Below are positions 1 to 64,000 of a stretch of 64,000 bases of DNA, in pieces. Below the pieces are notes generated by a model, which worked only from the letters and a program-made list of their open reading frames with translations, had not been told where the DNA came from and did no database searches. Source of the stretch: Marinomonas arctica (lineage in GTDB: Bacteria; Pseudomonadota; Gammaproteobacteria; Pseudomonadales; Marinomonadaceae); NCBI RefSeq assembly GCF_003259225.1, contig NZ_QHJF01000003.1:1-64000 (forward strand), read 5' to 3'. Made by a program: the position numbers and the translations under genes. The number at the start of each line of letters is the position of its first letter. Position 1 is the stretch's first letter.

Positions 1-47
1 AAAAAATCGAAGCGCTGTTGCCCTGGAACATGCCGAAAGCAAGCTAG
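1..47 (+). CDS. IS66-family transposase, C-terminal end (partial)
   Basis: Reading from base 3, an open frame encodes KIEALLPWNMPKAS and stops with TAG at 45-47. The I-x-x-LLPWN motif is the hallmark of the C-terminal segment of IS66 transposases (Pfam IS66_C), normally preceded by an ADHP.NRI-type sequence. Only 14 residues are visible, so nothing can be said about the catalytic DDE core or whether the element is intact. The other two forward frames also stay open for a short distance, so the call depends on the motif and on the IS66-like terminus about 50 bp downstream. Confidence 0.5.
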   Translation, partial: KIEALLPWNMPKAS

Positions 48-98
48 ATTAGCAGAACTGACTGTATCGTTTTAGAGGGCTAATATAAGATCGCTTAC
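1..98 (+). mobile_element. Right end of an IS66-family insertion sequence
   Basis: The window opens inside what looks like an IS66-type element. Two signs agree. The first is a transposase C-terminal tail with the IEALLPWN motif (see the CDS entry). The second is the sequence CGCTTAC ending at 98, the reverse complement of GTAAGCG; IS66-family terminal repeats begin with GTAA. The left end, the rest of the transposase and any TnpB/TnpC lie outside the window. If the terminus is right, the flanking 8-bp target duplication would be 99-106. The element reaches into the ribN-like gene, whose stop codon (95-97) lies within the putative terminal repeat. Family assignment rests on a short stretch and is moderately confident. 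Confidence 0.55.
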
Positions 99-1003
99 GC
101 TTTTTTCAGTTCTTTCATGCGCAAACCGATGTTGCCGAGGATGAGCATCAAGCCGCCGATGATTTGGTAGGCGGTTAGTCCCATGTCGAGGAAGTACCAG
201 TTGATCACCGCAGCAAAGACAGGGAACGATAACTCGGCTAAGGTGGCAAGTTGTGCGGGTACGGTTTTGAGCCCTTGGTAGTAAAACCACATGCCGATGA
301 AGCCGCTAAGCAAAGCCATAACAATCGCTAAGCTCAGATCGATCGAGGTCATGGGGGTTAAACTTTCCGACTGCGCCAGTGCCATGGGCAATAACACCAA
401 TAAACCCGCCACAAAACGCCCCGACATAATGGCGTTGGCTGGCATGTGTTGATGGGATAAGTATTTGCCACAAACCGTTGCTGCGCCCCAGGCGATCACC
501 GCTATTAGGGTGTAACCATAGCCTTTCATAATGCTTGTTGTGTCACTTGAATAATGCCATTGCGCGTCGCCGAGTTGACGTAAATCCGGCCACATCATCA
601 CAAAACTGCCCAGCAAAATGACCGCGGCCCAGCGGACAAACTGCCCTTCAATACGTTCTTTCAGTAACCAATACGCCAACAAAATTGCCACGATGGGTTG
701 CAGCTTTTGCAGCAAAATCACCACGGTAGGATTCAAATAGTGAAAAGCTTCGGTAAACGCCAAGGTGCCCATGGCAGAACCAATACCACCAATAAAGAAC
801 AAACAGGAAAAGCCACTAATCGACATATGGCGATACACATGACGATAACGCCACAACATAGGCGCGACAAACAACACCAAGGTAAGGTGTTCGATTAAAA
901 CAATTTGCAGAGTAGAATAACCCTCACCCAGTAAAGGGTAACGAATTAACGTATCAAGCGCCCACGTGAAGCACGCGATCATGATAAAGAATGTGCCTGC
1001 CAT
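95..1003 (-). CDS. ribN: RibN-like DMT/EamA riboflavin transporter
   Basis: A 302-residue, ten-helix EamA/DMT-superfamily permease with two EamA repeats (about residues 5-135 and 155-298). The second repeat holds the usual proline/glycine-rich helices. The ATG at 1003 is preferred because GGAG lies 9 nt upstream; the TTG 15 bases further upstream would overlap that ribosome-binding site. Upstream are a 49-codon ORF and a clear FMN riboswitch. RibN proteins are the DMT-family riboflavin importers of Proteobacteria and are often under FMN riboswitch control, so the likely job is riboflavin uptake across the inner membrane, repressed when FMN is plentiful. The substrate is inferred from the riboswitch, not from specificity residues. 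The stop codon falls in the putative IS66 terminus, so the C-terminal residues may have been altered by the insertion. Confidence 0.8.
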   Translation of the reverse strand: MAGTFFIMIACFTWALDTLIRYPLLGEGYSTLQIVLIEHLTLVLFVAPMLWRYRHVYRHMSISGFSCLFFIGGIGSAMGTLAFTEAFHYLNPTVVILLQKLQPIVAILLAYWLLKERIEGQFVRWAAVILLGSFVMMWPDLRQLGDAQWHYSSDTTSIMKGYGYTLIAVIAWGAATVCGKYLSHQHMPANAIMSGRFVAGLLVLLPMALAQSESLTPMTSIDLSLAIVMALLSGFIGMWFYYQGLKTVPAQLATLAELSFPVFAAVINWYFLDMGLTAYQIIGGLMLILGNIGLRMKELKKA

Positions 1004-1018
1004 CTTTGGTTTCTCCAA

Positions 1019-1168
1019 TCAGTAAGATGCACAGGGGTGATGAGGAATATACCAAGCCTCTTGCATGGCAAAACACGCAAGATAAAACGCATAAGCAACG
1101 CCAACGCAAAGCATCATCACTCCATAGAGAGCAATGACTTTTGTGCTGCTTGGTCGATCTTCTATCAT
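1019..1168 (-). CDS. Small membrane protein (49 aa) between FMN riboswitch and ribN
   Basis: An uninterrupted 49-codon frame starts with ATG in the conserved 3' end of the FMN aptamer (GTCCGGATG) and stops with TGA 15 bases before the ribN ATG, just upstream of that gene's GGAG. Residues 10-38 form one hydrophobic helix (VIALYGVMMLCVGVAYAFYL and onward) after a charged N-terminus MIEDRPSSTK; the tail is rich in aromatic, His and Cys residues. A second start, the ATG at residue 20, has GGAG 5 nt upstream and is a serious alternative. The position suggests translational coupling to ribN and FMN control. I do not recognise the family. It could be a leader ORF or a transporter subunit; coding potential is unproven. 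Confidence 0.45.
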   Translation of the reverse strand: MIEDRPSSTKVIALYGVMMLCVGVAYAFYLACFAMQEAWYIPHHPCASY

Positions 1169-1347
1169 CCGGACTATGACCGTCGGCTCTGGAGTCTCAC
1201 CAAATCTGCTGACCCTTGCTTCTTAGACAACATGTCTTAAGATGCCTTTCTTAACGTAAGAAACAAGGCGCTCGCGGGCTGTTGATAGATTTTTCAATCC
1301 CATCAAATCACCGCCGGTGGGGAATTTCGCCCCGCCCCGAAGTTCGA
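1154..1347 (-). promoter_or_regulatory. FMN riboswitch (RFN element)
   Basis: On the minus strand the conserved RFN blocks occur in order: CTTCGGGGCGGGGCGAAATT, then CCCCACCGGCGGTGAT, AGCCCGCGAGCGCC, CCAGAGCCGACGGTCATAGT and CCGGATGATAGAAG. The P1 stem closes between 1339-1347 and 1154-1162 (UCGA.CUUC against GAAG.UCGA around one A-A mismatch). The variable arm holds a TTTCTTA/TAAGAAA hairpin near 1245. FMN binding normally turns expression off. No classic terminator hairpin with a T-run is visible between the aptamer and ribN, so control at translation initiation (of the small ORF or of ribN) is more likely. This is the firmest regulatory call in the window. Confidence 0.95.
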
Positions 1348-1552
1348 TTAATGTAAAATTTATGGTTTAACTTTAAACCCATCCCCCAGCTTAGGCAATA
1401 CGTTCAATCAGTACGCAAATGAAATGGTCTGTTTCTTAAGTAACGAAACCGGATGCTATAAACAGCCCAACTAACTTATTATTTGCACACATATTCACAG
1501 GGCAGTAAAATTGTGGACCATATAAATCACAAACAATGACAAGGATTTGTTT

Positions 1553-4456
1553 ATGACATACCGCCTGATTAAGCTGGAGAGCTTAATGGAGATGGAATTC
1601 TCTTCTGTGGAAGGCCGCTTGGAGCAAATAAACGAGCGTGACTTACATTCTATTCTCCCTAAAGGCATGAATGCTGCGGCGTTACTGGAGCAGGTGTCTG
1701 CCGGAGAATACGTTCTCTCTACCGACTTCCCCACAACGCCCTTACTTATTCGTCCAAGTAAAAATCTGGGTGCCAGCAGATGGGAAATCAACCCGGATGC
1801 CGAAGCTGGCTTTCAGCCCTCCGCGTTAACCGCCCTGACACAACGTCTTAATATGATGGGGCAAGGTTCCTCATCGGCCGCCTTCGACAATCATAACCGG
1901 GGCAATCTTCACCCCGCTAAAGAACCAGATTACACACCAGAACCTGTCGTGCCTGATCGAAGTTCCCGACCGCATCCAGCGCCGCTTGCTTACGAATACA
2001 ATATTGAAATCGCTTTTTCCGCCAAGAAACCGAGCCTCCCCGTGAATCTGAGTACCGAATTATTCGATACAAAAAATAAAATAGCAAAAGGTAATTGGAC
2101 CGCAAGCCCGCCCCCCCATGGCACAAAATACACCCTAAAAACCGACTCCAATGCGCCGCACAACTTGAACTTCCGTGCCACTCGAAACACCATGGGGCTT
2201 TCTCTAAAAAATGTCACCATGGTGCCATTAGGGTCTGGCAAGGTGAATGATGCCTTTATCCCCATTATGCCCACCGTGCAATTCGGCGAGCGTTTAGGTT
2301 TTGCCACCACAGGTTATCTTTACCATTTCAAAGGCAATACCCTCGTCCAAAAATACCAATGGCAAGGTGACGAAACCTTCAGTCCAATGCCTGATAACAT
2401 GGCCGATTACACCTTCCATCACGCCAGTATGTCATTGTTAGTGTATTGGAAAGTCGCCGGCAAAGTGGTGAAAGACCAATATCTAGTCTACCGAGCTGAG
2501 TCTCTGAGCAATACTGAATTAAACCAAGTCTCACCAGAATGGCTAGAACAACACGGTGTGCATTTAGACATCGACGCCTTATTAAAAGTCACCCAAACAC
2601 CGCTACTGGAAAGAGACAACTACGAAAAAGCAAACATTAAAGCCGACACCACGACCCATACCGTCATAGAAGACCCAAACACACAACAACGGGAAACCTG
2701 GGCAGACATTGCCAAACAATACGGTTTATCAGCCAAAGAACTGCTGAACCAAAACCACAGTTACCACGACAACCCACTGGCATTAAAAATCGGCGATACA
2801 TTAACCATTCAGCTTAGTGAAACGGAAAAGCCCGTGGTCTTTGATCGATTTGAATGCCCGCCAGAAGCGCCCAGCAAATACAACAACCCACACAACAGCC
2901 ACTATGTGAGTGATGAATCCAGCATCACCGTCACCAACAGCGCGCCCATTCTGACACTGGAAAAACGCAAAGTAAAAAAAGGCCTGCCGCTGGTCAACGT
3001 CAAACCCGAACGCATCTTACGCATCGGTGTGTTTTTTGATGGCACAGGACAAAACAATAGAAATGACACTTACAAAGAAGACAATGGCGATAAGTCCCGC
3101 TCCAACATCGCGCGACTGTTTGAGGCGTACCCAGAAAAGACAGGGGAATCCGCTAAGATCTATGTCTCGGGTGTTGGTACTCTAGATGGAGCGTGGCAAA
3201 CGCCAGAGGTGATTGATCGCGGTGAAGATGAAAGCAAACCGTCCAGCGCCATGGGCGTCTATGATGACAACGGTGCATTTCAGAAATGGCAGACTCTCCT
3301 AAAAGAATTAGAACGGATAAATACTGCACTACAATTAAATGGACAATATGAATACATAACCCATATCACTTTTGATGTGTTTGGCTTTAGTCGTGGCGCT
3401 GCCTTAGCACGACACTTTGTGAACGCGTTAAAAATGGGCTTACCTGACTACACCAAGACCAGAAACAGCAAAGACCTCAGTTCAGTGATGCCAAATTTAC
3501 TGAGCACAACACAAGGCGGCACCTATAACAGCCTATCGGGTTACCAAGTAGACAAGCAACGCTCTGCCAGTGTGCGCTTTTTGGGATTATTTGACACAGT
3601 GGGGTCATTTTACTTGCCCGGTGATAACCGCAATGGGCCTTTTCAACTGCATTTGAACTCCAAAGACGTTGGCAGAGCCTTTCAGATTTGTGCTCATCAT
3701 GAATACAGAATCAACTTTCCACTGTCCTCGTTAAAAACCAAAGGCAAATTACCGCCTAATTTTTATGAAGAGGTCTTCCCCGGTGCCCATACCGACGTGG
3801 GGGGCGGTTATCCCTTTATTAAGCAATACAAGAAAACCGATTTACCAGAGCATTATGGAATCCCCACGAACAATACCTATAATCGAGAGCTTATCAAAAC
3901 ACTATCTTATCAAGATCAAAAAGAGGAATACGCTTATAAAGGCAGGCTCGTGGACTTCGATAAGCTGTTTTATCAGGAACAGCAACGCCACCAAACAGAG
4001 TGGGAAGCAGAATGCAAAGCAACTTACGAACAACATGGCAAAGTAGAACAAGAAGACGCTGTCTTGTACTTTTACCGCCTACAACCTATTGATGCTAGTT
4101 TAGCCGGACTCGCACAAGAGCGCATGAAACAACAAGCACAAAGGTTTGGGGTTGAGTGGAATGATGATGCCTATGTAAAAGCTTTCGATGAACATGATTA
4201 CCATGATAGCTTTGCGCAAAATGATGTTTGGCCAATGTTAGCGAATCAAAAACTCGGTAGTATTACTCCTGAGCATTGGCAACGTTTACTTCCAATCGAT
4301 GCAGTGCATCGTTCTCACGATAAAGTTATCAATCCTGGCTGCGCTACGACACAAGATGAGCTAGTGGACGCTATCGCCAATCTGAAAGCATCTAAGCGCT
4401 ATCAGCCTGACGAACCAATCAAAACCCCAAACAGGGAAGTGTACGACAATGAATAA
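1553..4456 (+). CDS. Tle1-type (DUF2235) phospholipase effector with LysM domain
   Basis: A 967-residue protein. The ATG at 1553 has AAGGA 7 nt upstream and replaces an upstream TTG. A LysM-like segment spans about residues 370-421 (ending IGDTLTIQ). The DUF2235 alpha/beta hydrolase runs from about 486 (GVFFDGTGQNN) to 760, with nucleophile Ser613 in GFSRG, probable Asp681 in GLFDTVG and His746 in GAHTDVGGGY, a complete Tle1-type triad. The GxSxG form with Arg is typical of Tle1 phospholipases delivered by type VI secretion. The N-terminal 360 residues and the helical C-terminal 200 are not recognised. The adjoining lipoprotein gene overlaps by 8 nt and is the likely immunity partner. No VgrG, PAAR or T6SS structural gene is in the window, so secretion is inferred from family only. 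Confidence 0.82.
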   Translation: MTYRLIKLESLMEMEFSSVEGRLEQINERDLHSILPKGMNAAALLEQVSAGEYVLSTDFPTTPLLIRPSKNLGASRWEINPDAEAGFQPSALTALTQRLNMMGQGSSSAAFDNHNRGNLHPAKEPDYTPEPVVPDRSSRPHPAPLAYEYNIEIAFSAKKPSLPVNLSTELFDTKNKIAKGNWTASPPPHGTKYTLKTDSNAPHNLNFRATRNTMGLSLKNVTMVPLGSGKVNDAFIPIMPTVQFGERLGFATTGYLYHFKGNTLVQKYQWQGDETFSPMPDNMADYTFHHASMSLLVYWKVAGKVVKDQYLVYRAESLSNTELNQVSPEWLEQHGVHLDIDALLKVTQTPLLERDNYEKANIKADTTTHTVIEDPNTQQRETWADIAKQYGLSAKELLNQNHSYHDNPLALKIGDTLTIQLSETEKPVVFDRFECPPEAPSKYNNPHNSHYVSDESSITVTNSAPILTLEKRKVKKGLPLVNVKPERILRIGVFFDGTGQNNRNDTYKEDNGDKSRSNIARLFEAYPEKTGESAKIYVSGVGTLDGAWQTPEVIDRGEDESKPSSAMGVYDDNGAFQKWQTLLKELERINTALQLNGQYEYITHITFDVFGFSRGAALARHFVNALKMGLPDYTKTRNSKDLSSVMPNLLSTTQGGTYNSLSGYQVDKQRSASVRFLGLFDTVGSFYLPGDNRNGPFQLHLNSKDVGRAFQICAHHEYRINFPLSSLKTKGKLPPNFYEEVFPGAHTDVGGGYPFIKQYKKTDLPEHYGIPTNNTYNRELIKTLSYQDQKEEYAYKGRLVDFDKLFYQEQQRHQTEWEAECKATYEQHGKVEQEDAVLYFYRLQPIDASLAGLAQERMKQQAQRFGVEWNDDAYVKAFDEHDYHDSFAQNDVWPMLANQKLGSITPEHWQRLLPIDAVHRSHDKVINPGCATTQDELVDAIANLKASKRYQPDEPIKTPNREVYDNE

Positions 4457-5039
4457 AGTCCTATTAATCCTAACAACCTTATTCTTTCTCTCGGGATGCG
4501 AGGAAAAGCCCTTTTACGTGGCTAGTATCGGTAATGGCGGCAGCCTAGGTGGCCCTTATGTTATAGGGCCTATTAGTGTCGCCGATGTGTTAGGCGGCGG
4601 TGGCGGCTTTGGTTATGGTGCAGTCAATGGCTACCCGGGAGCCAGTGCCGACATTGGTCGTATGGGAGTCCCCAAACACATTGAAGGCTATTGGGCAAAA
4701 CAAAAACCAAATGCTAAGGGATATGTTGCCTTCTACCGAATTTCCGCCGATATAGACAGCGAGTTAGCGGAAAAAAAGATTCGTACTCTACTGAATTACT
4801 ACAAAAACTTCGATGAAGAAAATGGCTCAATGCAAGTACTGGTAGAGAGAGAGAGAGTACAAATTTTATACTCTTTATACTGCCCTTCTCATCGTAGGGA
4901 TTGTAGCGGTAAAGAAGGTGCCGACCCGAATGGTTGGGTGATTGATTCCCCGATAAAAGGTTTAGATGTCGTTGTTCTATTTGATGGCAAAGGTGAGATG
5001 TCACCCACCCCGTTCCCTGATTCGCCGTATGCAGATTAA
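4449..5039 (+). CDS. Putative Tle1 immunity lipoprotein
   Basis: A 196-residue protein with a lipoprotein signal peptide (lipobox LSGC, Cys17). After it come a Gly-rich stretch (GGGGGFGYG) and a mixed domain containing paired cysteines near residues 144 and 151. The start codon overlaps the stop of the lipase gene by 8 nt, so the two are translationally coupled. Tle phospholipases attack periplasmic leaflets, and their cognate immunity proteins are commonly outer-membrane or periplasmic lipoproteins encoded next door. The immunity role is inferred from context and the lipobox, not from a recognised domain (it resembles DUF3304-type neighbours in size and placement). Pieces of a second copy lie just downstream. 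Confidence 0.6.
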   Translation: MNKVLLILTTLFFLSGCEEKPFYVASIGNGGSLGGPYVIGPISVADVLGGGGGFGYGAVNGYPGASADIGRMGVPKHIEGYWAKQKPNAKGYVAFYRISADIDSELAEKKIRTLLNYYKNFDEENGSMQVLVERERVQILYSLYCPSHRRDCSGKEGADPNGWVIDSPIKGLDVVVLFDGKGEMSPTPFPDSPYAD

Positions 5040-5042
5040 GCT

Positions 5043-5303
5043 GTGTGCGTTTTGTTGGGTTGTTTGACACAGTGGGCTCGTTTTACTTGCCCGGTGATAA
5101 CCGCAATGCGCCTTTTAAACTGCATTTGAACTCCAAAGACGTTGGCCGAGCCTTTCAGATTTGTGCTCACCATGAATACAGAATCAACTTTCCACTGACC
5201 TCCTTAAAAACCAAAGGTAAATTACCACCTAATTTTTATGAAGAGGTCTTCCCCGGCGCTCATACCGACGTTGGCGGTGGTTATCCGTTTGTTGTTCAAT
5301 ACA
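5043..5303 (+). pseudogene. Fragment of a second Tle1 lipase gene
   Basis: About 260 bp match the lipase gene at about 3570-3830 with roughly nine in ten bases identical. They encode GLFDTVGSFYLPGDNRN through GAHTDVGGGYPF, the segment with the catalytic Asp and His. The N-terminal two thirds, the GFSRG nucleophile and the C-terminus are missing. A GTG-initiated frame of 106 codons runs through it and out of homology, so no functional product is expected. It begins directly after the lipoprotein stop codon, which points to recombination within a former tandem array. Confidence 0.85.
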
Positions 5304-5309
5304 ATCAGA

Positions 5310-5481
5310 ACCCAATCATTGGGTCGTTCTCCTTCCGATTCTACAGATGTTGTTGTTCTATTTAATGGTAAAGGCGAAATGTCGCCCACCCCACTCCCAG
5401 ATTCACCGTATTAAGATTAAGCTGCTATTGGTCCTAACCACCTTATTCATGCTCTCGGGGTTTAAAGAAAAGCCTTTTATA
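5310..5481 (+). pseudogene. Scrambled fragments of the immunity lipoprotein gene
   Basis: Two pieces lie in inverted order relative to the gene. Bases 5310-5421 match the 3' end of the lipoprotein gene (around 4925-5041, through the GATTAAGCTG junction). Bases 5423-5481 match its 5' end (around 4459-4520), with the lipobox Cys region altered to GGGTTT. A 3' end followed by a 5' end is what remains if one copy ended here and another began, with the intervening lipase gene deleted. Together with the preceding lipase fragment this implies at least two extra effector-immunity units once existed here. Confidence 0.75.
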
Positions 5482-5603
5482 TGCTGTAACTGAGCGTATA
5501 AAGGATGGAATATTTTCTAACACAACAAAAATCTGACCATTTAACCAGTATTGCTATACACTCTTATGCCTAAAAACAACATTCATTGAATAGGATTATT
5601 TCA

Positions 5604-6500
5604 ATGCAAACCTCATCAAAAAGCGGCATTTTCTACGCGTTAACAGCGTTTACTCTGTGGGCGATTGCGCCTATCTATTTTAAAGAAATGTCGTTTGTGC
5701 CTGCGACGGAAATTCTCGCTCATCGCGTCATTTGGTCTTGCGTCATCGTACTGGTATTGATCCTTTTGCTTCGTTATACCGATGCGATCAAAACCGTTCT
5801 GCAATCACGTAAAATGCTATTGGCCATGTTGGTGTCAACGGTGCTGATCGCCGTCAATTGGGGAACGTTTATTTGGGCCATTCAGAATAACAAGATGCTC
5901 AGCGCCAGCTTGGGCTATTATATTAACCCGCTGATTAGCATTTTATTGGGCGTGGTTTTCTTCAAAGACAAGCTGGATCGGGTGCGCAAAGCGGCCGTGG
6001 TGTTATGCTTTTGTGCGGTTGCCTTTGAAGTGATTCAGTTTGGTTCATTACCTTGGATTGCGCTGGTACTGGCGGTGACATTTGGCTTTTATGGCCTAGT
6101 GCGCAAAAAAGTCGCCGTTGATAGTTTTACCGGTATGGCCATCGAAACGGCGCTGCTGCTGCCTTTCGCTCTAACCTATTTAATGCTGAGCCCATCGCCA
6201 AGTGCCAACATGTTTGAAAACAGTGCCACATTAAATTGGCTACTGTTTGCAGCCGGCCCTGTGACTATGATTCCACTGATGTGTTTCGCCGCCGCGGCAA
6301 ACCGAGTCAGCATGGTAACGCTAGGATTCTTCCAGTATATCGGCCCAACTGGCATGTTTTTTCTGGCGGTATTTTTATACGACGAACCATTAAGCCCAGA
6401 AAAACTCACCACCTTTGTGTTGATTTGGTCAGCCCTTGCGATGCTCATTTTCGACTCTATTCGTCGTATGCGTAAAGTCAAAACGTCCGCCATTATTTGA
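5604..6500 (+). CDS. rarD: RarD-type EamA/DMT permease
   Basis: A 298-residue ten-helix membrane protein with the RarD signature: N-terminal SGIFYALTAFTLWAIAPIYFK, then SAS.GYYINPL and a second half with QYIGPTGMFFLAVF. The ATG at 5604 has AGGA 8 nt upstream and is preferred over a TTG at 5586. RarD proteins are related to chloramphenicol-sensitivity transporters; the substrate is unknown. The last 142 bp before the terminal codons recur at 7271-7412 beyond the toxin-antitoxin pair. The present C-terminus (KVKTSAII) differs from the duplicate's tail (KAKTTTLIDKKAL), so one of the two is a replacement end. Confidence 0.85.
   Translation: MQTSSKSGIFYALTAFTLWAIAPIYFKEMSFVPATEILAHRVIWSCVIVLVLILLLRYTDAIKTVLQSRKMLLAMLVSTVLIAVNWGTFIWAIQNNKMLSASLGYYINPLISILLGVVFFKDKLDRVRKAAVVLCFCAVAFEVIQFGSLPWIALVLAVTFGFYGLVRKKVAVDSFTGMAIETALLLPFALTYLMLSPSPSANMFENSATLNWLLFAAGPVTMIPLMCFAAAANRVSMVTLGFFQYIGPTGMFFLAVFLYDEPLSPEKLTTFVLIWSALAMLIFDSIRRMRKVKTSAII
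6343..6484 (+). repeat. rarD: Direct repeat, copy 1 (rarD 3' end)
   Basis: This 142-bp segment inside rarD is repeated in the same orientation at 7271-7412. By eye only about four bases differ: GAACC/GAGCC, ACCTTT/ACTTTT, CTCATT/CTAATT and GTCAAA/GCCAAA. The pair brackets the MntA/HepT module exactly, with a repeat-to-repeat distance of 928 bp. Confidence 0.95.
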
Positions 6501-6599
6501 GGAAAAGTTTTATGCTCCGTGATCCACATGAAAACAATCCTTGAAGCATCATTATCAACAGACTACCATTTTAAAAAATTGTGATAACTGGAGATACTT

Positions 6600-6890
6600 A
6601 TGCGTCCTTCCATTGCTCTTAACCAAAAACGCAATGCTATTCGCCAAGCTGCAAATCGTTTTCACACGGCGAATCCACGCGTTTTTGGGTCAGTGTTATA
6701 TGGAACAGATAAGGATGGCAGTGACCTTGACCTGCTTGTCGATGCGTTACCTGGTACAACATTGTTCGACCTAGGTGGCTTGCAAGCAGAACTAGAGCTA
6801 TTACTCGGAATTCATGTTGATTTGCTCACACCAAAAGACTTACCCATTAAATTTCGCGCTCAGGTGCTTGCCGAGGCATTACCTGTATGA
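6600..6890 (+). CDS. mntA: MntA-type nucleotidyltransferase antitoxin
   Basis: A 96-residue minimal nucleotidyltransferase (MNT). It shows the polymerase-beta-type active site: Gly30-Ser31 in FGSVLYG, then Asp42 and Asp44 in GSDLDLL. GGAGA lies 5 nt upstream of the ATG. It overlaps the following HEPN gene by 4 nt (ATGA), the standard layout of type VII toxin-antitoxin pairs. In studied systems MntA neutralises HepT by adding AMP to a tyrosine near the HEPN active site. The pair sits between duplicated rarD 3' ends and seems to have arrived as a unit. Confidence 0.88.
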   Translation: MRPSIALNQKRNAIRQAANRFHTANPRVFGSVLYGTDKDGSDLDLLVDALPGTTLFDLGGLQAELELLLGIHVDLLTPKDLPIKFRAQVLAEALPV

Positions 6891-7249
6891 ACGAAAATCG
6901 GCTACCCGATTACCTAGAGCACATGCAGCAGGCCGCAACGGATGCTTGTAGTTTCGTTGAAGGTTTAAATAAAGATGACTTTCAGGAGGATAAGCGTACT
7001 CAGCAAGCCGTTATCATGAGTCTAATCATTCTTGGTGAAGCTGCGACAAAAATAATGGATACCTATCCCGAATTTTCACAAGCACACGCTGAAGTCCCAT
7101 GGCGTAGTATGCGCGGAATGCGAAATCGCATAGCTCATGGTTATTTTGATATCAACCTTGATGTAGTATGGGATACCGTTCAGACAGCACTACCGACATT
7201 GCTAAAACAACTACTTAGCATTCAGGACAAGCTCAAAGTCGACAAATAA
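6887..7249 (+). CDS. hepT: HepT-type HEPN ribonuclease toxin (DUF86)
   Basis: A 120-residue all-helical HEPN protein with the catalytic R-x4-H-x-Y motif at Arg79, His84 and Tyr86 (in MRNRIAHGYF). His84 and Arg79 would form the RNase centre in a dimer, and Tyr86 is the residue AMPylated by MntA in characterised type VII systems. The ILGEAA helix typical of DUF86 proteins is at about 48-53. The motif is complete, so the toxin is predicted active. Translation is coupled to mntA. Its stop is only about 20 bases before the second rarD tail. Confidence 0.9.
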   Translation: MNENRLPDYLEHMQQAATDACSFVEGLNKDDFQEDKRTQQAVIMSLIILGEAATKIMDTYPEFSQAHAEVPWRSMRGMRNRIAHGYFDINLDVVWDTVQTALPTLLKQLLSIQDKLKVDK

Positions 7250-7270
7250 AATATTGCTCAAAATACCTAT

Positions 7271-7443
7271 GCCCAACTGGCATGTTTTTTCTGGCGGTAT
7301 TTTTATACGACGAGCCATTAAGCCCAGAAAAACTCACCACTTTTGTGTTGATTTGGTCAGCCCTTGCGATGCTAATTTTCGACTCTATTCGTCGTATGCG
7401 TAAAGCCAAAACAACCACACTTATTGATAAAAAAGCGCTTTAA
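7271..7443 (+). pseudogene. Second rarD 3' end (direct repeat copy 2)
   Basis: Bases 7271-7412 repeat the rarD segment 6343-6484. The frame then continues to a different C-terminal tail, KAKTTTLIDKKAL, and stops at 7441-7443. There is no start codon or upstream part, so it is a detached gene end. Because a strong hairpin follows at 7452-7482, this is likely the original rarD terminus, with the resident 3' end now supplied by the incoming MntA/HepT module. The reverse (tail brought in by the module) cannot be excluded. Confidence 0.85.
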
Positions 7444-7451
7444 GCCCTCAT

Positions 7452-7482
7452 GATTAGATGACGTATCGCTCGTCATCTAATC
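7452..7482 (+). terminator. Hairpin terminator after the rarD tail
   Basis: A perfect 12-bp stem (GATTAGATGACG / CGTCATCTAATC) with a 7-nt loop lies 8 bp after the stop of the detached rarD tail. There is no long T-run, only CTTAAC, so it may stop transcription imperfectly or act as an mRNA 3' end stabiliser. Confidence 0.6.
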
Positions 7483-7505
7483 TTAACAACCATGATGCAA
7501 ACTAA

Positions 7506-7520
7506 TAATAATGATTATTA
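7506..7520. promoter_or_regulatory. Fur-box-like palindrome
   Basis: TAATAATGATTATTA is a perfect 7-1-7 palindrome that matches the Fur 7-1-7 core (TGATAAT-N-ATTATCA) at 13 of 15 positions. It lies 26 bp upstream of the PAP2 phosphatase ATG, where a bound repressor would block the promoter. AT-richness makes chance palindromes possible; Fur binding is a prediction. Confidence 0.4.
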
Positions 7521-7545
7521 ATTAAACGAATGGACATTCGACATC

Positions 7546-9573
7546 ATGAAGACAAGGCTATTAAAAGTTCAGACAACAACACTTAAACCGCTCGTAACGA
7601 CCATCGGCACTATCATTTTTCTGAGCGCCTGTGCAAATCAACTAAGCACTGAATCCATAACCCCGCCAATAGGTATAGGTTACGAGCTGACCGTTCCCTC
7701 GCCAATTGTGTCGTATCCTCTACCTGCTGTGGACAATATTGAAAACAACAGTAACGAACATAAATACGACCCCGACTATAACCCCATTCTTACACTGCTT
7801 TCTGGATTTAACCAAGTATGGACGCTAGGAGACGAACAATGGGCAAACGGCAGTGCAAACAGTAAAGGCCCTGCAGATTTTAGTAACGTCAAAATTCTTG
7901 ACCCAATAGCATGGCAAGAAAACATCGCCTATGTAGTAGAAGTCACTCATAATCGGACGTATCAACAAACACTGGATGCTTATTTGGATGATCGTCGAGA
8001 CAAGAATGTTAGTGTGATTGATGGCTTCGGACCACTGACTAACGCCTATATAAAAGGCGCTCAAGCACATTCGAATGTGCCGCTGCATACCGTTAACGAT
8101 GTTACTAGAGCATCGTCCGATCCCGCTTATTTTGACGCCAACGCGACACTGAATTATTCCGAAGGTGGAGATGATGATAAAGCAAAAGGTTTGTCTTCTT
8201 CTGAATTAGGCAAGGTCGTTGACTTGGTACATTTGCTTCGTGAAAGTTCAGCTTCCACCTCACCAGCAAAATATGTATTTTCTTCCCCTCGTCCATGGCG
8301 CATGAATGACAAAGGACAAGTGGTTCCTTTGGATAATAATAATGACGGAATAGCGGATACAGAAATTCTAGGCGATAAAACATTCGAGCTTTATGATACC
8401 AACGTCGCCATCGTTCCCTCTCTTAAATACCAACGCCGTAAAGCAGAAGATGGCCGACGTAAAGATGGCGCTTTCCCAAGTGGTCACACTAACGCGGGGT
8501 ATCTAGCCTCTTGGGCATACGCATACGCTTTTCCAGAACGCTTTGCCGAAATGATCACTCGTGGATCCGAACTAGGTGAAAGCCGCATTGTAGCGAGTAT
8601 GCACTCACCATTCGATGTCATCGGCGGACGTATCCAATCTCAAGTCGTCGCGGCAGCTGCCTTGGCAAATAGCCAAAATGCTGAGCTCAAAAAAGCCGCT
8701 TATGAGAACTCTGCAGAGTATTTCTCTAAACTCTCTAGTAACCAATCACTTTACGATCTTGCGCACCAGCAAGATTCTTCAGATCGCTGGGCAGACCATG
8801 ACCACAATAAAGCACTGTATCGCTTCCGTATGACTTATGGCTTTACTCAAGACAAGAGTAAAGCAGGACAAGCGCCTATCGTTCCAAAAGGTGCTGAAGT
8901 ACTACTGGAAACACGCCAGCCTTATTTAACAGCTGAACAACGCCGTGCTGTGTTGTATACCACTTCCATTGATTCCGGCTACCCAGTGTTAGACGAATCA
9001 AACGGGTGGGGGCGATTGGATTATATCACCGCAGCGGATGGATACGGCGCGTTCCTTGGCGATGTCACGGTGACCATGGACGCTGATAAAGGTCGATTTA
9101 ATGCCCATGACTGGTGGCGTAACGACATCAGTGGCAAAGGCTTATTAACCAAGCAAGGCACGGGCTGGTTGACCCTAACAGGCAACAATAGCTACAGCGG
9201 TGGAACGCATTTAAAAGCAGGGGTACTAGAGGCGCAATCCCGTACTGCGCTTGGTTCTGGCAATGTGTTTATAGAGAACGGGGTTTTGTTAATCGATAGC
9301 GGGCTGAATGTGAACAACTTGCAACAGCAAGGCGGCATGCTCACGATCCATCTAGACCAAGCTAACGAGCCTGCTCTCACAGTAAAAAATACCGCCATGA
9401 TTCAAGAGGGTAGCTTGGTCGTTGATGCACTCGCCAAACCACAGGTCGGTGATCGTATCCCTCTCATTAAGGCTAAATACTGGCGTGGAAAATTTGAACA
9501 AGTACTCACAAAAGGCTTTAAAGCCAAGGTTGAGTACAATAACGACGGAGTAGATCTCCTCGTAACGGAATAG
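7546..9573 (+). CDS. PAP2-family acid phosphatase lipoprotein with autotransporter-type repeat
   Basis: A 675-residue exported protein. An N-terminal signal ends in a lipobox-like LSAC (Cys29). The PAP2/class A acid phosphatase motifs are complete: Lys242-x6-Arg249-Pro250, Pro311-Ser-Gly-His314, and Arg347-x5-His353-x3-Asp357. Residues from about 530 carry an autotransporter-associated beta-strand repeat (LTKQGTGWLTLTGNNSYSGG), yet no beta-barrel follows, so the protein is not a self-transporting autotransporter. Likely role: hydrolysis of phosphomonoesters at the cell surface or in the periplasm. A Fur-like palindrome lies upstream and a strong terminator downstream, so it is probably monocistronic. 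The C-terminal beta repeat is unusual for this enzyme family. Confidence 0.82.
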   Translation: MKTRLLKVQTTTLKPLVTTIGTIIFLSACANQLSTESITPPIGIGYELTVPSPIVSYPLPAVDNIENNSNEHKYDPDYNPILTLLSGFNQVWTLGDEQWANGSANSKGPADFSNVKILDPIAWQENIAYVVEVTHNRTYQQTLDAYLDDRRDKNVSVIDGFGPLTNAYIKGAQAHSNVPLHTVNDVTRASSDPAYFDANATLNYSEGGDDDKAKGLSSSELGKVVDLVHLLRESSASTSPAKYVFSSPRPWRMNDKGQVVPLDNNNDGIADTEILGDKTFELYDTNVAIVPSLKYQRRKAEDGRRKDGAFPSGHTNAGYLASWAYAYAFPERFAEMITRGSELGESRIVASMHSPFDVIGGRIQSQVVAAAALANSQNAELKKAAYENSAEYFSKLSSNQSLYDLAHQQDSSDRWADHDHNKALYRFRMTYGFTQDKSKAGQAPIVPKGAEVLLETRQPYLTAEQRRAVLYTTSIDSGYPVLDESNGWGRLDYITAADGYGAFLGDVTVTMDADKGRFNAHDWWRNDISGKGLLTKQGTGWLTLTGNNSYSGGTHLKAGVLEAQSRTALGSGNVFIENGVLLIDSGLNVNNLQQQGGMLTIHLDQANEPALTVKNTAMIQEGSLVVDALAKPQVGDRIPLIKAKYWRGKFEQVLTKGFKAKVEYNNDGVDLLVTE

Positions 9574-9592
9574 ACGTAACGAAACATAACTC

Positions 9593-9630
9593 AAAGGGCG
9601 AAAGGCAGAACAGCCATTCGCCCTTTTTTT
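9593..9630 (+). terminator. Rho-independent terminator after the PAP2 phosphatase
   Basis: A stem AAAGGGCGAA / TTCGCCCTTT with a 14-nt loop is followed by a T-run (TTTTTTT), 20 bp after the phosphatase stop codon. The A-run on the 5' side may let it work on both strands. Confidence 0.9.
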
Positions 9631-9762
9631 ATTCCTCACCGTAAAAAATGAACTGTTTTTGTCATCAACAAGGAAGCTTTGCAGTAACGCATTGCTTGGC
9701 CTATTTATTTACCCTTAAATCTCTATTGTTAGGAACATCGTTAGACACAGAGGATTCTTAAC

Positions 9763-10200
9763 ATGCACTTTAATGTCCAAAAAATCTTTGCTAAAACCTT
9801 TGCAACGATTTTTTTCACTCTTGCAGGCTTCGTGGTTCTTGCCAGTTTTGGCGGTGCCATCAATGAATATCGCCATGGTGAAAGCCTTACTCAGGTGATT
9901 ATCAAAATCATTAATTCAAATATTATCGCAATCGCGGTGTTTGAACTGGCGATGGTGATCAATAAAGAATACGGCAGTGACAATGAACATGACGTTATTG
10001 TCTTACTCAGACGCACTTTACCGCGCTTTATTGGCACCGTTTGCGTGGCGATGGCATTAGAAGGCCTAATCATGGTGATTAAATACAGCCAGCTCGATAT
10101 GGCAGGCAATTTATACTACCCTGTCGCCATCGTTATAAGCGCAGGTTTCCTGCTCATTTCTTTGGGTGTTTTTCTAAAGTACGCCCCTCGTGGACACTAA
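9763..10200 (+). CDS. Hypothetical four-helix inner-membrane protein
   Basis: A 145-residue protein with four predicted transmembrane helices, at about 12-32, 44-66, 88-107 and 119-138. A charged cytoplasmic or periplasmic loop (INKEYGSDNEHD) lies between helices 2 and 3, and the C-terminus is YAPRGH. I do not recognise the family and see no catalytic motif. The start is an ATG 8 nt after GAGGAT. It stands alone, 130 bp before the ATP-grasp gene on the same strand; the gap shows no clear terminator, so co-transcription is possible. It resembles small accessory membrane proteins in general layout only. Confidence 0.65.
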   Translation: MHFNVQKIFAKTFATIFFTLAGFVVLASFGGAINEYRHGESLTQVIIKIINSNIIAIAVFELAMVINKEYGSDNEHDVIVLLRRTLPRFIGTVCVAMALEGLIMVIKYSQLDMAGNLYYPVAIVISAGFLLISLGVFLKYAPRGH

Positions 10201-10331
10201 GTGCGTTAGAATGAAAATAACAAAAAAAGACATCTATTATAACTATTAGGTATTTAAAAACGCTGTTTTTTGTTTATTTTTAAGGGGCTAAGCCCCACAA
10301 TCGCGCCATGTTTGGCTATTGATTATAGATA

Positions 10332-11138
10332 ATGAATATCATCTCGTTTGACGCACTAAGAACCCTCCATTTACCTCAGGTTAAATACATTAAACCCGAG
10401 TCTATGTACGATCATTTGGAGGAAATCAAAGAGGCAGATTGGCTACTATTCCCACAATACTGGCAGCTTACCGCGTTGGTTCATGGGCTAAAAAAGCGTA
10501 TTTTTCCAAGCCTTGCGTCATACATGATAGGACACGATAAAGTCGAAATGACACGCACATTTCGAACGGTCGTGCCGCATCAGCATCCTTATACGATCAT
10601 AGCCGCCAATACACCTTACGAGGCGGATAAAATTTGGGACGAAATGCCGTCGCCTTTTGTTGCCAAGATTCCTCGTAGCAGTATGGGAAATGGTGTGTTT
10701 TTAATCGAAACACCGAGCCAGTGGCGCGATTATGTGGCGAAAACAGATGTCTTGTACGCGCAAGAATATCTACCAATAGACAGAGACATGCGCGTTATTT
10801 GGGTAGGCAATAAGATTGTCAGTGGTTACTGGCGTCTACAGTCAGACAATGGTTTCCACAACAACATCAGCCAAGGCGGACAAGTGGAAGTGGCATTGAT
10901 TCCCAAAGAAGCCCAAGACTTAGTGACCTTTTTGGCGCAATCTCTCGACATTAACCACGCTGGCTTCGACATCGCCATGGTCGGATCTGTGCCCTACGTG
11001 ATTGAAATAAATCGCATTTTTGGTAACCAAGGGCTGCCAAATATTCAGCAAGATGTGAACACAGAACTGCTCAGTTATCTAAACGAACAGTATTTATTAT
11101 CAACCGCCATGTTGATCGATCAGCCAAGCGGATTTTAA
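10332..11138 (+). CDS. RimK-type ATP-grasp protein
   Basis: A 268-residue ATP-grasp protein. Visible motifs are the glycine-rich ATP lid (RSSMGNGVFLI, about 116-126), the QEYLPIDRDMRVIWVG strand pair (about 143-158), the HNNISQGG loop (about 176-183) and the metal-binding end HAGFDIA...VIEINRIFGNQGL (about 212-237) carrying the Glu and Asn ligands. This is the RimK/glutathione-synthetase-like branch, which joins a carboxylate to an amine using ATP. The substrate is unknown. It is shorter than RimK (about 300 residues) because the N-terminal domain is reduced. There is no recognised partner gene, only the membrane protein upstream. Confidence 0.75.
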   Translation: MNIISFDALRTLHLPQVKYIKPESMYDHLEEIKEADWLLFPQYWQLTALVHGLKKRIFPSLASYMIGHDKVEMTRTFRTVVPHQHPYTIIAANTPYEADKIWDEMPSPFVAKIPRSSMGNGVFLIETPSQWRDYVAKTDVLYAQEYLPIDRDMRVIWVGNKIVSGYWRLQSDNGFHNNISQGGQVEVALIPKEAQDLVTFLAQSLDINHAGFDIAMVGSVPYVIEINRIFGNQGLPNIQQDVNTELLSYLNEQYLLSTAMLIDQPSGF

Positions 11139-11155
11139 TAATCACGACACCAAAG

Positions 11156-11623
11156 CTAGCTCTGCCGAGCTAGCTTTATCATCACGTTCAAAGACGTGTT
11201 TAAGGCTTTGGCAACATCTGCCCGAACACGAGCTTTGGCGGTACAGTCGTTTATCGCCGCCGCGTATTCAGTGAACAGTTTTCTTTCGGAATATCGCTCG
11301 TTAAGATGACGAAAAAACGTCACTTTTTGTCGATCAAACAAATTTTGCATTAACTTTGCCTGATCCGTATTCCCGCCGTACATGTTTAATAACATGGGCG
11401 TTATCACATCATTTTGTAGAAAATCGCGGTAAGCCGATAAACCTTTGTGAACCAAATCCATGTCTTCCACGGTGTAATGACTGGCAAACTCATCTAATTT
11501 CAAATCCACAAATTCCACCAAAGCACGGCAAGCATTCAGTTCGTTAATCGACGCTTTGCTCGCCGCAAATAGTGGCGAGCAAAGTAAAACAAGGATAAAG
11601 AATAGATTATTATAGTTTTTCAA
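11156..11623 (-). CDS. Hypothetical secreted protein
   Basis: A 155-residue exported protein of unknown function. The preferred start is the TTG at 11623: GGAG lies exactly 7 nt upstream, and this start gives a textbook signal peptide (KNYNNLFFILVLLCSPLFAA). An upstream ATG at 11671 would add a charged extension and place the ribosome-binding site inside the gene. The mature part is helical and charged, with only two cysteines (NAC and NDC) that could form a disulfide. It is convergent with the ATP-grasp gene and follows 17 bp after it. No family recognised. Confidence 0.6.
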   Translation of the reverse strand: MKNYNNLFFILVLLCSPLFAASKASINELNACRALVEFVDLKLDEFASHYTVEDMDLVHKGLSAYRDFLQNDVITPMLLNMYGGNTDQAKLMQNLFDRQKVTFFRHLNERYSERKLFTEYAAAINDCTAKARVRADVAKALNTSLNVMIKLARQS

Positions 11624-11764
11624 AGCTCTTCTCCTTTTTATTATTTTCCATTTTGAATAAAAAACAATCAACTAAATGACAATACGCCATTTCAGCAAAC
11701 GAAGGAAGATTGGAACAGAAACATATTACAAGCAAACATTGCTACGGTTTGACCCATTTAAAAC

Positions 11765-11801
11765 AAAAACCGCTAGCACCTTGCAGGTACTAACGGTTTT
11801 T
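11765..11801 (-). terminator. Terminator for the chemoreceptor gene
   Basis: On the minus strand the stem AAAAACCG / CGGTTTTT, with further TAG/CTA and ACCT/AGGT pairing inside, is followed by TTTTTGTTTT, about 25 bp after the chemoreceptor stop codon. The complementary strand also ends in a T-run, so it may be bidirectional. Confidence 0.8.
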
Positions 11802-11826
11802 TTAGCATTATTATTTAAAAGTACGC

Positions 11827-13815
11827 TTAGCTCTTTGCTAAAGTGAAATGCGCCATGGTGTCTCTCATTACCGCACTTTGACTGCTTAACTGTTCGGCCG
11901 CTGCCGCGCCTTCAACGGAAGCGGCGGCATTGAGCTCGACGACATCGCCAACGGATACAATTGCACGTGTTACTTCATCGACTGCCAGTGCTTGCTCGCC
12001 ACTGGCAGAGGCAATTTTCGTCACCAAATCCGTGGTTTCGTTAATGCCGTCAAACACCGCTTGAAGCGCTTGAGCCGTATTTTGTGCGATGGCAACACCG
12101 CTTTCAGTTTTAGCAGAAGAAAGCTGGATCAACTTAGCGGTTTCCATGGCTGCCGCGGTACTTCTTGATGCCAAGCCACGCACTTCGTCAGCCACCACCG
12201 CAAAGCCACGACCCTGCTCACCCGCTCTCGCGGCTTCAATCGCAGCGTTTAGCGCTAATAAATTGGTCTGTTCGGCGATTTCATCGATGGTTTTAATAAA
12301 ACCTGCAATGCTTTGTCCTGCGTCTTTTATTTCGTTCATTGCCGTTACCATGTCTTGCATGTGCGACTGGCCTTGTGCAACCGCTTTTTGTGCCGTAAGG
12401 GCCAATTGACTGGCTTGTTTTGCCCCTGTTGCGTTCTCATTGGTCTGTACTGACAACTCTTCGAGGGCAGCAGAAATGGTCTGTAAATTGTCTTTTTGCT
12501 GATTCGCACCTTCGGCAAGCGATTGACTAAAGCTGGATACTTGTGAGCTGCCAGCGGCAATTTGATCCCCAGAACTTTGGATTTCTGACAAGACATTGTT
12601 AAGGTTTTTGACCATGTCTCTCAATGCCTTGCCCAATACGTCTTTATCAGACGCTAATACTACTTTGGACGATAAATCCCCATCGGCAATGCTTTGTGCA
12701 AGGCGCGCTTTGTCTCGCAAACTCCCTACCATCACTTTCACAGCGGCATACAAACTGGCATTGTCTTCATTATTATTGGGTAAATCGATATCTAGATCGC
12801 CCTCCGAGACACGTCTTGCAATATTAGTGACCATCATAGGATCGCCACCCAAGCTTTGTAGAGTAGAACGAGTAATAAAGAGAGCGGTCGCTATGCCAAA
12901 TACGATGGCTAAAACGACCATCACTTCAATGACAATAATCGCGGTCGAATTACTTTGTTGTAATTCAGGCCCAAGAATATCTTGCTCTTGTTGGAAGGAT
13001 GCTTTTAGCTCTTCCGCCATTTTGGCCACTAAAGGACCCGTTTGATTTAATTTCTCGTCTACCAGCACATTACGTTCAAATTGCGTTTTTACCACAGCAT
13101 CAAAGCCCTGTTCGTAGAGCACTGCACTGCTTATTGCTTCATCTAGTAAGTTGATACGCTGAGGGTTTTCAAGTTCTTTCTTCAAAATTTGAAACTGTGC
13201 ATTCATTTCTGCAAATTCTTTGTGCACATTGTCAACGGCTTCTTGTGTACTGTAGTCTAAGAACTTTAAAGCATTTACTCGGGCCAGTAGCATGCTTCGC
13301 ATGGCTAACGACGCGTGATAAGCCGCAAACATATCACCATCGTCTTTCGCTGAAACCAATATTTTGGTTAAGTCTCTCTCCACAATAGGGCCATAAAGAT
13401 TTAACACATTATTGACCAGTTCATTTCTTTGCTTTTGCAGAGTAGTAACCGCAATAAAGCCTTGATTATACTCCTTTAAGCTGACTGCAATATTATTAAT
13501 GATTTTGACCCGTTCAGGGTTCTTTATGTTCGCTATCGCCTGATCTACATGTTGCTGAGTTTCTTGCAAATACTGATCAAACGTACGTTTGTCTTCTTCA
13601 TCAGACGTCAGTAAAAAATCTTTTACTTTAAGACGAACCATCAGCATGCGCTCTTCAACTTGACTGACTGCATTGGTGGATCTTGCAAGCGAGCGATACT
13701 GTTCAAAACCTGACGATGCCGTATTCAAAGCAAAATAAGCAGCAACGCCTACAAAACTAAGTAGTACAAGCACCACAAAAAAACCCAAATACAATTTCCG
13801 CGAAAAACTGAGCAT
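11827..13815 (-). CDS. Methyl-accepting chemotaxis protein with HBM-type sensor
   Basis: A 662-residue transmembrane chemoreceptor. The start chosen is ATG 13815 ([13 protein letters not shown]), with GGAG 10 nt upstream; an upstream ATG gives an implausible extension. TM1 spans about 10-30. A long helical periplasmic sensor at about 35-300 repeats the pattern Y.QGF..V...Q..RN.LV twice, as in helical bimodular (HBM) sensors such as McpS, which bind TCA-cycle acids. TM2 is at about 305-325, followed by HAMP and the signalling tip ([25 protein letters not shown]). No C-terminal CheR-tether pentapeptide is seen. The ligand is a guess from the sensor type. The 5' untranslated region holds a hairpin at 13856-13878. 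Confidence 0.85.
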
Positions 13816-14157
13816 GATAAAAAATCTCCTATAAAATACCATCTGAACAATAGAGCATGCGGTAAAAAACACCGCATGATTCATGTTATGTTTTGTCACA
13901 CGACTGTAAGCGAAACATTACAAGGGGTTACATTTAATAAAAGCCTTTAAACCCACTTTTATCTCATTTCGCTCTATTTTCCTTGAATAGAGAGGAGCTC
14001 TTCATATCTTTTTGCCTATACTTACAAAAAACGGCAAAGTATCGCGATAAAGGTTCAATAATTTACATAAATAAACATTTAATAGCCCTGAAATAACCTA
14101 AAACTTCTGCCATATTTAGAGCGGCGTCTCGTTATTTATCAGCTTGAGGATCGTAAA
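13816..14157. other. Divergent promoter region between two chemotaxis genes
   Basis: A 342-bp gap between the HBM chemoreceptor (minus) and the PAS-PAS-MCP gene (plus). The only structure I see is a perfect 8-bp hairpin, CATGCGGT / ACCGCATG (13856-13878), which would lie in the 5' untranslated region of the minus-strand transcript 40 bp before its start codon. The rest is AT-rich. No convincing sigma-28 promoter was found by eye and no small ORF stands out. Confidence 0.4.
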
Positions 14158-15453
14158 ATGCTTTTTCTTAAAGGACATAAAGAAAAAACACCACAGCACA
14201 AAACAGAATATACAATTGATTGTGAAAACGAATTAACAGCCATCAAAAAGAACACGGCGGCTATCAGCTTTACCAAAGAAGGCATCATTCTTGATGCCAA
14301 TGAGCTGTTTCTTAAGGCTGTAGGCTACAGACTAGAACAAATTGTCGGCAAACATCACAAACTCTTCTGTGATGAGAAATATACTCGCTCACCAGAGTAT
14401 AAAAAATTTTGGTCGGATCTATCCTCAGGGCAGTCTTTACATGGTACGTTTTTACGTTTCAAAGCAGACCATTCTTCTATCCATTTAGAAGCCAGTTATT
14501 TTCCAATCGTTGACGACAGCGGTAATGTGGTCAAAATACTGAAAATTGCCAACGATATTAGTGAAAAACAAAAATCGCTTGATGATAAAATTGCGGTTTT
14601 AAAAGCCTTAGATACTTCCTTGGCGGTGATTGAATTCGATCCCAAAGGCAACATATTAACCGCCAACCAAAACTTTCTTAAAACCATGAAATACAAGTTT
14701 GAAGACATTCAAAACAAACACCATAAAGTGTTTTGCGATGATAAGTTCTATAAAGACAACCCAAATTTTTGGTCAGACTTAGCAAAAGGCAAGCATTCAT
14801 CAGGCCGTTTCCAACGTTTTGACGGTAATGGAAATATTATCTGGCTAGAAGCGACTTATAACCCTATTTATGATGAAGATGGCAAAGTCTACAAGGTCAT
14901 AAAGTTCGCTTCGGACATAACGGATCGCGTTAACGCGGCTTTTAATGCCGTCAATTTGGCCGCCGCTACTTCAGAACAAACCAGCCATGTGTCCTCTAAT
15001 GCGGTGAGTATTCTTAAAGCCTCGGTCAGAACCTCAAAAGAAATTGTTGAAAATATTAAAAAGGCCTCAGCAACGGGTGAACAACTCAAACTGCAATCGA
15101 AAAGCATCGCCGATATTGTCGTCACCATACGCTCTATTGCGGATCAAACCAACTTACTCGCATTAAACGCCGCGATTGAAGCCGCACGTGCTGGCGACGC
15201 AGGCAGAGGCTTCTCTGTGGTAGCAGACGAAGTTCGAAAACTGGCCAGTAACACGGCCGTTGCTACCGCGGAAATTACCAACGTGGTTGAACAAAACCAC
15301 AAGTTGATCAATGAAATAGATATCATGCTAAGAGAAGTGAGTGGCACCGCTTTGCACGGCAGAGAGAGTATTATCGAAGTATCCAATGGTCTTGATGAAA
15401 TCACCAAAGGCGTCTCTCGCTTTTTAGAAATGGTTGAAACCATGAAGCCCTAA
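14158..15453 (+). CDS. BdlA-like soluble PAS-PAS-MCP protein
   Basis: A 431-residue cytoplasmic protein with no transmembrane helix. It has two PAS domains at about 25-145 and 146-265, each with a [14 protein letters not shown] segment and a following W.EA.Y.P...D..G.V.K repeat. A chemoreceptor signalling domain ([20 protein letters not shown], about 335-400) ends the protein. This order and size match Pseudomonas BdlA (biofilm dispersion) and related aerotaxis-like receptors. Heme- or flavin-type PAS sensing is possible but not shown by sequence alone. A close paralogue lies at 34.3-35.6 kb. The short signalling domain lacks methylation helices of full length. Confidence 0.82.
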
Positions 15454-15509
15454 CTAATAGGATGCAATCTTTAGCTTGTAAACAGTTGAAACTTACCAAG
15501 AGAATGAGG

Positions 15510-15974
15510 ATGGAAATCAGGAGAATAAAAGCCTGTGAGGCAATGTCATGGTCAACGTTAAGAGTCGACTTTCTGCCTGCCATAAAAGACATTAGCCAAG
15601 GGGAAGTTGATGCTTTTTTTCAAGGAAACGACTCAAATCAAGAAAATATTTCCAACGTGAAAGAGGTCTTGGTGGCGCTTGATGACTCACAAAAGATGGT
15701 CGGATTTATCGAGCTAAACCTTCGCAACAATGTACCTGGTAGCAGTCAGCAAACCACGCCCTATATTGAAGCTTGGTTTGTCTCACCAGATTGCCAAGGA
15801 CAAGGCATTGGCAAAGCTCTAATTCATGCCGCTGAAGAATGGGCCAAACAACAAGGTTTTCAGGAACTTGGCAGCGACGCCCCGATTACTAATGAGAAAA
15901 GCGTGAACCTTCACAAACAACTTGGCTTTAATGAAATAGAACGTGTGGTGTGCTTGCTCAAGGTATTAGATTAA
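15510..15974 (+). CDS. AAC(6')-like GNAT acetyltransferase
   Basis: A 154-residue GNAT enzyme. The acetyl-CoA loop QGQGIGKALI is at about 94-103. The C-terminal block EEWAKQQGFQELGSDAPITN...LHKQLGFNEIERVV is the pattern of aminoglycoside 6'-N-acetyltransferases of the AAC(6')-Ic group. Start choice: ATG 15510 has AAGAG 7 nt upstream; ATG 15504 and ATG 15462 are alternatives. It lies 56 bp after the BdlA-like gene, so it may be co-transcribed. Whether it acts on aminoglycosides or on another polyamine-like substrate cannot be told from sequence. A truncated, frameshifted second copy lies at 18.7 kb. Confidence 0.78.
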   Translation: MEIRRIKACEAMSWSTLRVDFLPAIKDISQGEVDAFFQGNDSNQENISNVKEVLVALDDSQKMVGFIELNLRNNVPGSSQQTTPYIEAWFVSPDCQGQGIGKALIHAAEEWAKQQGFQELGSDAPITNEKSVNLHKQLGFNEIERVVCLLKVLD

Positions 15975-16056
15975 GATATCAAGAGGCACTTCCCCTGCCT
16001 GCCTTCATAGTAAGAAAAATACTGATCCCTATCACATAATGCCTTGCAGGAAGAAG

Positions 16057-17583
16057 ATGACGATTGATGACAAAATACAGCTCGCCATGCAGCATTTTCG
16101 AGCGGAGCAATATCAAGACGCTAAAAAGCTTTTTCAAGGTGTTTATGAACAAGCTCCTGAGTTTATTATTCCGCAAATCTATCTCGCTCAGTTGGCGGTC
16201 TTAGAAGGTATAGGAAGTACATGGATTGAAAGGCTTGAAGCTCTGTTACTTGAAAAACCTTACATCCATGAGGCGTATCATATTTTAGGGCATTGTTATC
16301 AACAAAATCGCTTATTGCCCCAAGCTTCCCAAGCCTTTCATCAGGCGCTTGGGACTTTTTACCTTCAGCCTTCCGCCTTTACCGCTGTGTCGCCTCAGCC
16401 ACGAAAAACACCCCCAGGGTTTGATCGCGCTGCGGCGGAGTCCTTACTTTGGTCGACACTCGTTGCATTGAAACAACACAATATTTATGCCTTTGCTACC
16501 GCTGGTACCTTACTCGGCCTTGAGCGCACAGGGCAATTACTAGAAAACGACAAAGACATAGATATTGGTATCGATTGGCAGCAAATGCCCGACACCATTA
16601 AGGCATTGACGGCACTAGGTTGGCAGGAAACATCGCGCTCGTATGGTTTGATCAACCCTCGCTGTTTTAAACACCTAGCTTCTGGCATCACCATGGATGT
16701 ATGCGGGTATGGCACCGAGCTTCCTTCAGGTGACACCATATCAGGACTTTGGATGGATCAGGTTCCCTTTGATTGGAACCGCATCACTTATTTCCCCCCG
16801 ATTCAGCTTAACGCCAAAATGTCTCCTGCCGGTGAAATATGGCATTTAACAGCACCCGATGCGTTTTTAACCGCCCTTTATGGCGAACATTGGCGTATTC
16901 CAGATCCGTATTTCGACACCATAGTATCCGCCGCCAACTTACGGCATTTTTCTTGGCTCGCGCTGTGTTATGGCTACTCACATCTTTACAGTGAATGGAG
17001 CAAAGGCAACACACAAAAAGCGCTGAGCATCCTTTCTACCTTGCGGCGGCATCAGGCAGACGATCCATTACTGTCCGCCATCGAGAAACACCTTCAGACA
17101 ATCCAGAAGAACCAGCCGCCAATCCAGAAAAGTCAGCAAGAGCGCGTACTCGCATTAGGCTACTTCGATCTATTCCATCAAGGGCATCTCAACTATCTGA
17201 ATTACGCCAAACAACAAGGCGATATTCTTGTGGTCGGGGTGGCTCCCGATGCCTTTGGCAAACAAAGTAAAGGCTACGCTCCCGTCATGCCAGAACAAGA
17301 CCGCATGGCCATACTCAGTGCCTTATCTGTTGTCAGCGAAGTACATCTGGTTGGTGCGCCTATGTCTCAAACCGAAGCCGCCGCCCGATGGATCGCCTCT
17401 CTCAAGATCAACAAGGTGATTTGTGGCGAAGAATGGCAAGGTAGTGAGCGTTGGAACGCCCTTAGCGAACGCTTAGGCCAAGACCATATTCACGTCGTAT
17501 ACGCCCCACGCACTGCAAACGTGTCAACCACTGACTTGAAAAATCACATCCTAAAAACGCTTAACGAGACACACGCCAAATAA
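16057..17583 (+). CDS. TPR-LicD/fukutin-like-cytidylyltransferase fusion protein
   Basis: A 508-residue cytoplasmic protein with three parts. Residues 1-110 are TPR-like helices (tetratricopeptide spacing of A/Y/L residues). Residues 125-300 are a LicD/fukutin-type nucleotidyltransferase-fold domain with the metal triplet Asp165-Lys-Asp167-Ile-Asp169. Residues 365-500 are a TagD/CCT-type cytidylyltransferase with the HxGH motif His374-Gln-Gly-His377 and the end motif RTANVSTT. LicD-fold proteins transfer phosphocholine-, ribitol-phosphate- or glycerol-phosphate-type groups to glycans, and the C-terminal enzyme would make the CDP-activated donor. The chain thus appears to couple donor synthesis and transfer. 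The ATG at 16057 has AGGA 5 nt upstream. The donor alcohol and acceptor are unknown. Confidence 0.75.
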   Translation: MTIDDKIQLAMQHFRAEQYQDAKKLFQGVYEQAPEFIIPQIYLAQLAVLEGIGSTWIERLEALLLEKPYIHEAYHILGHCYQQNRLLPQASQAFHQALGTFYLQPSAFTAVSPQPRKTPPGFDRAAAESLLWSTLVALKQHNIYAFATAGTLLGLERTGQLLENDKDIDIGIDWQQMPDTIKALTALGWQETSRSYGLINPRCFKHLASGITMDVCGYGTELPSGDTISGLWMDQVPFDWNRITYFPPIQLNAKMSPAGEIWHLTAPDAFLTALYGEHWRIPDPYFDTIVSAANLRHFSWLALCYGYSHLYSEWSKGNTQKALSILSTLRRHQADDPLLSAIEKHLQTIQKNQPPIQKSQQERVLALGYFDLFHQGHLNYLNYAKQQGDILVVGVAPDAFGKQSKGYAPVMPEQDRMAILSALSVVSEVHLVGAPMSQTEAAARWIASLKINKVICGEEWQGSERWNALSERLGQDHIHVVYAPRTANVSTTDLKNHILKTLNETHAK

Positions 17584-17856
17584 GTAATATCTTACTGTGA
17601 TAGCTGAGTTTTATGTTGAATCAATCAGATGGGACGAATTGCAAGAAAATAAGCTGGCTGGATACCACTAAATAAGACGCCATCATATTGTTTCGTAGTG
17701 AAAAAATGGCAAAACTACTGAACGTAATTGCATACGCCGTTAGACAAATTATCTATTCTATCGCTTTTCAAATAAAGTTAGATTAACCTAATAAAAATAC
17801 ACTGATGCCAATTCCTCTTACTAATTTTAAAAAGGAATACTTAAGGACTTAATGCA

Positions 17857-18603
17857 ATGTTCACTAAATTGACACCAATAAATAAAGAACAGCACGCTAA
17901 CTTAAAAGTGAAGACCATTGAAAGTTTCGATTTTGCCAGCAAATTTCATATCGCGTCGGTAATGGTGCATGAGTTTGTTAAGGCGGCATCGGTATATCCG
18001 ATTGTTTTTTTAGAAGACAAGTCTCAGGATGAATTTAAACCTGTTGCTTTACTTGGCCTAGATGAAGGCGAAAACCTGTTCATTGGTGAAGATGGCAAAT
18101 GGCAAGCATCTTACATTCCTGCGATCATTCGTCGCTACCCATTCGCTTTGGCTAAAAATCCCGATCAAGACAACTTTACGGTATGCATTGATGAAGACAG
18201 TAAGTATGTGGGCACAGAAGACGGTCAACCACTGTTCAATGATCAAGGGGAACCAACGGAAGTTATTGAAAATGTAAAACGCTATTTAGGCGAACTACAA
18301 CAAATGGAAGAGTTTACTAAAGCCTTTTGCCACTTTTTGACTGAGAACAACTTGTTCACGTCACTAAACATGCGTGTTAAAGCCGCCGATCAGATCAAAA
18401 ACGTTACCGGTTGCTACGTGATCAATGAAGAGCGTCTAAACAACCTTTCTGATAAAAAATTCCTTGAAATTAAAGAAAAGGGTTATTTAGCCCCGCTTTA
18501 TTCCCACCTTACTTCTCTTTATCAAATTGAGCGTCTAGCCTTGCTTAAACAAGGTTTCAGTGCCATTGAAACACCTCAGCAAGCAAAAAGTAGCCTGCAA
18601 TAA
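17857..18603 (+). CDS. SapC-family protein
   Basis: A 248-residue protein matching the SapC family (Pfam PF07277): N-terminal segment with a HEFVKAASVYPIVFLED strand, then DGKWQASYIPAIIRRYPFAL and a C-terminal QIERLALLKQ helix. The family is named for S-layer-associated genes of Campylobacter fetus, but its biochemical role is unsettled. No signal peptide or membrane segment is present. It follows the LicD-fusion gene by 273 bp, and no RNA gene or ORF stands out in that gap. A hairpin (AAGCCGT / ACGGCTT) about 30 bp after the stop codon probably terminates it. Confidence 0.8.
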   Translation: MFTKLTPINKEQHANLKVKTIESFDFASKFHIASVMVHEFVKAASVYPIVFLEDKSQDEFKPVALLGLDEGENLFIGEDGKWQASYIPAIIRRYPFALAKNPDQDNFTVCIDEDSKYVGTEDGQPLFNDQGEPTEVIENVKRYLGELQQMEEFTKAFCHFLTENNLFTSLNMRVKAADQIKNVTGCYVINEERLNNLSDKKFLEIKEKGYLAPLYSHLTSLYQIERLALLKQGFSAIETPQQAKSSLQ

Positions 18604-18720
18604 GCTAACGTCTCCTATATTAGAGTTCATAAAAGCCGTTTCAAATGTCTATTTAAGACGGCTTCTGTTTATGAGGACTGAAAAAACAAACGACAGACTA
18701 AGCCTTCTACAGTAAACAGC

Positions 18721-18844
18721 AAACCTCACATCGAAGCTTGGTTTGTGTTACCGGATTACCAACGAAAAAAGCGCCAACCCTCACAAAAAACTTAGCTTTA
18801 ACGAAATAAAACGCGTGGTGTGTTTGCTGAAACCTTTGGCGTAA
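18721..18844 (+). pseudogene. Decayed AAC(6')-like acetyltransferase fragment
   Basis: About 124 bp match the 3' part of the acetyltransferase gene at 15.75-15.97 kb. The first frame reads PHIEAWFVLPDYQ. After an internal deletion that shifts frame, NEKSANPHKKLSFNEIKRV and the family's terminal VVCLLK follow, ending in TAA at 18842-18844. The cofactor-binding loop is lost, so this is a dead remnant. It lies between SapC and a minus-strand terminator in a 308-bp gap that is otherwise empty. Confidence 0.8.
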
Positions 18845-18847
18845 AAA

Positions 18848-18878
18848 ACAAAACCCCAGCGGTTAACTGAGGTTTTGA
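18848..18878 (-). terminator. Terminator of the Aap/oxidase operon
   Basis: On the minus strand the stem AAAACCTCAG / CTGGGGTTTT, with one mismatch and a TTAACCG loop, is followed by GTTTTTTAC, 34 bp after the oxidoreductase stop. It would end the five-gene operon that starts at 24.8 kb. Confidence 0.8.
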
Positions 18879-18911
18879 GAGGTTAAAATCAGGCGTTTCT
18901 AACGAATGCGA

Positions 18912-20222
18912 CTACCAACCGCGACGGTCGGCGAAGTCGTGCCATTTCATGATCATTGGCAAAAACCAAGGTTTCCCGGTGTAAAGCGGACGTGTATTGA
19001 ACGGAAACTGGTCGAAAGACGTTTTTCCTTCCGCTTGATTCAACACCTGTTGGGCGATTTTACGACCAAAATAATTCGCACGGCCCACACCCGAACCGCA
19101 ATATCCCATGGCATAGTGCATGTCGTCCATCTTGCCAATGTGTGGCACATGGTCAAAAGTATACGCCACATAACCTGACCAAGCGTAATCAATTTTCGCA
19201 TCTTCCAACTGAGGAAAAGTGCGAATCATAAAGTCTTGCAGGTATTTTGAATACAGCTGTGGCTGATCGCCACGGCCAAAGGCACGACCACCGAACAAGA
19301 TGCGTTTGCCGTCTGGTGAGGGTCGATAATAGGCCACCAAACGCTCAGTACCGCCATGAGCACGTAATTTCGGGCTCACAGAACGAATCACAGATTCAGG
19401 CAACTCCTCGGTGGCAATCATCGCGGAACGAATCGGAATCACACGACGTTTGAATTTATCAAACTCGCCGCCAGTGTAACCATTTGTCGCAATAATGACT
19501 TGATCGGCATCGATCTTGCCCCCATCGTATGTCACTGTGTGGCGATTACCTTGTTTATTGATGCCTCGAACCTTGGTGTGTTCTAGCATGAATACACCCG
19601 CTTGCTGAGCGATATGACACAATCCGCGGTGTAACTTAGCGGGCTGTAAGGTACCGTCGGTCGGGTAGATTACCCCACCGTAATAGGCATTAGAGCCTAC
19701 CTCGTCAAATTGATCCTGACGACTCACCGCAATCGCTGGAAAATCCACGACTTTCGCCAATTCTTCCGCTTGTTCGATCAAACCTGCGTAGTGACTCGGA
19801 TGACTGGCCCCACGAAAACGACCACACAAGGACAAATCACAATCAATCTGCTCTTCTTTGATAAAGTCCACCAGCCAATTAAACGCCACCAGACTCTCTC
19901 GAATGGTCGAATGCACATTGTCTCGACCGTATTGTCGCTCCAGACCGTCGACGCCTAATTTACTAAAACTCGGCCCAAGCAAACCACCATTTCGACAACT
20001 TGCGCCTTCACCTAAACGCCCCGCTTCCAGCAAAACCACGTTGAGTCCCGCTCGTGCCAAGGTAATGGCCGCAGAGATACCCGTAAAGCCACCACCGACA
20101 ATCACCACGTCGGCTTTTTGTGGGAGTTCAAAGCGAGCATTTGAGTGAATCTTGCTTGCCAAAGACGTATCGGCCAACCAAAAAGGCATGTTGGTGTACG
20201 TCGATCTGTTTTTTGCCAACAT
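18912..20222 (-). CDS. FAD-dependent amine/amino-acid oxidase (DAO family, PuuB-like)
   Basis: A 436-residue DAO-family flavoprotein. The FAD-binding GxGxxG appears as VVIVGGGFTGISAA at about 40-53, followed by LLEAGRLGEGASCRNGG. A C-terminal FAD block (YTFDHVPHIGKMDD and GYCGSGVGRANYFG) closes the fold. The arrangement is that of gamma-glutamylputrescine oxidase and similar cytoplasmic oxidases that release ammonia, an aldehyde or keto product and peroxide. It is the last gene of the operon headed by an Aap-type transporter and probably oxidises the imported compound. The exact substrate is unknown. Start ATG 20222 follows GGAA by 10 nt. Confidence 0.82.
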   Translation of the reverse strand: MLAKNRSTYTNMPFWLADTSLASKIHSNARFELPQKADVVIVGGGFTGISAAITLARAGLNVVLLEAGRLGEGASCRNGGLLGPSFSKLGVDGLERQYGRDNVHSTIRESLVAFNWLVDFIKEEQIDCDLSLCGRFRGASHPSHYAGLIEQAEELAKVVDFPAIAVSRQDQFDEVGSNAYYGGVIYPTDGTLQPAKLHRGLCHIAQQAGVFMLEHTKVRGINKQGNRHTVTYDGGKIDADQVIIATNGYTGGEFDKFKRRVIPIRSAMIATEELPESVIRSVSPKLRAHGGTERLVAYYRPSPDGKRILFGGRAFGRGDQPQLYSKYLQDFMIRTFPQLEDAKIDYAWSGYVAYTFDHVPHIGKMDDMHYAMGYCGSGVGRANYFGRKIAQQVLNQAEGKTSFDQFPFNTRPLYTGKPWFLPMIMKWHDFADRRGW

Positions 20223-20324
20223 ATCGATTTCATTCCATAAAATAAGGGTAAGTTCGTATTTTTTCTTTAACCGCCAAGCTCAATCTTTGAACGATGTCGC
20301 GAGCGCTGCCATCGTTCAAAGATT

Positions 20325-21095
20325 TCAGAGAACGTGTTGTAAAAACTCTTTCGTCCTATCCCACTGGGGATTGACTAACACCTGCTCCGGTGGCCCAACT
20401 TCGATGATTTCACCATCGGCCATGAACACCACACGATCGGCTACTTGTTTGGCAAACTGCATTTCATGAGTAACGCACACCATGGTCATGCCGGTTTTAG
20501 CAAGGTCAATCATCACGTCCAAGACTTCCTTGACCATTTCTGGATCTAACGCAGAGGTTGGCTCGTCGAACAACATGATTTTGGGCTCCATGGCGAGAGA
20601 TCGAGAAATCGCCACACGCTGTTGTTGGCCACCGGATAATTGCCCCGGATAACGGGTCGCCAATTGCGCAATACCCACCCGATCCAATAAACGCATTGCC
20701 ATTTTGTCAGCGTCACGCTCTGACATCTTGCGCAGCCAAGTGAGACCTAAAGTACAGTTCTGCAAAACAGTAAGGTGAGGAAATAAGTTAAAGTTCTGAA
20801 ACACCATACCCATGGTTTGGTGAATGATTTTATGGCTTTGACGATCCCGAGAAAGCGGCTGACCAAACACGGAAACCACGCCTTCTTGGTAATCTTCTAA
20901 ATGATTCAAGGAGCGAATCAGGGTCGATTTACCTGAGCCAGACGGCCCACACACCACCATAATTTCGCCTTCACTAATATCCAGAGAAACGTCTTTTAAG
21001 ACATGATGGTCTCCGTACCATTTATTTAGCTTGTCGATTTTAATCGCTGTGTTTGTGGTATTTTTTGTAGCCAAATGGCCTGATGACGTCATCAT
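20325..21095 (-). CDS. aapP: Amino-acid ABC transporter ATPase (AapP-like)
   Basis: A 256-residue ABC ATPase with Walker [10 protein letters not shown], the signature LSGGQQQR, Walker [13 protein letters not shown] and the switch His in CVTHEM, all intact. The ATG at 21095 shares its A with the stop codon of the upstream permease (TAATG) and has AAAGGTGG just before it, so the longer upstream start is rejected. This is the polar/general amino-acid class (GlnQ/AapP). It pairs with the two permeases and binding protein of the same operon. Confidence 0.88.
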
Positions 21096-22453
21096 TAGCG
21101 ATCCACCTTTAAACGTTTTTCTAGGGTCAAACTGTATTGAGACATGCTGTAGCAAAAAAGAAAGAAGAGTACGGAAATCATCACCAAAGGTTCGGTGTGC
21201 ATGCCCACCCAGTCTTTGTCATTGGCAATGTTGCGCGCCATCAACATAATGTCGAACAAACCAATGATGGAAACCAAGGTCGTGTCTTTCAACAAACTGA
21301 TAAACGACGTCATGATGTTTGGAATCATCATTCGAAGCGCCTGCGGCAGAATAATCAGCGCCATGGTATGCAGATAACCTAAGCCAAGCGTTGCGGCGGC
21401 TTCGTACTGACCTTTGGGAATGGCCTGCAAACCACCACGGATGTTTTCCGCCATATACGCACCAGCAAAGATACACACCGCCACCAGCACCTGCGCAAGC
21501 TTGTTGAATTCCACATCCGCGGGTAAAAAGATAGGCAACAGAGTCACGGCCATAAACAAGACAGTGATCAAGGGCACAGAGCGCACTAATTCAATCACCG
21601 TCATCGACAACCAATGAATCACGGGCAACTTAGAACGACGGCCAAGCGCTAATACCACGCCAATAGGAATCGCCATGGTGATAGCAAAACTGGCGATAAT
21701 AAACGTCAAAAACAAACCGCCCCAACGTTCAATGGCCACCGGCTCCAGCGATACTTGATTCAGTACCAAAGCCATCACCAGCGCGATAAGCAACCACACA
21801 GCCACAAAGCTCAATAGATGAATTCTTCGCTCTACGAAGCGTGATACCAGCGGTACGAACAGTTCGTTTAGCCCTTTTTTACCCAATGCTGACAAGATCC
21901 AGTTGACGTAGATAATGGTTAGAAAAGCCAAGGCAAGGCAGGTCATCACGCCATGTATCCAGCCCAACTCCGCGCCAAAACGACCACCTAAGAAAAGATA
22001 CGCCCCAACAAAAGGATACAGGCCGATCCAAGACAATAAGATGACGTTACGCAAAGGTATACGCTTAGACATCAGCGGCAATAACCACACCAAACCAAGC
22101 AATACGCCAACATTGACCCGCCATTGCTCGTCCACCGGAAAACGCCCATAAATTAAGCCATTAAACCAGCTAATAACCCCCGCCCAACAGGCACCGTCTG
22201 GACTGATATCCATACATTGACGACGATTATCCGCAATAAATACGGCGTTAAACACGGCCCAATCCAACACGTGTTTCACTAAATAAAACAGCACAGCGAC
22301 CACACACAAGGTCAACACACTGTTGCCGATACTGTTAAAACAACGCTGACGAATGGTACCGAAAATGCCACTTTTACTTTGACGTGGCGGACGCGGTGGC
22401 GTCGGAATAAATTGCTTTAAAGCGGGTGGATTTTTCACGTTTAGATCGTCCAT
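21095..22453 (-). CDS. aapM: Amino-acid ABC transporter permease (AapM-like)
   Basis: A 452-residue inner-membrane permease of the His/Glu/Gln class. It has a long N-terminal part with several extra helices, as in AapM/BztC (about 380-450 residues). The C-terminal half carries the ABC permease coupling loop ([24 protein letters not shown]). Its first codon follows immediately on the stop of the upstream permease and its stop overlaps the ATPase start, so expression of the pair is tightly coupled. With the other Aap genes it would import L-amino acids. Confidence 0.87.
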
Positions 22454-23686
22454 TTATCGCACCTTATACTGCACGCTGTCGTTGTACTTGTTGAGCAAGT
22501 AAGAGATCAGCAAACTGATGAAGATATAGAACCCCATGACCATAAAGATGATCTCGATGGCACGGCCGGTTTGGTTCATCGACGTTTGCATAAACACCGA
22601 CACCAATTCAGGAAAGCCAATCGCCACCGCAAGCGAAGAATCTTTCACACTGGTCAACCAAGAATTGGTCATCGGCGGAATAATGGATCGAATGGCCTGC
22701 GGAATTAAAATCAGACGCAATGACTGAACACGAGAGAAACCAATGGTAAAAGCGGCTTCGTGTTGTCCTCTGTCGATAGATTGCATACCGGCACGCACGG
22801 TTTCAGCAATCGCCGCAGATCGATACACCGTCATGGCCACAAACGCCGCCCCAAATGACGCCGGAAGATAAGCTCCCCCGCTGAAATTAAAACCTTGCAG
22901 ACTCGGCACAGACAGAGTCATTGCATTCACAAAGAACCAGAGTACCCAGCCAGCCAGCAATGCCCAAACGACTAGGCCAATATAGAACCCACTGGAACGA
23001 GAACCAGACAAAGCGTAGTACGGCTTAGACCAACGCAACAACCCATAAAGCAACAGGATCAAGCCAGCAACAAGGGCAAGAACCCATCCCCATGACACGG
23101 CACTTTGTAAGGTCGTCACATACAAGCCACGGTTATTCAAAAAAAACCATTCGCCTAGGTGATAACTTTCTCGCGGCGCAGGCAAGGTAGAAAACACCAC
23201 GGTAAACCAAAAAATAATTTGGATTAACAAGGGCACATTACGTACGATTTCCACGTACCAACGAGCCAATTGAGACACCAAGGGATTCTCAGACAAACGT
23301 AAAATGCCCACCAAGGTGCCAATCAGAGTACCGACAACAATCACGCAAAAAGACAATATCAAGGTATTCACAATACCGACGAAAAACACGCGCCAATAAC
23401 TCATACTGGGATCGTAAGGAATGAGGCTCCAACTAATGTTGAATCCTGCGGTCACTTGTAAAAAGTCAAAGCCAAACGTCATGCCCAAACGGTTTAAATT
23501 TTCACTGGCATTGGCAAATAAAAACCATAGGCCGAATAACGCTAACATCAAGACAAATGCTTGTAGGATGACCGCTCTGCTTGCATCACTATTAAGCAGA
23601 GACCGTCTTTTTTGTGTCGCAGACGAAGGCAAGCCAGCGCCCTTCACGGGACTTTTTTGTGACTTGCTCGTAGAAGACTGAATCAT
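22454..23686 (-). CDS. aapQ: Amino-acid ABC transporter permease (AapQ-like)
   Basis: A 410-residue permease. After a polar N-terminal tail (SSTSKSQKSPVKGAG) come about eight membrane helices and the coupling loop EAAFTIGFSRVQSLRLILIPQA. The extended length and the LSENPLVSQLARWYVEIVRNVPLLIQI block are typical of AapQ. The ATG at 23686 is chosen because the only longer start is a TTG with no ribosome-binding site; the ATG has only a weak one itself. It abuts AapM with no intergenic base and follows the binding protein gene by 110 bp. Confidence 0.85.
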   Translation of the reverse strand: MIQSSTSKSQKSPVKGAGLPSSATQKRRSLLNSDASRAVILQAFVLMLALFGLWFLFANASENLNRLGMTFGFDFLQVTAGFNISWSLIPYDPSMSYWRVFFVGIVNTLILSFCVIVVGTLIGTLVGILRLSENPLVSQLARWYVEIVRNVPLLIQIIFWFTVVFSTLPAPRESYHLGEWFFLNNRGLYVTTLQSAVSWGWVLALVAGLILLLYGLLRWSKPYYALSGSRSSGFYIGLVVWALLAGWVLWFFVNAMTLSVPSLQGFNFSGGAYLPASFGAAFVAMTVYRSAAIAETVRAGMQSIDRGQHEAAFTIGFSRVQSLRLILIPQAIRSIIPPMTNSWLTSVKDSSLAVAIGFPELVSVFMQTSMNQTGRAIEIIFMVMGFYIFISLLISYLLNKYNDSVQYKVR

Positions 23687-23796
23687 ATCGATATACCGAA
23701 CGAAGAAAGAAAACCAAAACCGCAATAGATAGGCAAACGCCTAGCTATTACGATATTTAGAAACCCTTACACCCAATAACGTGTCGCCATCAGGTG

Positions 23797-24828
23797 TTAA
23801 CGGAAAGATTTTGCGTACATCATTCCGCCGTCAGTCCACAATGCGTTCAGAGTACCGTCACGGTCCAGACCCAACACACTGTTTACCCCCACGTTACGTT
23901 CGTAGACTTCACCGTAATTACCGACGTTTTTAATCACTTGATAAGCCCAATCTTGCGGCAAACCTAGACCAACATGCAGGTCGCCTTCAACGCCAAGCAA
24001 GCGACGAACCACAGGGCTTTGACTGTCCGCACGCATCTGTTCAACGTTTTGTGAGTTCACACCAAACTCTTCTGCCGCCACCATGGCAGCAAAGGTCCAC
24101 TTCACTACATTCGCCCATTCACTGTCATTTTGCTTCACCGCGAAAGACAGGGCTTCTTTGGAAATGGTTTCAGGTAAAATGACATAATCGCTTGGGTTAG
24201 GTGCGGCAGAACGCTGCGCCGCCAAACCGGATTTGTCATTGGTCAAAGCGTCGCAGTTGTTGTTAAAAAAAGCCGTGTTGCGCACAGAAGAGTCATCAAA
24301 CACGACGGTTTTGATGTCTAAATCGTTCGCACGGCTGTAATCGGCGATGTTGAGTTCACTCGACGTTCCGGTCAGTACACACACCGTCGCGCCTTTTAAT
24401 TCTTTGACGGATTTCACGCCCAAATCTTTGCGCACCATAAAGCCTTGGCCGTCATAAAAATACGTATCTAAGAAATCCAAGCCTTGCTGCGTATCACGGG
24501 ACAAGGTCCACGTCATACCTTTTGATAAAATATCACCTTGACCACTCTTGATAGAGGTAAAACTTTGCGCCCATTGCACGGGCAGAAATGTCACTTTAGA
24601 GGCATCACCAAACACAGCAGAAGCCACGCCACGACACATATCAATGTCCATGCCTTGCCATTCGCCCGCTTTGTTTAGGCTATAAAAACCGGGGAAAGAG
24701 TTACCGATGACACAGTTCACATAACCGCGGTCTTTGACCGCACTTAACGTTGACGCGCTTTCATCGGCATAGCTGTTTGCGGCTAGAAGCGTGGTCGTTG
24801 CAGCTAATGCTAGAGAAAATTTTTTCAT
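23797..24828 (-). CDS. aapJ: General L-amino-acid binding protein (AapJ-like)
   Basis: A 343-residue periplasmic binding protein with a Sec signal peptide (KKFSLALAATTTLLAANSYA). The mature domain matches family 3 amino-acid-binding proteins of the Aap/Bzt type: GNSFPGFYSLNKAGEWQGMD, IDMCRGVASAVFGDASKV, TWTLSRDTQQGLDF and the DYVILPETISKEALSFAV region. It opens the operon, with the LysR gene diverging 200 bp away. The paired cysteines expected in the family are present. Confidence 0.88.
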   Translation of the reverse strand: MKKFSLALAATTTLLAANSYADESASTLSAVKDRGYVNCVIGNSFPGFYSLNKAGEWQGMDIDMCRGVASAVFGDASKVTFLPVQWAQSFTSIKSGQGDILSKGMTWTLSRDTQQGLDFLDTYFYDGQGFMVRKDLGVKSVKELKGATVCVLTGTSSELNIADYSRANDLDIKTVVFDDSSVRNTAFFNNNCDALTNDKSGLAAQRSAAPNPSDYVILPETISKEALSFAVKQNDSEWANVVKWTFAAMVAAEEFGVNSQNVEQMRADSQSPVVRRLLGVEGDLHVGLGLPQDWAYQVIKNVGNYGEVYERNVGVNSVLGLDRDGTLNALWTDGGMMYAKSFR

Positions 24829-25029
24829 TGTTCGTTCCTTTTATAATGCTGTTGATTTTGTGATTTCTTTTTATTCGAACTCATTTTTATTATGAATCGA
24901 GTCCGCGACCCCATCGTTTTATTAAATCTTTTGATGCAGATCAAACAACTAACCGTTACGATCTTATGTGAAGATTTTTTATAATCACACTGAATATTTT
25001 TAATAGTCTAATAACTTTAGGTTATGCCG

Positions 25030-25938
25030 ATGAACATCAATAAATTGCGTATCTTTCACGAAGTCTTTGTCACTGGCAGCATCACTCGAGCCGCAGAGCG
25101 CAGCTATGTCAGCCAACCGGCTGCGAGCAAAATGCTGGCCAATTTTGAGGATGAAATAGGTTACAAACTCTTTGTGCGCAATAACGGTAAACTGATCCCA
25201 ACCGACGAAGCTCTTTACTTACACGAAGAAGTGTACGGTTTATTACAAGGAGTGAACCACTTAGAAGACAGTATCAAGAGCGCGAAAAACAGCAAAACCG
25301 GCCGCTTGCGCATTGCCACTATTTTTGGCCCATCCTATCAGTTTTTACCCGAACTGATTGCCGAATACATGAGAGCGAATCCCGGCGTAGACGTGAGCTT
25401 ACACCTTTCTGGTTGTTCGGCGATTCGACAAGGTATTGCCTCGGGGCAATATCAAATTGGCTTAGTCGATAAAGCCCAAAGCTCCTCGAAACACGATTCC
25501 GTCGCCTTTGATCTCGCCTGTTATTGCGCCGTTCCCAAAGACCATCCAGCAGCCCAGTTAGACATTATCCATCCTCATGATTTACAAGGATTAAACTGGA
25601 TCACACTCGATTCTGAAAACGCCACCACCAAAGCGCTAAAACGCCTTTATGCAGAAAATGGGCTGCCTTTTAACCGCACACTCGAAGTGCATACCACCAT
25701 TCACGGACTCTCTTTTGTGAACCTAGGCATGGGCGCCACTCTTGTCGACATTTTAAATTTCCGCTACTTTGACAAAGTCTTCCAATTGCCCAACGTCGTC
25801 TTAAAACCCTTCGCCCCCAATATTGTTGAACCGCTCGAAGTGCTGACCTCTAACTTAAGCCCACTCTCAGGCCTCGCCAAAGAATTTTACGATACCCTGA
25901 TCAACAAACTGGAGAAACAAACACGATTGGACAAATAA
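25030..25938 (+). CDS. LysR-family regulator of the Aap operon
   Basis: A 302-residue LysR-type regulator: winged-helix HTH at about 5-62 (RAAERSYVSQPAASKMLANF) followed by a type-2 periplasmic-binding-like effector domain. The ATG at 25030 is preferred because AGG lies 8 nt upstream; an ATG 6 bases earlier would leave only 2 nt. It is transcribed away from the Aap-oxidase operon across a 200-bp AT-rich gap, the usual layout for a LysR protein controlling its neighbours in response to the substrate. The inducer is unknown. Confidence 0.83.
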   Translation: MNINKLRIFHEVFVTGSITRAAERSYVSQPAASKMLANFEDEIGYKLFVRNNGKLIPTDEALYLHEEVYGLLQGVNHLEDSIKSAKNSKTGRLRIATIFGPSYQFLPELIAEYMRANPGVDVSLHLSGCSAIRQGIASGQYQIGLVDKAQSSSKHDSVAFDLACYCAVPKDHPAAQLDIIHPHDLQGLNWITLDSENATTKALKRLYAENGLPFNRTLEVHTTIHGLSFVNLGMGATLVDILNFRYFDKVFQLPNVVLKPFAPNIVEPLEVLTSNLSPLSGLAKEFYDTLINKLEKQTRLDK

Positions 25939-26020
25939 CACTCGCTGCAATTTCACCTTGTGAATGGTCATAAATTGACCTACCTTGTAATAAATTAGCA
26001 AATAAAAAGGAGGCGCTACC

Positions 26021-27175
26021 ATGCGTTTTCTACTATTACTCGTTTTTACTTCGCTCTTAAGCGCTTGCTCCAGTAATCAGCTCAATGTTGTCGATAGCCT
26101 CACCTCATCAGCCCAAAACGATGGTGTGGGGATGAACCCCAGCAGATGGTTTGTGAAAGGCCACCCGTTGCAAACCACTTATGTGTCTTTAAATGGGCAA
26201 CTTGGACTAAAAGCAGGCCAAGTGTGTGTCGCGAGCAGTTATCGATCCCCATTTAAAACAAATTGTTTAAATGAACTTGGTTACTCACCGTCCACAAAAA
26301 AAGACACTATCCTAGAACGCAAGGGCAAGCTCTACCGAGAATACTATTCTGCCCACATGACTGATTTTGATAACGCAAATAAAAGCACAGACACGAATCC
26401 TCTTTATAGGTTTATTAAAGCAGTGAGCGATGAGAAATTACTTTCTGCGAGCTTTGTAAAAGCCAATATAAACTATTTATCCTGTCTTATAGAGCACAGC
26501 AAGGGAATGGATGCTGGCAGCTTATCAGCGGTGGATAAACAAAACGCCTTGGCGGCTTGCGCTGCTGAAAACACACTAAAAGATCAAGCGCTTACAGCAC
26601 TGAATGAAGCCAGACTTAAAGTCGATACATTGGCTATCGCTCCGAATCGCATGGTTTATAACTGGGCGGAAAATACGGAATGGGAAAATGGCGTCGTCAT
26701 TCAATCCGAAACAAACTCAGCCAATATGAGTTCTAAGAAAAACGCTTCCGGCTATACCGTCGTAAATGGTTTGGTACTAGAACGCTATCAAATGTCTTGC
26801 TCTGAACTGCAAACTCTTAAAGAACGTGAGGATGCCAAACGACTAAAAATCGTCACCATGACACTTGCCGCAGAAGAGCTGTATTACAATGCGAACGAAG
26901 AAACTAGCCTATCTTTAAATGCGGCCTTTTCTTTCACCGACGACGGCCTAAAAATGCTTAAAGCAGTATTAAACCAAGACCCAAAAGACCTAAAATTAGA
27001 CATTCAAACCACCATCAACACCAGCAGTTCCATCGCTTCGAAAGGGTATTTGACCGCACCGGTTATCACCCTTACCAAATATGACAATATTATTCCATCT
27101 AACCAAGACACCTTTAAGCCTGGCCTTACTTATTATGCTGTATTATCAGACGTTGGCACTCTCGCCTGTGATTAG
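26021..27175 (+). CDS. Hypothetical lipoprotein
   Basis: A 384-residue lipoprotein with signal peptide MRFLLLLVFTSLLSAC; the lipobox ends at Cys16. A strong AAGGAGG precedes the ATG. The mature part is mainly helical in the middle (about 130-205) with several cysteines (CLIEH, AACAAEN, MSCSEL, TLACD), and a beta-rich C-terminal third (NEETSLSLNAAFSFTDDG). I recognise no family. It could be an outer-membrane assembly or phosphate-related lipoprotein; nothing supports a choice. It is 8 bp upstream of tag and may share its transcript. Confidence 0.65.
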   Translation: MRFLLLLVFTSLLSACSSNQLNVVDSLTSSAQNDGVGMNPSRWFVKGHPLQTTYVSLNGQLGLKAGQVCVASSYRSPFKTNCLNELGYSPSTKKDTILERKGKLYREYYSAHMTDFDNANKSTDTNPLYRFIKAVSDEKLLSASFVKANINYLSCLIEHSKGMDAGSLSAVDKQNALAACAAENTLKDQALTALNEARLKVDTLAIAPNRMVYNWAENTEWENGVVIQSETNSANMSSKKNASGYTVVNGLVLERYQMSCSELQTLKEREDAKRLKIVTMTLAAEELYYNANEETSLSLNAAFSFTDDGLKMLKAVLNQDPKDLKLDIQTTINTSSSIASKGYLTAPVITLTKYDNIIPSNQDTFKPGLTYYAVLSDVGTLACD

Positions 27176-27183
27176 TACCAATT

Positions 27184-27786
27184 ATGACGTTAAAAACATC
27201 CAAACAGCATCAAACCCGCTGCGCGTGGGCCAGTTCTGCGCCAGACTTTCCTGAATACCATGATCACGAATGGGGCTTTCCGGTTAGTAACGACCAGCGA
27301 TTATTTGAAAAGCTGTGTCTAGAGACTTTTCAGTCTGGACTAAGCTGGCGCACCATTTTAAGCAAACGTGACCATTTTCGTCTCGCTTTTCACCACTTTG
27401 ATTTTCATAAAGTGGCTCAATTTGGTGAAGAAGATGTAGCTAAATTACTGGATAACAAAGGCATAGTGCGGAATAAACGCAAAATCCTCGCCGTGATTAA
27501 CAACGCCAAACGCGCCCTAGAAATGGTCGAACAAGAAGGATCGTTAGCCACCTTCATCTGGCGCTACGAACCTGATGAAAACACCCTACCACCGCCCGAG
27601 ACCCAAACCACCTGCGTGGAATCCATTGCCCTTTCTAAAGAACTCAAAAAACGCGGCTGGCAATTCGTCGGCCCAACCACCATGTACGCCTTCATGCAAT
27701 CCATGGGACTCATCAACGACCATGCGGAAAACTGTTTTATGCGGGAAGAAATTGATCAGGCGAGGAAGGGGTTTGAGAGGCCGTAA
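27184..27786 (+). CDS. tag: DNA-3-methyladenine glycosylase I
   Basis: A 200-residue Tag protein with the family blocks RCAWASSAPDFPEYHDHEWG, LFEKLCLETFQSGLSWRTIL and KRDHFRLAFHHFDF, and the C-terminal zinc site GPTTMYAFMQSMGLINDHAENC with His and Cys ligands. It removes 3-methyladenine from alkylated DNA by hydrolysis of the N-glycosidic bond. The last 90 bp of this gene recur twice downstream (28.2 and 34.1 kb) as incomplete copies, marking a hot spot for inserted accessory genes. The copy here is intact with the tail MREEIDQARKGFERP. Confidence 0.92.
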   Translation: MTLKTSKQHQTRCAWASSAPDFPEYHDHEWGFPVSNDQRLFEKLCLETFQSGLSWRTILSKRDHFRLAFHHFDFHKVAQFGEEDVAKLLDNKGIVRNKRKILAVINNAKRALEMVEQEGSLATFIWRYEPDENTLPPPETQTTCVESIALSKELKKRGWQFVGPTTMYAFMQSMGLINDHAENCFMREEIDQARKGFERP

Positions 27787-27787
27787 A

Positions 27788-27814
27788 AGCACATCCTATC
27801 GAAGTCGATGTGCT
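27788..27814 (+). terminator. Terminator hairpin after tag
   Basis: The perfect 8-bp stem AGCACATC / GATGTGCT with a TATCGAAGTC-type loop is followed by CATTTTTG. It lies just after the tag stop and overlaps the end of the convergent antitoxin gene, so it could serve both. Confidence 0.7.
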
Positions 27815-28113
27815 CATTTTTGCGAATGAATCACGGCTTTCAAATCAAAATTAAGGGATTTAAGCACTTTTACTATTGTGTCAAATTGCGGCCGAGAACC
27901 GGATCGAAGGGCTTTATAAAGACTCTCACGCCCAAGCCCACTGTCTTTGGCTATCTGCGTCATGCCTCGTGCTTTGGCAATATGACCAAGCGCGTGAATC
28001 AGCTCGTCGGTATCCCCATCCTCAAGCACCATAGATAAGTAGGCGGCAATGTCTTCGTCGGTACGAAGCTGCTCAGCCATATCAAAGTTGGTCAGTTCTT
28101 TTATTGAAGTCAT
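27814..28113 (-). CDS. HigA-like addiction-module antidote protein (orphan)
   Basis: A 99-residue protein of the addiction module antidote family (TIGR02684-type). It has an N-terminal linker (TSIKELTNFDMAEQLRTDED), then a Xre/Cro-type helix-turn-helix (MTQIAKDSGLGRESLYKAL) and a short C-terminal strand (FDLKAVIHSQK). The partner RelE/HigB-type toxin normally lies directly upstream. On this strand that would be 28114-28440, which holds only a tag fragment and non-coding sequence, so the toxin has been lost or was never there. It may now act as an autonomous regulator or confer protection against related toxins. Confidence 0.78.
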   Translation of the reverse strand: MTSIKELTNFDMAEQLRTDEDIAAYLSMVLEDGDTDELIHALGHIAKARGMTQIAKDSGLGRESLYKALRSGSRPQFDTIVKVLKSLNFDLKAVIHSQK

Positions 28114-28226
28114 CTTGTCTCACCCAGTTTTGTAGTCCGCTGTTTTATCATACATAAAACAATTCGTATTCACTTAGATACGGCATGGTTATTTTTTAGC
28201 CTAACCTCAACGTTTTTTTTCCACCA

Positions 28227-28307
28227 TCATGCAGCCCATGTAATTCATTAACGACCATGTAGAACACTGTTTGATGCAGGAAGAAATTAATCGGGCGAGG
28301 GAAGGAG
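28227..28307 (+). repeat. Tag 3'-end fragment, copy 2
   Basis: Eighty bp resemble the tag 3' end (27692-27772): TCATGCAGCCCATG, then ATTAACGACCATGTAGAACA, and AGGAAGAAATTAATCGGGCG. An in-frame stop right after MQPM shows it is dead. The pattern of differences from the resident gene suggests it came with incoming DNA or decayed for long. It lies in the 335-bp gap between the antitoxin and the STAND gene, which is otherwise empty. Confidence 0.8.
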
Positions 28308-28448
28308 AGTAATAGACCAGTAAGAAAACGACACATAGGTTTTCTTTGGTATATACAAAATAAACGTTCACAGCCATTATTGTTCATTAATAATAAAAGG
28401 CCGCATTTGGTCGATGTCTTTATCTGATTATCAAAAGGGAAGTCCAAA

Positions 28449-31400
28449 ATGAGTCTAGCAGGAATCCGATCCAACCGTGGAGACGCATATCAAAGGTCTG
28501 TCGCTCTCTATTGGACGGTAAAGATGCTTCTAGATGAAAATATATCTGGAATACAAGTCGATGCGGTATCTACTCCTGACGACACAAAGCCTGTATACCA
28601 AGATGATATAATTATCTTATATAAAAATGGCGATAGAACATTTATTCAAGCAAAAATCAATCAAGCCAAGCACGAAGCATGGAAGCTAACAGATACCACT
28701 TTCATTAAAGAGCTTAAATCCTGCAAACTTCAGTTACTCTCAAAACCAAACTACGCAGTTCATTTCTATTCTCGTACACCGTTTGGTAGCTTTCAGCGTC
28801 TCATCGAAGAAAGCTCAATACATCCAGATTTAACAGCTTTTTTAAGAGATGCACCTCAAGGACAGAGAGATACTTTCGATGACATCAAAAAAATTTGGGA
28901 CATTGATGCAGCCACAGCATTATCATTGATAAAAAGGATTCAAATTGGCCCTCAAAATGGCTTATACGAATGGCAAGACCTAAGTCATGAGTTATTGAAG
29001 CCGACATTTCCAAGAGCAAATACAGCGCTTGAACTAATCTATAACTATGTAGATCATCAACATCTGCACCTTGCAGATCATAAAGTTGTTTTAGAGCGGC
29101 AAGACATTCTGGATATGCTGCGTGAACGTGGGATTCATCAAGCTGTCACCTTTAATGAAAGCAAATTGATACAGTCATTTCGCGACTTTTCAACCCAAGG
29201 TAGGCAATGGGTAAGAAGCATTGGTGGAGAAAAAATACTCAGAGAAGATCTGACTTTACTCAAACAAGCAATCGAGCAGAAAGTACCCTCAATTCTATTA
29301 GAAGATATAGCGGGTGGCGGAAAAACATGCCTTCTGCTTGATCTCATGGACGATCTGGATGAGCAAAAAGAAACTGTCTCTTTATTTATCAAAGGCGATA
29401 TTTTTGCATCCATCAATACATTAAAAGACTTAGAACAATATGGCTTGCCTAAAGACTTCATATCTCAATGCGCCTATTTGGCCAATAGAAGACATATCGT
29501 CATAGCAATAGATTCTCTTGATGTTTTGGCCGTGGGCAGAAGCCACAATAGCCTTAGATGTTTCTTAGGTATGATTGCAGGCTTATCCAAAATCCCGAAC
29601 ATTACTGTTGTTGCTGCTAGCCGTTCCTTTGATGCCAAATATGACCCTTTATTAAGAGAAATGAAATGGGGTGAAGTTATTTCAATTTCGCCTCTTTCGT
29701 TCAATGATAGCATTGCTCCATTATTTTATAAATGGGGCTATACCGTTAGTCAACTCAGCGACAAACTGAAAAACGTATTAGTAATTCCTCAAAACTTAAG
29801 ACTCTTTTATGAGCTATTACACAAAGGAATGACGATAGATGAGATTGGAGAGCATGACCTTTATGACATATATCTTCAAGAGCTTGTTGAAAAAGACGCC
29901 AATCTTGGGCAAGTTGTTCTGAATACGTTACAGGAAACGTCTCTTGGTTTATTAAAGCTGCGTAGTTATGAGTTCCAAAAAAGATCATTAGATGTTTCCC
30001 CTGATCAATTGCAATACCTATTAAGCAAACAGATTATTATGGAGGTAGGACCTAATCAGCTAATGTTTAGCCATCAAACATTAGCTGATGCGCTTCGAAT
30101 CAGACAAGCATTTCAGAATGGTACAACACTATTAGCGTTTTCTACATCGCAACCTCAACTCCCTTTCATTCGCCCTGCTGTCAGATCATTAATTCAAACA
30201 TTGAAAAATAGATCCCCGAAGCAATGCATTAGACAATTACGCGAATTCTTATTATCAGATAAAGTATCAATGCATTTAAAACGTCTCGCCGTAGAGACAT
30301 TAGCTGAAATGGAAGCGAGCGGACACGATATTGCATTAGTCATTACACTATCAAATCAGCACCCTCAATTATTCCGCCGCCTGTTAGAAAGAGCCAGCAG
30401 TGAAAGTTGGTTTCTACTTATTTATAATCAGCTAATTTCGAATATCGATGTAAAAAATCCACATAATCATTCCTATGCAATCATATATTTCCTATCAAAA
30501 TTTTTTAAAGGAAATGAAAATGAAATTATAAAAATATGGCATATAGCAATTGATGACGAATGGTTAAATATTAGAAATTTGAGTTGGTTAATATCATCTG
30601 AATTAGAAAAAAACAAAGTCTGGAACAATCTTGATTTAGATAGTCTATTGAAAAAGCTATTAGAACATAGTGAGGAAGATCACCCTAGCCTTGGCAAAAG
30701 CATTTGTCAGTATATAGAGGCTACAGGAAAAGGTGATCACCTATTATGGATGTATATCACTTTAAATACTAAGCCGATTAGTGAACTTGATGCTAGTAGC
30801 GAGCTAGAATTCAACTGCAATCCTCACGACTTTCTAACAGCAAACTATTTTGAAGAAAGACTCAAAGTTTCTGATGAACTATTTAATAGTGCTTTGGACT
30901 ACCTGCTTAGCGTTACACAAAGTAATAATTCAGATTTTTATGTAGATTTTTTAAAAAATACATCTTATGAAAAACGGCATACACACAGAGATATATATTT
31001 TGGTAGCTCTACCAGCAATTTTTTAAATGCTGTTGGAGAAGCTATGAAAAAACGATGTAATAAAAACGATGGTTGTTGGAAGAGTTTCGAACCTAAACTA
31101 AGAGTATGCGATGATCTCGGTCTAATTTATTTACTGATTGAATCCTACCACGAAAACATCATTGGAAATGTCTTAGGTATTTCTGCGCTCCTTACAAATA
31201 AAAACCTATTCAAATACGGTAACTTAGAGTTTGAATTAGGTACTCTAGCTCTTGCTGCTTATCCTTATATCTCTAATAAAACACGCGAAGAGCATCAGCG
31301 AAATATACTTAATCACTATGAGGATAAAGAACGTCAGGATTACTGGACTCTAAAGGGAATGTATGGAGACTTAATATGGGTTCCTGCCTCATATCGTCTA

Positions 31401-32954
31401 CCAGAGCTGTTTGACACTTTTGTCTTATGTGAAAGGCAGTATGGCACGCCTAACCTTCTTAGACAGCCAAATATTACTGGATGGTCAGGAACTGTTACAT
31501 CTCCCATATCAATAGATCAAATTTTAAACTTCTCTAGTGATGGTCTTGTGAATGTTTTGAAACATTACACTAATGAAAATGGTTTCTCTGACCATCTTCT
31601 TGGCGGCCTTAATAGTGTAGAGAGTGCATTAACTTCAGCAGCGACCCAAACACCTCTTAAGTTTATTCCTGTAGCGCACTTACTCTACCAATCAAGTTCT
31701 CCGATCAGCAGCATACTATCAATTATTGACGGAATAGCGTCCCATTTAAGTCATCGATTTGGCAATGTACAAACATCTAATTGGAAAGAGGTTCAACCTC
31801 TCCCTGACGGACAATCATTAGCTTTGGAGTTATTAAGTCTCGTTGAGCGTTACGGTAAACATGATTTTCGTAAATACTCTCACGCAAGAGCAATTCAAGC
31901 ATGTAGTCATATTTTAAAAGACGACCAGTCAGTTGAACGCTTGTGCTTTCAACTATGGCAACTTAGTACAAACCCTAACCCTAACCCTAATGAAGACAAT
32001 GAAACTGAATCCCTTGTCGGAAAAGGAATTAACTCAGTAAGAGGGGTTGCAGCAGAAACAGTATTAATAATATGCAATGATCGCTTAGAAAAACACAGAG
32101 AAATCACCTCCAGTTTAAAGCAACTTCTAACGCGCTTTGCCAAAGATGCCTCAATGGTAGTCAGAGCAACATTTTTGAGACGGTTTCCTTACTTTCTAAG
32201 TAAGAACTCAGAGTTCGGTTGGCAGCTGATTGATATTATTACGAAAAATGATTCATCAAGGTTGTTAAAACACCTCGAACAGATTCTGTACTATCAATAT
32301 CATGAGAACTTCGATTTAGTAGAACCATACCTTAATAAACTTAAGCTCATTAACGATAAAAAAAGTGCTGAAGCTTGGGGCAGGTTGGCGACGCTTTGTT
32401 ACTTGTCAGACTATATTTCTGAGGAAGATCTTTGGCATGACTTACCTCATCAAAATGAAGCGGCTAAAGAGGGTCTAGGGCAAGTACTGATAGCCAACTA
32501 TGCGAATAAAAAACATGCAAGTAAATGCTTAGAAGGACTAAAAAGACTTTTTGTGAATCAAGATTCCGAATCTATTTACTTTAAGTTTGAACGATCATTA
32601 AGTAACAAAAACGCCCTACACAGCGTTAGCTTAGAAACAATAAATTTATTCATTGAATACTCTACATCAGCCAAACCTAGGGAGATAGATGGAGTTTTTT
32701 ACTGGCTAGAAAAGAATGTGTTACATATGCCAAATGAAGTTCTAAACACTTTAGAAAAAGTAATCGAACGCTTTAGTGATGAAGCCGAGCCTGTACATTT
32801 TTCACAAAAAGAACCATTACTCTCCACCTTGAAATCACTTCTTCAAGAAGCCGATCTTAGCGATGACGAGGAATTCATTGATAGAGTGCTTGCTGCTCAG
32901 TATTGGTTCCTTGATAAAGGCGTTCAAGACATAGAGAAGCTGATCGAGCCATAG
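28449..32954 (+). CDS. Cap4-like nuclease fused to STAND NTPase with C-terminal repeats
   Basis: A 1501-residue protein. Residues about 5-220 resemble the Cap4/DUF4297 restriction-like nuclease: RSNRGDAYQRSVALYW, then Asp52/Asp53 in YQDDIIIL and Gln67-Ala-Lys69 in FIQAK, a D...QxK active site. Residues about 265-560 are a STAND/NACHT-type P-loop NTPase: Walker A EDIAGGGKT (Lys292), Walker B HIVIAIDSLD (Asp355), sensor VAASRSFD and helical WHD-like part. The remaining 900 residues are helical repeats, which in STAND proteins usually sense the trigger. Nuclease-STAND-repeat is the layout of Avs antiphage proteins, but I cannot place this in a named Avs class. It is AT-richer than neighbours and lies between tag fragments, so it is probably acquired. 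A run encoding NPNPNPNE interrupts the repeats. Confidence 0.72.
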   Translation: MSLAGIRSNRGDAYQRSVALYWTVKMLLDENISGIQVDAVSTPDDTKPVYQDDIIILYKNGDRTFIQAKINQAKHEAWKLTDTTFIKELKSCKLQLLSKPNYAVHFYSRTPFGSFQRLIEESSIHPDLTAFLRDAPQGQRDTFDDIKKIWDIDAATALSLIKRIQIGPQNGLYEWQDLSHELLKPTFPRANTALELIYNYVDHQHLHLADHKVVLERQDILDMLRERGIHQAVTFNESKLIQSFRDFSTQGRQWVRSIGGEKILREDLTLLKQAIEQKVPSILLEDIAGGGKTCLLLDLMDDLDEQKETVSLFIKGDIFASINTLKDLEQYGLPKDFISQCAYLANRRHIVIAIDSLDVLAVGRSHNSLRCFLGMIAGLSKIPNITVVAASRSFDAKYDPLLREMKWGEVISISPLSFNDSIAPLFYKWGYTVSQLSDKLKNVLVIPQNLRLFYELLHKGMTIDEIGEHDLYDIYLQELVEKDANLGQVVLNTLQETSLGLLKLRSYEFQKRSLDVSPDQLQYLLSKQIIMEVGPNQLMFSHQTLADALRIRQAFQNGTTLLAFSTSQPQLPFIRPAVRSLIQTLKNRSPKQCIRQLREFLLSDKVSMHLKRLAVETLAEMEASGHDIALVITLSNQHPQLFRRLLERASSESWFLLIYNQLISNIDVKNPHNHSYAIIYFLSKFFKGNENEIIKIWHIAIDDEWLNIRNLSWLISSELEKNKVWNNLDLDSLLKKLLEHSEEDHPSLGKSICQYIEATGKGDHLLWMYITLNTKPISELDASSELEFNCNPHDFLTANYFEERLKVSDELFNSALDYLLSVTQSNNSDFYVDFLKNTSYEKRHTHRDIYFGSSTSNFLNAVGEAMKKRCNKNDGCWKSFEPKLRVCDDLGLIYLLIESYHENIIGNVLGISALLTNKNLFKYGNLEFELGTLALAAYPYISNKTREEHQRNILNHYEDKERQDYWTLKGMYGDLIWVPASYRLPELFDTFVLCERQYGTPNLLRQPNITGWSGTVTSPISIDQILNFSSDGLVNVLKHYTNENGFSDHLLGGLNSVESALTSAATQTPLKFIPVAHLLYQSSSPISSILSIIDGIASHLSHRFGNVQTSNWKEVQPLPDGQSLALELLSLVERYGKHDFRKYSHARAIQACSHILKDDQSVERLCFQLWQLSTNPNPNPNEDNETESLVGKGINSVRGVAAETVLIICNDRLEKHREITSSLKQLLTRFAKDASMVVRATFLRRFPYFLSKNSEFGWQLIDIITKNDSSRLLKHLEQILYYQYHENFDLVEPYLNKLKLINDKKSAEAWGRLATLCYLSDYISEEDLWHDLPHQNEAAKEGLGQVLIANYANKKHASKCLEGLKRLFVNQDSESIYFKFERSLSNKNALHSVSLETINLFIEYSTSAKPREIDGVFYWLEKNVLHMPNEVLNTLEKVIERFSDEAEPVHFSQKEPLLSTLKSLLQEADLSDDEEFIDRVLAAQYWFLDKGVQDIEKLIEP

Positions 32955-33026
32955 AGTTTTCCACGATAAAAACACTGGCTCAAATGCAGGGTTCAGTGGG
33001 TTCTTTAGTTCATAAATATTGCTCAT
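32955..33026 (-). pseudogene. 5' stub of the AbiEi partner gene
   Basis: A frame starting with ATG 33026 overlaps the AbiEi gene's end by 17 nt and encodes MSNIYELKNPLNPAFEP then VFLSWKTLW, after which it runs into the reverse complement of the STAND gene's last codons. The overlap with the AbiEi-type gene is the spacing expected for the second gene of a type IV toxin-antitoxin operon (AbiEii-type nucleotidyltransferase). Only about 24 codons survive; the junction coincides with the STAND stop codon. Confidence 0.5.
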
Positions 33027-33996
33027 GTATCATCCTTGCGACTTCTATATTGCGGCTGTCCTTGCTCGCGGCTAATTCTGCAACGGCCAATAGTGCTTGG
33101 CTTGTTTCTGACCATGCTAATTTGTCGCCCCAAAAGGCTGGCACTAACCATAAATTGCCTTCTGGATTCGGGCGGCATTTAAGTTGGGCAAGTTTCTTTT
33201 GTAACGGCTGGCGGGTAAACAGCTGTAACTCCTGAGAATGAAGGTACTGGGTTAACTGTTCTGCTGCAACTTCTCCGCCCCAAAAGTCGTTCTCTTCCAT
33301 TGGTACATCTTTCCATTCGCCTTCTAACTGCAAACGAATTCCCCCTAACTTTGCTCTAATCGATAAACGATAAGATTCGATCCAAAGGCTTAACATTCGC
33401 TCTGTGTCCAGTATTCGTCTCGTATCCCCAAGGCTAATTAACGACTCAGCTTGAAGAATTCCCAAGCCTTTGCTCACCATGCCCAATGAAATATTGGCGT
33501 ATTCAGCAATCTCTCGGTATGACAAATTAAGCACTTCGGGTTTAGATAACAGCAAAAACAGTAACTTGGCAGCGCCTTCACCTAACTTGTTGTTTTTGTT
33601 GGTAAGGTTTATATCGTTCTGTGATGGATTAGGTTTTTTGGATTCAATCCAAATATGCAGAGCACCGTTGTTAATCCTCACATTGCCAGCAGTATCAATG
33701 AAGTTAACCTCATTTTCCATGCAAATGTCAGCTAAATAAGGCGTCAGGCGATTACAAATCAGTAACGTATTAGGGGCAGCATCAACCAGTAATGTGGTTA
33801 AACTTTCCTTGCGATGAATAGTTTTTACTGCAACATAGAAATGATATTCATCACCACTCATGGTTAAACACAATTCACCATCGGTAAAGCACTCACCGTT
33901 AATGCCCTCATTTTGGACGAAGTCCGCTTTAATATGGGCAGGCAGTATCGCCAACGCATTCACAGCCAATGCAGATTGTTTTGTCATCGTTGACAC
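33010..33996 (-). CDS. AbiEi-family antitoxin/regulator (type IV TA)
   Basis: A 328-residue protein of the AbiEi_2 kind (PF09952-like). An N-terminal domain holds the SLTTLLVDAAPNTLLICNRL block, with a winged-helix region at about 150-195 (YREIAEYANISLGMVSKGLG) and a C-terminal domain ending ARMIHEQYL. AbiEi antitoxins repress the operon and counter the AbiEii nucleotidyltransferase toxin. The GTG at 33996 has AGAG 9 nt upstream; an ATG 9 bases downstream is an alternative. Its normal partner is reduced to a stub at its 3' side, so the pair is not functional as a TA system, although repression may persist. Confidence 0.72.
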   Translation of the reverse strand: MSTMTKQSALAVNALAILPAHIKADFVQNEGINGECFTDGELCLTMSGDEYHFYVAVKTIHRKESLTTLLVDAAPNTLLICNRLTPYLADICMENEVNFIDTAGNVRINNGALHIWIESKKPNPSQNDINLTNKNNKLGEGAAKLLFLLLSKPEVLNLSYREIAEYANISLGMVSKGLGILQAESLISLGDTRRILDTERMLSLWIESYRLSIRAKLGGIRLQLEGEWKDVPMEENDFWGGEVAAEQLTQYLHSQELQLFTRQPLQKKLAQLKCRPNPEGNLWLVPAFWGDKLAWSETSQALLAVAELAASKDSRNIEVARMIHEQYL

Positions 33997-34079
33997 TGTT
34001 GTTCACTCTTCATATTCGTTCATGATTCATGAACAAACTATATCTATGAACGTCAAATAATACAAATGTCTTTTCACCC

Positions 34080-34135
34080 TCATGCAATCCATGGAACTCA
34101 TCAACGGCCATGCGAAAAACAGTGTTGTGTGGGGA
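34080..34135 (+). repeat. Tag 3'-end fragment, copy 3
   Basis: TCATGCAATCCATGGAACTC, then ATCAACGGCCATGCGAAAAA and CAGTGTTGTG, match tag at 27692-27745. It is the copy most like the resident gene at its start but decays after about 55 bp. It ends the island that began after tag. The surrounding gap (33997-34336) also holds the AbiEi promoter and the promoter of the second BdlA-like gene; nothing else is visible. Confidence 0.8.
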
Positions 34136-34336
34136 AACATCGATTAAGTCAGAAGAAAAATTAAACGGTGATAAATCATTACACAATTGCATAAAAACTT
34201 ACCACATCAGTACGCAAATTCTCATGAGTTAAGCCACACTCTAGAGATAGTATTTTTAATACCACAAGAGTTTTGAATTGTTCGCATAAAACGCTCGATG
34301 TTTAACAATGACTGCTCATTATCAAGGATAGCCAAC

Positions 34337-35635
34337 ATGATTTTCGGTAAAAAAATAGATAAACAATCTGACATTGAAATCAAACTTCAACAGTTAAAAC
34401 AATGCCAAGATGAGTTAAACGCCATTAAGCAAAATACCGCGAGTATCAGCTTTAGTCCTGAGGGTGTGATATTGGATGCTAACCCACTGTTCTTAGATGC
34501 GGTAGGTTATAAACTAGAGCAAATCATTGGGCAGCATCACCGTATTTTTTGCGATACCGAGTACACACAGTCCGTTGACTACAAGCAATTCTGGCATGGG
34601 CTAAAGGCAGGAAAATCCTTCAAGGGTACTTTTTTACGTTTCAAGCAAAACAAACAACCTATTTTTTTAGAAGCCAGCTATTTTCCAGTGTGTGATGAAA
34701 ATGGTCAGGTCACTAAAGTGCTTAAAATAGCCAATGACATCACCGAAATACAAGCATCCTTGGCAAACAAAAATGCCGTTTTGACAGCGTTAGACCGATC
34801 ACTTGCCGTCATAGAGTTTGACACTAAAGGCAATATACTTCATGCCAACAGCAATTTTTTACGCGCTATGAAATACGATGAACAAGACATTAAAGGCAAA
34901 CATCATAAGATCTTTTGTGATGAAAAATTTTACCGAGAAACCCCCAGTTTCTGGTCTGATTTAGCACGTGGCAAACACTTCTCTGGACGTTTCCAGCGTT
35001 TTGATGGCACAGGCAAAACGATCTGGCTAGAAGCCACCTATAACCCCATATTTGATGAAAAAGGTCGCGTTTATAAGGTTATCAAGTTTGCGTCTGACAT
35101 TACGGAACGAGTCAATAATGCCATGAATGCGATTGAACTGGCTGCTGCGACATCGGAAGAAACGAGCCAAGTTTCATCCAATGCCGTCGAAATATTAAAC
35201 GCATCCGTACAAACATCAAAAGAGATTGCGGAAAAAGTAAAACATGCCGCCGATATCGGCAATTTACTAAAAACACAATCTAAAAGTATTTCCGACATTG
35301 TTGTTACCATTCGCGCTATTGCTGACCAGACGAATTTACTCGCGCTCAATGCCGCCATTGAAGCAGCACGCGCGGGCGATGCGGGACGAGGTTTCTCTGT
35401 TGTTGCAGATGAAGTCCGAAAGTTAGCCAGTAATACCGCTATCGCTACGGCAGAAATAGGTCAGGTTGTCGAAAAAAACCATAATTTAATCAATGAAATG
35501 GACGTGATGCTGAACTCCGTAACAGGCATCGCCTTGCACGGCCAAGAAAGTATTAACGAAGTGTCGCGAGGCCTAATGGAAATTACATCCGGTGTAGCAA
35601 GATTCGTCGAAATGGTTGATAAAATGAAGAATTAA
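34337..35635 (+). CDS. BdlA-like soluble PAS-PAS-MCP protein (paralogue)
   Basis: A 432-residue paralogue of the 14.2-kb protein with the same order: PAS at about 30-145 and 150-265, then signalling domain ([21 protein letters not shown]). The GQHHRIFCD and GKHHKIFCD segments and [12 protein letters not shown] blocks are shared. The ATG at 34337 has AAGGA 8 nt upstream; an ATG at 34298 gives an extension the paralogue lacks. It lies directly after the tag island, so the position may be ancestral and only the island new. Two such receptors in one 20-kb stretch suggests duplicate sensing of oxygen or redox. Confidence 0.83.
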
Positions 35636-35798
35636 TTTCGTTAACACCTCGTACATTCACTTATTATCGAACTGTCTATGGCAAAGTTAATTTTGAGAAG
35701 AAACACCCATTTTTAAATCTAACTAGGTCTCATTTAGGTGCTAAAGCTGCAACACTTTGGCACTTACTTTGTTTGATTTTTTTATCACAAAAGCGTAC

Positions 35799-36560
35799 TT
35801 AATCACTCAACAATGCAGCCGCACTGCCACAAACCGTCATGATAAAAAGAAACCATTTCAGATGACTTGGATTGGCTTTAATGGCCATTTTCACGGCAAG
35901 AAAAGAACCAAGCATGGTGCCGGAGGCGAGTATCAGCCCTGGAACCCACAGGATTTGATCGTTCCAAATAAACACCCCTAATGCTAAGGCAGTAAAACCG
36001 AGTGTACAGACCATTTTCAGCGCGTTGGTCCGTACTAAGTCATACCGTAATGTACCAGCCAAGGCCGCAATCAGGATAAAACCCACGCCCGCTTGCACAA
36101 AACCGCCATAAACACCGGCGATAAATAAGGCAATCCAAGCGCTGGGTTTTTCCGACACTTTAAAGGGCACCGTGCCTTCTGGCGGCGCAATCATAGTCGG
36201 ACGCACAATCATAATAATTGTCATGCCAATCATGGCACTGAGCAAAAGCGGTTTTAACCAAGTCTCTGGCGCGTAACTGGCCGCAAATGCTCCGACAACG
36301 CCGCCAAGTAAGGAGGGAATCATCACCGGTAGGATATCAGCGTTATCCAGTTTTTTGGCTTTACAAAAGCCAAAGGTCGCTGCCACATTCTGTAAAAATA
36401 CGCCGACACGATTGGTTGCGTTGGCGATGTCAGCTGGCATGCCCATGACCATCAAAGCAGGCAAGGTCAGATTGGAACCACCGCCAGCCAGCGTATTAAT
36501 AATGCCAGCAACAAACCCTGTACCGATCAACAGCGACACTGTGAATAAACTGTAATCCAT
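35799..36560 (-). CDS. TauE/SafE (TSUP) family transporter
   Basis: A 253-residue membrane protein with about eight helices and the TSUP signatures: GTGFVAGIINTLAGGGSNLTL (helices 1-2), NATNRVGVFLQN, and in the second half GVYGGFVQAGVGFILIAAL. These exporters move sulfonate- or sulfite-type anions or sulfoacetate. The substrate here is unknown. There is no sulfur-metabolism gene nearby, and the 160-bp upstream gap separates it from the PheC-like gene on the same strand, so it may be co-transcribed with that gene or have its own promoter. Confidence 0.85.
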   Translation of the reverse strand: MDYSLFTVSLLIGTGFVAGIINTLAGGGSNLTLPALMVMGMPADIANATNRVGVFLQNVAATFGFCKAKKLDNADILPVMIPSLLGGVVGAFAASYAPETWLKPLLLSAMIGMTIIMIVRPTMIAPPEGTVPFKVSEKPSAWIALFIAGVYGGFVQAGVGFILIAALAGTLRYDLVRTNALKMVCTLGFTALALGVFIWNDQILWVPGLILASGTMLGSFLAVKMAIKANPSHLKWFLFIMTVCGSAAALLSD

Positions 36561-36721
36561 AACATCGTCCTTAAATGACTCTTGAGCGAGTCAGAAGAGA
36601 ATAAAAAGAGGAGCGAATGATAAGGAGAATTAGACGAACTGACAAAAGATAATTTAGGCGAAGAAATTGACAATGGCCCAGCTGAATCGTTTAAGAATAA
36701 GCTAGGCCAAGAATACATGAT

Positions 36722-37489
36722 TTATTTAAGCGAGTTATTCGCCATCAAAGCTTCATCAACGCCTTTTAATGTCATTTCCTCCATCATGAAATTCACCGTA
36801 TTCAATAAACGCTGCTCACCCGCAGGAATCAAATAACCAAATTGGCTTTTAGTGAAGGGATCATTCGCTCGTGAGGCTTCTAGCTGCTTGTTGACCACTT
36901 GGTAATACAGTGCTTCTGGGGTTTCTGTCACCATCACATCAACGTCTCCTGCTTCCACCGCTTTAGGGACATCTAGGTTATTTTCATAACGAATAATGGT
37001 GGCTTTGCTCAGGTATTGATCCGCAAATTTTTCATTGGTTCCTCCGATGTTCACACCAACCTTTACTTCAGGGCGATTGACTTCTTCTAACGAATCAAAG
37101 CGAGCCACGTTGCCCGTCGCCACAAGGAAACATTTGCCAAAAGTCATATAGCCTTGCGATTGATCCGCTTCCATTTGACGCGAAGTCCGACGCGTAATGC
37201 CACCCATTGCAATGTCGTACTTATCGTCCTTCAAATCCGTTATAAGGTTTTTCCAAGTGGTTTGTACAAATTTCACTTCCACGCCCATTTCTGAGGCGAA
37301 ATACTTTGCAACATCAATATCATAGCCAGAGAAAGTGCTGCCATCGTAGTATGAAAAAGGCTTGTAATCCCCCGTGGTTCCCACCGTGATGTAGCCTTGT
37401 TTTTTGATATCTTCTAAACGATCGGCTTGTGCAATAGCACTGTAAGCCATGGTGGACACGAGCAATAAAAACGACGCGGTGAACTTCAT
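36722..37489 (-). CDS. PheC-like periplasmic cyclohexadienyl dehydratase / family 3 binding protein
   Basis: A 255-residue exported protein with signal peptide KFTASFLLLVSTMAYSAIA. The body follows the periplasmic PheC pattern closely: DRLEDIKKQGYITVGTTGDY, KPFSYYDGSTFSGYDID, WKNLITDLKDDKYDIAMGGI and VNIGGTNEKFA. PheC of Pseudomonas aeruginosa converts prephenate to phenylpyruvate and arogenate to phenylalanine in the periplasm. Some family members are simple amino-acid-binding proteins, and there is no ABC permease or ATPase beside it, which favours the enzyme. The ATG at 37489 gives the signal peptide; the upstream ATG at 37531 does not. Confidence 0.7.
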   Translation of the reverse strand: MKFTASFLLLVSTMAYSAIAQADRLEDIKKQGYITVGTTGDYKPFSYYDGSTFSGYDIDVAKYFASEMGVEVKFVQTTWKNLITDLKDDKYDIAMGGITRRTSRQMEADQSQGYMTFGKCFLVATGNVARFDSLEEVNRPEVKVGVNIGGTNEKFADQYLSKATIIRYENNLDVPKAVEAGDVDVMVTETPEALYYQVVNKQLEASRANDPFTKSQFGYLIPAGEQRLLNTVNFMMEEMTLKGVDEALMANNSLK

Positions 37490-37575
37490 AACAGTGTACC
37501 TAACATAAGAATGAAACGAATATATAAGCATTTGCTATGCCATGTTTTCAATTTTTATTCTGCAAAACCATACCG

Positions 37576-38193
37576 TTATACACGCTCTAACAAGCAATCT
37601 ACCACCGCTTGATTCACTGTGTGAGCAAGGTCGGGAATAAGGTCATAAGTGGTCATGATGCCTTCACTGATCAGGGCATCGTACCCTGATTTAGATAAGC
37701 GATAGTCAATCACGTTATCTTGATTCCCATGGATAAAATGGACTTCTGTGTTATTGATTGATTTTTTATAGGGGAACATGGCAAAGCGACCTGATAAGGA
37801 AACAATTTTTTCAGCTAATTTTTCCTCGACCATTTGCGTCGAAGATAAGGCCATAATCGCCCCTTGAGAAAAACCAATCAAAGTCGTTTTCTCTGGGGTT
37901 AGCCCGCTTTTTTGCTGCCAATATTTTACCGTTTCGACAAAGGCTGGCATGGCAGTTTTAATACGTTCAACACGATTTTCTTCTGTGACGCCTTGCACAG
38001 AAAACCATTGGTAACCTTGTCCAAAATCAGACGCATCAGGAGCTTGTACCGACACGATGAACGCATTCGGTAAGGCTTCAGCCACAATCTGTCCCAAAGG
38101 TGCCAAACTCTGGGACGTTGCGCCAACACCATGAAATAATAAAAACAAACGCGTCGGCGAATTGGGTTCTTGTATTATGAGAGTATTGGGCAT
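37576..38193 (-). CDS. ypfH: YpfH-type serine esterase
   Basis: A 205-residue alpha/beta hydrolase of the phospholipase/carboxylesterase (YpfH) group. The nucleophile motif GFSQG is at about 108-112, the oxyanion segment FLLFHGVGA near 17-25, and the C-terminal acid and His are in HGNQDNVIDYRLSK and DLAHTVNQ. Substrates are small acyl esters; the physiological one is unknown. It is on the same strand as the PheC-like gene but separated from it by 86 bp, so operon membership is not certain. Confidence 0.83.
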   Translation of the reverse strand: MPNTLIIQEPNSPTRLFLLFHGVGATSQSLAPLGQIVAEALPNAFIVSVQAPDASDFGQGYQWFSVQGVTEENRVERIKTAMPAFVETVKYWQQKSGLTPEKTTLIGFSQGAIMALSSTQMVEEKLAEKIVSLSGRFAMFPYKKSINNTEVHFIHGNQDNVIDYRLSKSGYDALISEGIMTTYDLIPDLAHTVNQAVVDCLLERV

Positions 38194-38423
38194 GTATCAA
38201 CTTCCAGAGTAACGAGTTAAAAATAGAATGAATACTCTATTTCTCAACTAAAACAAGATATACAAGCTATTCCTTAAGCTTCTATTTCGTATTTGGTAAT
38301 AATCGATAGCTCAATTAAAAACAATAAAAAATACTCGTCCAGTTTTCGGTTGTCGCTGGATTGTGAATCAAGCTAACCTAACTGATAGGTACTCTTTCAG
38401 TCATTCAAACAACGGACAAGCGC

Positions 38424-39476
38424 ATGTTAATAACAAATGAAAAACAAGCCGATGGTTATTATCAAGCCTTACTCAACCGTGAACCCAGCTATGTAGGTGT
38501 GTTTTTTGTCGGCGTAAAAACCACAATGATTTTCTGTATTGCCACCTGTCGGGCGCGCAAGCCAAAGCGCGAGAACGTTGCGTTTTATACGCATTTCAAA
38601 GATGCCATGGACGCAGGCTTTCGTCCCTGTAAAGTCTGCCGCCCAACTGAAAACGCTCATGAAGCACCTTATGAAGTACAAGCCGCGATGAATCTGGTAC
38701 GAGATTGCACTAAGGCAAAAATTACCGACCAACAATTGAGAGAAGCAAACATTCGACCTATTTTCGTACGCCGTTGGTTTAATCAACATTACGGTATGAC
38801 GTTTCAAACCTTTCAACGTATGTATCGAATTAATTATGCCTTTCAAGAATTAAAGACAGGCAAAAGTGCCACTAATACTGCGTTAGATTCAGGCTACGAC
38901 TCTTTAAGTGGTTTCGGTTACACTTTTAAAAAATTACTCGGTCATGCACCAACCCTAAATATGGAGAATGCTGTGATTTTAATCGATAGGCTAACCACGC
39001 CCATTGGCCCAATGTTTGTCTGCGCGACGGACGAGGGAATTTGTCTGTTAGAGTTTGTCGACCGACGCATGTTGGAAACCGAATTTGAGGATCTGCAGCG
39101 ACGCCTAAAATCCCCTATCATAACGGGTGAAAACGCTCACATTAAGCAAATTAAGATCGAGCTAGAGGAATACTTTGCTGGTCGCAGGCACACCTTCTCT
39201 GTGCCACTGCATACTCCGGGGACAGATTTCCAAAACGCGGTCTGGCAAGCGCTTGGGACGATTCCCTATGGAGAAACCGCCAGTTATCAAGAACAGGCCA
39301 CTCGGCTCAATAACCCCAAAGCCGTTCGAGCGGTTGCTAGAGCCAATGGTATGAACCGAATTGCCATTGTCATTCCCTGTCATCGAGTGATTGGCAAAGA
39401 CGGCAGCTTAACCGGTTATGCCGGAGGACTAGAGCGCAAACGCTGGCTGCTTGACCATGAAAAAGCACATCGTTAA
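38424..39476 (+). CDS. ada: Ada bifunctional DNA repair protein and transcription activator
   Basis: A 350-residue full-length Ada. The N-terminal zinc site is complete at Cys38, Cys42, Cys69 and Cys72, the same numbering as in E. coli Ada. Cys38 takes methyl groups from DNA phosphotriesters and switches the protein to an activator. An AraC-type HTH follows (about 95-185), then the O6-methylguanine methyltransferase domain with the active Cys319 in IPCHRV and helix NGMNRIAIV. Together with tag this gives an alkylation-repair pair within 12 kb. No Ada box was recognised by eye upstream. Confidence 0.93.
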   Translation: MLITNEKQADGYYQALLNREPSYVGVFFVGVKTTMIFCIATCRARKPKRENVAFYTHFKDAMDAGFRPCKVCRPTENAHEAPYEVQAAMNLVRDCTKAKITDQQLREANIRPIFVRRWFNQHYGMTFQTFQRMYRINYAFQELKTGKSATNTALDSGYDSLSGFGYTFKKLLGHAPTLNMENAVILIDRLTTPIGPMFVCATDEGICLLEFVDRRMLETEFEDLQRRLKSPIITGENAHIKQIKIELEEYFAGRRHTFSVPLHTPGTDFQNAVWQALGTIPYGETASYQEQATRLNNPKAVRAVARANGMNRIAIVIPCHRVIGKDGSLTGYAGGLERKRWLLDHEKAHR

Positions 39477-39633
39477 ACCTCGAGAAAGACGGAAACTCAG
39501 CCCCCAAATGTCCGTAGTTTCATGAATGCATCAAGGTTGTGTCATGGCAACGTAATTTCCCGCTACAGGGCTTGAAATGCCTTCTACACAAGTCCATCTT
39601 GTGCACTTTGATTGTTATTAGATGGAATTCAAC

Positions 39634-40080
39634 ATGCCGACACACATTGTTGCTGTATATGGGACGCTTCGCGAGGGGCTTGAAAATCACGCGCTTCTAG
39701 CAGAGTGCAAACGTATTGGACTGGGTTGGTTAACGGGTTACCGCATGTACAACTTAGGAGATGCTCCCGGCATTATCTCTACACGCGACGACAGTGGTCG
39801 AATTCGAGTGGAATGGTACAAAGTCACCGATGAGATACTCACCTCTTTAGACGAACGGGAAGGCTATGATCCCAAGCTACCAGAGAACTCAGAACACATT
39901 AGAAAAACCATCTTCTCGCCCTATGGACGCGGTTGGATTTACCTATACAACCGATCCTTAAGCAATGCAGACTATATGGAAGCAGGTGATTGGGAGCGAT
40001 ACACCCGCACAAATAGACAGCCGAAAAATACAGAGCATCAACAAGACCAAGACCAAGACCAAACTACACAATTGGCTTAA
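39634..40080 (+). CDS. Gamma-glutamylcyclotransferase-like (AIG2/GGCT) protein
   Basis: A 148-residue GGCT-fold protein: VAVYGTLREG (substrate loop) near residue 6, the catalytic-Glu segment LDEREGYD at about 72-79 and the WIYLY strand. The family cyclises gamma-glutamyl groups to 5-oxoproline, releasing the amine. The start chosen is ATG 39634 with GGA 7 nt upstream; an in-frame ATG at 39622 has none. The C-terminal tail ends in a QDQDQDQ run from a 6-bp tandem repeat. It lies 157 bp after ada on the same strand, but a functional link is not evident. Confidence 0.78.
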   Translation: MPTHIVAVYGTLREGLENHALLAECKRIGLGWLTGYRMYNLGDAPGIISTRDDSGRIRVEWYKVTDEILTSLDEREGYDPKLPENSEHIRKTIFSPYGRGWIYLYNRSLSNADYMEAGDWERYTRTNRQPKNTEHQQDQDQDQTTQLA

Positions 40081-40146
40081 TGCCTTGCTTAGTCACCCTA
40101 TTGCGGGCGACAAACATTTTTATAACACGACGCTATAGCCGTCGCT

Positions 40147-41031
40147 TTAATGCATACGATCGTCCATTAATTGGCGCATTTTCTCTGTAATCCAGTCAGT
40201 TAATTTACTGGCTGGCGTGTCGATGCGCTTCACAATACCGACCTCAATGAGCATATCAGACAAAAAATCACTTTTTGCCGTGTGGATTTTGTCCACAAAC
40301 CACGGAGTGATGGCAATGTGTTCCGGTACGATCGCCCAACCTTGATTCTGGGCGACCAATTCACAAATGAGATAATAACTGTCTATATCCCAATGGTCAG
40401 CACTCAGGGCATTTTCTCTGTTTTCACCTGAACGATTACACAATACCAATTGACGATATTGCTGTAACTTTGACAATGTCAGTGTGCCAGCGTTAGCAAG
40501 AGGGTGCCGACGGCCAGTGATCAGTATTTTTTTAAAATAGCCTAAGGATTGCATTTGTAGCTTTTCAGGTAACACACTGTTGCTAATCATCAAACCTATG
40601 TCGGCTTTTTGGGCCGAGATGACACTGGAAATATCATCTTGAGAGCCGCTGGTAATCACCAGATGTGTTGCCGGAAACAAGTCACCGATTTGCGTAAAAA
40701 TCGAGTGTATGGCTTCTAACGGCAACGCTTCATCAATCGCAATGCGTAACAGTATAGGCTCTTGTCCCGCGGCGGTTAATGCTCTGGACTCTAAACGCAA
40801 ACATTGGTTTAGAATGGCCTGCGCTTCCGGCAACATTTCTTGCCCTAATGACGTTAGTACTGGAAATTTTGCACTTCGATCAAACAACTCAAAGCCCAAA
40901 TCGAGCTCTAAGTTGGCAATCGCACTACTGATACGTGATTGCGCTTTGTTCAGTTTTCTCGCTGCCGCTGAAAAAGAGCCTGACTCTGCCGCTGTCACAA
41001 ACGCCAGAAGTTGATCCAAAGTCCAATTCAT
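40147..41031 (-). CDS. LysR-family regulator (next to MATE pump)
   Basis: A 294-residue LysR-type regulator with HTH at about 5-60 (FSAAARKLNKAQSRISSAI) and a binding-protein-like effector domain. GGAGG lies 4 nt upstream of ATG 41031; the track-like longer GTG start would put the ribosome-binding site inside the gene. It is divergent from the MATE efflux gene, with 113 bp between, and likely controls it. The effector is unknown. A second cysteine-free stretch and an IVPEH loop are ordinary for the family. Confidence 0.83.
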   Translation of the reverse strand: MNWTLDQLLAFVTAAESGSFSAAARKLNKAQSRISSAIANLELDLGFELFDRSAKFPVLTSLGQEMLPEAQAILNQCLRLESRALTAAGQEPILLRIAIDEALPLEAIHSIFTQIGDLFPATHLVITSGSQDDISSVISAQKADIGLMISNSVLPEKLQMQSLGYFKKILITGRRHPLANAGTLTLSKLQQYRQLVLCNRSGENRENALSADHWDIDSYYLICELVAQNQGWAIVPEHIAITPWFVDKIHTAKSDFLSDMLIEVGIVKRIDTPASKLTDWITEKMRQLMDDRMH

Positions 41032-41143
41032 CATTCCTCCCACTCAACACCTCATCCATCCTATATACGGATAGAAACCAACTTTCTTATATCTCAATTT
41101 TACCTATGATTCATCCATTCTTAATCCATGGAGCAATACAGTC

Positions 41144-42529
41144 ATGCACGCGGTCAATCCCATTCCCATCCAAAAATCCGTGGCGGGCGCTTTCTGGCGA
41201 TTTGCAATTCCTTCCATTGTGGCCATGTTGGTCAATGGACTGTATCAAATCATTGACGGTTTTTTTGTTGGCCATTTTGTCGGCAGCGAAGGATTGGCGG
41301 GCATCAATATGGCTATTCCGTTACTGGGTCTCATTATGGGGTTTGGTATGCTGATCGGTATGGGCGGCGGCAGCCTGTTGTCCAAATATCGGGGAGAAAA
41401 TAATCCCCCTGCTACCCAAGCAACCTTGATGACGGCTTTATTTTTGGTCATTTTCATCGGTTTATTTGCCACGCTGATCTTTACTGTTTTTGGTAAGAGT
41501 TTACTGAATTTACAAGGCGCGACTGGCGTCACCATGGCAATGAGTTGGCAATATATTCAGGTGATGTCTTATGGTGCCTTAATTTCGATTGGTGCCAGCG
41601 CTATGCCGATGTTGGTGAGAAACGATGACAGCCCAAACATGGCGACGGTATTTATTATCGTCGGGGCACTCATCAATATCCTGTTGGACTATGTGTTTTT
41701 AGCCCACTTGAATATGGGCTTGAAAGGCGCGGCAATAGCCACCCTGATGGCTCAATTCACCAGCTGTGTATTGTGCTTACGTTATTTTATGTCATCGAAA
41801 GCCAAAACCAAACTCACTCTAAACCAGTTTGATAAAGCCATCGCTAAGCGGATTGTGCAGTTAGGTTCTTCTAACTTGGTGATGTTTATTTATTTTAGCT
41901 TTGTGATGGCGGTTCACAATCGATTGTTCATGGCTTATGGCGATACGACCCAATTAGCCGCGTTTGCGATTGTTGGCTATTTAGCAAGTTGTTATTACTT
42001 TTTTGCCGAAGGTTTGGTCAGTGGTTTGCAACCACCGGTCAGCTATTACTTGGGCGCAAAACAATACAAACGCATTATCCAAACCGTAAAGTTGGCGTTT
42101 TCTGTGACACTGGGTTCCGGTATTGCCGTGGTGGTTTTACTTAACCTTTTCCCAGAACGGTTTGCGGGCTTTTTTGCTGGCTCAGATACGGCGTTAATTG
42201 AGGCGGCTAAGGTCGGCATTCGCCTGCATTTAATGGCGCTGTTTTTGGATGGCTTCCTATTCATGACCTCGATTTACTTTGTCGCCATCGGCAAAAGTGG
42301 TCAGGCATTCTTTGTATCGATGGGAAATATGTTGGTGCAGCTGCCATTTTTATTCACCCTACCAAGATTCTTAGGCGTTGAGGGGGTATGGCTGGCCGTG
42401 CCTTTGTCAAATGTTGCGTTCACTTGTATTGTTCTCCCCATGTTGCTGATTAGCTTAAAAGGGCTAAAAAAAGCCTATCGCACGGAGTCTACAGCGATAA
42501 TGGGAGCGCAAACCTTAGTTCAAAAATAA
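41144..42529 (+). CDS. MATE-family multidrug efflux transporter
   Basis: A 461-residue, twelve-helix MATE transporter. Typical features are GAFWRFAIPSIVAMLVNGLY in helix 1, IIDGFFVGHFVGSEGLAGIN with the conserved DGFFVG, and the symmetrical second bundle from about 235. The proteins export cationic drugs in exchange for Na+ or H+. Divergent transcription from the LysR gene suggests inducible expression. The start ATG 41144 lies 41 bp after the short intergenic space. Confidence 0.88.
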   Translation: MHAVNPIPIQKSVAGAFWRFAIPSIVAMLVNGLYQIIDGFFVGHFVGSEGLAGINMAIPLLGLIMGFGMLIGMGGGSLLSKYRGENNPPATQATLMTALFLVIFIGLFATLIFTVFGKSLLNLQGATGVTMAMSWQYIQVMSYGALISIGASAMPMLVRNDDSPNMATVFIIVGALINILLDYVFLAHLNMGLKGAAIATLMAQFTSCVLCLRYFMSSKAKTKLTLNQFDKAIAKRIVQLGSSNLVMFIYFSFVMAVHNRLFMAYGDTTQLAAFAIVGYLASCYYFFAEGLVSGLQPPVSYYLGAKQYKRIIQTVKLAFSVTLGSGIAVVVLLNLFPERFAGFFAGSDTALIEAAKVGIRLHLMALFLDGFLFMTSIYFVAIGKSGQAFFVSMGNMLVQLPFLFTLPRFLGVEGVWLAVPLSNVAFTCIVLPMLLISLKGLKKAYRTESTAIMGAQTLVQK

Positions 42530-42590
42530 GCCTGCCAAGATAAACAAAGCGTTGGAGCGTCCTCAGTAAACGGCCCAACGCGTCAGTCAA

Positions 42591-43745
42591 TTAGGCTAGA
42601 CGCACAAGCGGCGTAGATAAGATTTGAGGTGTTTGGGTACCTTGTAATTGGTCGATATTCGCCACACTGGCTTGCACTTGATCGCCATCCGTTAACAAGC
42701 CGAAACGCACCACAAAGTGTTTTGACTCACCCGCACCGATTGTTGGCACCAAACCTAAGTCGCGCTGATAAGCACGGTTGTAAGCAAAGCTAGTACCGGG
42801 TTCGATTCCTACCACATAACCTTGTTCCAATGTGTCCGTATTTTTCCATATGGTTAACACTGGCAAGGTATCGGTTTGATAACTGACTTCTATGCCACAA
42901 CTCCCGTTGGCGTTATGTAACAAGGCATGAGAAAAGCCATTTTCGTCACTCAACGGACGAATATTAAACACCATTTCATCAAAATCTTTCGTTGGCGCAG
43001 GCATCTGATTCCAATCGTTCAAGCCACCCGCAGCGTAGTCGTTAAACGGCGATAATTCCGCCATAGGAACATGCAGTTGCGCGCCTTTTTCAAGAATCGG
43101 CTGAGCGAAATTATTGTGATAGATAGCTTGGTATTCGCGCGGATAACTGCCTTTGTTGGTCAGGGTATCTTCTACCAACAAATACGGCGCATCTGGCGTT
43201 AATGATAACGCCGTTTGCAATTCAAAGTTGGTGAACTTAAAACGCTTTTCATCGACTCGACCACGTAAAGTCACCCGATAAGGCGGCACTTGCTCGACCT
43301 CTAAAATCACCTCGTCGGCAGGTGTATTTTGGATACGACCATGCAATGTCAAAAACTCATCGCCATCTTGTCCTGGATGCCCTGCCCACTGATAACCACA
43401 ACGCACAATCATCTCGTTAAAACCGTCTAACCAGCCTAAGCCACCAGACGCTTCTTGATTCACGAAACTAGGATGAACCACCTCTTTCACAGGAGAATCC
43501 CAACCAAAGCGCACACCGTTTCTGACCACATCAAGCACCGCCATGCCACGAGTCGGCACGACACGAACCACAGAACCACCCACGGTTAACGTGATCAAAC
43601 GCGAACCGGTTTGCTTACCGCCCATCAAACAGGTTTGCTGAACATGAATAGGCACATCCTTCGGCAATCCCATTAACTCAGCGTTAAGTGACAAATTACC
43701 CACATTAATGTGCTGTTGATGACTAAGAAGAACAAGTTGAAACAT
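42591..43745 (-). CDS. DUF4432 / aldose 1-epimerase-like protein
   Basis: A 384-residue galactose-mutarotase-like beta-sandwich protein of the DUF4432 kind: VPTRGMAVLDVVRNGVRFGW near 65-84, DGFNEMIVRCGYQWAGHP, HNNFAQPILEKGAQL and the C-terminal NRAYQRDLGLVP block. Members probably epimerise or bind sugars or sulfo-sugars. It is 79 bp downstream of the phosphatase genes on the same strand and is likely the last gene of the phosphate-ester operon. The chemistry is not proven for this subgroup, so I call it epimerase-like. Confidence 0.75.
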   Translation of the reverse strand: MFQLVLLSHQQHINVGNLSLNAELMGLPKDVPIHVQQTCLMGGKQTGSRLITLTVGGSVVRVVPTRGMAVLDVVRNGVRFGWDSPVKEVVHPSFVNQEASGGLGWLDGFNEMIVRCGYQWAGHPGQDGDEFLTLHGRIQNTPADEVILEVEQVPPYRVTLRGRVDEKRFKFTNFELQTALSLTPDAPYLLVEDTLTNKGSYPREYQAIYHNNFAQPILEKGAQLHVPMAELSPFNDYAAGGLNDWNQMPAPTKDFDEMVFNIRPLSDENGFSHALLHNANGSCGIEVSYQTDTLPVLTIWKNTDTLEQGYVVGIEPGTSFAYNRAYQRDLGLVPTIGAGESKHFVVRFGLLTDGDQVQASVANIDQLQGTQTPQILSTPLVRLA

Positions 43746-43824
43746 GAACTAGGCTCCAAGAAAAATTTCCTCATGCTAACGCGAGCCAGATGACAAGGCC
43801 AGCTATGAGGATAAAATCTGCAGC

Positions 43825-44277
43825 TTAAAAATCCCCCGGCGCGCACTGTAGGCAAGTCAATCCTAGGTTACGCCAGCCTTTTACCACCGCGTCGCGGTCG
43901 TCCAATACTAACCAAGGTGTGAATCCATCCGCCTGAATTTTTTCTAATAGGGCTTTTTTGACTTCTTCATCTGGCAGAGCATCAGCATTGTCAGGTCGTA
44001 AATAGATACCATCACAGGGAATGCTGTGCTTTTGAATCCATTCAATAGAATGCTGTTTATGGGATTCAGGACGTCCGCTACAAATCAAAATGTGTTGCCC
44101 TTGCTGCTTGAGAATATTCACCAAACGCAGCACATTTTCAATCACAGGCGCATGTTTCATGTGCTCAAAAAACGGGTCCCAATGTTTTTCTGCGCCAAGC
44201 ACCCAATGGGCAACCTTGGTGTGATCGAACTCGGCAAGCGTGCCATCTAAATCAACAATTACGGCATTTGGTATCAT
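43825..44277 (-). CDS. PNKP-like HAD-family 3'-phosphatase
   Basis: A 150-residue HAD phosphatase with motif I DLDGTLAEF (Asp9 and Asp11), motif II ICSGRPE and the Asp-rich end LVLDDRDAVVKGW. It resembles the 3'-phosphatase domain of polynucleotide kinase-phosphatase. In this context it could dephosphorylate a small sugar or nucleotide phosphate. It overlaps the histidine phosphatase gene by 4 nt (ATGA), so the two are co-translated. The kinase half of PNKP is absent. Confidence 0.75.
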   Translation of the reverse strand: MIPNAVIVDLDGTLAEFDHTKVAHWVLGAEKHWDPFFEHMKHAPVIENVLRLVNILKQQGQHILICSGRPESHKQHSIEWIQKHSIPCDGIYLRPDNADALPDEEVKKALLEKIQADGFTPWLVLDDRDAVVKGWRNLGLTCLQCAPGDF

Positions 44278-44828
44278 ATAAAGCTTCCTTTAAACGGGGT
44301 GATTTCCCAGCCGTTTTCGTCTTGGCTGGGTACAAAAGAAATGGGCGTCACATTGCCGATTCTTGGACAATACGGCGTGCCATTGATAATATTGTTTAAC
44401 ACTCGATAAACACCAGAATGGGCAATAATCAGAGGCCACGAATGCTCGCTGAGAATCTCATTCAATGCGCTAAGTACACGGGCTTCAAAGTCTTGCCAAG
44501 ATTCACCATTAGGTGGCGTCACGTCATAAGGTAATTGTTGTTCTATTGGGCAACCTTCAAGGTCGCCCCAATTGCGCTCTTTAAGTTGCTCATAAGCCAT
44601 AATGGTTTGTTTTGGTACCGCATGTAATGCGGTCTCTTGGGTGCGTTGTAACGTACTGGTTGCCACAAGACTCCAATCAATGGCGCTTAATATTGGCGCC
44701 GCGTCTTTGGCTTGTTGAATTCCCGTTGCGCTTAACGGACTGTCGGTAAAACCACCAATACGAAACGCGGCGTTAAACTCACTCTGCGCATGACGCGCAA
44801 AGACAAAAGGTTTAGGTATTAAGGTCAT
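44274..44828 (-). CDS. Histidine-phosphatase superfamily protein
   Basis: A 184-residue phosphoglycerate-mutase-like phosphatase with the catalytic RHA motif FARHAQSEFNAA (His13), the second Arg in LQRTQETALH, Glu in ERNWGDLEG and His in IAHSGVYRVL. All four catalytic-site parts are visible, so it is likely active. It acts on phosphomonoesters of sugars or nucleosides. It overlaps both the upstream MBL gene (17 nt) and the downstream HAD gene (4 nt). Confidence 0.83.
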   Translation of the reverse strand: MTLIPKPFVFARHAQSEFNAAFRIGGFTDSPLSATGIQQAKDAAPILSAIDWSLVATSTLQRTQETALHAVPKQTIMAYEQLKERNWGDLEGCPIEQQLPYDVTPPNGESWQDFEARVLSALNEILSEHSWPLIIAHSGVYRVLNNIINGTPYCPRIGNVTPISFVPSQDENGWEITPFKGSFI

Positions 44829-45912
44829 AATCTAACTCGATACACTCTAACTCAATATAAGAATCTGCCGTAACGCTTGGGCCAAGGGCCTGTCGCCACT
44901 CATTTAGGTCTTTCATGGTGTGGAAAAGCGGAACACAAATACGGCAGCCAAGATGATCCACCAGCCGTTTTAGGTCTTGCTTACGCGGGTGCACATTCCA
45001 GCGTTCGAAATACGCTCTGTCTTCACTCACGGCCTGACGAGCGTGTTCCGGCAAATGTCCAGTATAAACGGGCAAATATCGCTCTGGTTGTTGCAATAAC
45101 ACAGCCGCTTCGCCACTCAATCCATCAGGATCACCACATAAAACCACTTTGGCATTGGGATTGAACGGTTGGCTTTTCATGTTTTTCAAGATAGGTCGAA
45201 TCTCGCCGCACACACTGTCTTCAGGCCCAGCCAACACCGTCTCAGGTGCGATGCAATCTTCCCCTAGAGTCCAATCATGGAAGCCTAGGGAAGCTAGCCA
45301 ACAGGCCATTTCTAAGGCTCGTCCTGTTTGCGGAACGGGCATCAGTAAGGCGCGCTCGTCCTTCAGATAATGCAACAAGGCGTTTTTGCATTGCTCCAGT
45401 GAATTATCGTACAAGCCGTAAGACGCATCGAGCAAAGCCACATCCGCTTGTGGAGGCATGGTAAAAGGATACAAGCACGATTCGAGACTGAAATCGCCGC
45501 TGTAAAATACGCCATCGCCCATATCAAGATGCAACCACACACCGCCGAAAGAATGACCAGCCGAACCGGTTGTCACCTTAATGCCAGACACATTTGTCAT
45601 ACCACAAATCGGCAAGGTATGAAGGTTCAAATGCGATGGCAATTGCTGCTGAACGGGTGAAGTGGCGTAGACCGGAACCTTACTATCAATATCGATCAAA
45701 CCGCCCATATGATCTTGATGATCATGGGAAATAAAAATCGCGTCTAAGTGATCTGGTTGCGTCCAGCCTTTGTCTTCACCTACCTCTAACGCGCCGCCCG
45801 CATCGAGTAGAAAACGAATCAGTTTTGATTGAGGATCGGCTTCATAAGTGACTAAAATTGCGGCGGCGGTTTTTCTTCCTGCGCCACTTAGAATATCAAT
45901 GCTAACCTTCAT
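44812..45912 (-). CDS. Metallo-beta-lactamase-fold hydrolase
   Basis: A 366-residue MBL-fold protein with the zinc ligands in FISHDHQDHMGGL (HxHxDH), AGHSFGG, YSGDFS and a C-terminal long extension (RKQDLKRLVDHLGCRICVPLF) that may be an exonuclease/beta-CASP-like lid. The family hydrolyses phosphodiesters, lactones or thioesters. Within an ABC-transporter operon with two phosphatases, a phosphodiesterase that releases monoesters is the most consistent role. It overlaps the transporter ATPase by 4 nt. Confidence 0.78.
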   Translation of the reverse strand: MKVSIDILSGAGRKTAAAILVTYEADPQSKLIRFLLDAGGALEVGEDKGWTQPDHLDAIFISHDHQDHMGGLIDIDSKVPVYATSPVQQQLPSHLNLHTLPICGMTNVSGIKVTTGSAGHSFGGVWLHLDMGDGVFYSGDFSLESCLYPFTMPPQADVALLDASYGLYDNSLEQCKNALLHYLKDERALLMPVPQTGRALEMACWLASLGFHDWTLGEDCIAPETVLAGPEDSVCGEIRPILKNMKSQPFNPNAKVVLCGDPDGLSGEAAVLLQQPERYLPVYTGHLPEHARQAVSEDRAYFERWNVHPRKQDLKRLVDHLGCRICVPLFHTMKDLNEWRQALGPSVTADSYIELECIELDYDLNT

Positions 45913-46952
45913 GACTCACTCTCAAGCGACCAAGCTTGCCCAAGACGAACCTGATGCTGGCTGCCTAGCGTCATCGGCACATCGCTGTACGCGAGTAAGC
46001 GCTGACCATCCTTTAGCGTCAATTCAATATCGTAACGCTCGCCACGAAAAATACAGCTGTGAACGCTACCCGTCAGTGCCGACTCGTCCGCGTTGACGAA
46101 ATGAATATCTTGTGGACGCACGAGCACAGAACTGGCCGCTTTGTCCGGCGAATGTTGACGAATCAACGCGTGCAAATTGGTACCGCTCACATATTGCGCA
46201 GGCGCAACTGCAGCGACCGACAACACAGAACCTCGACCGATAAAATTTGCTAGCCAAGTGTTTCTTGGTCTTGCATACAGTTCCTGAGGTGTTCCCCATT
46301 GCACCAATTGCCCTTTATTCAGCACAGCAATTTTATCGGCCAATGACATGGCTTCGGATTGATCGTGGGTGACATACACCATAGTCGCGCCAGTACGTTT
46401 GTGAAAGGCGCGAAAGGTTTCTTCCATCGTCGCTCGCAAATGTCTATCTAAGTTAGCAAGTGGCTCGTCAAACAGCACCACATCAGGCTCGGTGACCAAA
46501 CTACGCGCCAACGCCACACGCTGACGCTGACCGCCGCTGAGTTGCGCTGGCAAACGATCGGCGTATTCTTTCAACTGAACAATATCTAACGCATCGTTAA
46601 TGCGTTTGTTACGCTCAGCTGTTGGCGTCTTCTGCACTTTAAGCGGGTAGCCGACGTTTTCTTTCACTGTCATGTGCGGCCAAAGTGCATAGGACTGAAA
46701 CACCATGCCGAAGTTTCTTTCTTCTGTTGGCACATGACGTGTCGAACTGGAAAGACAGTCATCACCATGAATGATTTGACCACCTGAAACGTTTTCAAAT
46801 CCTGCCAGCATTCTTAAAATGGTCGATTTACCACAGCCGCTTGGCCCGAGTAAGGCGACAAACTCACCTGGCTCAATGGTTAAATTCAAACCTTTTACAA
46901 CCGGCGCACCATGAAAAGATTTTTCAACGCCATCCAATATTAACCGTGCCAT
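45909..46952 (-). CDS. AfuC/FbpC-type ABC transporter ATPase
   Basis: A 347-residue ATPase with Walker [18 protein letters not shown] signature, DVVLFDEPLANLD Walker B, VTHDQ switch and a C-terminal TOBE-like domain. It belongs to the iron/phosphonate/hexose-phosphate uptake class (FbpC, PhnT, AfuC). Overlaps the permease by 13 nt and the MBL gene by 4 nt. Its partner binding protein is of the AfuA/FbpA type. The substrate is discussed under findings. Confidence 0.87.
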   Translation of the reverse strand: MARLILDGVEKSFHGAPVVKGLNLTIEPGEFVALLGPSGCGKSTILRMLAGFENVSGGQIIHGDDCLSSSTRHVPTEERNFGMVFQSYALWPHMTVKENVGYPLKVQKTPTAERNKRINDALDIVQLKEYADRLPAQLSGGQRQRVALARSLVTEPDVVLFDEPLANLDRHLRATMEETFRAFHKRTGATMVYVTHDQSEAMSLADKIAVLNKGQLVQWGTPQELYARPRNTWLANFIGRGSVLSVAAVAPAQYVSGTNLHALIRQHSPDKAASSVLVRPQDIHFVNADESALTGSVHSCIFRGERYDIELTLKDGQRLLAYSDVPMTLGSQHQVRLGQAWSLESES

Positions 46953-48667
46953 GGAATCACTCCTTTGGGCAGACGAGGGGCAAACAGACTCAATAAACTC
47001 ATTAGCCCTGCGACCAGTAACACCACCAGCACAGCAATGGCCGAGGCCAACACACTGTCGCCACTTTCATCAAGATTAAAAATCAACACACCGAGGGTTT
47101 CATTGCCTGCGCTCCACAACAAAGCCGATACCGTCAGCTCGTTAATGGAAATCAAAAACACGAATAAGCCGCCGGCAAAAAAGGCCGGTGCAGTGAGCGG
47201 TAAAATGATGTCAATCAGGCGCTGTATCGGCCTTGCGCCTGCCAATTGAGCGGCTTCTTCTAAAGCCGGATCAAGCTGCGACATAGCGCTTAATACTGGC
47301 TTCAAACAGACACTCAAAAAACACGAAAGATACGCCAAGAAAATAATGCCCAACGTGCCGTACAAGCTAACCTCTATAAAAGGCAAAGGCTTGGCGAACA
47401 ACAAAATAAAAGCAATGGCTAAGACGATGCCGGGGATGGCATAAGGCACTTCGATCAAACTGGCGATCACCGCTCTGGTGCGCATTGGCAAACGCATCAA
47501 CAAATAGCCTAATGGCAAAGACACCAGCATCAAGACTAATGCACTGAAAAAAGCCAAAAACGCGCTGTTTTCGAAAGCTCTGGAAGTAACGCCTTGCCGC
47601 CCAATCATTTCGTAAAATGCAGCAAAAGTAAGGGTATCCGCGTTCAATGGCATGCCGAGAGCTGGCACCAGTGAGCTGACAATCAAAGCAAATAGCGGGG
47701 CAACCAAGATAAAACACAATACCAATGCCAACAGAATTTCGAGGGGCAAACGCCATTGCTTAAGACGAAAAGACAGCGACTGCGCGGTGTGACCTAACAA
47801 GGCATAACGACTGCGTTGCTGTAGCCATTGCTGTAACAACATGCCTGCTAGCACCAACAAGGCAATCATCATCGACAAGCCCGCCACTTGGCTCAGCATA
47901 TCGTGTCCAAATCCTGCCATTTGCTGATAAATCAAGGTGGGTAAAACGATGTAACCTGCCGGAATTCCTAACATCGCCGGAATACCAAAATTACCCAAAG
48001 AAGAAACAAAGGCTAACGCGGCACCAGCGATAATCGCACTGCGACACAAAGGCAGGATGATATCGACCCAAATTCGAAACTGAGAAGCACGAGATAGTTG
48101 AGCCGCTTCGAATAAATCCTGTGGCAATGAAATAAGCTGAGTACGCAGTGCCAAAAACACCAAGGGCGCACTTTGTATACCAAGCAGTAAAGCAATGCCT
48201 TCCGCCGAATACATTGGCTGTGGGCTGCCCAACGCAGGCGCTATGCCTAGCGTGTTTAAAATTGGGCTCGCTGGGCCAAACAGTTGCAACCAACTCAACG
48301 CCGTCACTTGTGGCGGAATCATCATCGGCAACATAAAACAAAATACCCAAATGGCGCGACCACGAATATTCGTTAACGTCACCACAAAGCCAAAGCCGCA
48401 ACCTAAAATCACCGCGATGAGCGTCCCTAACCCTGAGGTGTAAAAACTATGGCGTAATGCCGTCCAAGTCCGCTCACTTTTAAGTACTTCTGCCATAGGG
48501 GAAGACGTAGAAAAAGTCGTATGACTTAAGGCTTCTACCAATAAACGCAGGCTAGGTAATAGGCTTAACGTTGCGATCAATACAAAGAGTCCAATGGACA
48601 ACCAGCGTAGCTGGCTATCCATGGAGGCTCCATCCATAAAACGTCTTTTTAATAACGAAGGTGTCAT
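46940..48667 (-). CDS. Fused two-domain ABC permease (FbpB/AfuB type)
   Basis: A 575-residue permease in which two BPD_transp_1 halves are fused: coupling loops EAAQLSRASQFRIWVDIILP (about 192-211) and EEAAQLAGARPIQRLIDIIL (about 475-494), about twelve helices in all. Double permeases of this length occur in FbpB and AfuB, where one chain forms the whole pore. It starts 5 nt after the binding protein stop and overlaps the ATPase start, so the four products are made together. Confidence 0.87.
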   Translation of the reverse strand: MTPSLLKRRFMDGASMDSQLRWLSIGLFVLIATLSLLPSLRLLVEALSHTTFSTSSPMAEVLKSERTWTALRHSFYTSGLGTLIAVILGCGFGFVVTLTNIRGRAIWVFCFMLPMMIPPQVTALSWLQLFGPASPILNTLGIAPALGSPQPMYSAEGIALLLGIQSAPLVFLALRTQLISLPQDLFEAAQLSRASQFRIWVDIILPLCRSAIIAGAALAFVSSLGNFGIPAMLGIPAGYIVLPTLIYQQMAGFGHDMLSQVAGLSMMIALLVLAGMLLQQWLQQRSRYALLGHTAQSLSFRLKQWRLPLEILLALVLCFILVAPLFALIVSSLVPALGMPLNADTLTFAAFYEMIGRQGVTSRAFENSAFLAFFSALVLMLVSLPLGYLLMRLPMRTRAVIASLIEVPYAIPGIVLAIAFILLFAKPLPFIEVSLYGTLGIIFLAYLSCFLSVCLKPVLSAMSQLDPALEEAAQLAGARPIQRLIDIILPLTAPAFFAGGLFVFLISINELTVSALLWSAGNETLGVLIFNLDESGDSVLASAIAVLVVLLVAGLMSLLSLFAPRLPKGVIPWHG

Positions 48668-48672
48668 CTTTC

Positions 48673-49650
48673 TTAACCTTCAAAGATCTTGCTAAAGCGC
48701 TCTTTATTCGCTTCACTATTTTCGAGAGTTTTTGCCGCATCAAATGGCATTAACTGAATATTTTCTCGCTTAGGAAAACCTTCGGGTACGCCAATATCAC
48801 GTCGAGCTGGCAAATAACCCTGCTCTAGCACCAAAGCTTGGCCTTCTTTCGATAAGAGGAAGTCGACAAAGCGCTTCGCTGCGGCTTTGTTTTTGGCTTC
48901 TTTCATGATCGCCACGGGCTCAGTAACCATGGTGACGCCCGTTTTAGGAAAGATAAATTCAATCGGAGAACCTTTCGCCGCTTCACGAATCGCCAAGAAA
49001 TCCACAATCACGCCATAAGGCTTAGTCCCTGATGCCACCGCTTTTAGTACACCGCCATTGCCGCCTTGCGCCATCGCTCCATTGGCATGTAATTGCTCGA
49101 AATAATCCCAGCCTAATGATTTATCATCTGTTAACGTCGCAAGGTGAATCAGTGCGGCACCGGAATACAATGGGCTTGGCATCGACACTTGATTTTTGTA
49201 TTCAGGCTTGACGAAATCGGCCCAATCCGTTGGATGTTGTGGCGCTTGTTTATGACGAACAATACCCGTGGTGATCAGTTTCGTGCCGTAATAATAGCCC
49301 TCTTCACTGTACAAGCTATTTTCGTACTGATCTCGCTCAGGACTCACATATGGAAGCAAATAACCCTCATTCACCATGGATTCCATAGTGACACTATCGG
49401 CAATAAGCAATACATCGGGTTTCACCACACCAGAAGACAGCTCTGCACGCAGTTTAGTCATCAATTGGGTCGTGCCATCACGAACCCATTCTACCTTGAT
49501 ATTTGGATTAGCGGCTTCAAACGCATCCACCGTCATTTGCGCATCTTTGTTTGGCTGACTGGTATACAAGGTCAAAACATCTTGAGCTAGAGCTGATAAG
49601 GGAAAGATCAGTGACGCAGCACACAGTAATAATGTTTTCTTAACGGTCAT
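48673..49650 (-). CDS. AfuA/FbpA-type periplasmic binding protein
   Basis: A 325-residue binding protein with signal peptide KKTLLLCAASLIFPLSALA. Features: LTLYTSQPNKDAQMTVDAFE at the mature start, RAELSSGVVKPDVLLIADSV, and a C-terminal LLSKEGQALVLEQGYLPARR. This is the class 1/2 family that includes Fe(III)-binding FbpA and hexose-phosphate-binding AfuA. It lacks the tyrosine pair that FbpA uses for iron near the C-terminus as far as I can see, favouring an organic or phosphate ligand. The ATG at 49650 begins the signal peptide. Opens the operon; a DeoR gene diverges from it. Confidence 0.83.
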   Translation of the reverse strand: MTVKKTLLLCAASLIFPLSALAQDVLTLYTSQPNKDAQMTVDAFEAANPNIKVEWVRDGTTQLMTKLRAELSSGVVKPDVLLIADSVTMESMVNEGYLLPYVSPERDQYENSLYSEEGYYYGTKLITTGIVRHKQAPQHPTDWADFVKPEYKNQVSMPSPLYSGAALIHLATLTDDKSLGWDYFEQLHANGAMAQGGNGGVLKAVASGTKPYGVIVDFLAIREAAKGSPIEFIFPKTGVTMVTEPVAIMKEAKNKAAAKRFVDFLLSKEGQALVLEQGYLPARRDIGVPEGFPKRENIQLMPFDAAKTLENSEANKERFSKIFEG

Positions 49651-49712
49651 GTGAAAACTCTCTGTTCGATAAGGGAGTTGCAACAATACCGACATACTTT
49701 GACATTATAGTG

Positions 49713-49751
49713 ACGAAATACTTTCGTTTAGTAATGGTTTGCTTTCGTTTC
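49713..49751. promoter_or_regulatory. Candidate DeoR operator
   Basis: In the 128-bp gap between the binding-protein gene and the divergent DeoR gene there is a perfect palindrome ACGAAA-TAC-TTTCGT (49713-49727). A second half-site CTTTCGTTT repeats at 49742-49750 after 20 bp. DeoR proteins typically bind repeated TTTCG-type half-sites near their own promoters, so this is the likely shared operator. Binding is predicted only. Confidence 0.5.
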
Positions 49752-49778
49752 GAGAGCTGAGGTTAAGAGCCGTATTAT

Positions 49779-50528
49779 ATGAATAAACGTCACTATGACA
49801 TTGTTCAATGGGTAAACAAACATGGACGACAAACCCTACAATCCACTGCAGATGAATTTGGCGTCTCGGTCCAAACTATCCGCTCAGATATTAGGATATT
49901 GGCCGAAAAAGGCTTAGTGCTTCGCAGTCACGGAGAAGTGATTCCTTTTCCTCATCGTGAAAATGTCAGCTTTGATCAACGGCGAATTCGTAATGCCATT
50001 GGTAAAAAACATATCGCTAATTTATGCATTAGCAAAATAGCGGACTACCAATCTATTTTTCTAGGCAGTGGTTCTAGCGTCGCCGACGTCGCCAGTCAGT
50101 TAAACGCCTTTCAAGGCCTGCAGGTGATGACCACGAATTTGCATGCTGCCCGCAATTTATGCGAACACCCAGACTGTGAACTGACCATTTCAGGCGGACG
50201 AGTACGAATGCGAGATCAAGATGTTATCGGGGGCGATGCCATGATGTTTTTCCAACGCTACCGGGCAGATATAGGGATATTTTCCGTCGCAACCGTCAAT
50301 AAACACGGAAATTTATTTGATTTCACTGATGATGAGGTGATGGCAAGACAAGCCCTCGTTGAGCATTGCCATTATCGCATTTTGGTTATCGACAGCACAA
50401 AATTTGAAAAAGAATCACGCTGTTTATGGGGGAAAATGAGTGATTATGACTGTGTCATTACTGATCAAAAACCATCGTCATCCCTATTAAGCATGCTGCA
50501 TTATCAGGGGGTAGAGATATTGTATTAA
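49779..50528 (+). CDS. DeoR-family transcriptional repressor
   Basis: A 249-residue DeoR regulator. Its HTH is at about 5-55 (STADEFGVSVQTIRSDIRIL). The sensor domain is the phosphosugar-binding DeoRC type with FLGSGSSVADVASQL, TTNLHAARNL, SGGRVRMRDQDVIGG and VIDSTKFEK. DeoRC proteins respond to phosphorylated sugars, which agrees with a transporter-phosphatase operon for a phosphate ester. It is divergent from that operon and presumably represses it and itself. Confidence 0.87.
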   Translation: MNKRHYDIVQWVNKHGRQTLQSTADEFGVSVQTIRSDIRILAEKGLVLRSHGEVIPFPHRENVSFDQRRIRNAIGKKHIANLCISKIADYQSIFLGSGSSVADVASQLNAFQGLQVMTTNLHAARNLCEHPDCELTISGGRVRMRDQDVIGGDAMMFFQRYRADIGIFSVATVNKHGNLFDFTDDEVMARQALVEHCHYRILVIDSTKFEKESRCLWGKMSDYDCVITDQKPSSSLLSMLHYQGVEILY

Positions 50529-50640
50529 GCGAATCCCATTGAAATAAAGAGACACTAAAAATGGATTTAAGTGCATGAATGCAGAGCTACCAAGCACGAT
50601 TGTTACAATTTGTGCAAAAAATGCGCTTGATCTCTTTGTT

Positions 50641-50664
50641 TATATAAGACTATTGTCTTATATA
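50641..50664. promoter_or_regulatory. Perfect palindrome upstream of the dCache chemoreceptor
   Basis: TATATAAGAC-TATT-GTCTTATATA is a 10-bp perfect inverted repeat with a 4-bp spacer, 33 bp before the chemoreceptor ATG. Its position and length suit either an operator or a short 5' hairpin. The binding protein is unknown. Confidence 0.45.
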
Positions 50665-50696
50665 CCCCTACCCAAGTTGCAAAAATTGAGGTTGTT

Positions 50697-52682
50697 ATGA
50701 CGTCACCGATGAGAATTCGACAACAAATAAATATTGGCTTAATCGCCATACTCTTACTCGCACTTGCTAGCATTTACCTTGTAATAGAAACGAAAGTAAA
50801 ACCCGACCTCACCGCCGAACGACAAAGACAAATCTCGGTAAACCAAAAGGCACTGACCGAGTTACTCAGCGCCAAGTTAGAAAAAATCCAATTACTCACC
50901 AGCACCCTCGCTTTAGCCAGCACTGAACTCCCCAAAGACGACGCGCTATTCAAACAAGTCTTTCCCAACATCATTAATAACCACGATGACAAAAGTATCG
51001 CCGGGGGTGGTATCTGGCCGGAGCCTTCTGCGTTTACACCGGGAACGGAACGCCGTAGTTTCTTCTGGGGACGTGATGGCTCTAAGATGAGCTTTCTAGA
51101 CGATTACAATGATCCAGCGGGATCTGGCTATCACAACGAAGGTTGGTACACCGTTGGCAGAACCTCGCCAGTCAATCGTTGTGCTTGGTCTGAGGCCTAT
51201 ATAGACCCTGTTACCAATATTCCTATGGTGACTTGTACGATCCCAATGAAGGAAAACAACACGTTTACCGGTGTCACAACGGTCGATATGATGTTGGATG
51301 GCATTACCAAAGCACTTGAGCTTTATGGTGCCGAAAATCAGGGTTATGTCTTCGCCATTGACCAAACAGGACAGGTACTTAGCTTTCCGAAAGACAAGAT
51401 TAATTTGGTAAAAAGCGATGGCAGCATGTTAACGGCCACCGAGCTTGGCAATCAGCTACCATGGTTAAAACCCGCTTTAGTAAAAATGGGCAACGTAGAG
51501 CAAGTGATCACGATTGAACATGATGAAATTTTAGACGGTGCTGCTTACGTGGATCTGGTTAAGCACCCACAAACGGGCTGGACAATTGGTTTGGTTGTTC
51601 CCAAGGCGCGAATGACGGAAATTGCAGAAAGCATGGGATTATTCCTCATGATGGTGATTGGCGCCTTGTTAATCATTGTCAGTATTATTGCTGCGTCCTT
51701 TTTCCGCAGTCTACTTGGACAGATTACTCAAACCACCAAACAGATCCAAGAACTTGCTGATGGTGGCAGCATTCAAGCTCTTAACGTGGGTAAATTGAAT
51801 GAATTAGGGGATCTTCGCCAAGCGGTAAATGCGTATGGCGATAAACTGAAAAATTTATTAGAGCAAATTCACACCGAGTCAGCCAATCTGGTTGCTGACG
51901 CCGGGCGTCTCAGTAAATTCAGTAACGATTTCCTCAATAAAGCCAACAGTCTAAGTGATGAAAATACGACCTTAGCCGCGGCGACGGAAGAACTCGGTGC
52001 CACCTCTCACGACGTTGCCATGTACGCCAACGAAACCAAAGAAACCGTTGAGCGTATCCACAAAGACGTGCGCAATAGCGGCAAAGAAATGAACACAGTG
52101 ATTGAGACAATGCGCTCTTTAACCAGCGCCATGACGCAAGCACAAACAAATATCCTGCAATTAGACGAAGACAGCCGCCGCGCGAACGGCATGTTAAGTG
52201 TGATCCGTGACATTGCAGAACAAACCAACTTATTGGCACTTAATGCCGCTATCGAAGCCGCACGAGCGGGTGAAACAGGCCGAGGCTTTGCTGTGGTCGC
52301 CGACGAAGTGCGTAATCTTGCGGCGAAAAGTGAGAGCTCTGCCGTGGAAATAGAGCAGGTTCTAGGACGCCTACAAGTGGCATCAAAAGAGTCTGTCAGC
52401 TCCATGGAATTGGGTCACAGCGAAACCGAACGAGCGGTAGCAACGGCAGAATCTACCGCGGCTCATTTGCAGCAGGTCGTCGATGCGTTCTCGCAAATTA
52501 CCGATCAAGCAACACAGATTTCTGTGGCAGCGGGCGAACAACAAAAAGTGTCACAGGACCTCAGCATGTTCGTGTCACGTTTGCAGGAGCTGACTGGCAG
52601 TAATGCCAGCGACTCCAGCCAGCTTAGTCGTATGAGCCAAGAAATAGACGCCATCGCTAAACGATTAAACGCGTTAAAATAA
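50697..52682 (+). CDS. Chemoreceptor with dCache-type sensor
   Basis: A 661-residue transmembrane methyl-accepting chemotaxis protein. TM1 is at about 8-30. A large periplasmic domain of dCache type ([46 protein letters not shown]) spans about 35-310, TM2 about 313-335, and a HAMP-like linker and signalling domain ([25 protein letters not shown]) follow. dCache receptors often bind amino acids, organic acids or amines. No CheR pentapeptide tail. It is monocistronic, with a strong terminator after it that also serves the convergent aldehyde dehydrogenase gene. Confidence 0.87.
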
Positions 52683-52701
52683 ACGTCTAATCTGCACTGA
52701 A

Positions 52702-52737
52702 AACCATGATGATGTCACCATCATCATGGTTTTTTAT
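52702..52737. terminator. Bidirectional terminator between convergent genes
   Basis: A perfect 13-bp stem AACCATGATGATG / CATCATCATGGTT with the small loop TCAC is followed by TTTTTT on the plus strand, 20 bp after the chemoreceptor stop. It lies at the end of the convergent aldehyde dehydrogenase gene; the minus strand has only a short T-run. Confidence 0.85.
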
Positions 52738-54161
52738 CATAAAAAGCGCCAAAATTTGGCCATGAAACGATGGATGGGACGTCGATAAGGCGGCCGCAGT
52801 AAAGCGAGAATATTCTTGCCGCGTTTGCTTAACACCGACTTACCGTGGGAAAACGTTCGAAAACCTTCTTCGGCATGGTAAGCGCCCATTCCCGATGCAC
52901 CAATACCACCAAACGGCAAGTCAGCCTGTGCCACTTGCACCAACGTGTGATTGATCACCAAACTGCCACTTACTATGCGAGCCTCACAAAGTCGTTGGTC
53001 TTCTGTCTGCTGGGTAAATAAATACAGGGCCAAAGGTCGTGGCCGCTGATGAATGTAAGACAGCGCTTCTTCCAAGTCGCTATACAATAAAATGGGTAAC
53101 AAGGGCCCAAAGAGCTCATCTTGCATGACACGCAGGTCATCGGTTGGTTGATGTATAACGTGCAAGGCTAATTTGCCATCACTTTGTGCTGGCCCTTGCG
53201 ACATCAGGTTGTCGCATTCGATCCCAGCGGCCCCTGCTTCCTCTAAATAGCCTTGTAGGCGATCCAGTTGACGGGGGTTAATCAAACTCGTGTAATCAGG
53301 GCTCAGAACGCCCTCAGGGTAATAAGCTAAAAGCTCCTGCTTTATGTACTCGATTAAGGTCTGTTTTTGATCGGCATGGCACATGATGTAATCGGGCGCC
53401 ACACAGGTTTGACCGGCGTTGAGCATTTTACCAAACACCAATTTTTTCGCGGTATCGCTCAAATCCGCTGACGGTGCCACCAGCAGTGGAGACTTTCCCC
53501 CTAATTCAAGTGTCACAGGTGTTAAGTTTTCTGCGGCATTGCGCATCACAATACGTCCGACCGATGTAGAGCCTGTAAACAATAAATGATCGAATGGTAA
53601 CAAACTAAAGCGATTAGCAAGGTCTGCTTCGCCTTCCACCATCTCAATCCAGTTTTCACCCAACGCGCGATCCAATATTTCGCGCAGTACTTTATTGGTT
53701 TCTGGACAATATTCCGACACCTTGAGCATCACTCGATTACCCGCTGCCAACGCTCCGATTAAGGGACCAAGACAAAGTAAAACAGGATAATTCCAAGGTG
53801 AAATCACGCCAACAACCCCTTTGGGTTGATAGATGACCTTGGCTTTGGCAGGTAAGGTGCTAATGTGTAAACGACGTTTGGATGGCCGCATCCATGTTTT
53901 CAGGTGGCGCTTGGCGTGTTTTATTTCACCCAATACAGGTATCAGTTCTAATAGTCGAGATTCTTCATGAGCTCGATGCCCAAAGTCTTTCTGAAGTGCG
54001 CTTAATAGTGATGCTTCCGAACGTAATAGTGCCGCCTCCAAACGCTTGAGACACTGTCGGCGCTCGTCAGCGGTCGGAAAAGACGCTCGTTGAGCGATGG
54101 CTTTTAGGCGTGTAAACGCCGCCAACATGTCGTCTTGATGATAAGACCGTTCAAGCGCCAT
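52737..54161 (-). CDS. Coniferyl-type aldehyde dehydrogenase
   Basis: A 474-residue aldehyde dehydrogenase of the class-3/coniferyl-aldehyde type. The catalytic Cys lies in NAGQTCVAPDY, the active Glu in LELGGKSP, and the NAD+ fold contains GVVGVISPWNYPV and FTGSTSVGR. The C-terminal tail is hydrophobic and basic (LLRPPYRRPIHRFMAKFWRFL), as in membrane-associated fatty-aldehyde enzymes. The ATG at 54161 follows GGAGG by 5 nt; the ATG 24 bases upstream would put the ribosome-binding site inside the gene. Substrate: aromatic or fatty aldehyde, not decided. Confidence 0.83.
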   Translation of the reverse strand: MALERSYHQDDMLAAFTRLKAIAQRASFPTADERRQCLKRLEAALLRSEASLLSALQKDFGHRAHEESRLLELIPVLGEIKHAKRHLKTWMRPSKRRLHISTLPAKAKVIYQPKGVVGVISPWNYPVLLCLGPLIGALAAGNRVMLKVSEYCPETNKVLREILDRALGENWIEMVEGEADLANRFSLLPFDHLLFTGSTSVGRIVMRNAAENLTPVTLELGGKSPLLVAPSADLSDTAKKLVFGKMLNAGQTCVAPDYIMCHADQKQTLIEYIKQELLAYYPEGVLSPDYTSLINPRQLDRLQGYLEEAGAAGIECDNLMSQGPAQSDGKLALHVIHQPTDDLRVMQDELFGPLLPILLYSDLEEALSYIHQRPRPLALYLFTQQTEDQRLCEARIVSGSLVINHTLVQVAQADLPFGGIGASGMGAYHAEEGFRTFSHGKSVLSKRGKNILALLRPPYRRPIHRFMAKFWRFL

Positions 54162-54294
54162 TTTGCCTCCCATAATACCCATCAATATGCTGCCATGTTT
54201 ACAAAACGTTTTACTCTAAACTCGACCAAATTAGCTACACTATATAATGATAAAGGCACTTTCTAGTGGCAAATAAAAAAGCAAGGAGCAAATG

Positions 54295-54915
54295 ATGGCA
54301 ACCATTCTATGTTACGGCGATTCTCTCACTTGGGGCAGTGTGCCAAATGGCGGACGTTATCCTAAACATCTACGCTGGCCAACCATACTCAATGAACTCT
54401 TGGGTAAACACCATCAAGTGATCAATTTTGGTTTACCTGGCCGAACCACTATTTGGAATGATCCTTTTTTAGAAGGCAGAAACGGCTTGTCGTATTTACA
54501 AGCCGCGCTGGAAACCTTCGGCCCCGTCGATATTTTAATCATCATGTTGGGGACGAACGATTTAAAGCGATACTTTAATGTCGGCGCCTATGAAGCCGCT
54601 AAAGGCGTAGAGAAGTTGATCGAAAAGTCAAAAATGCCAAACAACCACGGATTCCCGCATCCGAGATGCGTGGTCATAGCACCGCCAAATATCTTATCCC
54701 CAACGGGTGCAATGGCCGAGAACTTTGACGGAGCCATTGAAAAGTCTCAACATTTTCATCATTACTACCAAGATATTGCGGTTCATAACAAATGTCTTTT
54801 TCTCAACGCCGCGGGGATTTTACAACCCAGCACCATAGACGGTGTACATTTGGATACGCAAGCAAATGCACAATTGGCTCAGGCGATCCTGACTCTGATC
54901 AAAGATAAATTATAG
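54295..54915 (+). CDS. SGNH/GDSL-family hydrolase (arylesterase-like)
   Basis: A 206-residue GDSL hydrolase without signal peptide. Block I is GDSLTWGSVPNG (Ser), block III is IIMLGTNDLK and block V is DGVHLDTQ (Asp and His), so the catalytic set is complete. The pattern is that of arylesterase/TesA-like enzymes. It is divergent from the aldehyde dehydrogenase gene with about 130 bp between. The start is chosen at the second of two adjacent ATG codons, with GGAG 6 nt upstream. Confidence 0.83.
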   Translation: MATILCYGDSLTWGSVPNGGRYPKHLRWPTILNELLGKHHQVINFGLPGRTTIWNDPFLEGRNGLSYLQAALETFGPVDILIIMLGTNDLKRYFNVGAYEAAKGVEKLIEKSKMPNNHGFPHPRCVVIAPPNILSPTGAMAENFDGAIEKSQHFHHYYQDIAVHNKCLFLNAAGILQPSTIDGVHLDTQANAQLAQAILTLIKDKL

Positions 54916-55362
54916 ATATATTATTGTTTTGTAATGTTTTTTATTTTATCTAAAAATGTTATAGGCGTGGCAAAAGCGGACAAATAACCATCAGCCGAGC
55001 GTAAAACAAGACGTGTATTGATTTTTCTCATCTGCAACTGTTGACAAGATGAGGAAGATCTTCTCACACAAAAGGAAAATATAAAAATCGTATAAAATAC
55101 GCACGATTATTGACAATAATCCCCTTTTTGACGAAATATTCGCTCAGAAAAATTTTCTTGCACAAAGTTATCCACAGCTTATTTTCCGTAAGAGAACAAT
55201 AAGGCGTCTACTGAAAAAATGACCCAAATAATGAAAATACGCTTCTGTATGCTTCATTTCACGATTTTTTGTACCTCGTAATTCATCATCAAATCCGTAT
55301 GATCAGGGCATTAAATTTGTCTCTCAAATCCGTATCTGGACAACGCAGTAAGGAGAAAAGCA
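54916..55362. other. 447-bp gap with palindromes and one DnaA-box-like site
   Basis: No gene is seen. Visible structures are the 10-bp palindrome GAAGATCTTC (55054-55063), the 7-1-7 palindrome ATTATTG-A-CAATAAT (55106-55120) and one TTATCCACA (55168-55176), the consensus DnaA box. Upstream of the dehydrogenase, the palindromes could be operators. A lone DnaA-box match without a cluster, AT-rich 13-mers or neighbouring replication genes does not make an origin. Confidence 0.4.
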
Positions 55363-56232
55363 ATGAAAGTCAGCTTCATTGGACTTGGTACAATGGGTTA
55401 CCCCATGGCAGGACACGTCAGTAAGGCAGGTCATTCTGTCGTGGTCTATAATCGTTCCACGCAAAAAGCCCAAAACTGGTGCAAGGAATACCAAGGCGCA
55501 TTTGCCAGCACACCTGCACTTGCCGCACAAGATGCCGACATCGTGCTAACCTGCGTCGGCAATGATGACGATTTGCGCGCGGTGTATTTAGGCCCCGACG
55601 GCGCCTTCCAGCAAGCGAAAACCGGCACGCTTTTTATTGATCACACCACGGCCTCTGCGGAAGTGGCAAAAGAGCTGCATCAAGTTGCTCAAGAGCGTGG
55701 TTTTCGCTTTATGGACGCCCCCGTTTCTGGTGGCCAAGCTGGTGCGATAAATGGTGTATTAACCATCATGATTGGCGGTTCACAAAGCGATCTAGATACG
55801 GCTCAGCCCATATTAACTTGCTACGCAAAAGCCACCCGCTTGATGGGCTCTGTCGGCAATGGTCAAATCGCCAAGATGGTCAATCAAATTCTGATTGGCG
55901 GTGTGTTATCTGGGCTCTCAGAAGGCATACGCTTTGCGCAAAAAGCCGGTTTAGACATCCCAACACTGGTGGATACATTAAAACACGGCGCGGCGGGCTC
56001 TTGGCAATTAGAGAACCGCGGTGAAACCATGGCGAAAAATACGTTTGACTTTGGCTTCGCTATTGAGTGGATGCATAAGGATTTAGGCCTGTGCCTTGCG
56101 CAAGCCGAAAAAATGGGCATCAAGATTCCATTAACTCAAGCCGTTGATCTAGATTATCAGGCACTGATCGCCGAAGGTCGTGGTCGCCAAGACACCTCTG
56201 TTCTAGTGAAAGCACTCGATAAAAAAGCCTAA
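55363..56232 (+). CDS. Beta-hydroxyacid dehydrogenase (GarR/HIBADH type)
   Basis: A 289-residue NAD(P)-dependent dehydrogenase. The Rossmann motif FIGLGTMGYPMAGHV starts at residue 5, the substrate block DAPVSGGQAGAINGVLTIMI is at about 122-141, and the catalytic Lys is in GNGQIAKMVNQIL (about 164-176). It belongs with 2-hydroxy-3-oxopropionate reductase and 3-hydroxyisobutyrate dehydrogenase. AAGGAG precedes the ATG. It stands alone; a hairpin follows, so it is monocistronic. Confidence 0.85.
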   Translation: MKVSFIGLGTMGYPMAGHVSKAGHSVVVYNRSTQKAQNWCKEYQGAFASTPALAAQDADIVLTCVGNDDDLRAVYLGPDGAFQQAKTGTLFIDHTTASAEVAKELHQVAQERGFRFMDAPVSGGQAGAINGVLTIMIGGSQSDLDTAQPILTCYAKATRLMGSVGNGQIAKMVNQILIGGVLSGLSEGIRFAQKAGLDIPTLVDTLKHGAAGSWQLENRGETMAKNTFDFGFAIEWMHKDLGLCLAQAEKMGIKIPLTQAVDLDYQALIAEGRGRQDTSVLVKALDKKA

Positions 56233-56245
56233 TGTTAATGTGTTA

Positions 56246-56283
56246 GGCCGTTTAATGTTTCTATGATGGAGCATTAAACGGCC
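56246..56283 (+). terminator. Hairpin after the dehydrogenase gene
   Basis: A perfect 12-bp stem GGCCGTTTAATG / CATTAAACGGCC with a 14-nt loop begins 14 bp after the stop codon. No T-run follows (GTCCTAAAG), so it is a processing or Rho-linked end rather than a classic terminator. Confidence 0.6.
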
Positions 56284-56476
56284 GTCCTAAAGACCAAAAA
56301 AAGCCGCTAAAAACCCCCATCTAATACTTCTTTTTTAAACTTTTTATAAAATTTTATCCTTTTCCTTTCACATTCCTTACTCATGCTTTTTCCTCTAACC
56401 CCTTTGTTTTCAAGGCGTACAGGCCTTTATTCAGATTCTGTATTCATTACACGTATAGGCCATATCGTTATTTCAA

Positions 56477-56632
56477 TTGGTTATTTAAATTGGCTTGAGT
56501 AATCTTCAGGGACGCTATTTTTAATGCGTCTGTTTATTCGGATGCATTGCTTATGGCTAAAGGGGGCTCAGGGACGAGGCAGAACAACCCCATTCGAACT
56601 AGGAGTTTGGATGGGGTTTGTTTTTTTAAAAC
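56477..56632 (+). ncRNA. Candidate small RNA gene upstream of dppA
   Basis: Between the dehydrogenase and dppA is a 521-bp gap. It contains a sigma-70-like promoter TTGGTT-17 bp-TAATCT (56477-56505) and, about 80 bp downstream of the predicted start near 56512, a strong Rho-independent terminator: a long stem CAACCCCATTCGAACT against AGTTTGGATGGGGTTTG (56585-56620, several G-U pairs) followed by TTTTTTT. This would yield an RNA of about 115-120 nt. It could instead be a leader attenuator of dppA, since it lies 127 bp before that start, although no peptide of note is encoded. An ORF of 61 codons across it looks accidental. Confidence 0.4.
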
Positions 56633-56753
56633 GGTAAAGATAGAAACGCTAAGGGCCGCTTTTACCCTCAAAAACATCACAAAAGTAACGAACACCTTGA
56701 TTCGACTTCCCACGTGCTCAGCACGAAAATAATTATGTTAATGGAGAGTGACA

Positions 56754-58346
56754 ATGAAAACAGGGCTAGCAAAACTAACGCTCGCACTTATGGCCGCCGG
56801 AGCAATCAGCACCTCTGCTCACGCAGCAACCACATTGGTTTATTGCTCAGAAGGCAGCCCAGAGGGCTTTAACCCAGCATTCTATACAGCCGGTACGACT
56901 TTTGACGCGACATCAAAAAACATGTTCAATCGCCTAGTCGAATTCAAACTGGGAACGACAGAAACAGAACCAGGCCTTGCAGAAAGCTATGATGTTTCCG
57001 CAGATGGCCTTGAGTACACCTTTCATTTGCGCAAAGGCGTGAAGTTCCACACCTCAAAAGACTTCACACCAACACGTGATTTTAATGCCGACGATGTCAT
57101 TTTTACCTTTGACCGCCAAGGCAACAAAGAAAACCCTTACCACACCGTGTCTGGTGGCTCATATGAGTACTTCACTGGTATGGGTATGGATACTCTGATC
57201 AAAGAGATGGTAAAAGTCGACGACTACACGGTTAAATTCATTTTAACGAAACCAGAAGCGCCGTTCATTGCCAACCTTGCCATGGACTTTGCGTCTATCT
57301 TCTCTAAAGAACAAGCCGATTTTTACATGAAAAAGGGCACGCCTGAGAAGCTAGATATTGATCCTGTTGCTACGGGTCCTTTCCAAAAAGTTCAATATCA
57401 AAAAGACTCTTTGATTCGCTACACTGCATTTGAAGACTACTGGAAAGGCAAAGCAAAAATCGATCGTCTTGTCTTCTCTATCACACCTGACGCTTCTGTT
57501 CGTTACGCAAAATTGAAAGCGGGTGAATGTGATGTGATGCCTTACCCAAATCCTGCTGACCTTAAGCAAATGGAAGCAGATCCAAACATCAACTTGATGA
57601 GCCAAGAAGGCTTAAACGTAGGTTACTTGGCGTTTAACACGCAGAAAGCACCTTTTACCGATGTACGTGTTCGTCAAGCTCTTAGTTTAGCCACAGACAA
57701 GAGTGCGATCATTGATGCGGTGTTCCAAGGCGCAGGTAAAGATGCGAAAAACCCGATTCCACCGACTATGTGGTCTTACAACAACAACGTAGTGGATTAC
57801 CCATACGATCCAGTAAAAGCGAAAAAATTATTGGCGGAAGCGGGTTACCCTGATGGTTTCTCTACCAACATCTGGGCAATGCCAGTACAACGTCCATACA
57901 ACCCAAATGCCCGTCGTATGGCTGAGATCATGCAAGAAGACTGGTCTAAAATTGGTGTGAAAGCCGAAATCGTTTCTTACGAATGGGGTGAATACCTAAA
58001 CCGCTCTAAGAACGGTGAGCACGATACGGTATTGCTAGGTTGGACTGGTGATAATGGTGACCCAGATAACTTCCTATACGTATTGCTAGGCTGTGATGCT
58101 GTTGGTGGCGCTAACCGTGCCCAGTGGTGTAACGAAGAGTTCAACAACTTGCTTCTACAAGCCAAACAGACCTCTGACAAAGCAGAACGCACAAAGGATT
58201 ACGAAGAAGCTCAGGTGGTTTTCAAACGTGAAGCACCATGGGTAACCATTGCTCACTCCGTCGTGTATGAGCCCATTCGTAAAGAAGTAAAAGGTTACAA
58301 AATCGATCCACTTGGCGGTCATTACTTCTACAACGTTAGCAAGTAA
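56754..58346 (+). CDS. dppA: Dipeptide-binding protein
   Basis: A 530-residue periplasmic binding protein of the DppA group. The signal peptide is MKTGLAKLTLALMAAGAIST-SAHA; the mature start ATTLVYCSEGSPEGFNPAF is the DppA hallmark. The family 5 domain carries LAESYDVSADGLEYTFHLR and LRKGVKFH. GGAG is 7 nt upstream of the ATG; the GTG two codons earlier is rejected. It heads the dpp operon, with a hairpin (58393-58430) between it and dppB. Confidence 0.92.
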   Translation: MKTGLAKLTLALMAAGAISTSAHAATTLVYCSEGSPEGFNPAFYTAGTTFDATSKNMFNRLVEFKLGTTETEPGLAESYDVSADGLEYTFHLRKGVKFHTSKDFTPTRDFNADDVIFTFDRQGNKENPYHTVSGGSYEYFTGMGMDTLIKEMVKVDDYTVKFILTKPEAPFIANLAMDFASIFSKEQADFYMKKGTPEKLDIDPVATGPFQKVQYQKDSLIRYTAFEDYWKGKAKIDRLVFSITPDASVRYAKLKAGECDVMPYPNPADLKQMEADPNINLMSQEGLNVGYLAFNTQKAPFTDVRVRQALSLATDKSAIIDAVFQGAGKDAKNPIPPTMWSYNNNVVDYPYDPVKAKKLLAEAGYPDGFSTNIWAMPVQRPYNPNARRMAEIMQEDWSKIGVKAEIVSYEWGEYLNRSKNGEHDTVLLGWTGDNGDPDNFLYVLLGCDAVGGANRAQWCNEEFNNLLLQAKQTSDKAERTKDYEEAQVVFKREAPWVTIAHSVVYEPIRKEVKGYKIDPLGGHYFYNVSK

Positions 58347-58392
58347 TCGACGTTAAGAAATACGTCCTTTGGATACAACGTCCTTCGGACAA

Positions 58393-58430
58393 CAAAACAC
58401 TTACTCGCTGGGACGTGAGTAAGTGTTTTG
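58393..58430 (+). promoter_or_regulatory. Hairpin between dppA and dppB
   Basis: A perfect 14-bp stem CAAAACACTTACTC / GAGTAAGTGTTTTG with a 10-nt loop stands 46 bp after the dppA stop and 52 bp before the dppB start. No T-run follows, so it probably protects the dppA part of the transcript from 3' decay and leaves less for the permease genes, as often seen for binding-protein genes. Confidence 0.65.
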
Positions 58431-58482
58431 CTGACCGAGCGCATTGCTCGATCACATAACACCTCAAGAGAGCCAGTCCTTT

Positions 58483-59493
58483 ATGTTCCAATTTATTTTC
58501 CGTCGCTTAAGCCTCGTCATTCCGACCTTTATCGGAATCACCTTGCTGACCTTTACCCTTATTCGTTTAATCCCCGGCGATCCAATCGAAGTGATGGCCG
58601 GTGAACGCGGTGTGAGCGCAGAACGTCACGCCGAGCTAAGTGCTCAACTGGGCTTTGATAAGCCACTATACGTCCAGTATTTCCATTACGTCACAGGCGT
58701 TCTACAGGGTGATTTAGGCAACTCCCTAATCACGCGAGAACCCGTGATGAAAGAATTCCTCACACTTTTCCCAGCCACCATTGAGTTGGCGTTTTGTGCG
58801 GCTATTTTCGCTATTTTCATCGGCTTGCCAGCCGGCATTTTGGCAGCAGTTAAACGGGGCACCGTGATAGACCATTCGGTAATGACCTTTTCACTCACAG
58901 GTTATTCCATGCCTATTTTTTGGTGGGCGCTGTTATTGATGTTGGTCTTTTCCGTCAATCTGGGATGGACGCCCGTGTCGGGGCGGATCGATGTCGTCTA
59001 TTGGATTGAAGATGTGACTGGTTTTATGCTGATTGACTCTCTCTTATCTGACGAAGCGGGTGCCTTTTCTTCTGCTGTGGCCCATTTGATTTTGCCCAGT
59101 ATTGTTCTTGGTACGATACCTATGGCGGTGATTGCCCGTATGACACGTTCTTCCATGTTGGAAGTATTAAGCGAAGATTACATTCGTACCGCTCGCGCGA
59201 AAGGTATTGCCCCTTGGCGAGTGATTGTGATTCACGCTTTGCGTAACGCCTTGATTCCCGTGATTACCGTGATCGGTTTGCAGGTGGGTATTTTGTTGTC
59301 CGGTGCCATTCTGACCGAAACCGTCTTTGCTTGGCCTGGCATTGGCAAATGGTTAATCGAATCCATTGGACGCCGTGATTACCCTGTTGTGCAAGGCGGT
59401 ATCTTGATCGTCGCATGTATCATCATTGTCGTGAATCTCTTGGTAGACATCACTTACGGCATTGTTAACCCACGAATTCGACACAGCCGATAA
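58483..59493 (+). CDS. dppB: Dipeptide ABC permease
   Basis: A 336-residue permease with six helices and the DppB N-terminal FRRLSLVIPTFIGITLLTFT, then FSLTGYSMPIFWWALLLMLV and the coupling loop YIRTARAKGIAPWRVIVIHA. Starting at ATG 58483 gives the usual DppB length (about 339) and an N-terminus that starts at helix 1; an upstream ATG 39 bases earlier is not needed. The next gene begins 10 bp after the stop codon. Confidence 0.92.
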   Translation: MFQFIFRRLSLVIPTFIGITLLTFTLIRLIPGDPIEVMAGERGVSAERHAELSAQLGFDKPLYVQYFHYVTGVLQGDLGNSLITREPVMKEFLTLFPATIELAFCAAIFAIFIGLPAGILAAVKRGTVIDHSVMTFSLTGYSMPIFWWALLLMLVFSVNLGWTPVSGRIDVVYWIEDVTGFMLIDSLLSDEAGAFSSAVAHLILPSIVLGTIPMAVIARMTRSSMLEVLSEDYIRTARAKGIAPWRVIVIHALRNALIPVITVIGLQVGILLSGAILTETVFAWPGIGKWLIESIGRRDYPVVQGGILIVACIIIVVNLLVDITYGIVNPRIRHSR

Positions 59494-59503
59494 GGAGGCG
59501 TTT

Positions 59504-60418
59504 ATGACAACATCTACAAAAACGTCCACGACGAATACGCCATTGGCTGCTCCCGCACCAATGACGCCTATGCAAGAGTTTTGGCATTATTTCAGCAGCA
59601 ACAAAGGCGCTGTAGCCGGTCTGGTTGTTATCTTAATTATTTGTTTTATGGCGGTATTTGCTAACCTTGTTGCACCACACTCGCCATCGGATCAATACCG
59701 CGATGCGCTGTTATTGCCACCAGCATGGTTAGAAGGCGGAAACTGGTCTTTTGTCTTGGGTACCGACGATGTGGGCCGAGATATCTTGTCTCGCTTGATT
59801 TATGGCTCACGTCTCTCAATTGCGGTGGGCATTGTTGCGGTGACGGCGTCTTTAGTCATGGGGATTTTACTGGGCCTCATTGCAGGCTACTTTAAAGGCC
59901 TAATCGACACCGCTATCATGCGCATTGTCGACATCATGTTAGCGATGCCAAGCTTGTTGTTAGCAATCGCAATCGTGGCAATATTGGGGCCAAGCATTGT
60001 TAATGCGGCGTTGGCCATTTCCATTGTTTCGTTGCCACATTACGTACGTTTAACCCGTGCCGCCACCATGGCGGAAATGTCCCGTGATTATGTCACCTCT
60101 TCTAAAGTGATTGGAGCGGGGCCGTTACGTCTGATGTTTATCTGCATCTTGCCAAACTGTCTAGCACCGTTAATTGTGCAGGCTACCTTAGGCTTCTCTA
60201 GCGCCATTCTTGATATGGCGGCCCTTGGCTTTCTTGGCCTTGGCGCACAACCACCGACCCCGGAATGGGGTTCTATGTTGGCCGATGCCTTGCAGTTCGT
60301 GCAACGTGCGTGGTGGGTCGTTACTTTCCCCGGTTTGATGATTTTGATCACAGTACTGGCGTTTAACCTCATGGGCGATGGCTTACGTGATGCCCTTGAT
60401 CCCAAGTTGAAACAGTAA
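59504..60418 (+). CDS. dppC: Dipeptide ABC permease
   Basis: A 304-residue DppC-type permease with an N-terminal soluble stretch ([16 protein letters not shown]) then membrane helices, [20 protein letters not shown] and coupling loop [27 protein letters not shown] precedes ATG 59504 by 5 nt. It is 10 bp after dppB and 11 bp before dppD. Forms the heterodimeric pore with DppB. Confidence 0.92.
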
Positions 60419-60429
60419 GAGAGGTTGTT

Positions 60430-61398
60430 ATGTCACTGTTACAGTTGGAAAATTTAAGCGTTACCTTCGGCAATTTTCGCGCCGTGGATAACATCAGTTA
60501 CAAGGTCGAAGAAGGGGAAGTTCTCGGCATCGTTGGGGAATCTGGCTCAGGCAAGAGTGTCAGTTCATTGTCCATTATGGGCTTGATCGATTTTCCCGGC
60601 AAAGTCAGCGCAGATCAACTGACGTTTGATAATCAAGATTTGCTGGCCATGCCAGAAAAACAACGTCGCAAGCTGACTGGCTCCGACATTGCAATGATCT
60701 TCCAAGATCCGATGACCAGCCTTAACCCCTGTTTTACAGTGGGTTATCAGATCATTGAAGCGTTAAAAACGCACCAAGGCGGCAGCAAGAAAGAGCTCAA
60801 AGCACGCGCTATTGAGCTCTTAAAGCAAGTCGGCATTCCAGCGCCAGAGTCCCGTTTGGACAACTACCCTCATCAACTGTCAGGCGGTATGAGCCAGCGT
60901 GTGATGATTGCTATGTCGATTGCCTGTGATCCACGCTTATTAATCGCTGACGAGCCAACCACCGCGTTAGACGTGACGATTCAAGCGCAGATCATTGATC
61001 TATTGATCGAGCTGCAACGCAAGAAGCAAATGGGCTTGGTGCTAATTACGCACGATTTGGCGTTGGTCGCTGAAGTCGCCCATCGCGTTATCGTCATGTA
61101 CGCAGGTCAAATCGTTGAGTCTGGTCCAGCGTCGGAAGTTTTTAGCACACCAAGACATCCATACACGCAAGCCTTGCTGGCCTCTTTGCCAGAATCGGCT
61201 GCCGGTAAAGCACGCCTTGAAGCGTTACCCGGTGTGGTTCCGGGTCAATATGATCGTCCTTTGGGTTGTTTGCTCAGCCCACGCTGCCCTTATGCGACCG
61301 ACCATTGTCGTCAAGTTGAACCTGCGAACCAAGGCGATCTTAATCGCCAAGTAAAATGCCATACGCCATTGGACAGCGAAGGGAGACCAACCGCATGA
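60430..61398 (+). CDS. dppD: Dipeptide ABC transporter ATPase
   Basis: A 322-residue ATPase with Walker A GESGSGKS, signature LSGGMSQR, Walker [13 protein letters not shown] and switch ITHDLALV. The C-terminal oligopeptide-type extension ([18 protein letters not shown]) has the four cysteines that bind an iron-sulfur or zinc site in Dpp/Opp ATPases. It overlaps dppF by 4 nt. Confidence 0.92.
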
Positions 61399-62435
61399 AC
61401 CAATCCGACCTTTCATTAGATAAGCAATTAATTTTAAAGGCCGACAACCTAAAACAGCATTACCACGTCAAACAAGGTTTGTTTAAACCTGATGCCGTGG
61501 TGAAAGCTGTAGATGGCATTAGTTTCAATCTTGAAAAAGGCAAAACCCTTGCGGTCGTCGGCGAATCCGGTTGTGGAAAATCTACCCTTGGCCGCATGCT
61601 GACCATGATTGAAACACCGACGGGGGGCAGTTTGGCTCACCTAGGTGAAGACTTACTCACCTTGAGCGCGGACGCTCAGGCGAAGTTGCGTCAAAAGATT
61701 CAGATCATCTTCCAAAACCCTTATGGCTCCTTGAATCCTCGTAAGAAGATAGGTGCGATTTTGGAAGAACCTTTGGTGATCAATACCAAGCTTTCCAAAG
61801 CAGAACGCAAAGAAAAAGCCCTCGCGATCATGGCGAAAGTTGGCTTAAAAGCGGAGCATTATGAACGTTATCCGCACATGTTTTCCGGCGGTCAGCGCCA
61901 GCGTATTGCTATCGCTCGTGGTTTGATGCTTGACCCAAATGTCATCGTGGCCGACGAACCCGTGTCTGCCTTGGACGTGTCCGTTCAGGCACAAGTATTG
62001 AACTTGATGATGGATTTGCAGAAAGAGTTTGGCTTGAGCTATGTGTTCATTTCCCATGATTTGTCTGTGGTGGAACACATCGCTGACGACGTAATGGTGA
62101 TGTATCTCGGCAAAGTCGTAGAACAAGGGACTCGCGAACAGTTATTCGAGAACCCGAAACACCCTTACACCTTGGCTTTGCTGTCTAGTACGCCGCAGCT
62201 TTCTCCAGATAAACGTCGTGTTCGCATTAAGCTACAAGGCGAATTACCGTCACCGTTGAATCCGCCTTCTGGCTGTGCGTTCCACGGACGTTGCAGTTAC
62301 GCCAACGACCGCTGTAAAACCGAAACGCCATTGTTGAGATTAGACGATCAGGCAGAGCAAGAAAAAGGCCACATGATTGCATGTCACGCGGTGGAAGAAA
62401 ATCGCATCGAAACCGTCGCGGTGGGTGCGGCCTAA
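61395..62435 (+). CDS. dppF: Dipeptide ABC transporter ATPase
   Basis: A 346-residue ATPase with Walker [18 protein letters not shown]-like FSGGQRQR signature, [14 protein letters not shown] Walker B and ISHDLSVV. The C-terminal Cys motif [14 protein letters not shown] is complete. The ATG at 61395 (ATGA overlap with dppD) is chosen over an upstream ATG. It ends the operon; a strong terminator follows. Confidence 0.92.
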
Positions 62436-62478
62436 ACGATTCAGACTGAAACCACACTCACCTCCCAGTGAGTTTTCG

Positions 62479-62502
62479 AACGCCCGAAAGGGCGTTTTTT
62501 TT
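62479..62502 (+). terminator. Terminator of the dpp operon
   Basis: The stem AACGCCC / GGGCGTT with a GAAA tetraloop is followed by eight T residues, 43 bp after the dppF stop. Confidence 0.95.
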
Positions 62503-62616
62503 ATCAAATAATAAAGAACAGTAGTCAAGAATGCGGTCTTGCTATTAGTATATGAAAGTCTAAGTTGATGCTGTTTTTTGAAACGCATCCATCGCGTCTA
62601 TCAAGATGCGTTTTCT

Positions 62617-62638
62617 TTCGAATAAGGATTTATTCGAA
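62617..62638. promoter_or_regulatory. Palindrome upstream of the MFS gene
   Basis: TTCGAATAA-GGAT-TTATTCGAA is a perfect 9-bp inverted repeat with a 4-bp spacer, 23 bp before the MFS start. A second hairpin, AAACGCATC / GATGCGTTT (62581-62613), lies just upstream. Either could be an operator or leader structure; neither is tied to a known regulator. Confidence 0.4.
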
Positions 62639-62661
62639 TACAGAGTAGGGAAAACTCGATC

Positions 62662-63912
62662 ATGAATCACCTAGAAAAGTGCCTTCGCACTTCTGCAATC
62701 AATGCTTTTTTTATTATATGCGCCCGATGCATCGCCGACTTTGGCAGTGTTCTCAGCATGATTGCCCTATCAAGCTATGTCTTTCTTATCAGCAATAATG
62801 TCTATCAGTTCAGCATTTTTATGGTCTGTAGTGTCTGTGGCAGTCTTTTCTCTAGCGTGATTAGTCTACCTTTTTTTCGAAAAATGCCAGGGAAATTAGC
62901 ACTTATATGTCTAAACCTAGTACGATTTTTCGTCATGCTCTTGTTGCTTATTCTGCCAGCATCCTACCTTTTATATGTGGTCCCTTGTATTGCTTTTATT
63001 AGTGGCCTTTGCAACACCTTGTTTACCATAGGAATCAACAGCCAACTGCCTAATTGGATCATTCAACCCAAACGGTTATCGGTTAATACTTGGTTAACCT
63101 CTTTGTCTTCGGTGAGTGCGGTAACAGGAGGCTTGCTGGTAGGGGTACTCATTGCAGGGACAGGGTACGAGAACGTTTTTATTCTCAATATTGTCGTCTA
63201 TGCCTTTGTCGCGGTTATGCTGTTGCCACTGAAAAAACTCACTGATGGGGCACAACCAAGCTATCAGTCTGTCCCTTTTAGACAAGAGTGGCGGCAGCTT
63301 AAGGTCGAACTCAGACAAGCACCAATACTGGCGGGCATGTTGTTGGTTACGCTTGTTGGAAGTTTAGGCAATGCTGCCCACCAAGTAGGTTTTCCAATCA
63401 TAGCAAAAGTGCTCACCCCCGAAAACATAAGCCAAGCTATGGGTGTCTTGATGGCATCTTGGGCTGTCGGTAAGTTTGTCGGTGCCCGTCTTTTAGGCCA
63501 TTTGTTAAAGAAATACCCCAATCTCTCACTGGAAAGGCTATTTTTTGTTGGCTTTTCCATCCTGTCTATGGGTTTCATGCTTACTTTTCAGCAACATCAG
63601 CCAGTATGGGCAATGTTATTCGTTATCTGCGCCGGCATAGGCGAAGGCATTGCTGAGGTAAGCTTGGTATCAAGAGTACAAGCAGAATCTGACACGCTGC
63701 GTCTGCCCGTGTTCAGCACTCTTGCTCTGCTCAAGATGACTGGGTTTGCCGCTGGAATGATAATAGTGGCGCCTTTTTACAATTGGCTGCCTCTCTATCT
63801 GGTCATTATGCTTTTTCACGGCATACCATTAATCACATTAGTCATGGTATACATTCGGCTAAGAAAACGATGGCAACATAAACTCAACATTCAGCCAAAA
63901 ACTGATTTCTAA
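62662..63912 (+). CDS. MFS transporter
   Basis: A 416-residue, twelve-helix major facilitator of the MFS_3/enterobactin-exporter-like group: RCIADFGSVLSMIALSSYVF at helix 1, INSQLPNWIIQPKRLSVN in the interdomain region, and a charged central loop (PFRQEWRQLKVELRQ) before the second six helices. It probably exports a small metabolite, possibly a siderophore or drug; the genes downstream lie outside the window. TAGGGA lies 12 nt upstream of the ATG, a weak site. The last 88 bp of the window after it hold nothing I can identify. Confidence 0.8.
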   Translation: MNHLEKCLRTSAINAFFIICARCIADFGSVLSMIALSSYVFLISNNVYQFSIFMVCSVCGSLFSSVISLPFFRKMPGKLALICLNLVRFFVMLLLLILPASYLLYVVPCIAFISGLCNTLFTIGINSQLPNWIIQPKRLSVNTWLTSLSSVSAVTGGLLVGVLIAGTGYENVFILNIVVYAFVAVMLLPLKKLTDGAQPSYQSVPFRQEWRQLKVELRQAPILAGMLLVTLVGSLGNAAHQVGFPIIAKVLTPENISQAMGVLMASWAVGKFVGARLLGHLLKKYPNLSLERLFFVGFSILSMGFMLTFQQHQPVWAMLFVICAGIGEGIAEVSLVSRVQAESDTLRLPVFSTLALLKMTGFAAGMIIVAPFYNWLPLYLVIMLFHGIPLITLVMVYIRLRKRWQHKLNIQPKTDF

Positions 63913-64000
63913 CACGGCTCTGTGTCCAATCTACTCAGATTGTTAAGTCACGCGCTCTAATGCTTTATACAACATTGTTTTAAACATGACTGTTTACTAT

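What the first reader, a model, noticed from the sequence alone, without database searches (positions are those of the whole stretch)
28449..32954. Candidate antiphage protein: Cap4-like nuclease fused to a STAND NTPase
The order nuclease, P-loop NTPase, long helical repeats is that of Avs pattern-recognition defence proteins. The nuclease has a D...QxK site and the Walker motifs are intact. It is AT-rich and lies in a likely defence hot spot. I could not place it in a described Avs class, so it may be a new branch.
Basis: partly seen in the sequence, partly recalled or inferred. Interest (0 to 1): 0.8.

Follow-up and report, generated by a model that had tools for sequence, protein, structure and literature searches.

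The report
Divergent Avs-like DNase–STAND antiphage protein
This gene encodes a large bacterial protein that most likely senses phage infection with a long helical arm and then uses an ATP-driven switch to turn on a DNA-cutting domain; it is a very divergent member of a family that resembles known Avs defences in structure but falls outside their described types.

Summary
Window 28449-32954 is one intact 1501-codon gene: Cap4-type nuclease (D52...Q67xK69), STAND NTPase, and about 940 residues of alpha-solenoid. Its own Pfam hits are sub-threshold, but 26 aligned relatives and an AlphaFold model support the domains. The top solved folds for residues 1-640 are Avs3 and Avs4, then NLRP3. A full-length homologue is solved (PDB 9n00, E 3.6e-175), so the family is not unseen; yet no Avs model hits at E up to 1 and the sensor half models as a HEAT-like solenoid. 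Full-chassis relatives are scattered over four phyla. In cyanobacteria the chassis can carry DNase plus caspase, caspase with a dead DNase remnant, caspase alone, or a phosphorylase. The gene lies between degenerate copies of the tag 3' end beside broken toxin-antitoxin pairs; the nearest congener has an empty site and two congeners keep a 90-bp remnant. Most likely it works like an Avs protein: infection-triggered, ATP-dependent abortive DNase. The trigger is unknown. It has lost 17 of 93 otherwise invariant residues, so weakened function is possible.

The parts
28449..32954 (+). Avs-like Cap4-STAND-alpha-solenoid protein, 1501 aa
   Evidence: ORF; full-length homologue 9n00; 26 aligned relatives
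28449..28970 (+). Cap4-type PD-(D/E)xK-like nuclease effector, residues 1-174
   Evidence: Pfam Cap4_nuclease E 0.001, sub-threshold; LmuA hits in 3 of 6 proteins given, all relatives; region replaced or decayed in caspase- and phosphorylase-bearing relatives
28602..28655 (+). D52...Q67-A-K69, presumed catalytic site
   Evidence: D52, Q67, K69 invariant in the 23-row alignment A4
29241..29828 (+). STAND NTPase core, about residues 265-460
   Evidence: AF2 model pLDDT 85.9; Foldseek to Avs3/4, NLRP3, NOD2, NLRC4; AAA in 22 of 23 and NACHT in 14 of 23 family members at E up to 0.1
29304..29327 (+). P-loop DIAGGGKT (residues 286-293); PGSGKT in 26 of 26 relatives
29508..29522 (+). Walker B IDSLD (residues 354-358)
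29829..30128 (+). winged-helix-like region with the conserved HQ motif, about residues 461-560
   Evidence: secondary structure of the model; H542 in 26 of 26 relatives, Q543 in 25 of 26; the name winged helix is an inference
30126..32951 (+). C-terminal HEAT-like alpha-solenoid, presumed sensor, residues 560-1501
   Evidence: AF2; Foldseek top 50 led by karyopherins, CAND1 and SF3b-type solenoids
27689..27770 (+). 3' end of tag, reference copy of the repeat
28224..28305 (+). degenerate copy of the tag 3' end, left flank of the insert (80%)
34077..34158 (+). degenerate copy of the tag 3' end, right flank of the insert (74%)
33010..33996 (-). orphan AbiEi-type antitoxin/regulator; AbiEii partner not here, present in congeners G428 and G430
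   Evidence: Pfam AbiEi_2 1.4e-18
27814..28113 (-). orphan HI1420-type antidote; toxin-like partner not here, present in congeners G025 (Pfam Gp49) and G026 (by eye)
   Evidence: Pfam 2.1e-43
27184..27786 (+). tag, DNA-3-methyladenine glycosylase, left boundary gene of the variable site
34298..35635 (+). PAS-MCP protein, right boundary gene of the variable site

Best explanation
A single-gene, Avs-like (NLR-like) antiphage protein. The resting protein is held off by its NTPase module. The C-terminal HEAT-like solenoid binds a protein made during phage infection; ATP exchange and oligomerisation through the STAND module then bring the N-terminal Cap4-type nuclease domains together, and they cut phage and host DNA, ending the infection at the cost of the cell. 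Shown: gene, domains, motif conservation, fold kinship with Avs3/4 and NLRs, patchy distribution, exchange of the killing domain on a constant NTPase-sensor chassis, location in a variable site with TA genes. Inferred: acting alone, phage trigger, oligomerisation, DNA cutting, abortive outcome. It works like an Avs protein; I do not file it under Avs1-5.
For: Intact 1501-aa frame. Full-length solved homologue 9n00 (family profiles 8.5e-246 and 0). Foldseek ranks 1-4 are Avs3-terminase and Avs4-portal, then NLRP3 (5), NOD2 (7), NLRC4 (10), EfAvs5 (11). Nuclease site and NTPase residues conserved. Effector exchange in relatives: caspase (L077, L080, L090, L092) and phosphorylase (L101). No neighbour group shared by more than 3 of 27 loci (ORFs of 90 aa or more within 6 kb; several contigs are cut on one side), consistent with a solitary gene; of ten neighbours chosen by me two are WYL regulators, four HipA, ParE, PIN or Fic, three phage integrases, one without hit. 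Rare: full-length in 1 of 48 genomes of the genus, its own; any match at E up to 0.001 in 4 of 369 genomes of the class, own included. One relative on an IMG/VR contig.
Against: No experiment and no known trigger. The window protein differs at 17 of 93 columns invariant in the others, the most of 21 rows scored (next L089, 10 of 86), though rows with close sisters are favoured in that count. Long branch of 1.73. Two congeners keep only remnants. No relative in 50,697 phage records. Fold evidence is not exclusive: TM-scores to Avs3/4 are 0.25-0.32, lower than to NOD2 or NLRC4 (0.41-0.42), and ordinary AAA+ ATPases (ORC, FtsH, NSF) also rank from place 6 on. C-terminal model pTM 0.53, TM-scores to the query 0.14-0.31 for the 50 matches shown.
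Confidence: 0.72

Rival explanations
1. Same defence architecture, but indirect sensing: the solenoid guards a host factor (as bNACHT25 uses DnaJ) or senses damage, and does not bind a phage protein.
For: bNACHT25, a bacterial NLR-related protein with a nuclease effector, needs host DnaJ, and the coat protein that activates it did not bind it directly (PMC12169576, passages seen). The sensor half here matches general HEAT solenoids; no Avs structure is in the Foldseek top 50 shown.
Against: The top folds of the switch half, Avs3 and Avs4, are solved bound to terminase and portal (titles).
Confidence: 0.25
2. A decaying or attenuated copy: still open, but with a weakened NTPase or nuclease.
For: 17 of 93 otherwise invariant residues changed, seven of them within residues 265-460, among them P288A, S290G and C391S; long branch; 90-bp remnants in two congeners; both neighbouring TA pairs lack their toxin.
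Against: No stop in 1501 codons; K292, T293, Walker B and the D...QxK site are kept; GC by codon position 0.48/0.33/0.31 looks coding.
Confidence: 0.15
3. A non-defence STAND regulator or stress-response protein.
For: Its Cap4 and NTPase profile scores are below curated cut-offs when scanned alone; many ordinary AAA+ ATPases are among the fold matches.
Against: Nuclease, caspase or phosphorylase as exchangeable effectors; Avs folds lead the list; patchy distribution and TA- or integrase-type neighbours in several relatives.
Confidence: 0.05
4. A two-gene system with the neighbouring AbiEi protein (33010-33996).
For: Both lie inside the same repeat-bounded insert.
Against: AbiEi occurs without the large gene between tag and the MCP gene in G428 and G025 and about 8 kb downstream of tag in G430, and is followed by AbiEii in G428 and G430; no partner recurs in more than 3 of 27 loci; the two genes are convergent.
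Confidence: 0.04

Closest known systems
PDB 9n00 / 9n01 / 9yix ('AAA family ATPase', 1523 aa)
   Same: Homologous over query residues 1-1496 (E 3.6e-175); same D...QxKKNQ-type motif and STAND core.
   Different: About 32% identical over 616 N-terminal columns; 82% to Edaphovirga L099 and 76% to viral-contig L106 over its first 604 residues; in a separate starred clade with them and the Methylobacter-type relatives. No held paper names 9N00 or 9N01; its function and partner are unknown to me. T7 terminase, T7 portal and lambda terminase queries did not list these entries.
Avs3 (8dgc) and Avs4 (8dgf)
   Same: Foldseek ranks 1-4 for residues 1-640, probability 1.00; nuclease-STAND-helical order (order in Avs3/4 recalled).
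   Different: 11-13% identity; not reached by sequence or profile at E up to 10; not in the top 50 shown for the C-terminal half.
Avs5 (Sir2-STAND, 9jap)
   Same: STAND module, rank 11.
   Different: NADase effector; TPR or Sel1-like repeats in the sensor (PMC12931631, passages).
bNACHT25 / bNACHT32 (clade 6 bacterial NLR-related)
   Same: N-terminal PD-(D/E)xK DNase, central STAND NTPase (PMC12169576, passages).
   Different: NACHT module; the window protein gives no NACHT hit at E up to 1, 14 of 23 family members give one at E up to 0.1. No direct comparison made.
Cap4 / LmuA nuclease effectors
   Same: L106, L075 and L080 hit LmuA in PADLOC, 3 of 6 proteins given; the window and L099 do not at E up to 0.01. 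The window hits Pfam Cap4_nuclease weakly.
   Different: Here fused to a STAND switch; Pfam lists no SAVED domain in the window protein. An SMC-type partner was not searched for.

Membership tests
AVAST (Avs1-5) | Effector - STAND NTPase - repeat sensor in one protein | tested here: met
AVAST (Avs1-5) | Match to a profile of a described Avs type | tested here: not met
   No Avs model at E up to 1 in PADLOC or NCBIfam. Existence of the NCBIfam Avs2 model is shown; that the libraries hold models for the other types is recalled
AVAST (Avs1-5) | Sequence similarity to solved Avs3/Avs4 | tested here: not met
   8dgc and 8dgf absent from all hits at E up to 10 with the single protein and two family profiles
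AVAST (Avs1-5) | Fold similarity to Avs3/Avs4 in the effector-NTPase half | tested here: met
   Ranks 1-4, E 4.8e-16 to 5.9e-12, but TM-scores 0.25-0.32 with rmsd 20-23 A over the whole alignment
AVAST (Avs1-5) | Sensor half of the Avs type | tested here: inconclusive
   Other helical solenoids fill the 50 matches shown of 1157; pTM 0.53
AVAST (Avs1-5) | Activation by phage terminase or portal | not testable with these tools
   needs co-expression or binding assays
STAND NTPases | P-loop GKT, Walker B and conserved arginine | tested here: met
   with P288A, S290G and C391S in the window copy
STAND NTPases | Winged helix after the NTPase | tested here: inconclusive
   suggested by the secondary structure of the model and by NLR matches; not compared on its own
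Cap4-type nuclease | Curated Pfam cut-off reached | tested here: not met
   19.7 bits against 26.2; Cap4 listed for 5 of 23 members at E up to 0.1
Cap4-type nuclease | D...QxK site | tested here: met
Family of PDB 9n00 | Full-length alignment through all three regions | tested here: met

The most novel reading that the evidence does not exclude
The protein belongs to an undescribed AVAST-like class with its own karyopherin-like HEAT sensor that recognises something other than terminase or portal. The class keeps its switch and sensor while exchanging the killing domain, and cyanobacterial members record the exchange step by step: DNase, DNase plus caspase, caspase with a catalytically dead DNase remnant, caspase alone.
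Probability: 0.4. Interest if true: 0.65.

Novelty: new variant of a known kind. Interest (0 to 1): 0.47.

Why it matters
If true, it adds a further NLR-like immune receptor class in bacteria, outside the five Avs types, with a different sensor. Its relatives would show how one receptor chassis swaps DNase for caspase, a question shared with animal and plant NLRs. A solved relative (9n00) should make mechanism and trigger testable now.

Tried and rejected
The genome-contig scan with the single window protein found no relative. Papers naming 9N00 or 9N01: 0 in the held library; 9YIX was not searched. Further literature searches gave context; their listings, read by title and start of abstract, showed no description of this family. 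Collections: no phage hit; nine plasmid records with the window protein, five covering at least 80%; five with L106; no E. coli hit with 3990 bases of L106 DNA (proteins cannot be searched there). Terminase and portal queries, to see whether 9n01 or 9yix hold such a partner chain: negative for the three proteins tried; other phage proteins were not tried. Promoter scan: one 10-of-12 site at 28367-28394, but the region has fewer sites than shuffles (9 against 18.6), so it says nothing. Matches in three more congeners at E 0.089-0.169 were taken as chance. AbiEi as partner: rejected. No tool named the genus; from recall, composition and gene set suggest Shewanella, untested.

Rows dropped: of 31 genome loci and 1 viral locus 26 were aligned. 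L093 (part of the frame only), L095 and L102 (frame broken) and L103-L105 (similarity over about residues 261-783 only) were left out; L103 and L104 served as outgroup. The structure alignments used 22 and 23 relatives.

Full report
Observation. Window 28449-32954 (+) is a single ATG-started frame of 1501 codons. Under its own base composition the chance of staying open that long is 2.4e-47; its GC is 37.3% against 44.7% for the window.

Domains. Scanned alone, the protein gives only sub-threshold Pfam hits: Cap4_nuclease (E 0.001, residues 4-91), MerR_1 (0.057) and nSTAND_NTPase5 (0.26). Family evidence is stronger. phmmer against the PDB finds a full-length homologue, 9n00_A (1523 aa, E 3.6e-175, query 1-1496; same sequence in 9n01 and 9yix), named only 'AAA family ATPase'. 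A second scan of species genomes, with alignment A3, gave 31 loci from Cyanobacteriota, Thermodesulfobacteriota, Bacteroidota and Pseudomonadota and, for a region around the NTPase only, Planctomycetota; one more lies on an IMG/VR contig. I aligned 26 of these 32. In the 23-row alignment of residues 1-640, D52, Q67 and K69 are invariant. Of the 23 members, 22 match AAA, 19 nSTAND_NTPase5, 14 NACHT and 5 Cap4 at E up to 0.1. Conservation of the P-loop GKTC is partly imposed, since the scans used peptide patterns that contain it.

Structure. AlphaFold of residues 1-640 has pLDDT 85.9 and pTM 0.80. Foldseek against the PDB (entries to 2026-04-08) ranks Avs3-terminase 8dgc and Avs4-portal 8dgf in places 1-4 (E 4.8e-16 to 5.9e-12, probability 1.00), then NLRP3 (5), NOD2 (7), NLRC4 (10) and EfAvs5 (11). 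Against too strong a reading: whole-alignment TM-scores to Avs3/4 are 0.25-0.32, lower than to NOD2 and NLRC4 (0.41-0.42), and ordinary AAA+ ATPases (ORC, FtsH, NSF) also rank from place 6 on. Shifted domains may explain the low TM-scores (inference). 9n00 is not in the 50 shown; perhaps it was released after that copy (inference). Residues 560-1501 model as helices almost throughout (pLDDT 83.5, pTM 0.53); the 50 matches shown of 1157 are led by HEAT-type solenoids such as RanBP5, importin beta and CAND1, with low TM-scores (0.14-0.31 by query length); none is an Avs protein.

Relation to Avs. No Avs model appears for the window protein at E up to 1 in PADLOC, where its only hit is the candidate family PDC-M54A (E 1.3e-10), or in NCBIfam; the NCBIfam Avs2 model exists (NF041813), the others are recalled. 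Profiles of the two halves of the family do not reach 8dgc or 8dgf at E up to 10. So it works like an Avs protein by order of parts and fold, but fails the sequence tests for the described types.

Effector exchange. Of the 26 aligned relatives, 21 carry the Cap4 domain alone. L077 and L080 carry a caspase in front of a Cap4 domain in which the second of the two acidic residues is N (MDN) but QxK is kept. L090 carries a caspase and a shortened Cap4 remnant with NN in place of DD and without the QxK lysine. L092 has a caspase and no Cap4. L101 has a phosphorylase instead. Pfam confirms Peptidase_C14 in L080, L090 and L092 and PNP_UDP_1 in L101; L077 was judged by eye. The AGHG and DCC motifs, presumed (from recall) to hold the caspase His and Cys, are present in all four. 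In the tree L077, L080 and L090 group together (95/93) and L092 sits elsewhere in the cyanobacterial clade, with L076 (82/88), so the steps need not be one line of descent. PADLOC finds both caspase and LmuA in L080. Plasmid copies in Nostoc carneum, Microchaete and Tolypothrix match the window only from residue 175; that of Nostoc sp. MS1 matches throughout.

The window copy. It differs at 17 of 93 columns invariant in the other rows (L101 left out), more than any of the 21 rows scored (next L089 with 10 of 86, L082 with 7 of 83); rows with close sisters are favoured in such a count. Seven of the 17 lie within residues 265-460, among them P288A, S290G and C391S. Its branch is 1.73 changes per column and its place beside the cyanobacterial clade (82/92) is not secure. 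K292, T293, D355, D358, D52, Q67 and K69 are kept. Weakened function is possible.

Distribution. Full-length in 1 of 48 genomes of the genus, its own, with short remnants in two more (G005, G012). Any match at E up to 0.001 in 4 of 369 genomes of the class, own included; with the profile, 5 of 398 in the phylum at E up to 1e-10, own included, two of them matching around the NTPase only. None in 50,697 phage records or, at DNA level with L106, in E. coli.

Locus. An 82-bp stretch of the tag 3' end occurs three times: in tag (27689), at 28224 (80%) and at 34077 (74%). The last two bracket this gene and an AbiEi gene. I fetched 26 congener loci with a window-type tag (two of them cut short by a contig end). 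The nearest by tag identity, G431, has one such copy and no insert: window 27208-28283 and 34071 onward align to G431 with a 67-bp overlap. An MCP gene at least 79% identical to the window's follows tag within 5 kb in 9 of the 26; 7 of those 9 have extra tag-end copies, and in the other two (G423, G018) tag and MCP lie about 150 bp apart with no insert; G005 and G012 have partial copies of about 40 bp. AbiEi homologues occur in 3 of the 26: between tag and MCP in G428 and G025, and about 8 kb downstream of tag in G430. In G428 and G430 AbiEii follows (E 2.1e-4 and 7.9e-5; only G430's exceeds the Pfam cut-off); it is missing here, and similarity to G428 starts at about 32970, just after the large gene's stop. 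The HI1420 antidote lacks the toxin-like gene that G025 (Gp49, E 2.4e-6) and G026 (by eye) keep. The remnants in G005 and G012 hold codons 181-209 (73 and 75 of 87 bases identical to the window), near the 82-83% of the flanking tag-side DNA: the gene was probably at this site in a common ancestor and was lost there (inference). No ORF of 100 aa or more in the insert other than the two genes and one frame on the opposite strand inside the large gene was listed, so no integrase is evident.

Neighbours elsewhere. Among 27 loci no neighbour group spans more than 3 (ORFs of 90 aa or more within 6 kb; some contigs end close by), consistent with a gene that acts alone. Of ten neighbours chosen for Pfam, nine matched: WYL (L085, L091), HipA (L083), ParE (L094), PIN (L098), Fic (L097) and phage integrases (L099, L078, L086); L081 did not. 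The choice was mine and favours suggestive ones.

Mechanism. STAND proteins are described with an N-terminal effector, a central NTPase and a C-terminal sensor; Avs1-3 respond to terminase and Avs4 to portal, with nuclease effectors of Avs1-4 cutting both genomes (PMC12724215 and PMC12931631, passages seen). bNACHT25, also with a nuclease, senses through host DnaJ (PMC12169576, passages). Displacement of one effector domain by another is described in other bacterial conflict systems (PMC7159879, passages). I therefore expect an infection-triggered, ATP-dependent DNase; the trigger and whether binding is direct remain open.

Verdict. A real, intact, highly divergent member of an Avs-like family that has a solved relative for which I found no paper. 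New variant of a known kind.

Noticed in passing
L077, L080, L090, L092 (cyanobacteria), coordinates in the script: A graded series: caspase plus Cap4 nuclease in one STAND protein, caspase plus decayed nuclease remnant, caspase alone.
   Followed up: partly
L101 5890-10773: Synechococcales relative with a nucleoside-phosphorylase-type effector on the same chassis.
   Followed up: partly
window 27689-28305 and 34077-34158: Degenerate copies of the tag 3' end accompany inserts between tag and the MCP gene in 7 of 9 congeners with that gene order; no recombinase is evident there, so how it spreads is unexplained.
   Followed up: partly
G005:C22:17883-17975 and G012:C24:539421-539516 (L003, L002): Remnants of about 90 bp (codons 181-209) of the same gene at the same site in two congeners.
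   Followed up: yes
window 27814-28113 and 33010-33996: Two orphan antitoxins (HI1420-type and AbiEi) whose partners are present in congeners.
   Followed up: yes
window 1547-4456 and 4449-5039: T6SS Tle1-like phospholipase effector domain (PF09994, E 1.3e-22), followed by a 196-aa protein without Pfam match at E up to 1e-5, possibly its immunity protein (guess).
   Followed up: no
L085 7072-7995 and L091 7080-7982: WYL-domain regulators directly upstream of the relative in two Thiotrichaceae; a paper title in a search listing (PMC9122601) reports such regulators beside diverse phage defence systems.
   Followed up: partly
L007 6001-11826: Nostoc sp. MS1 plasmid copy is split by an IS630 element.
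   Followed up: no
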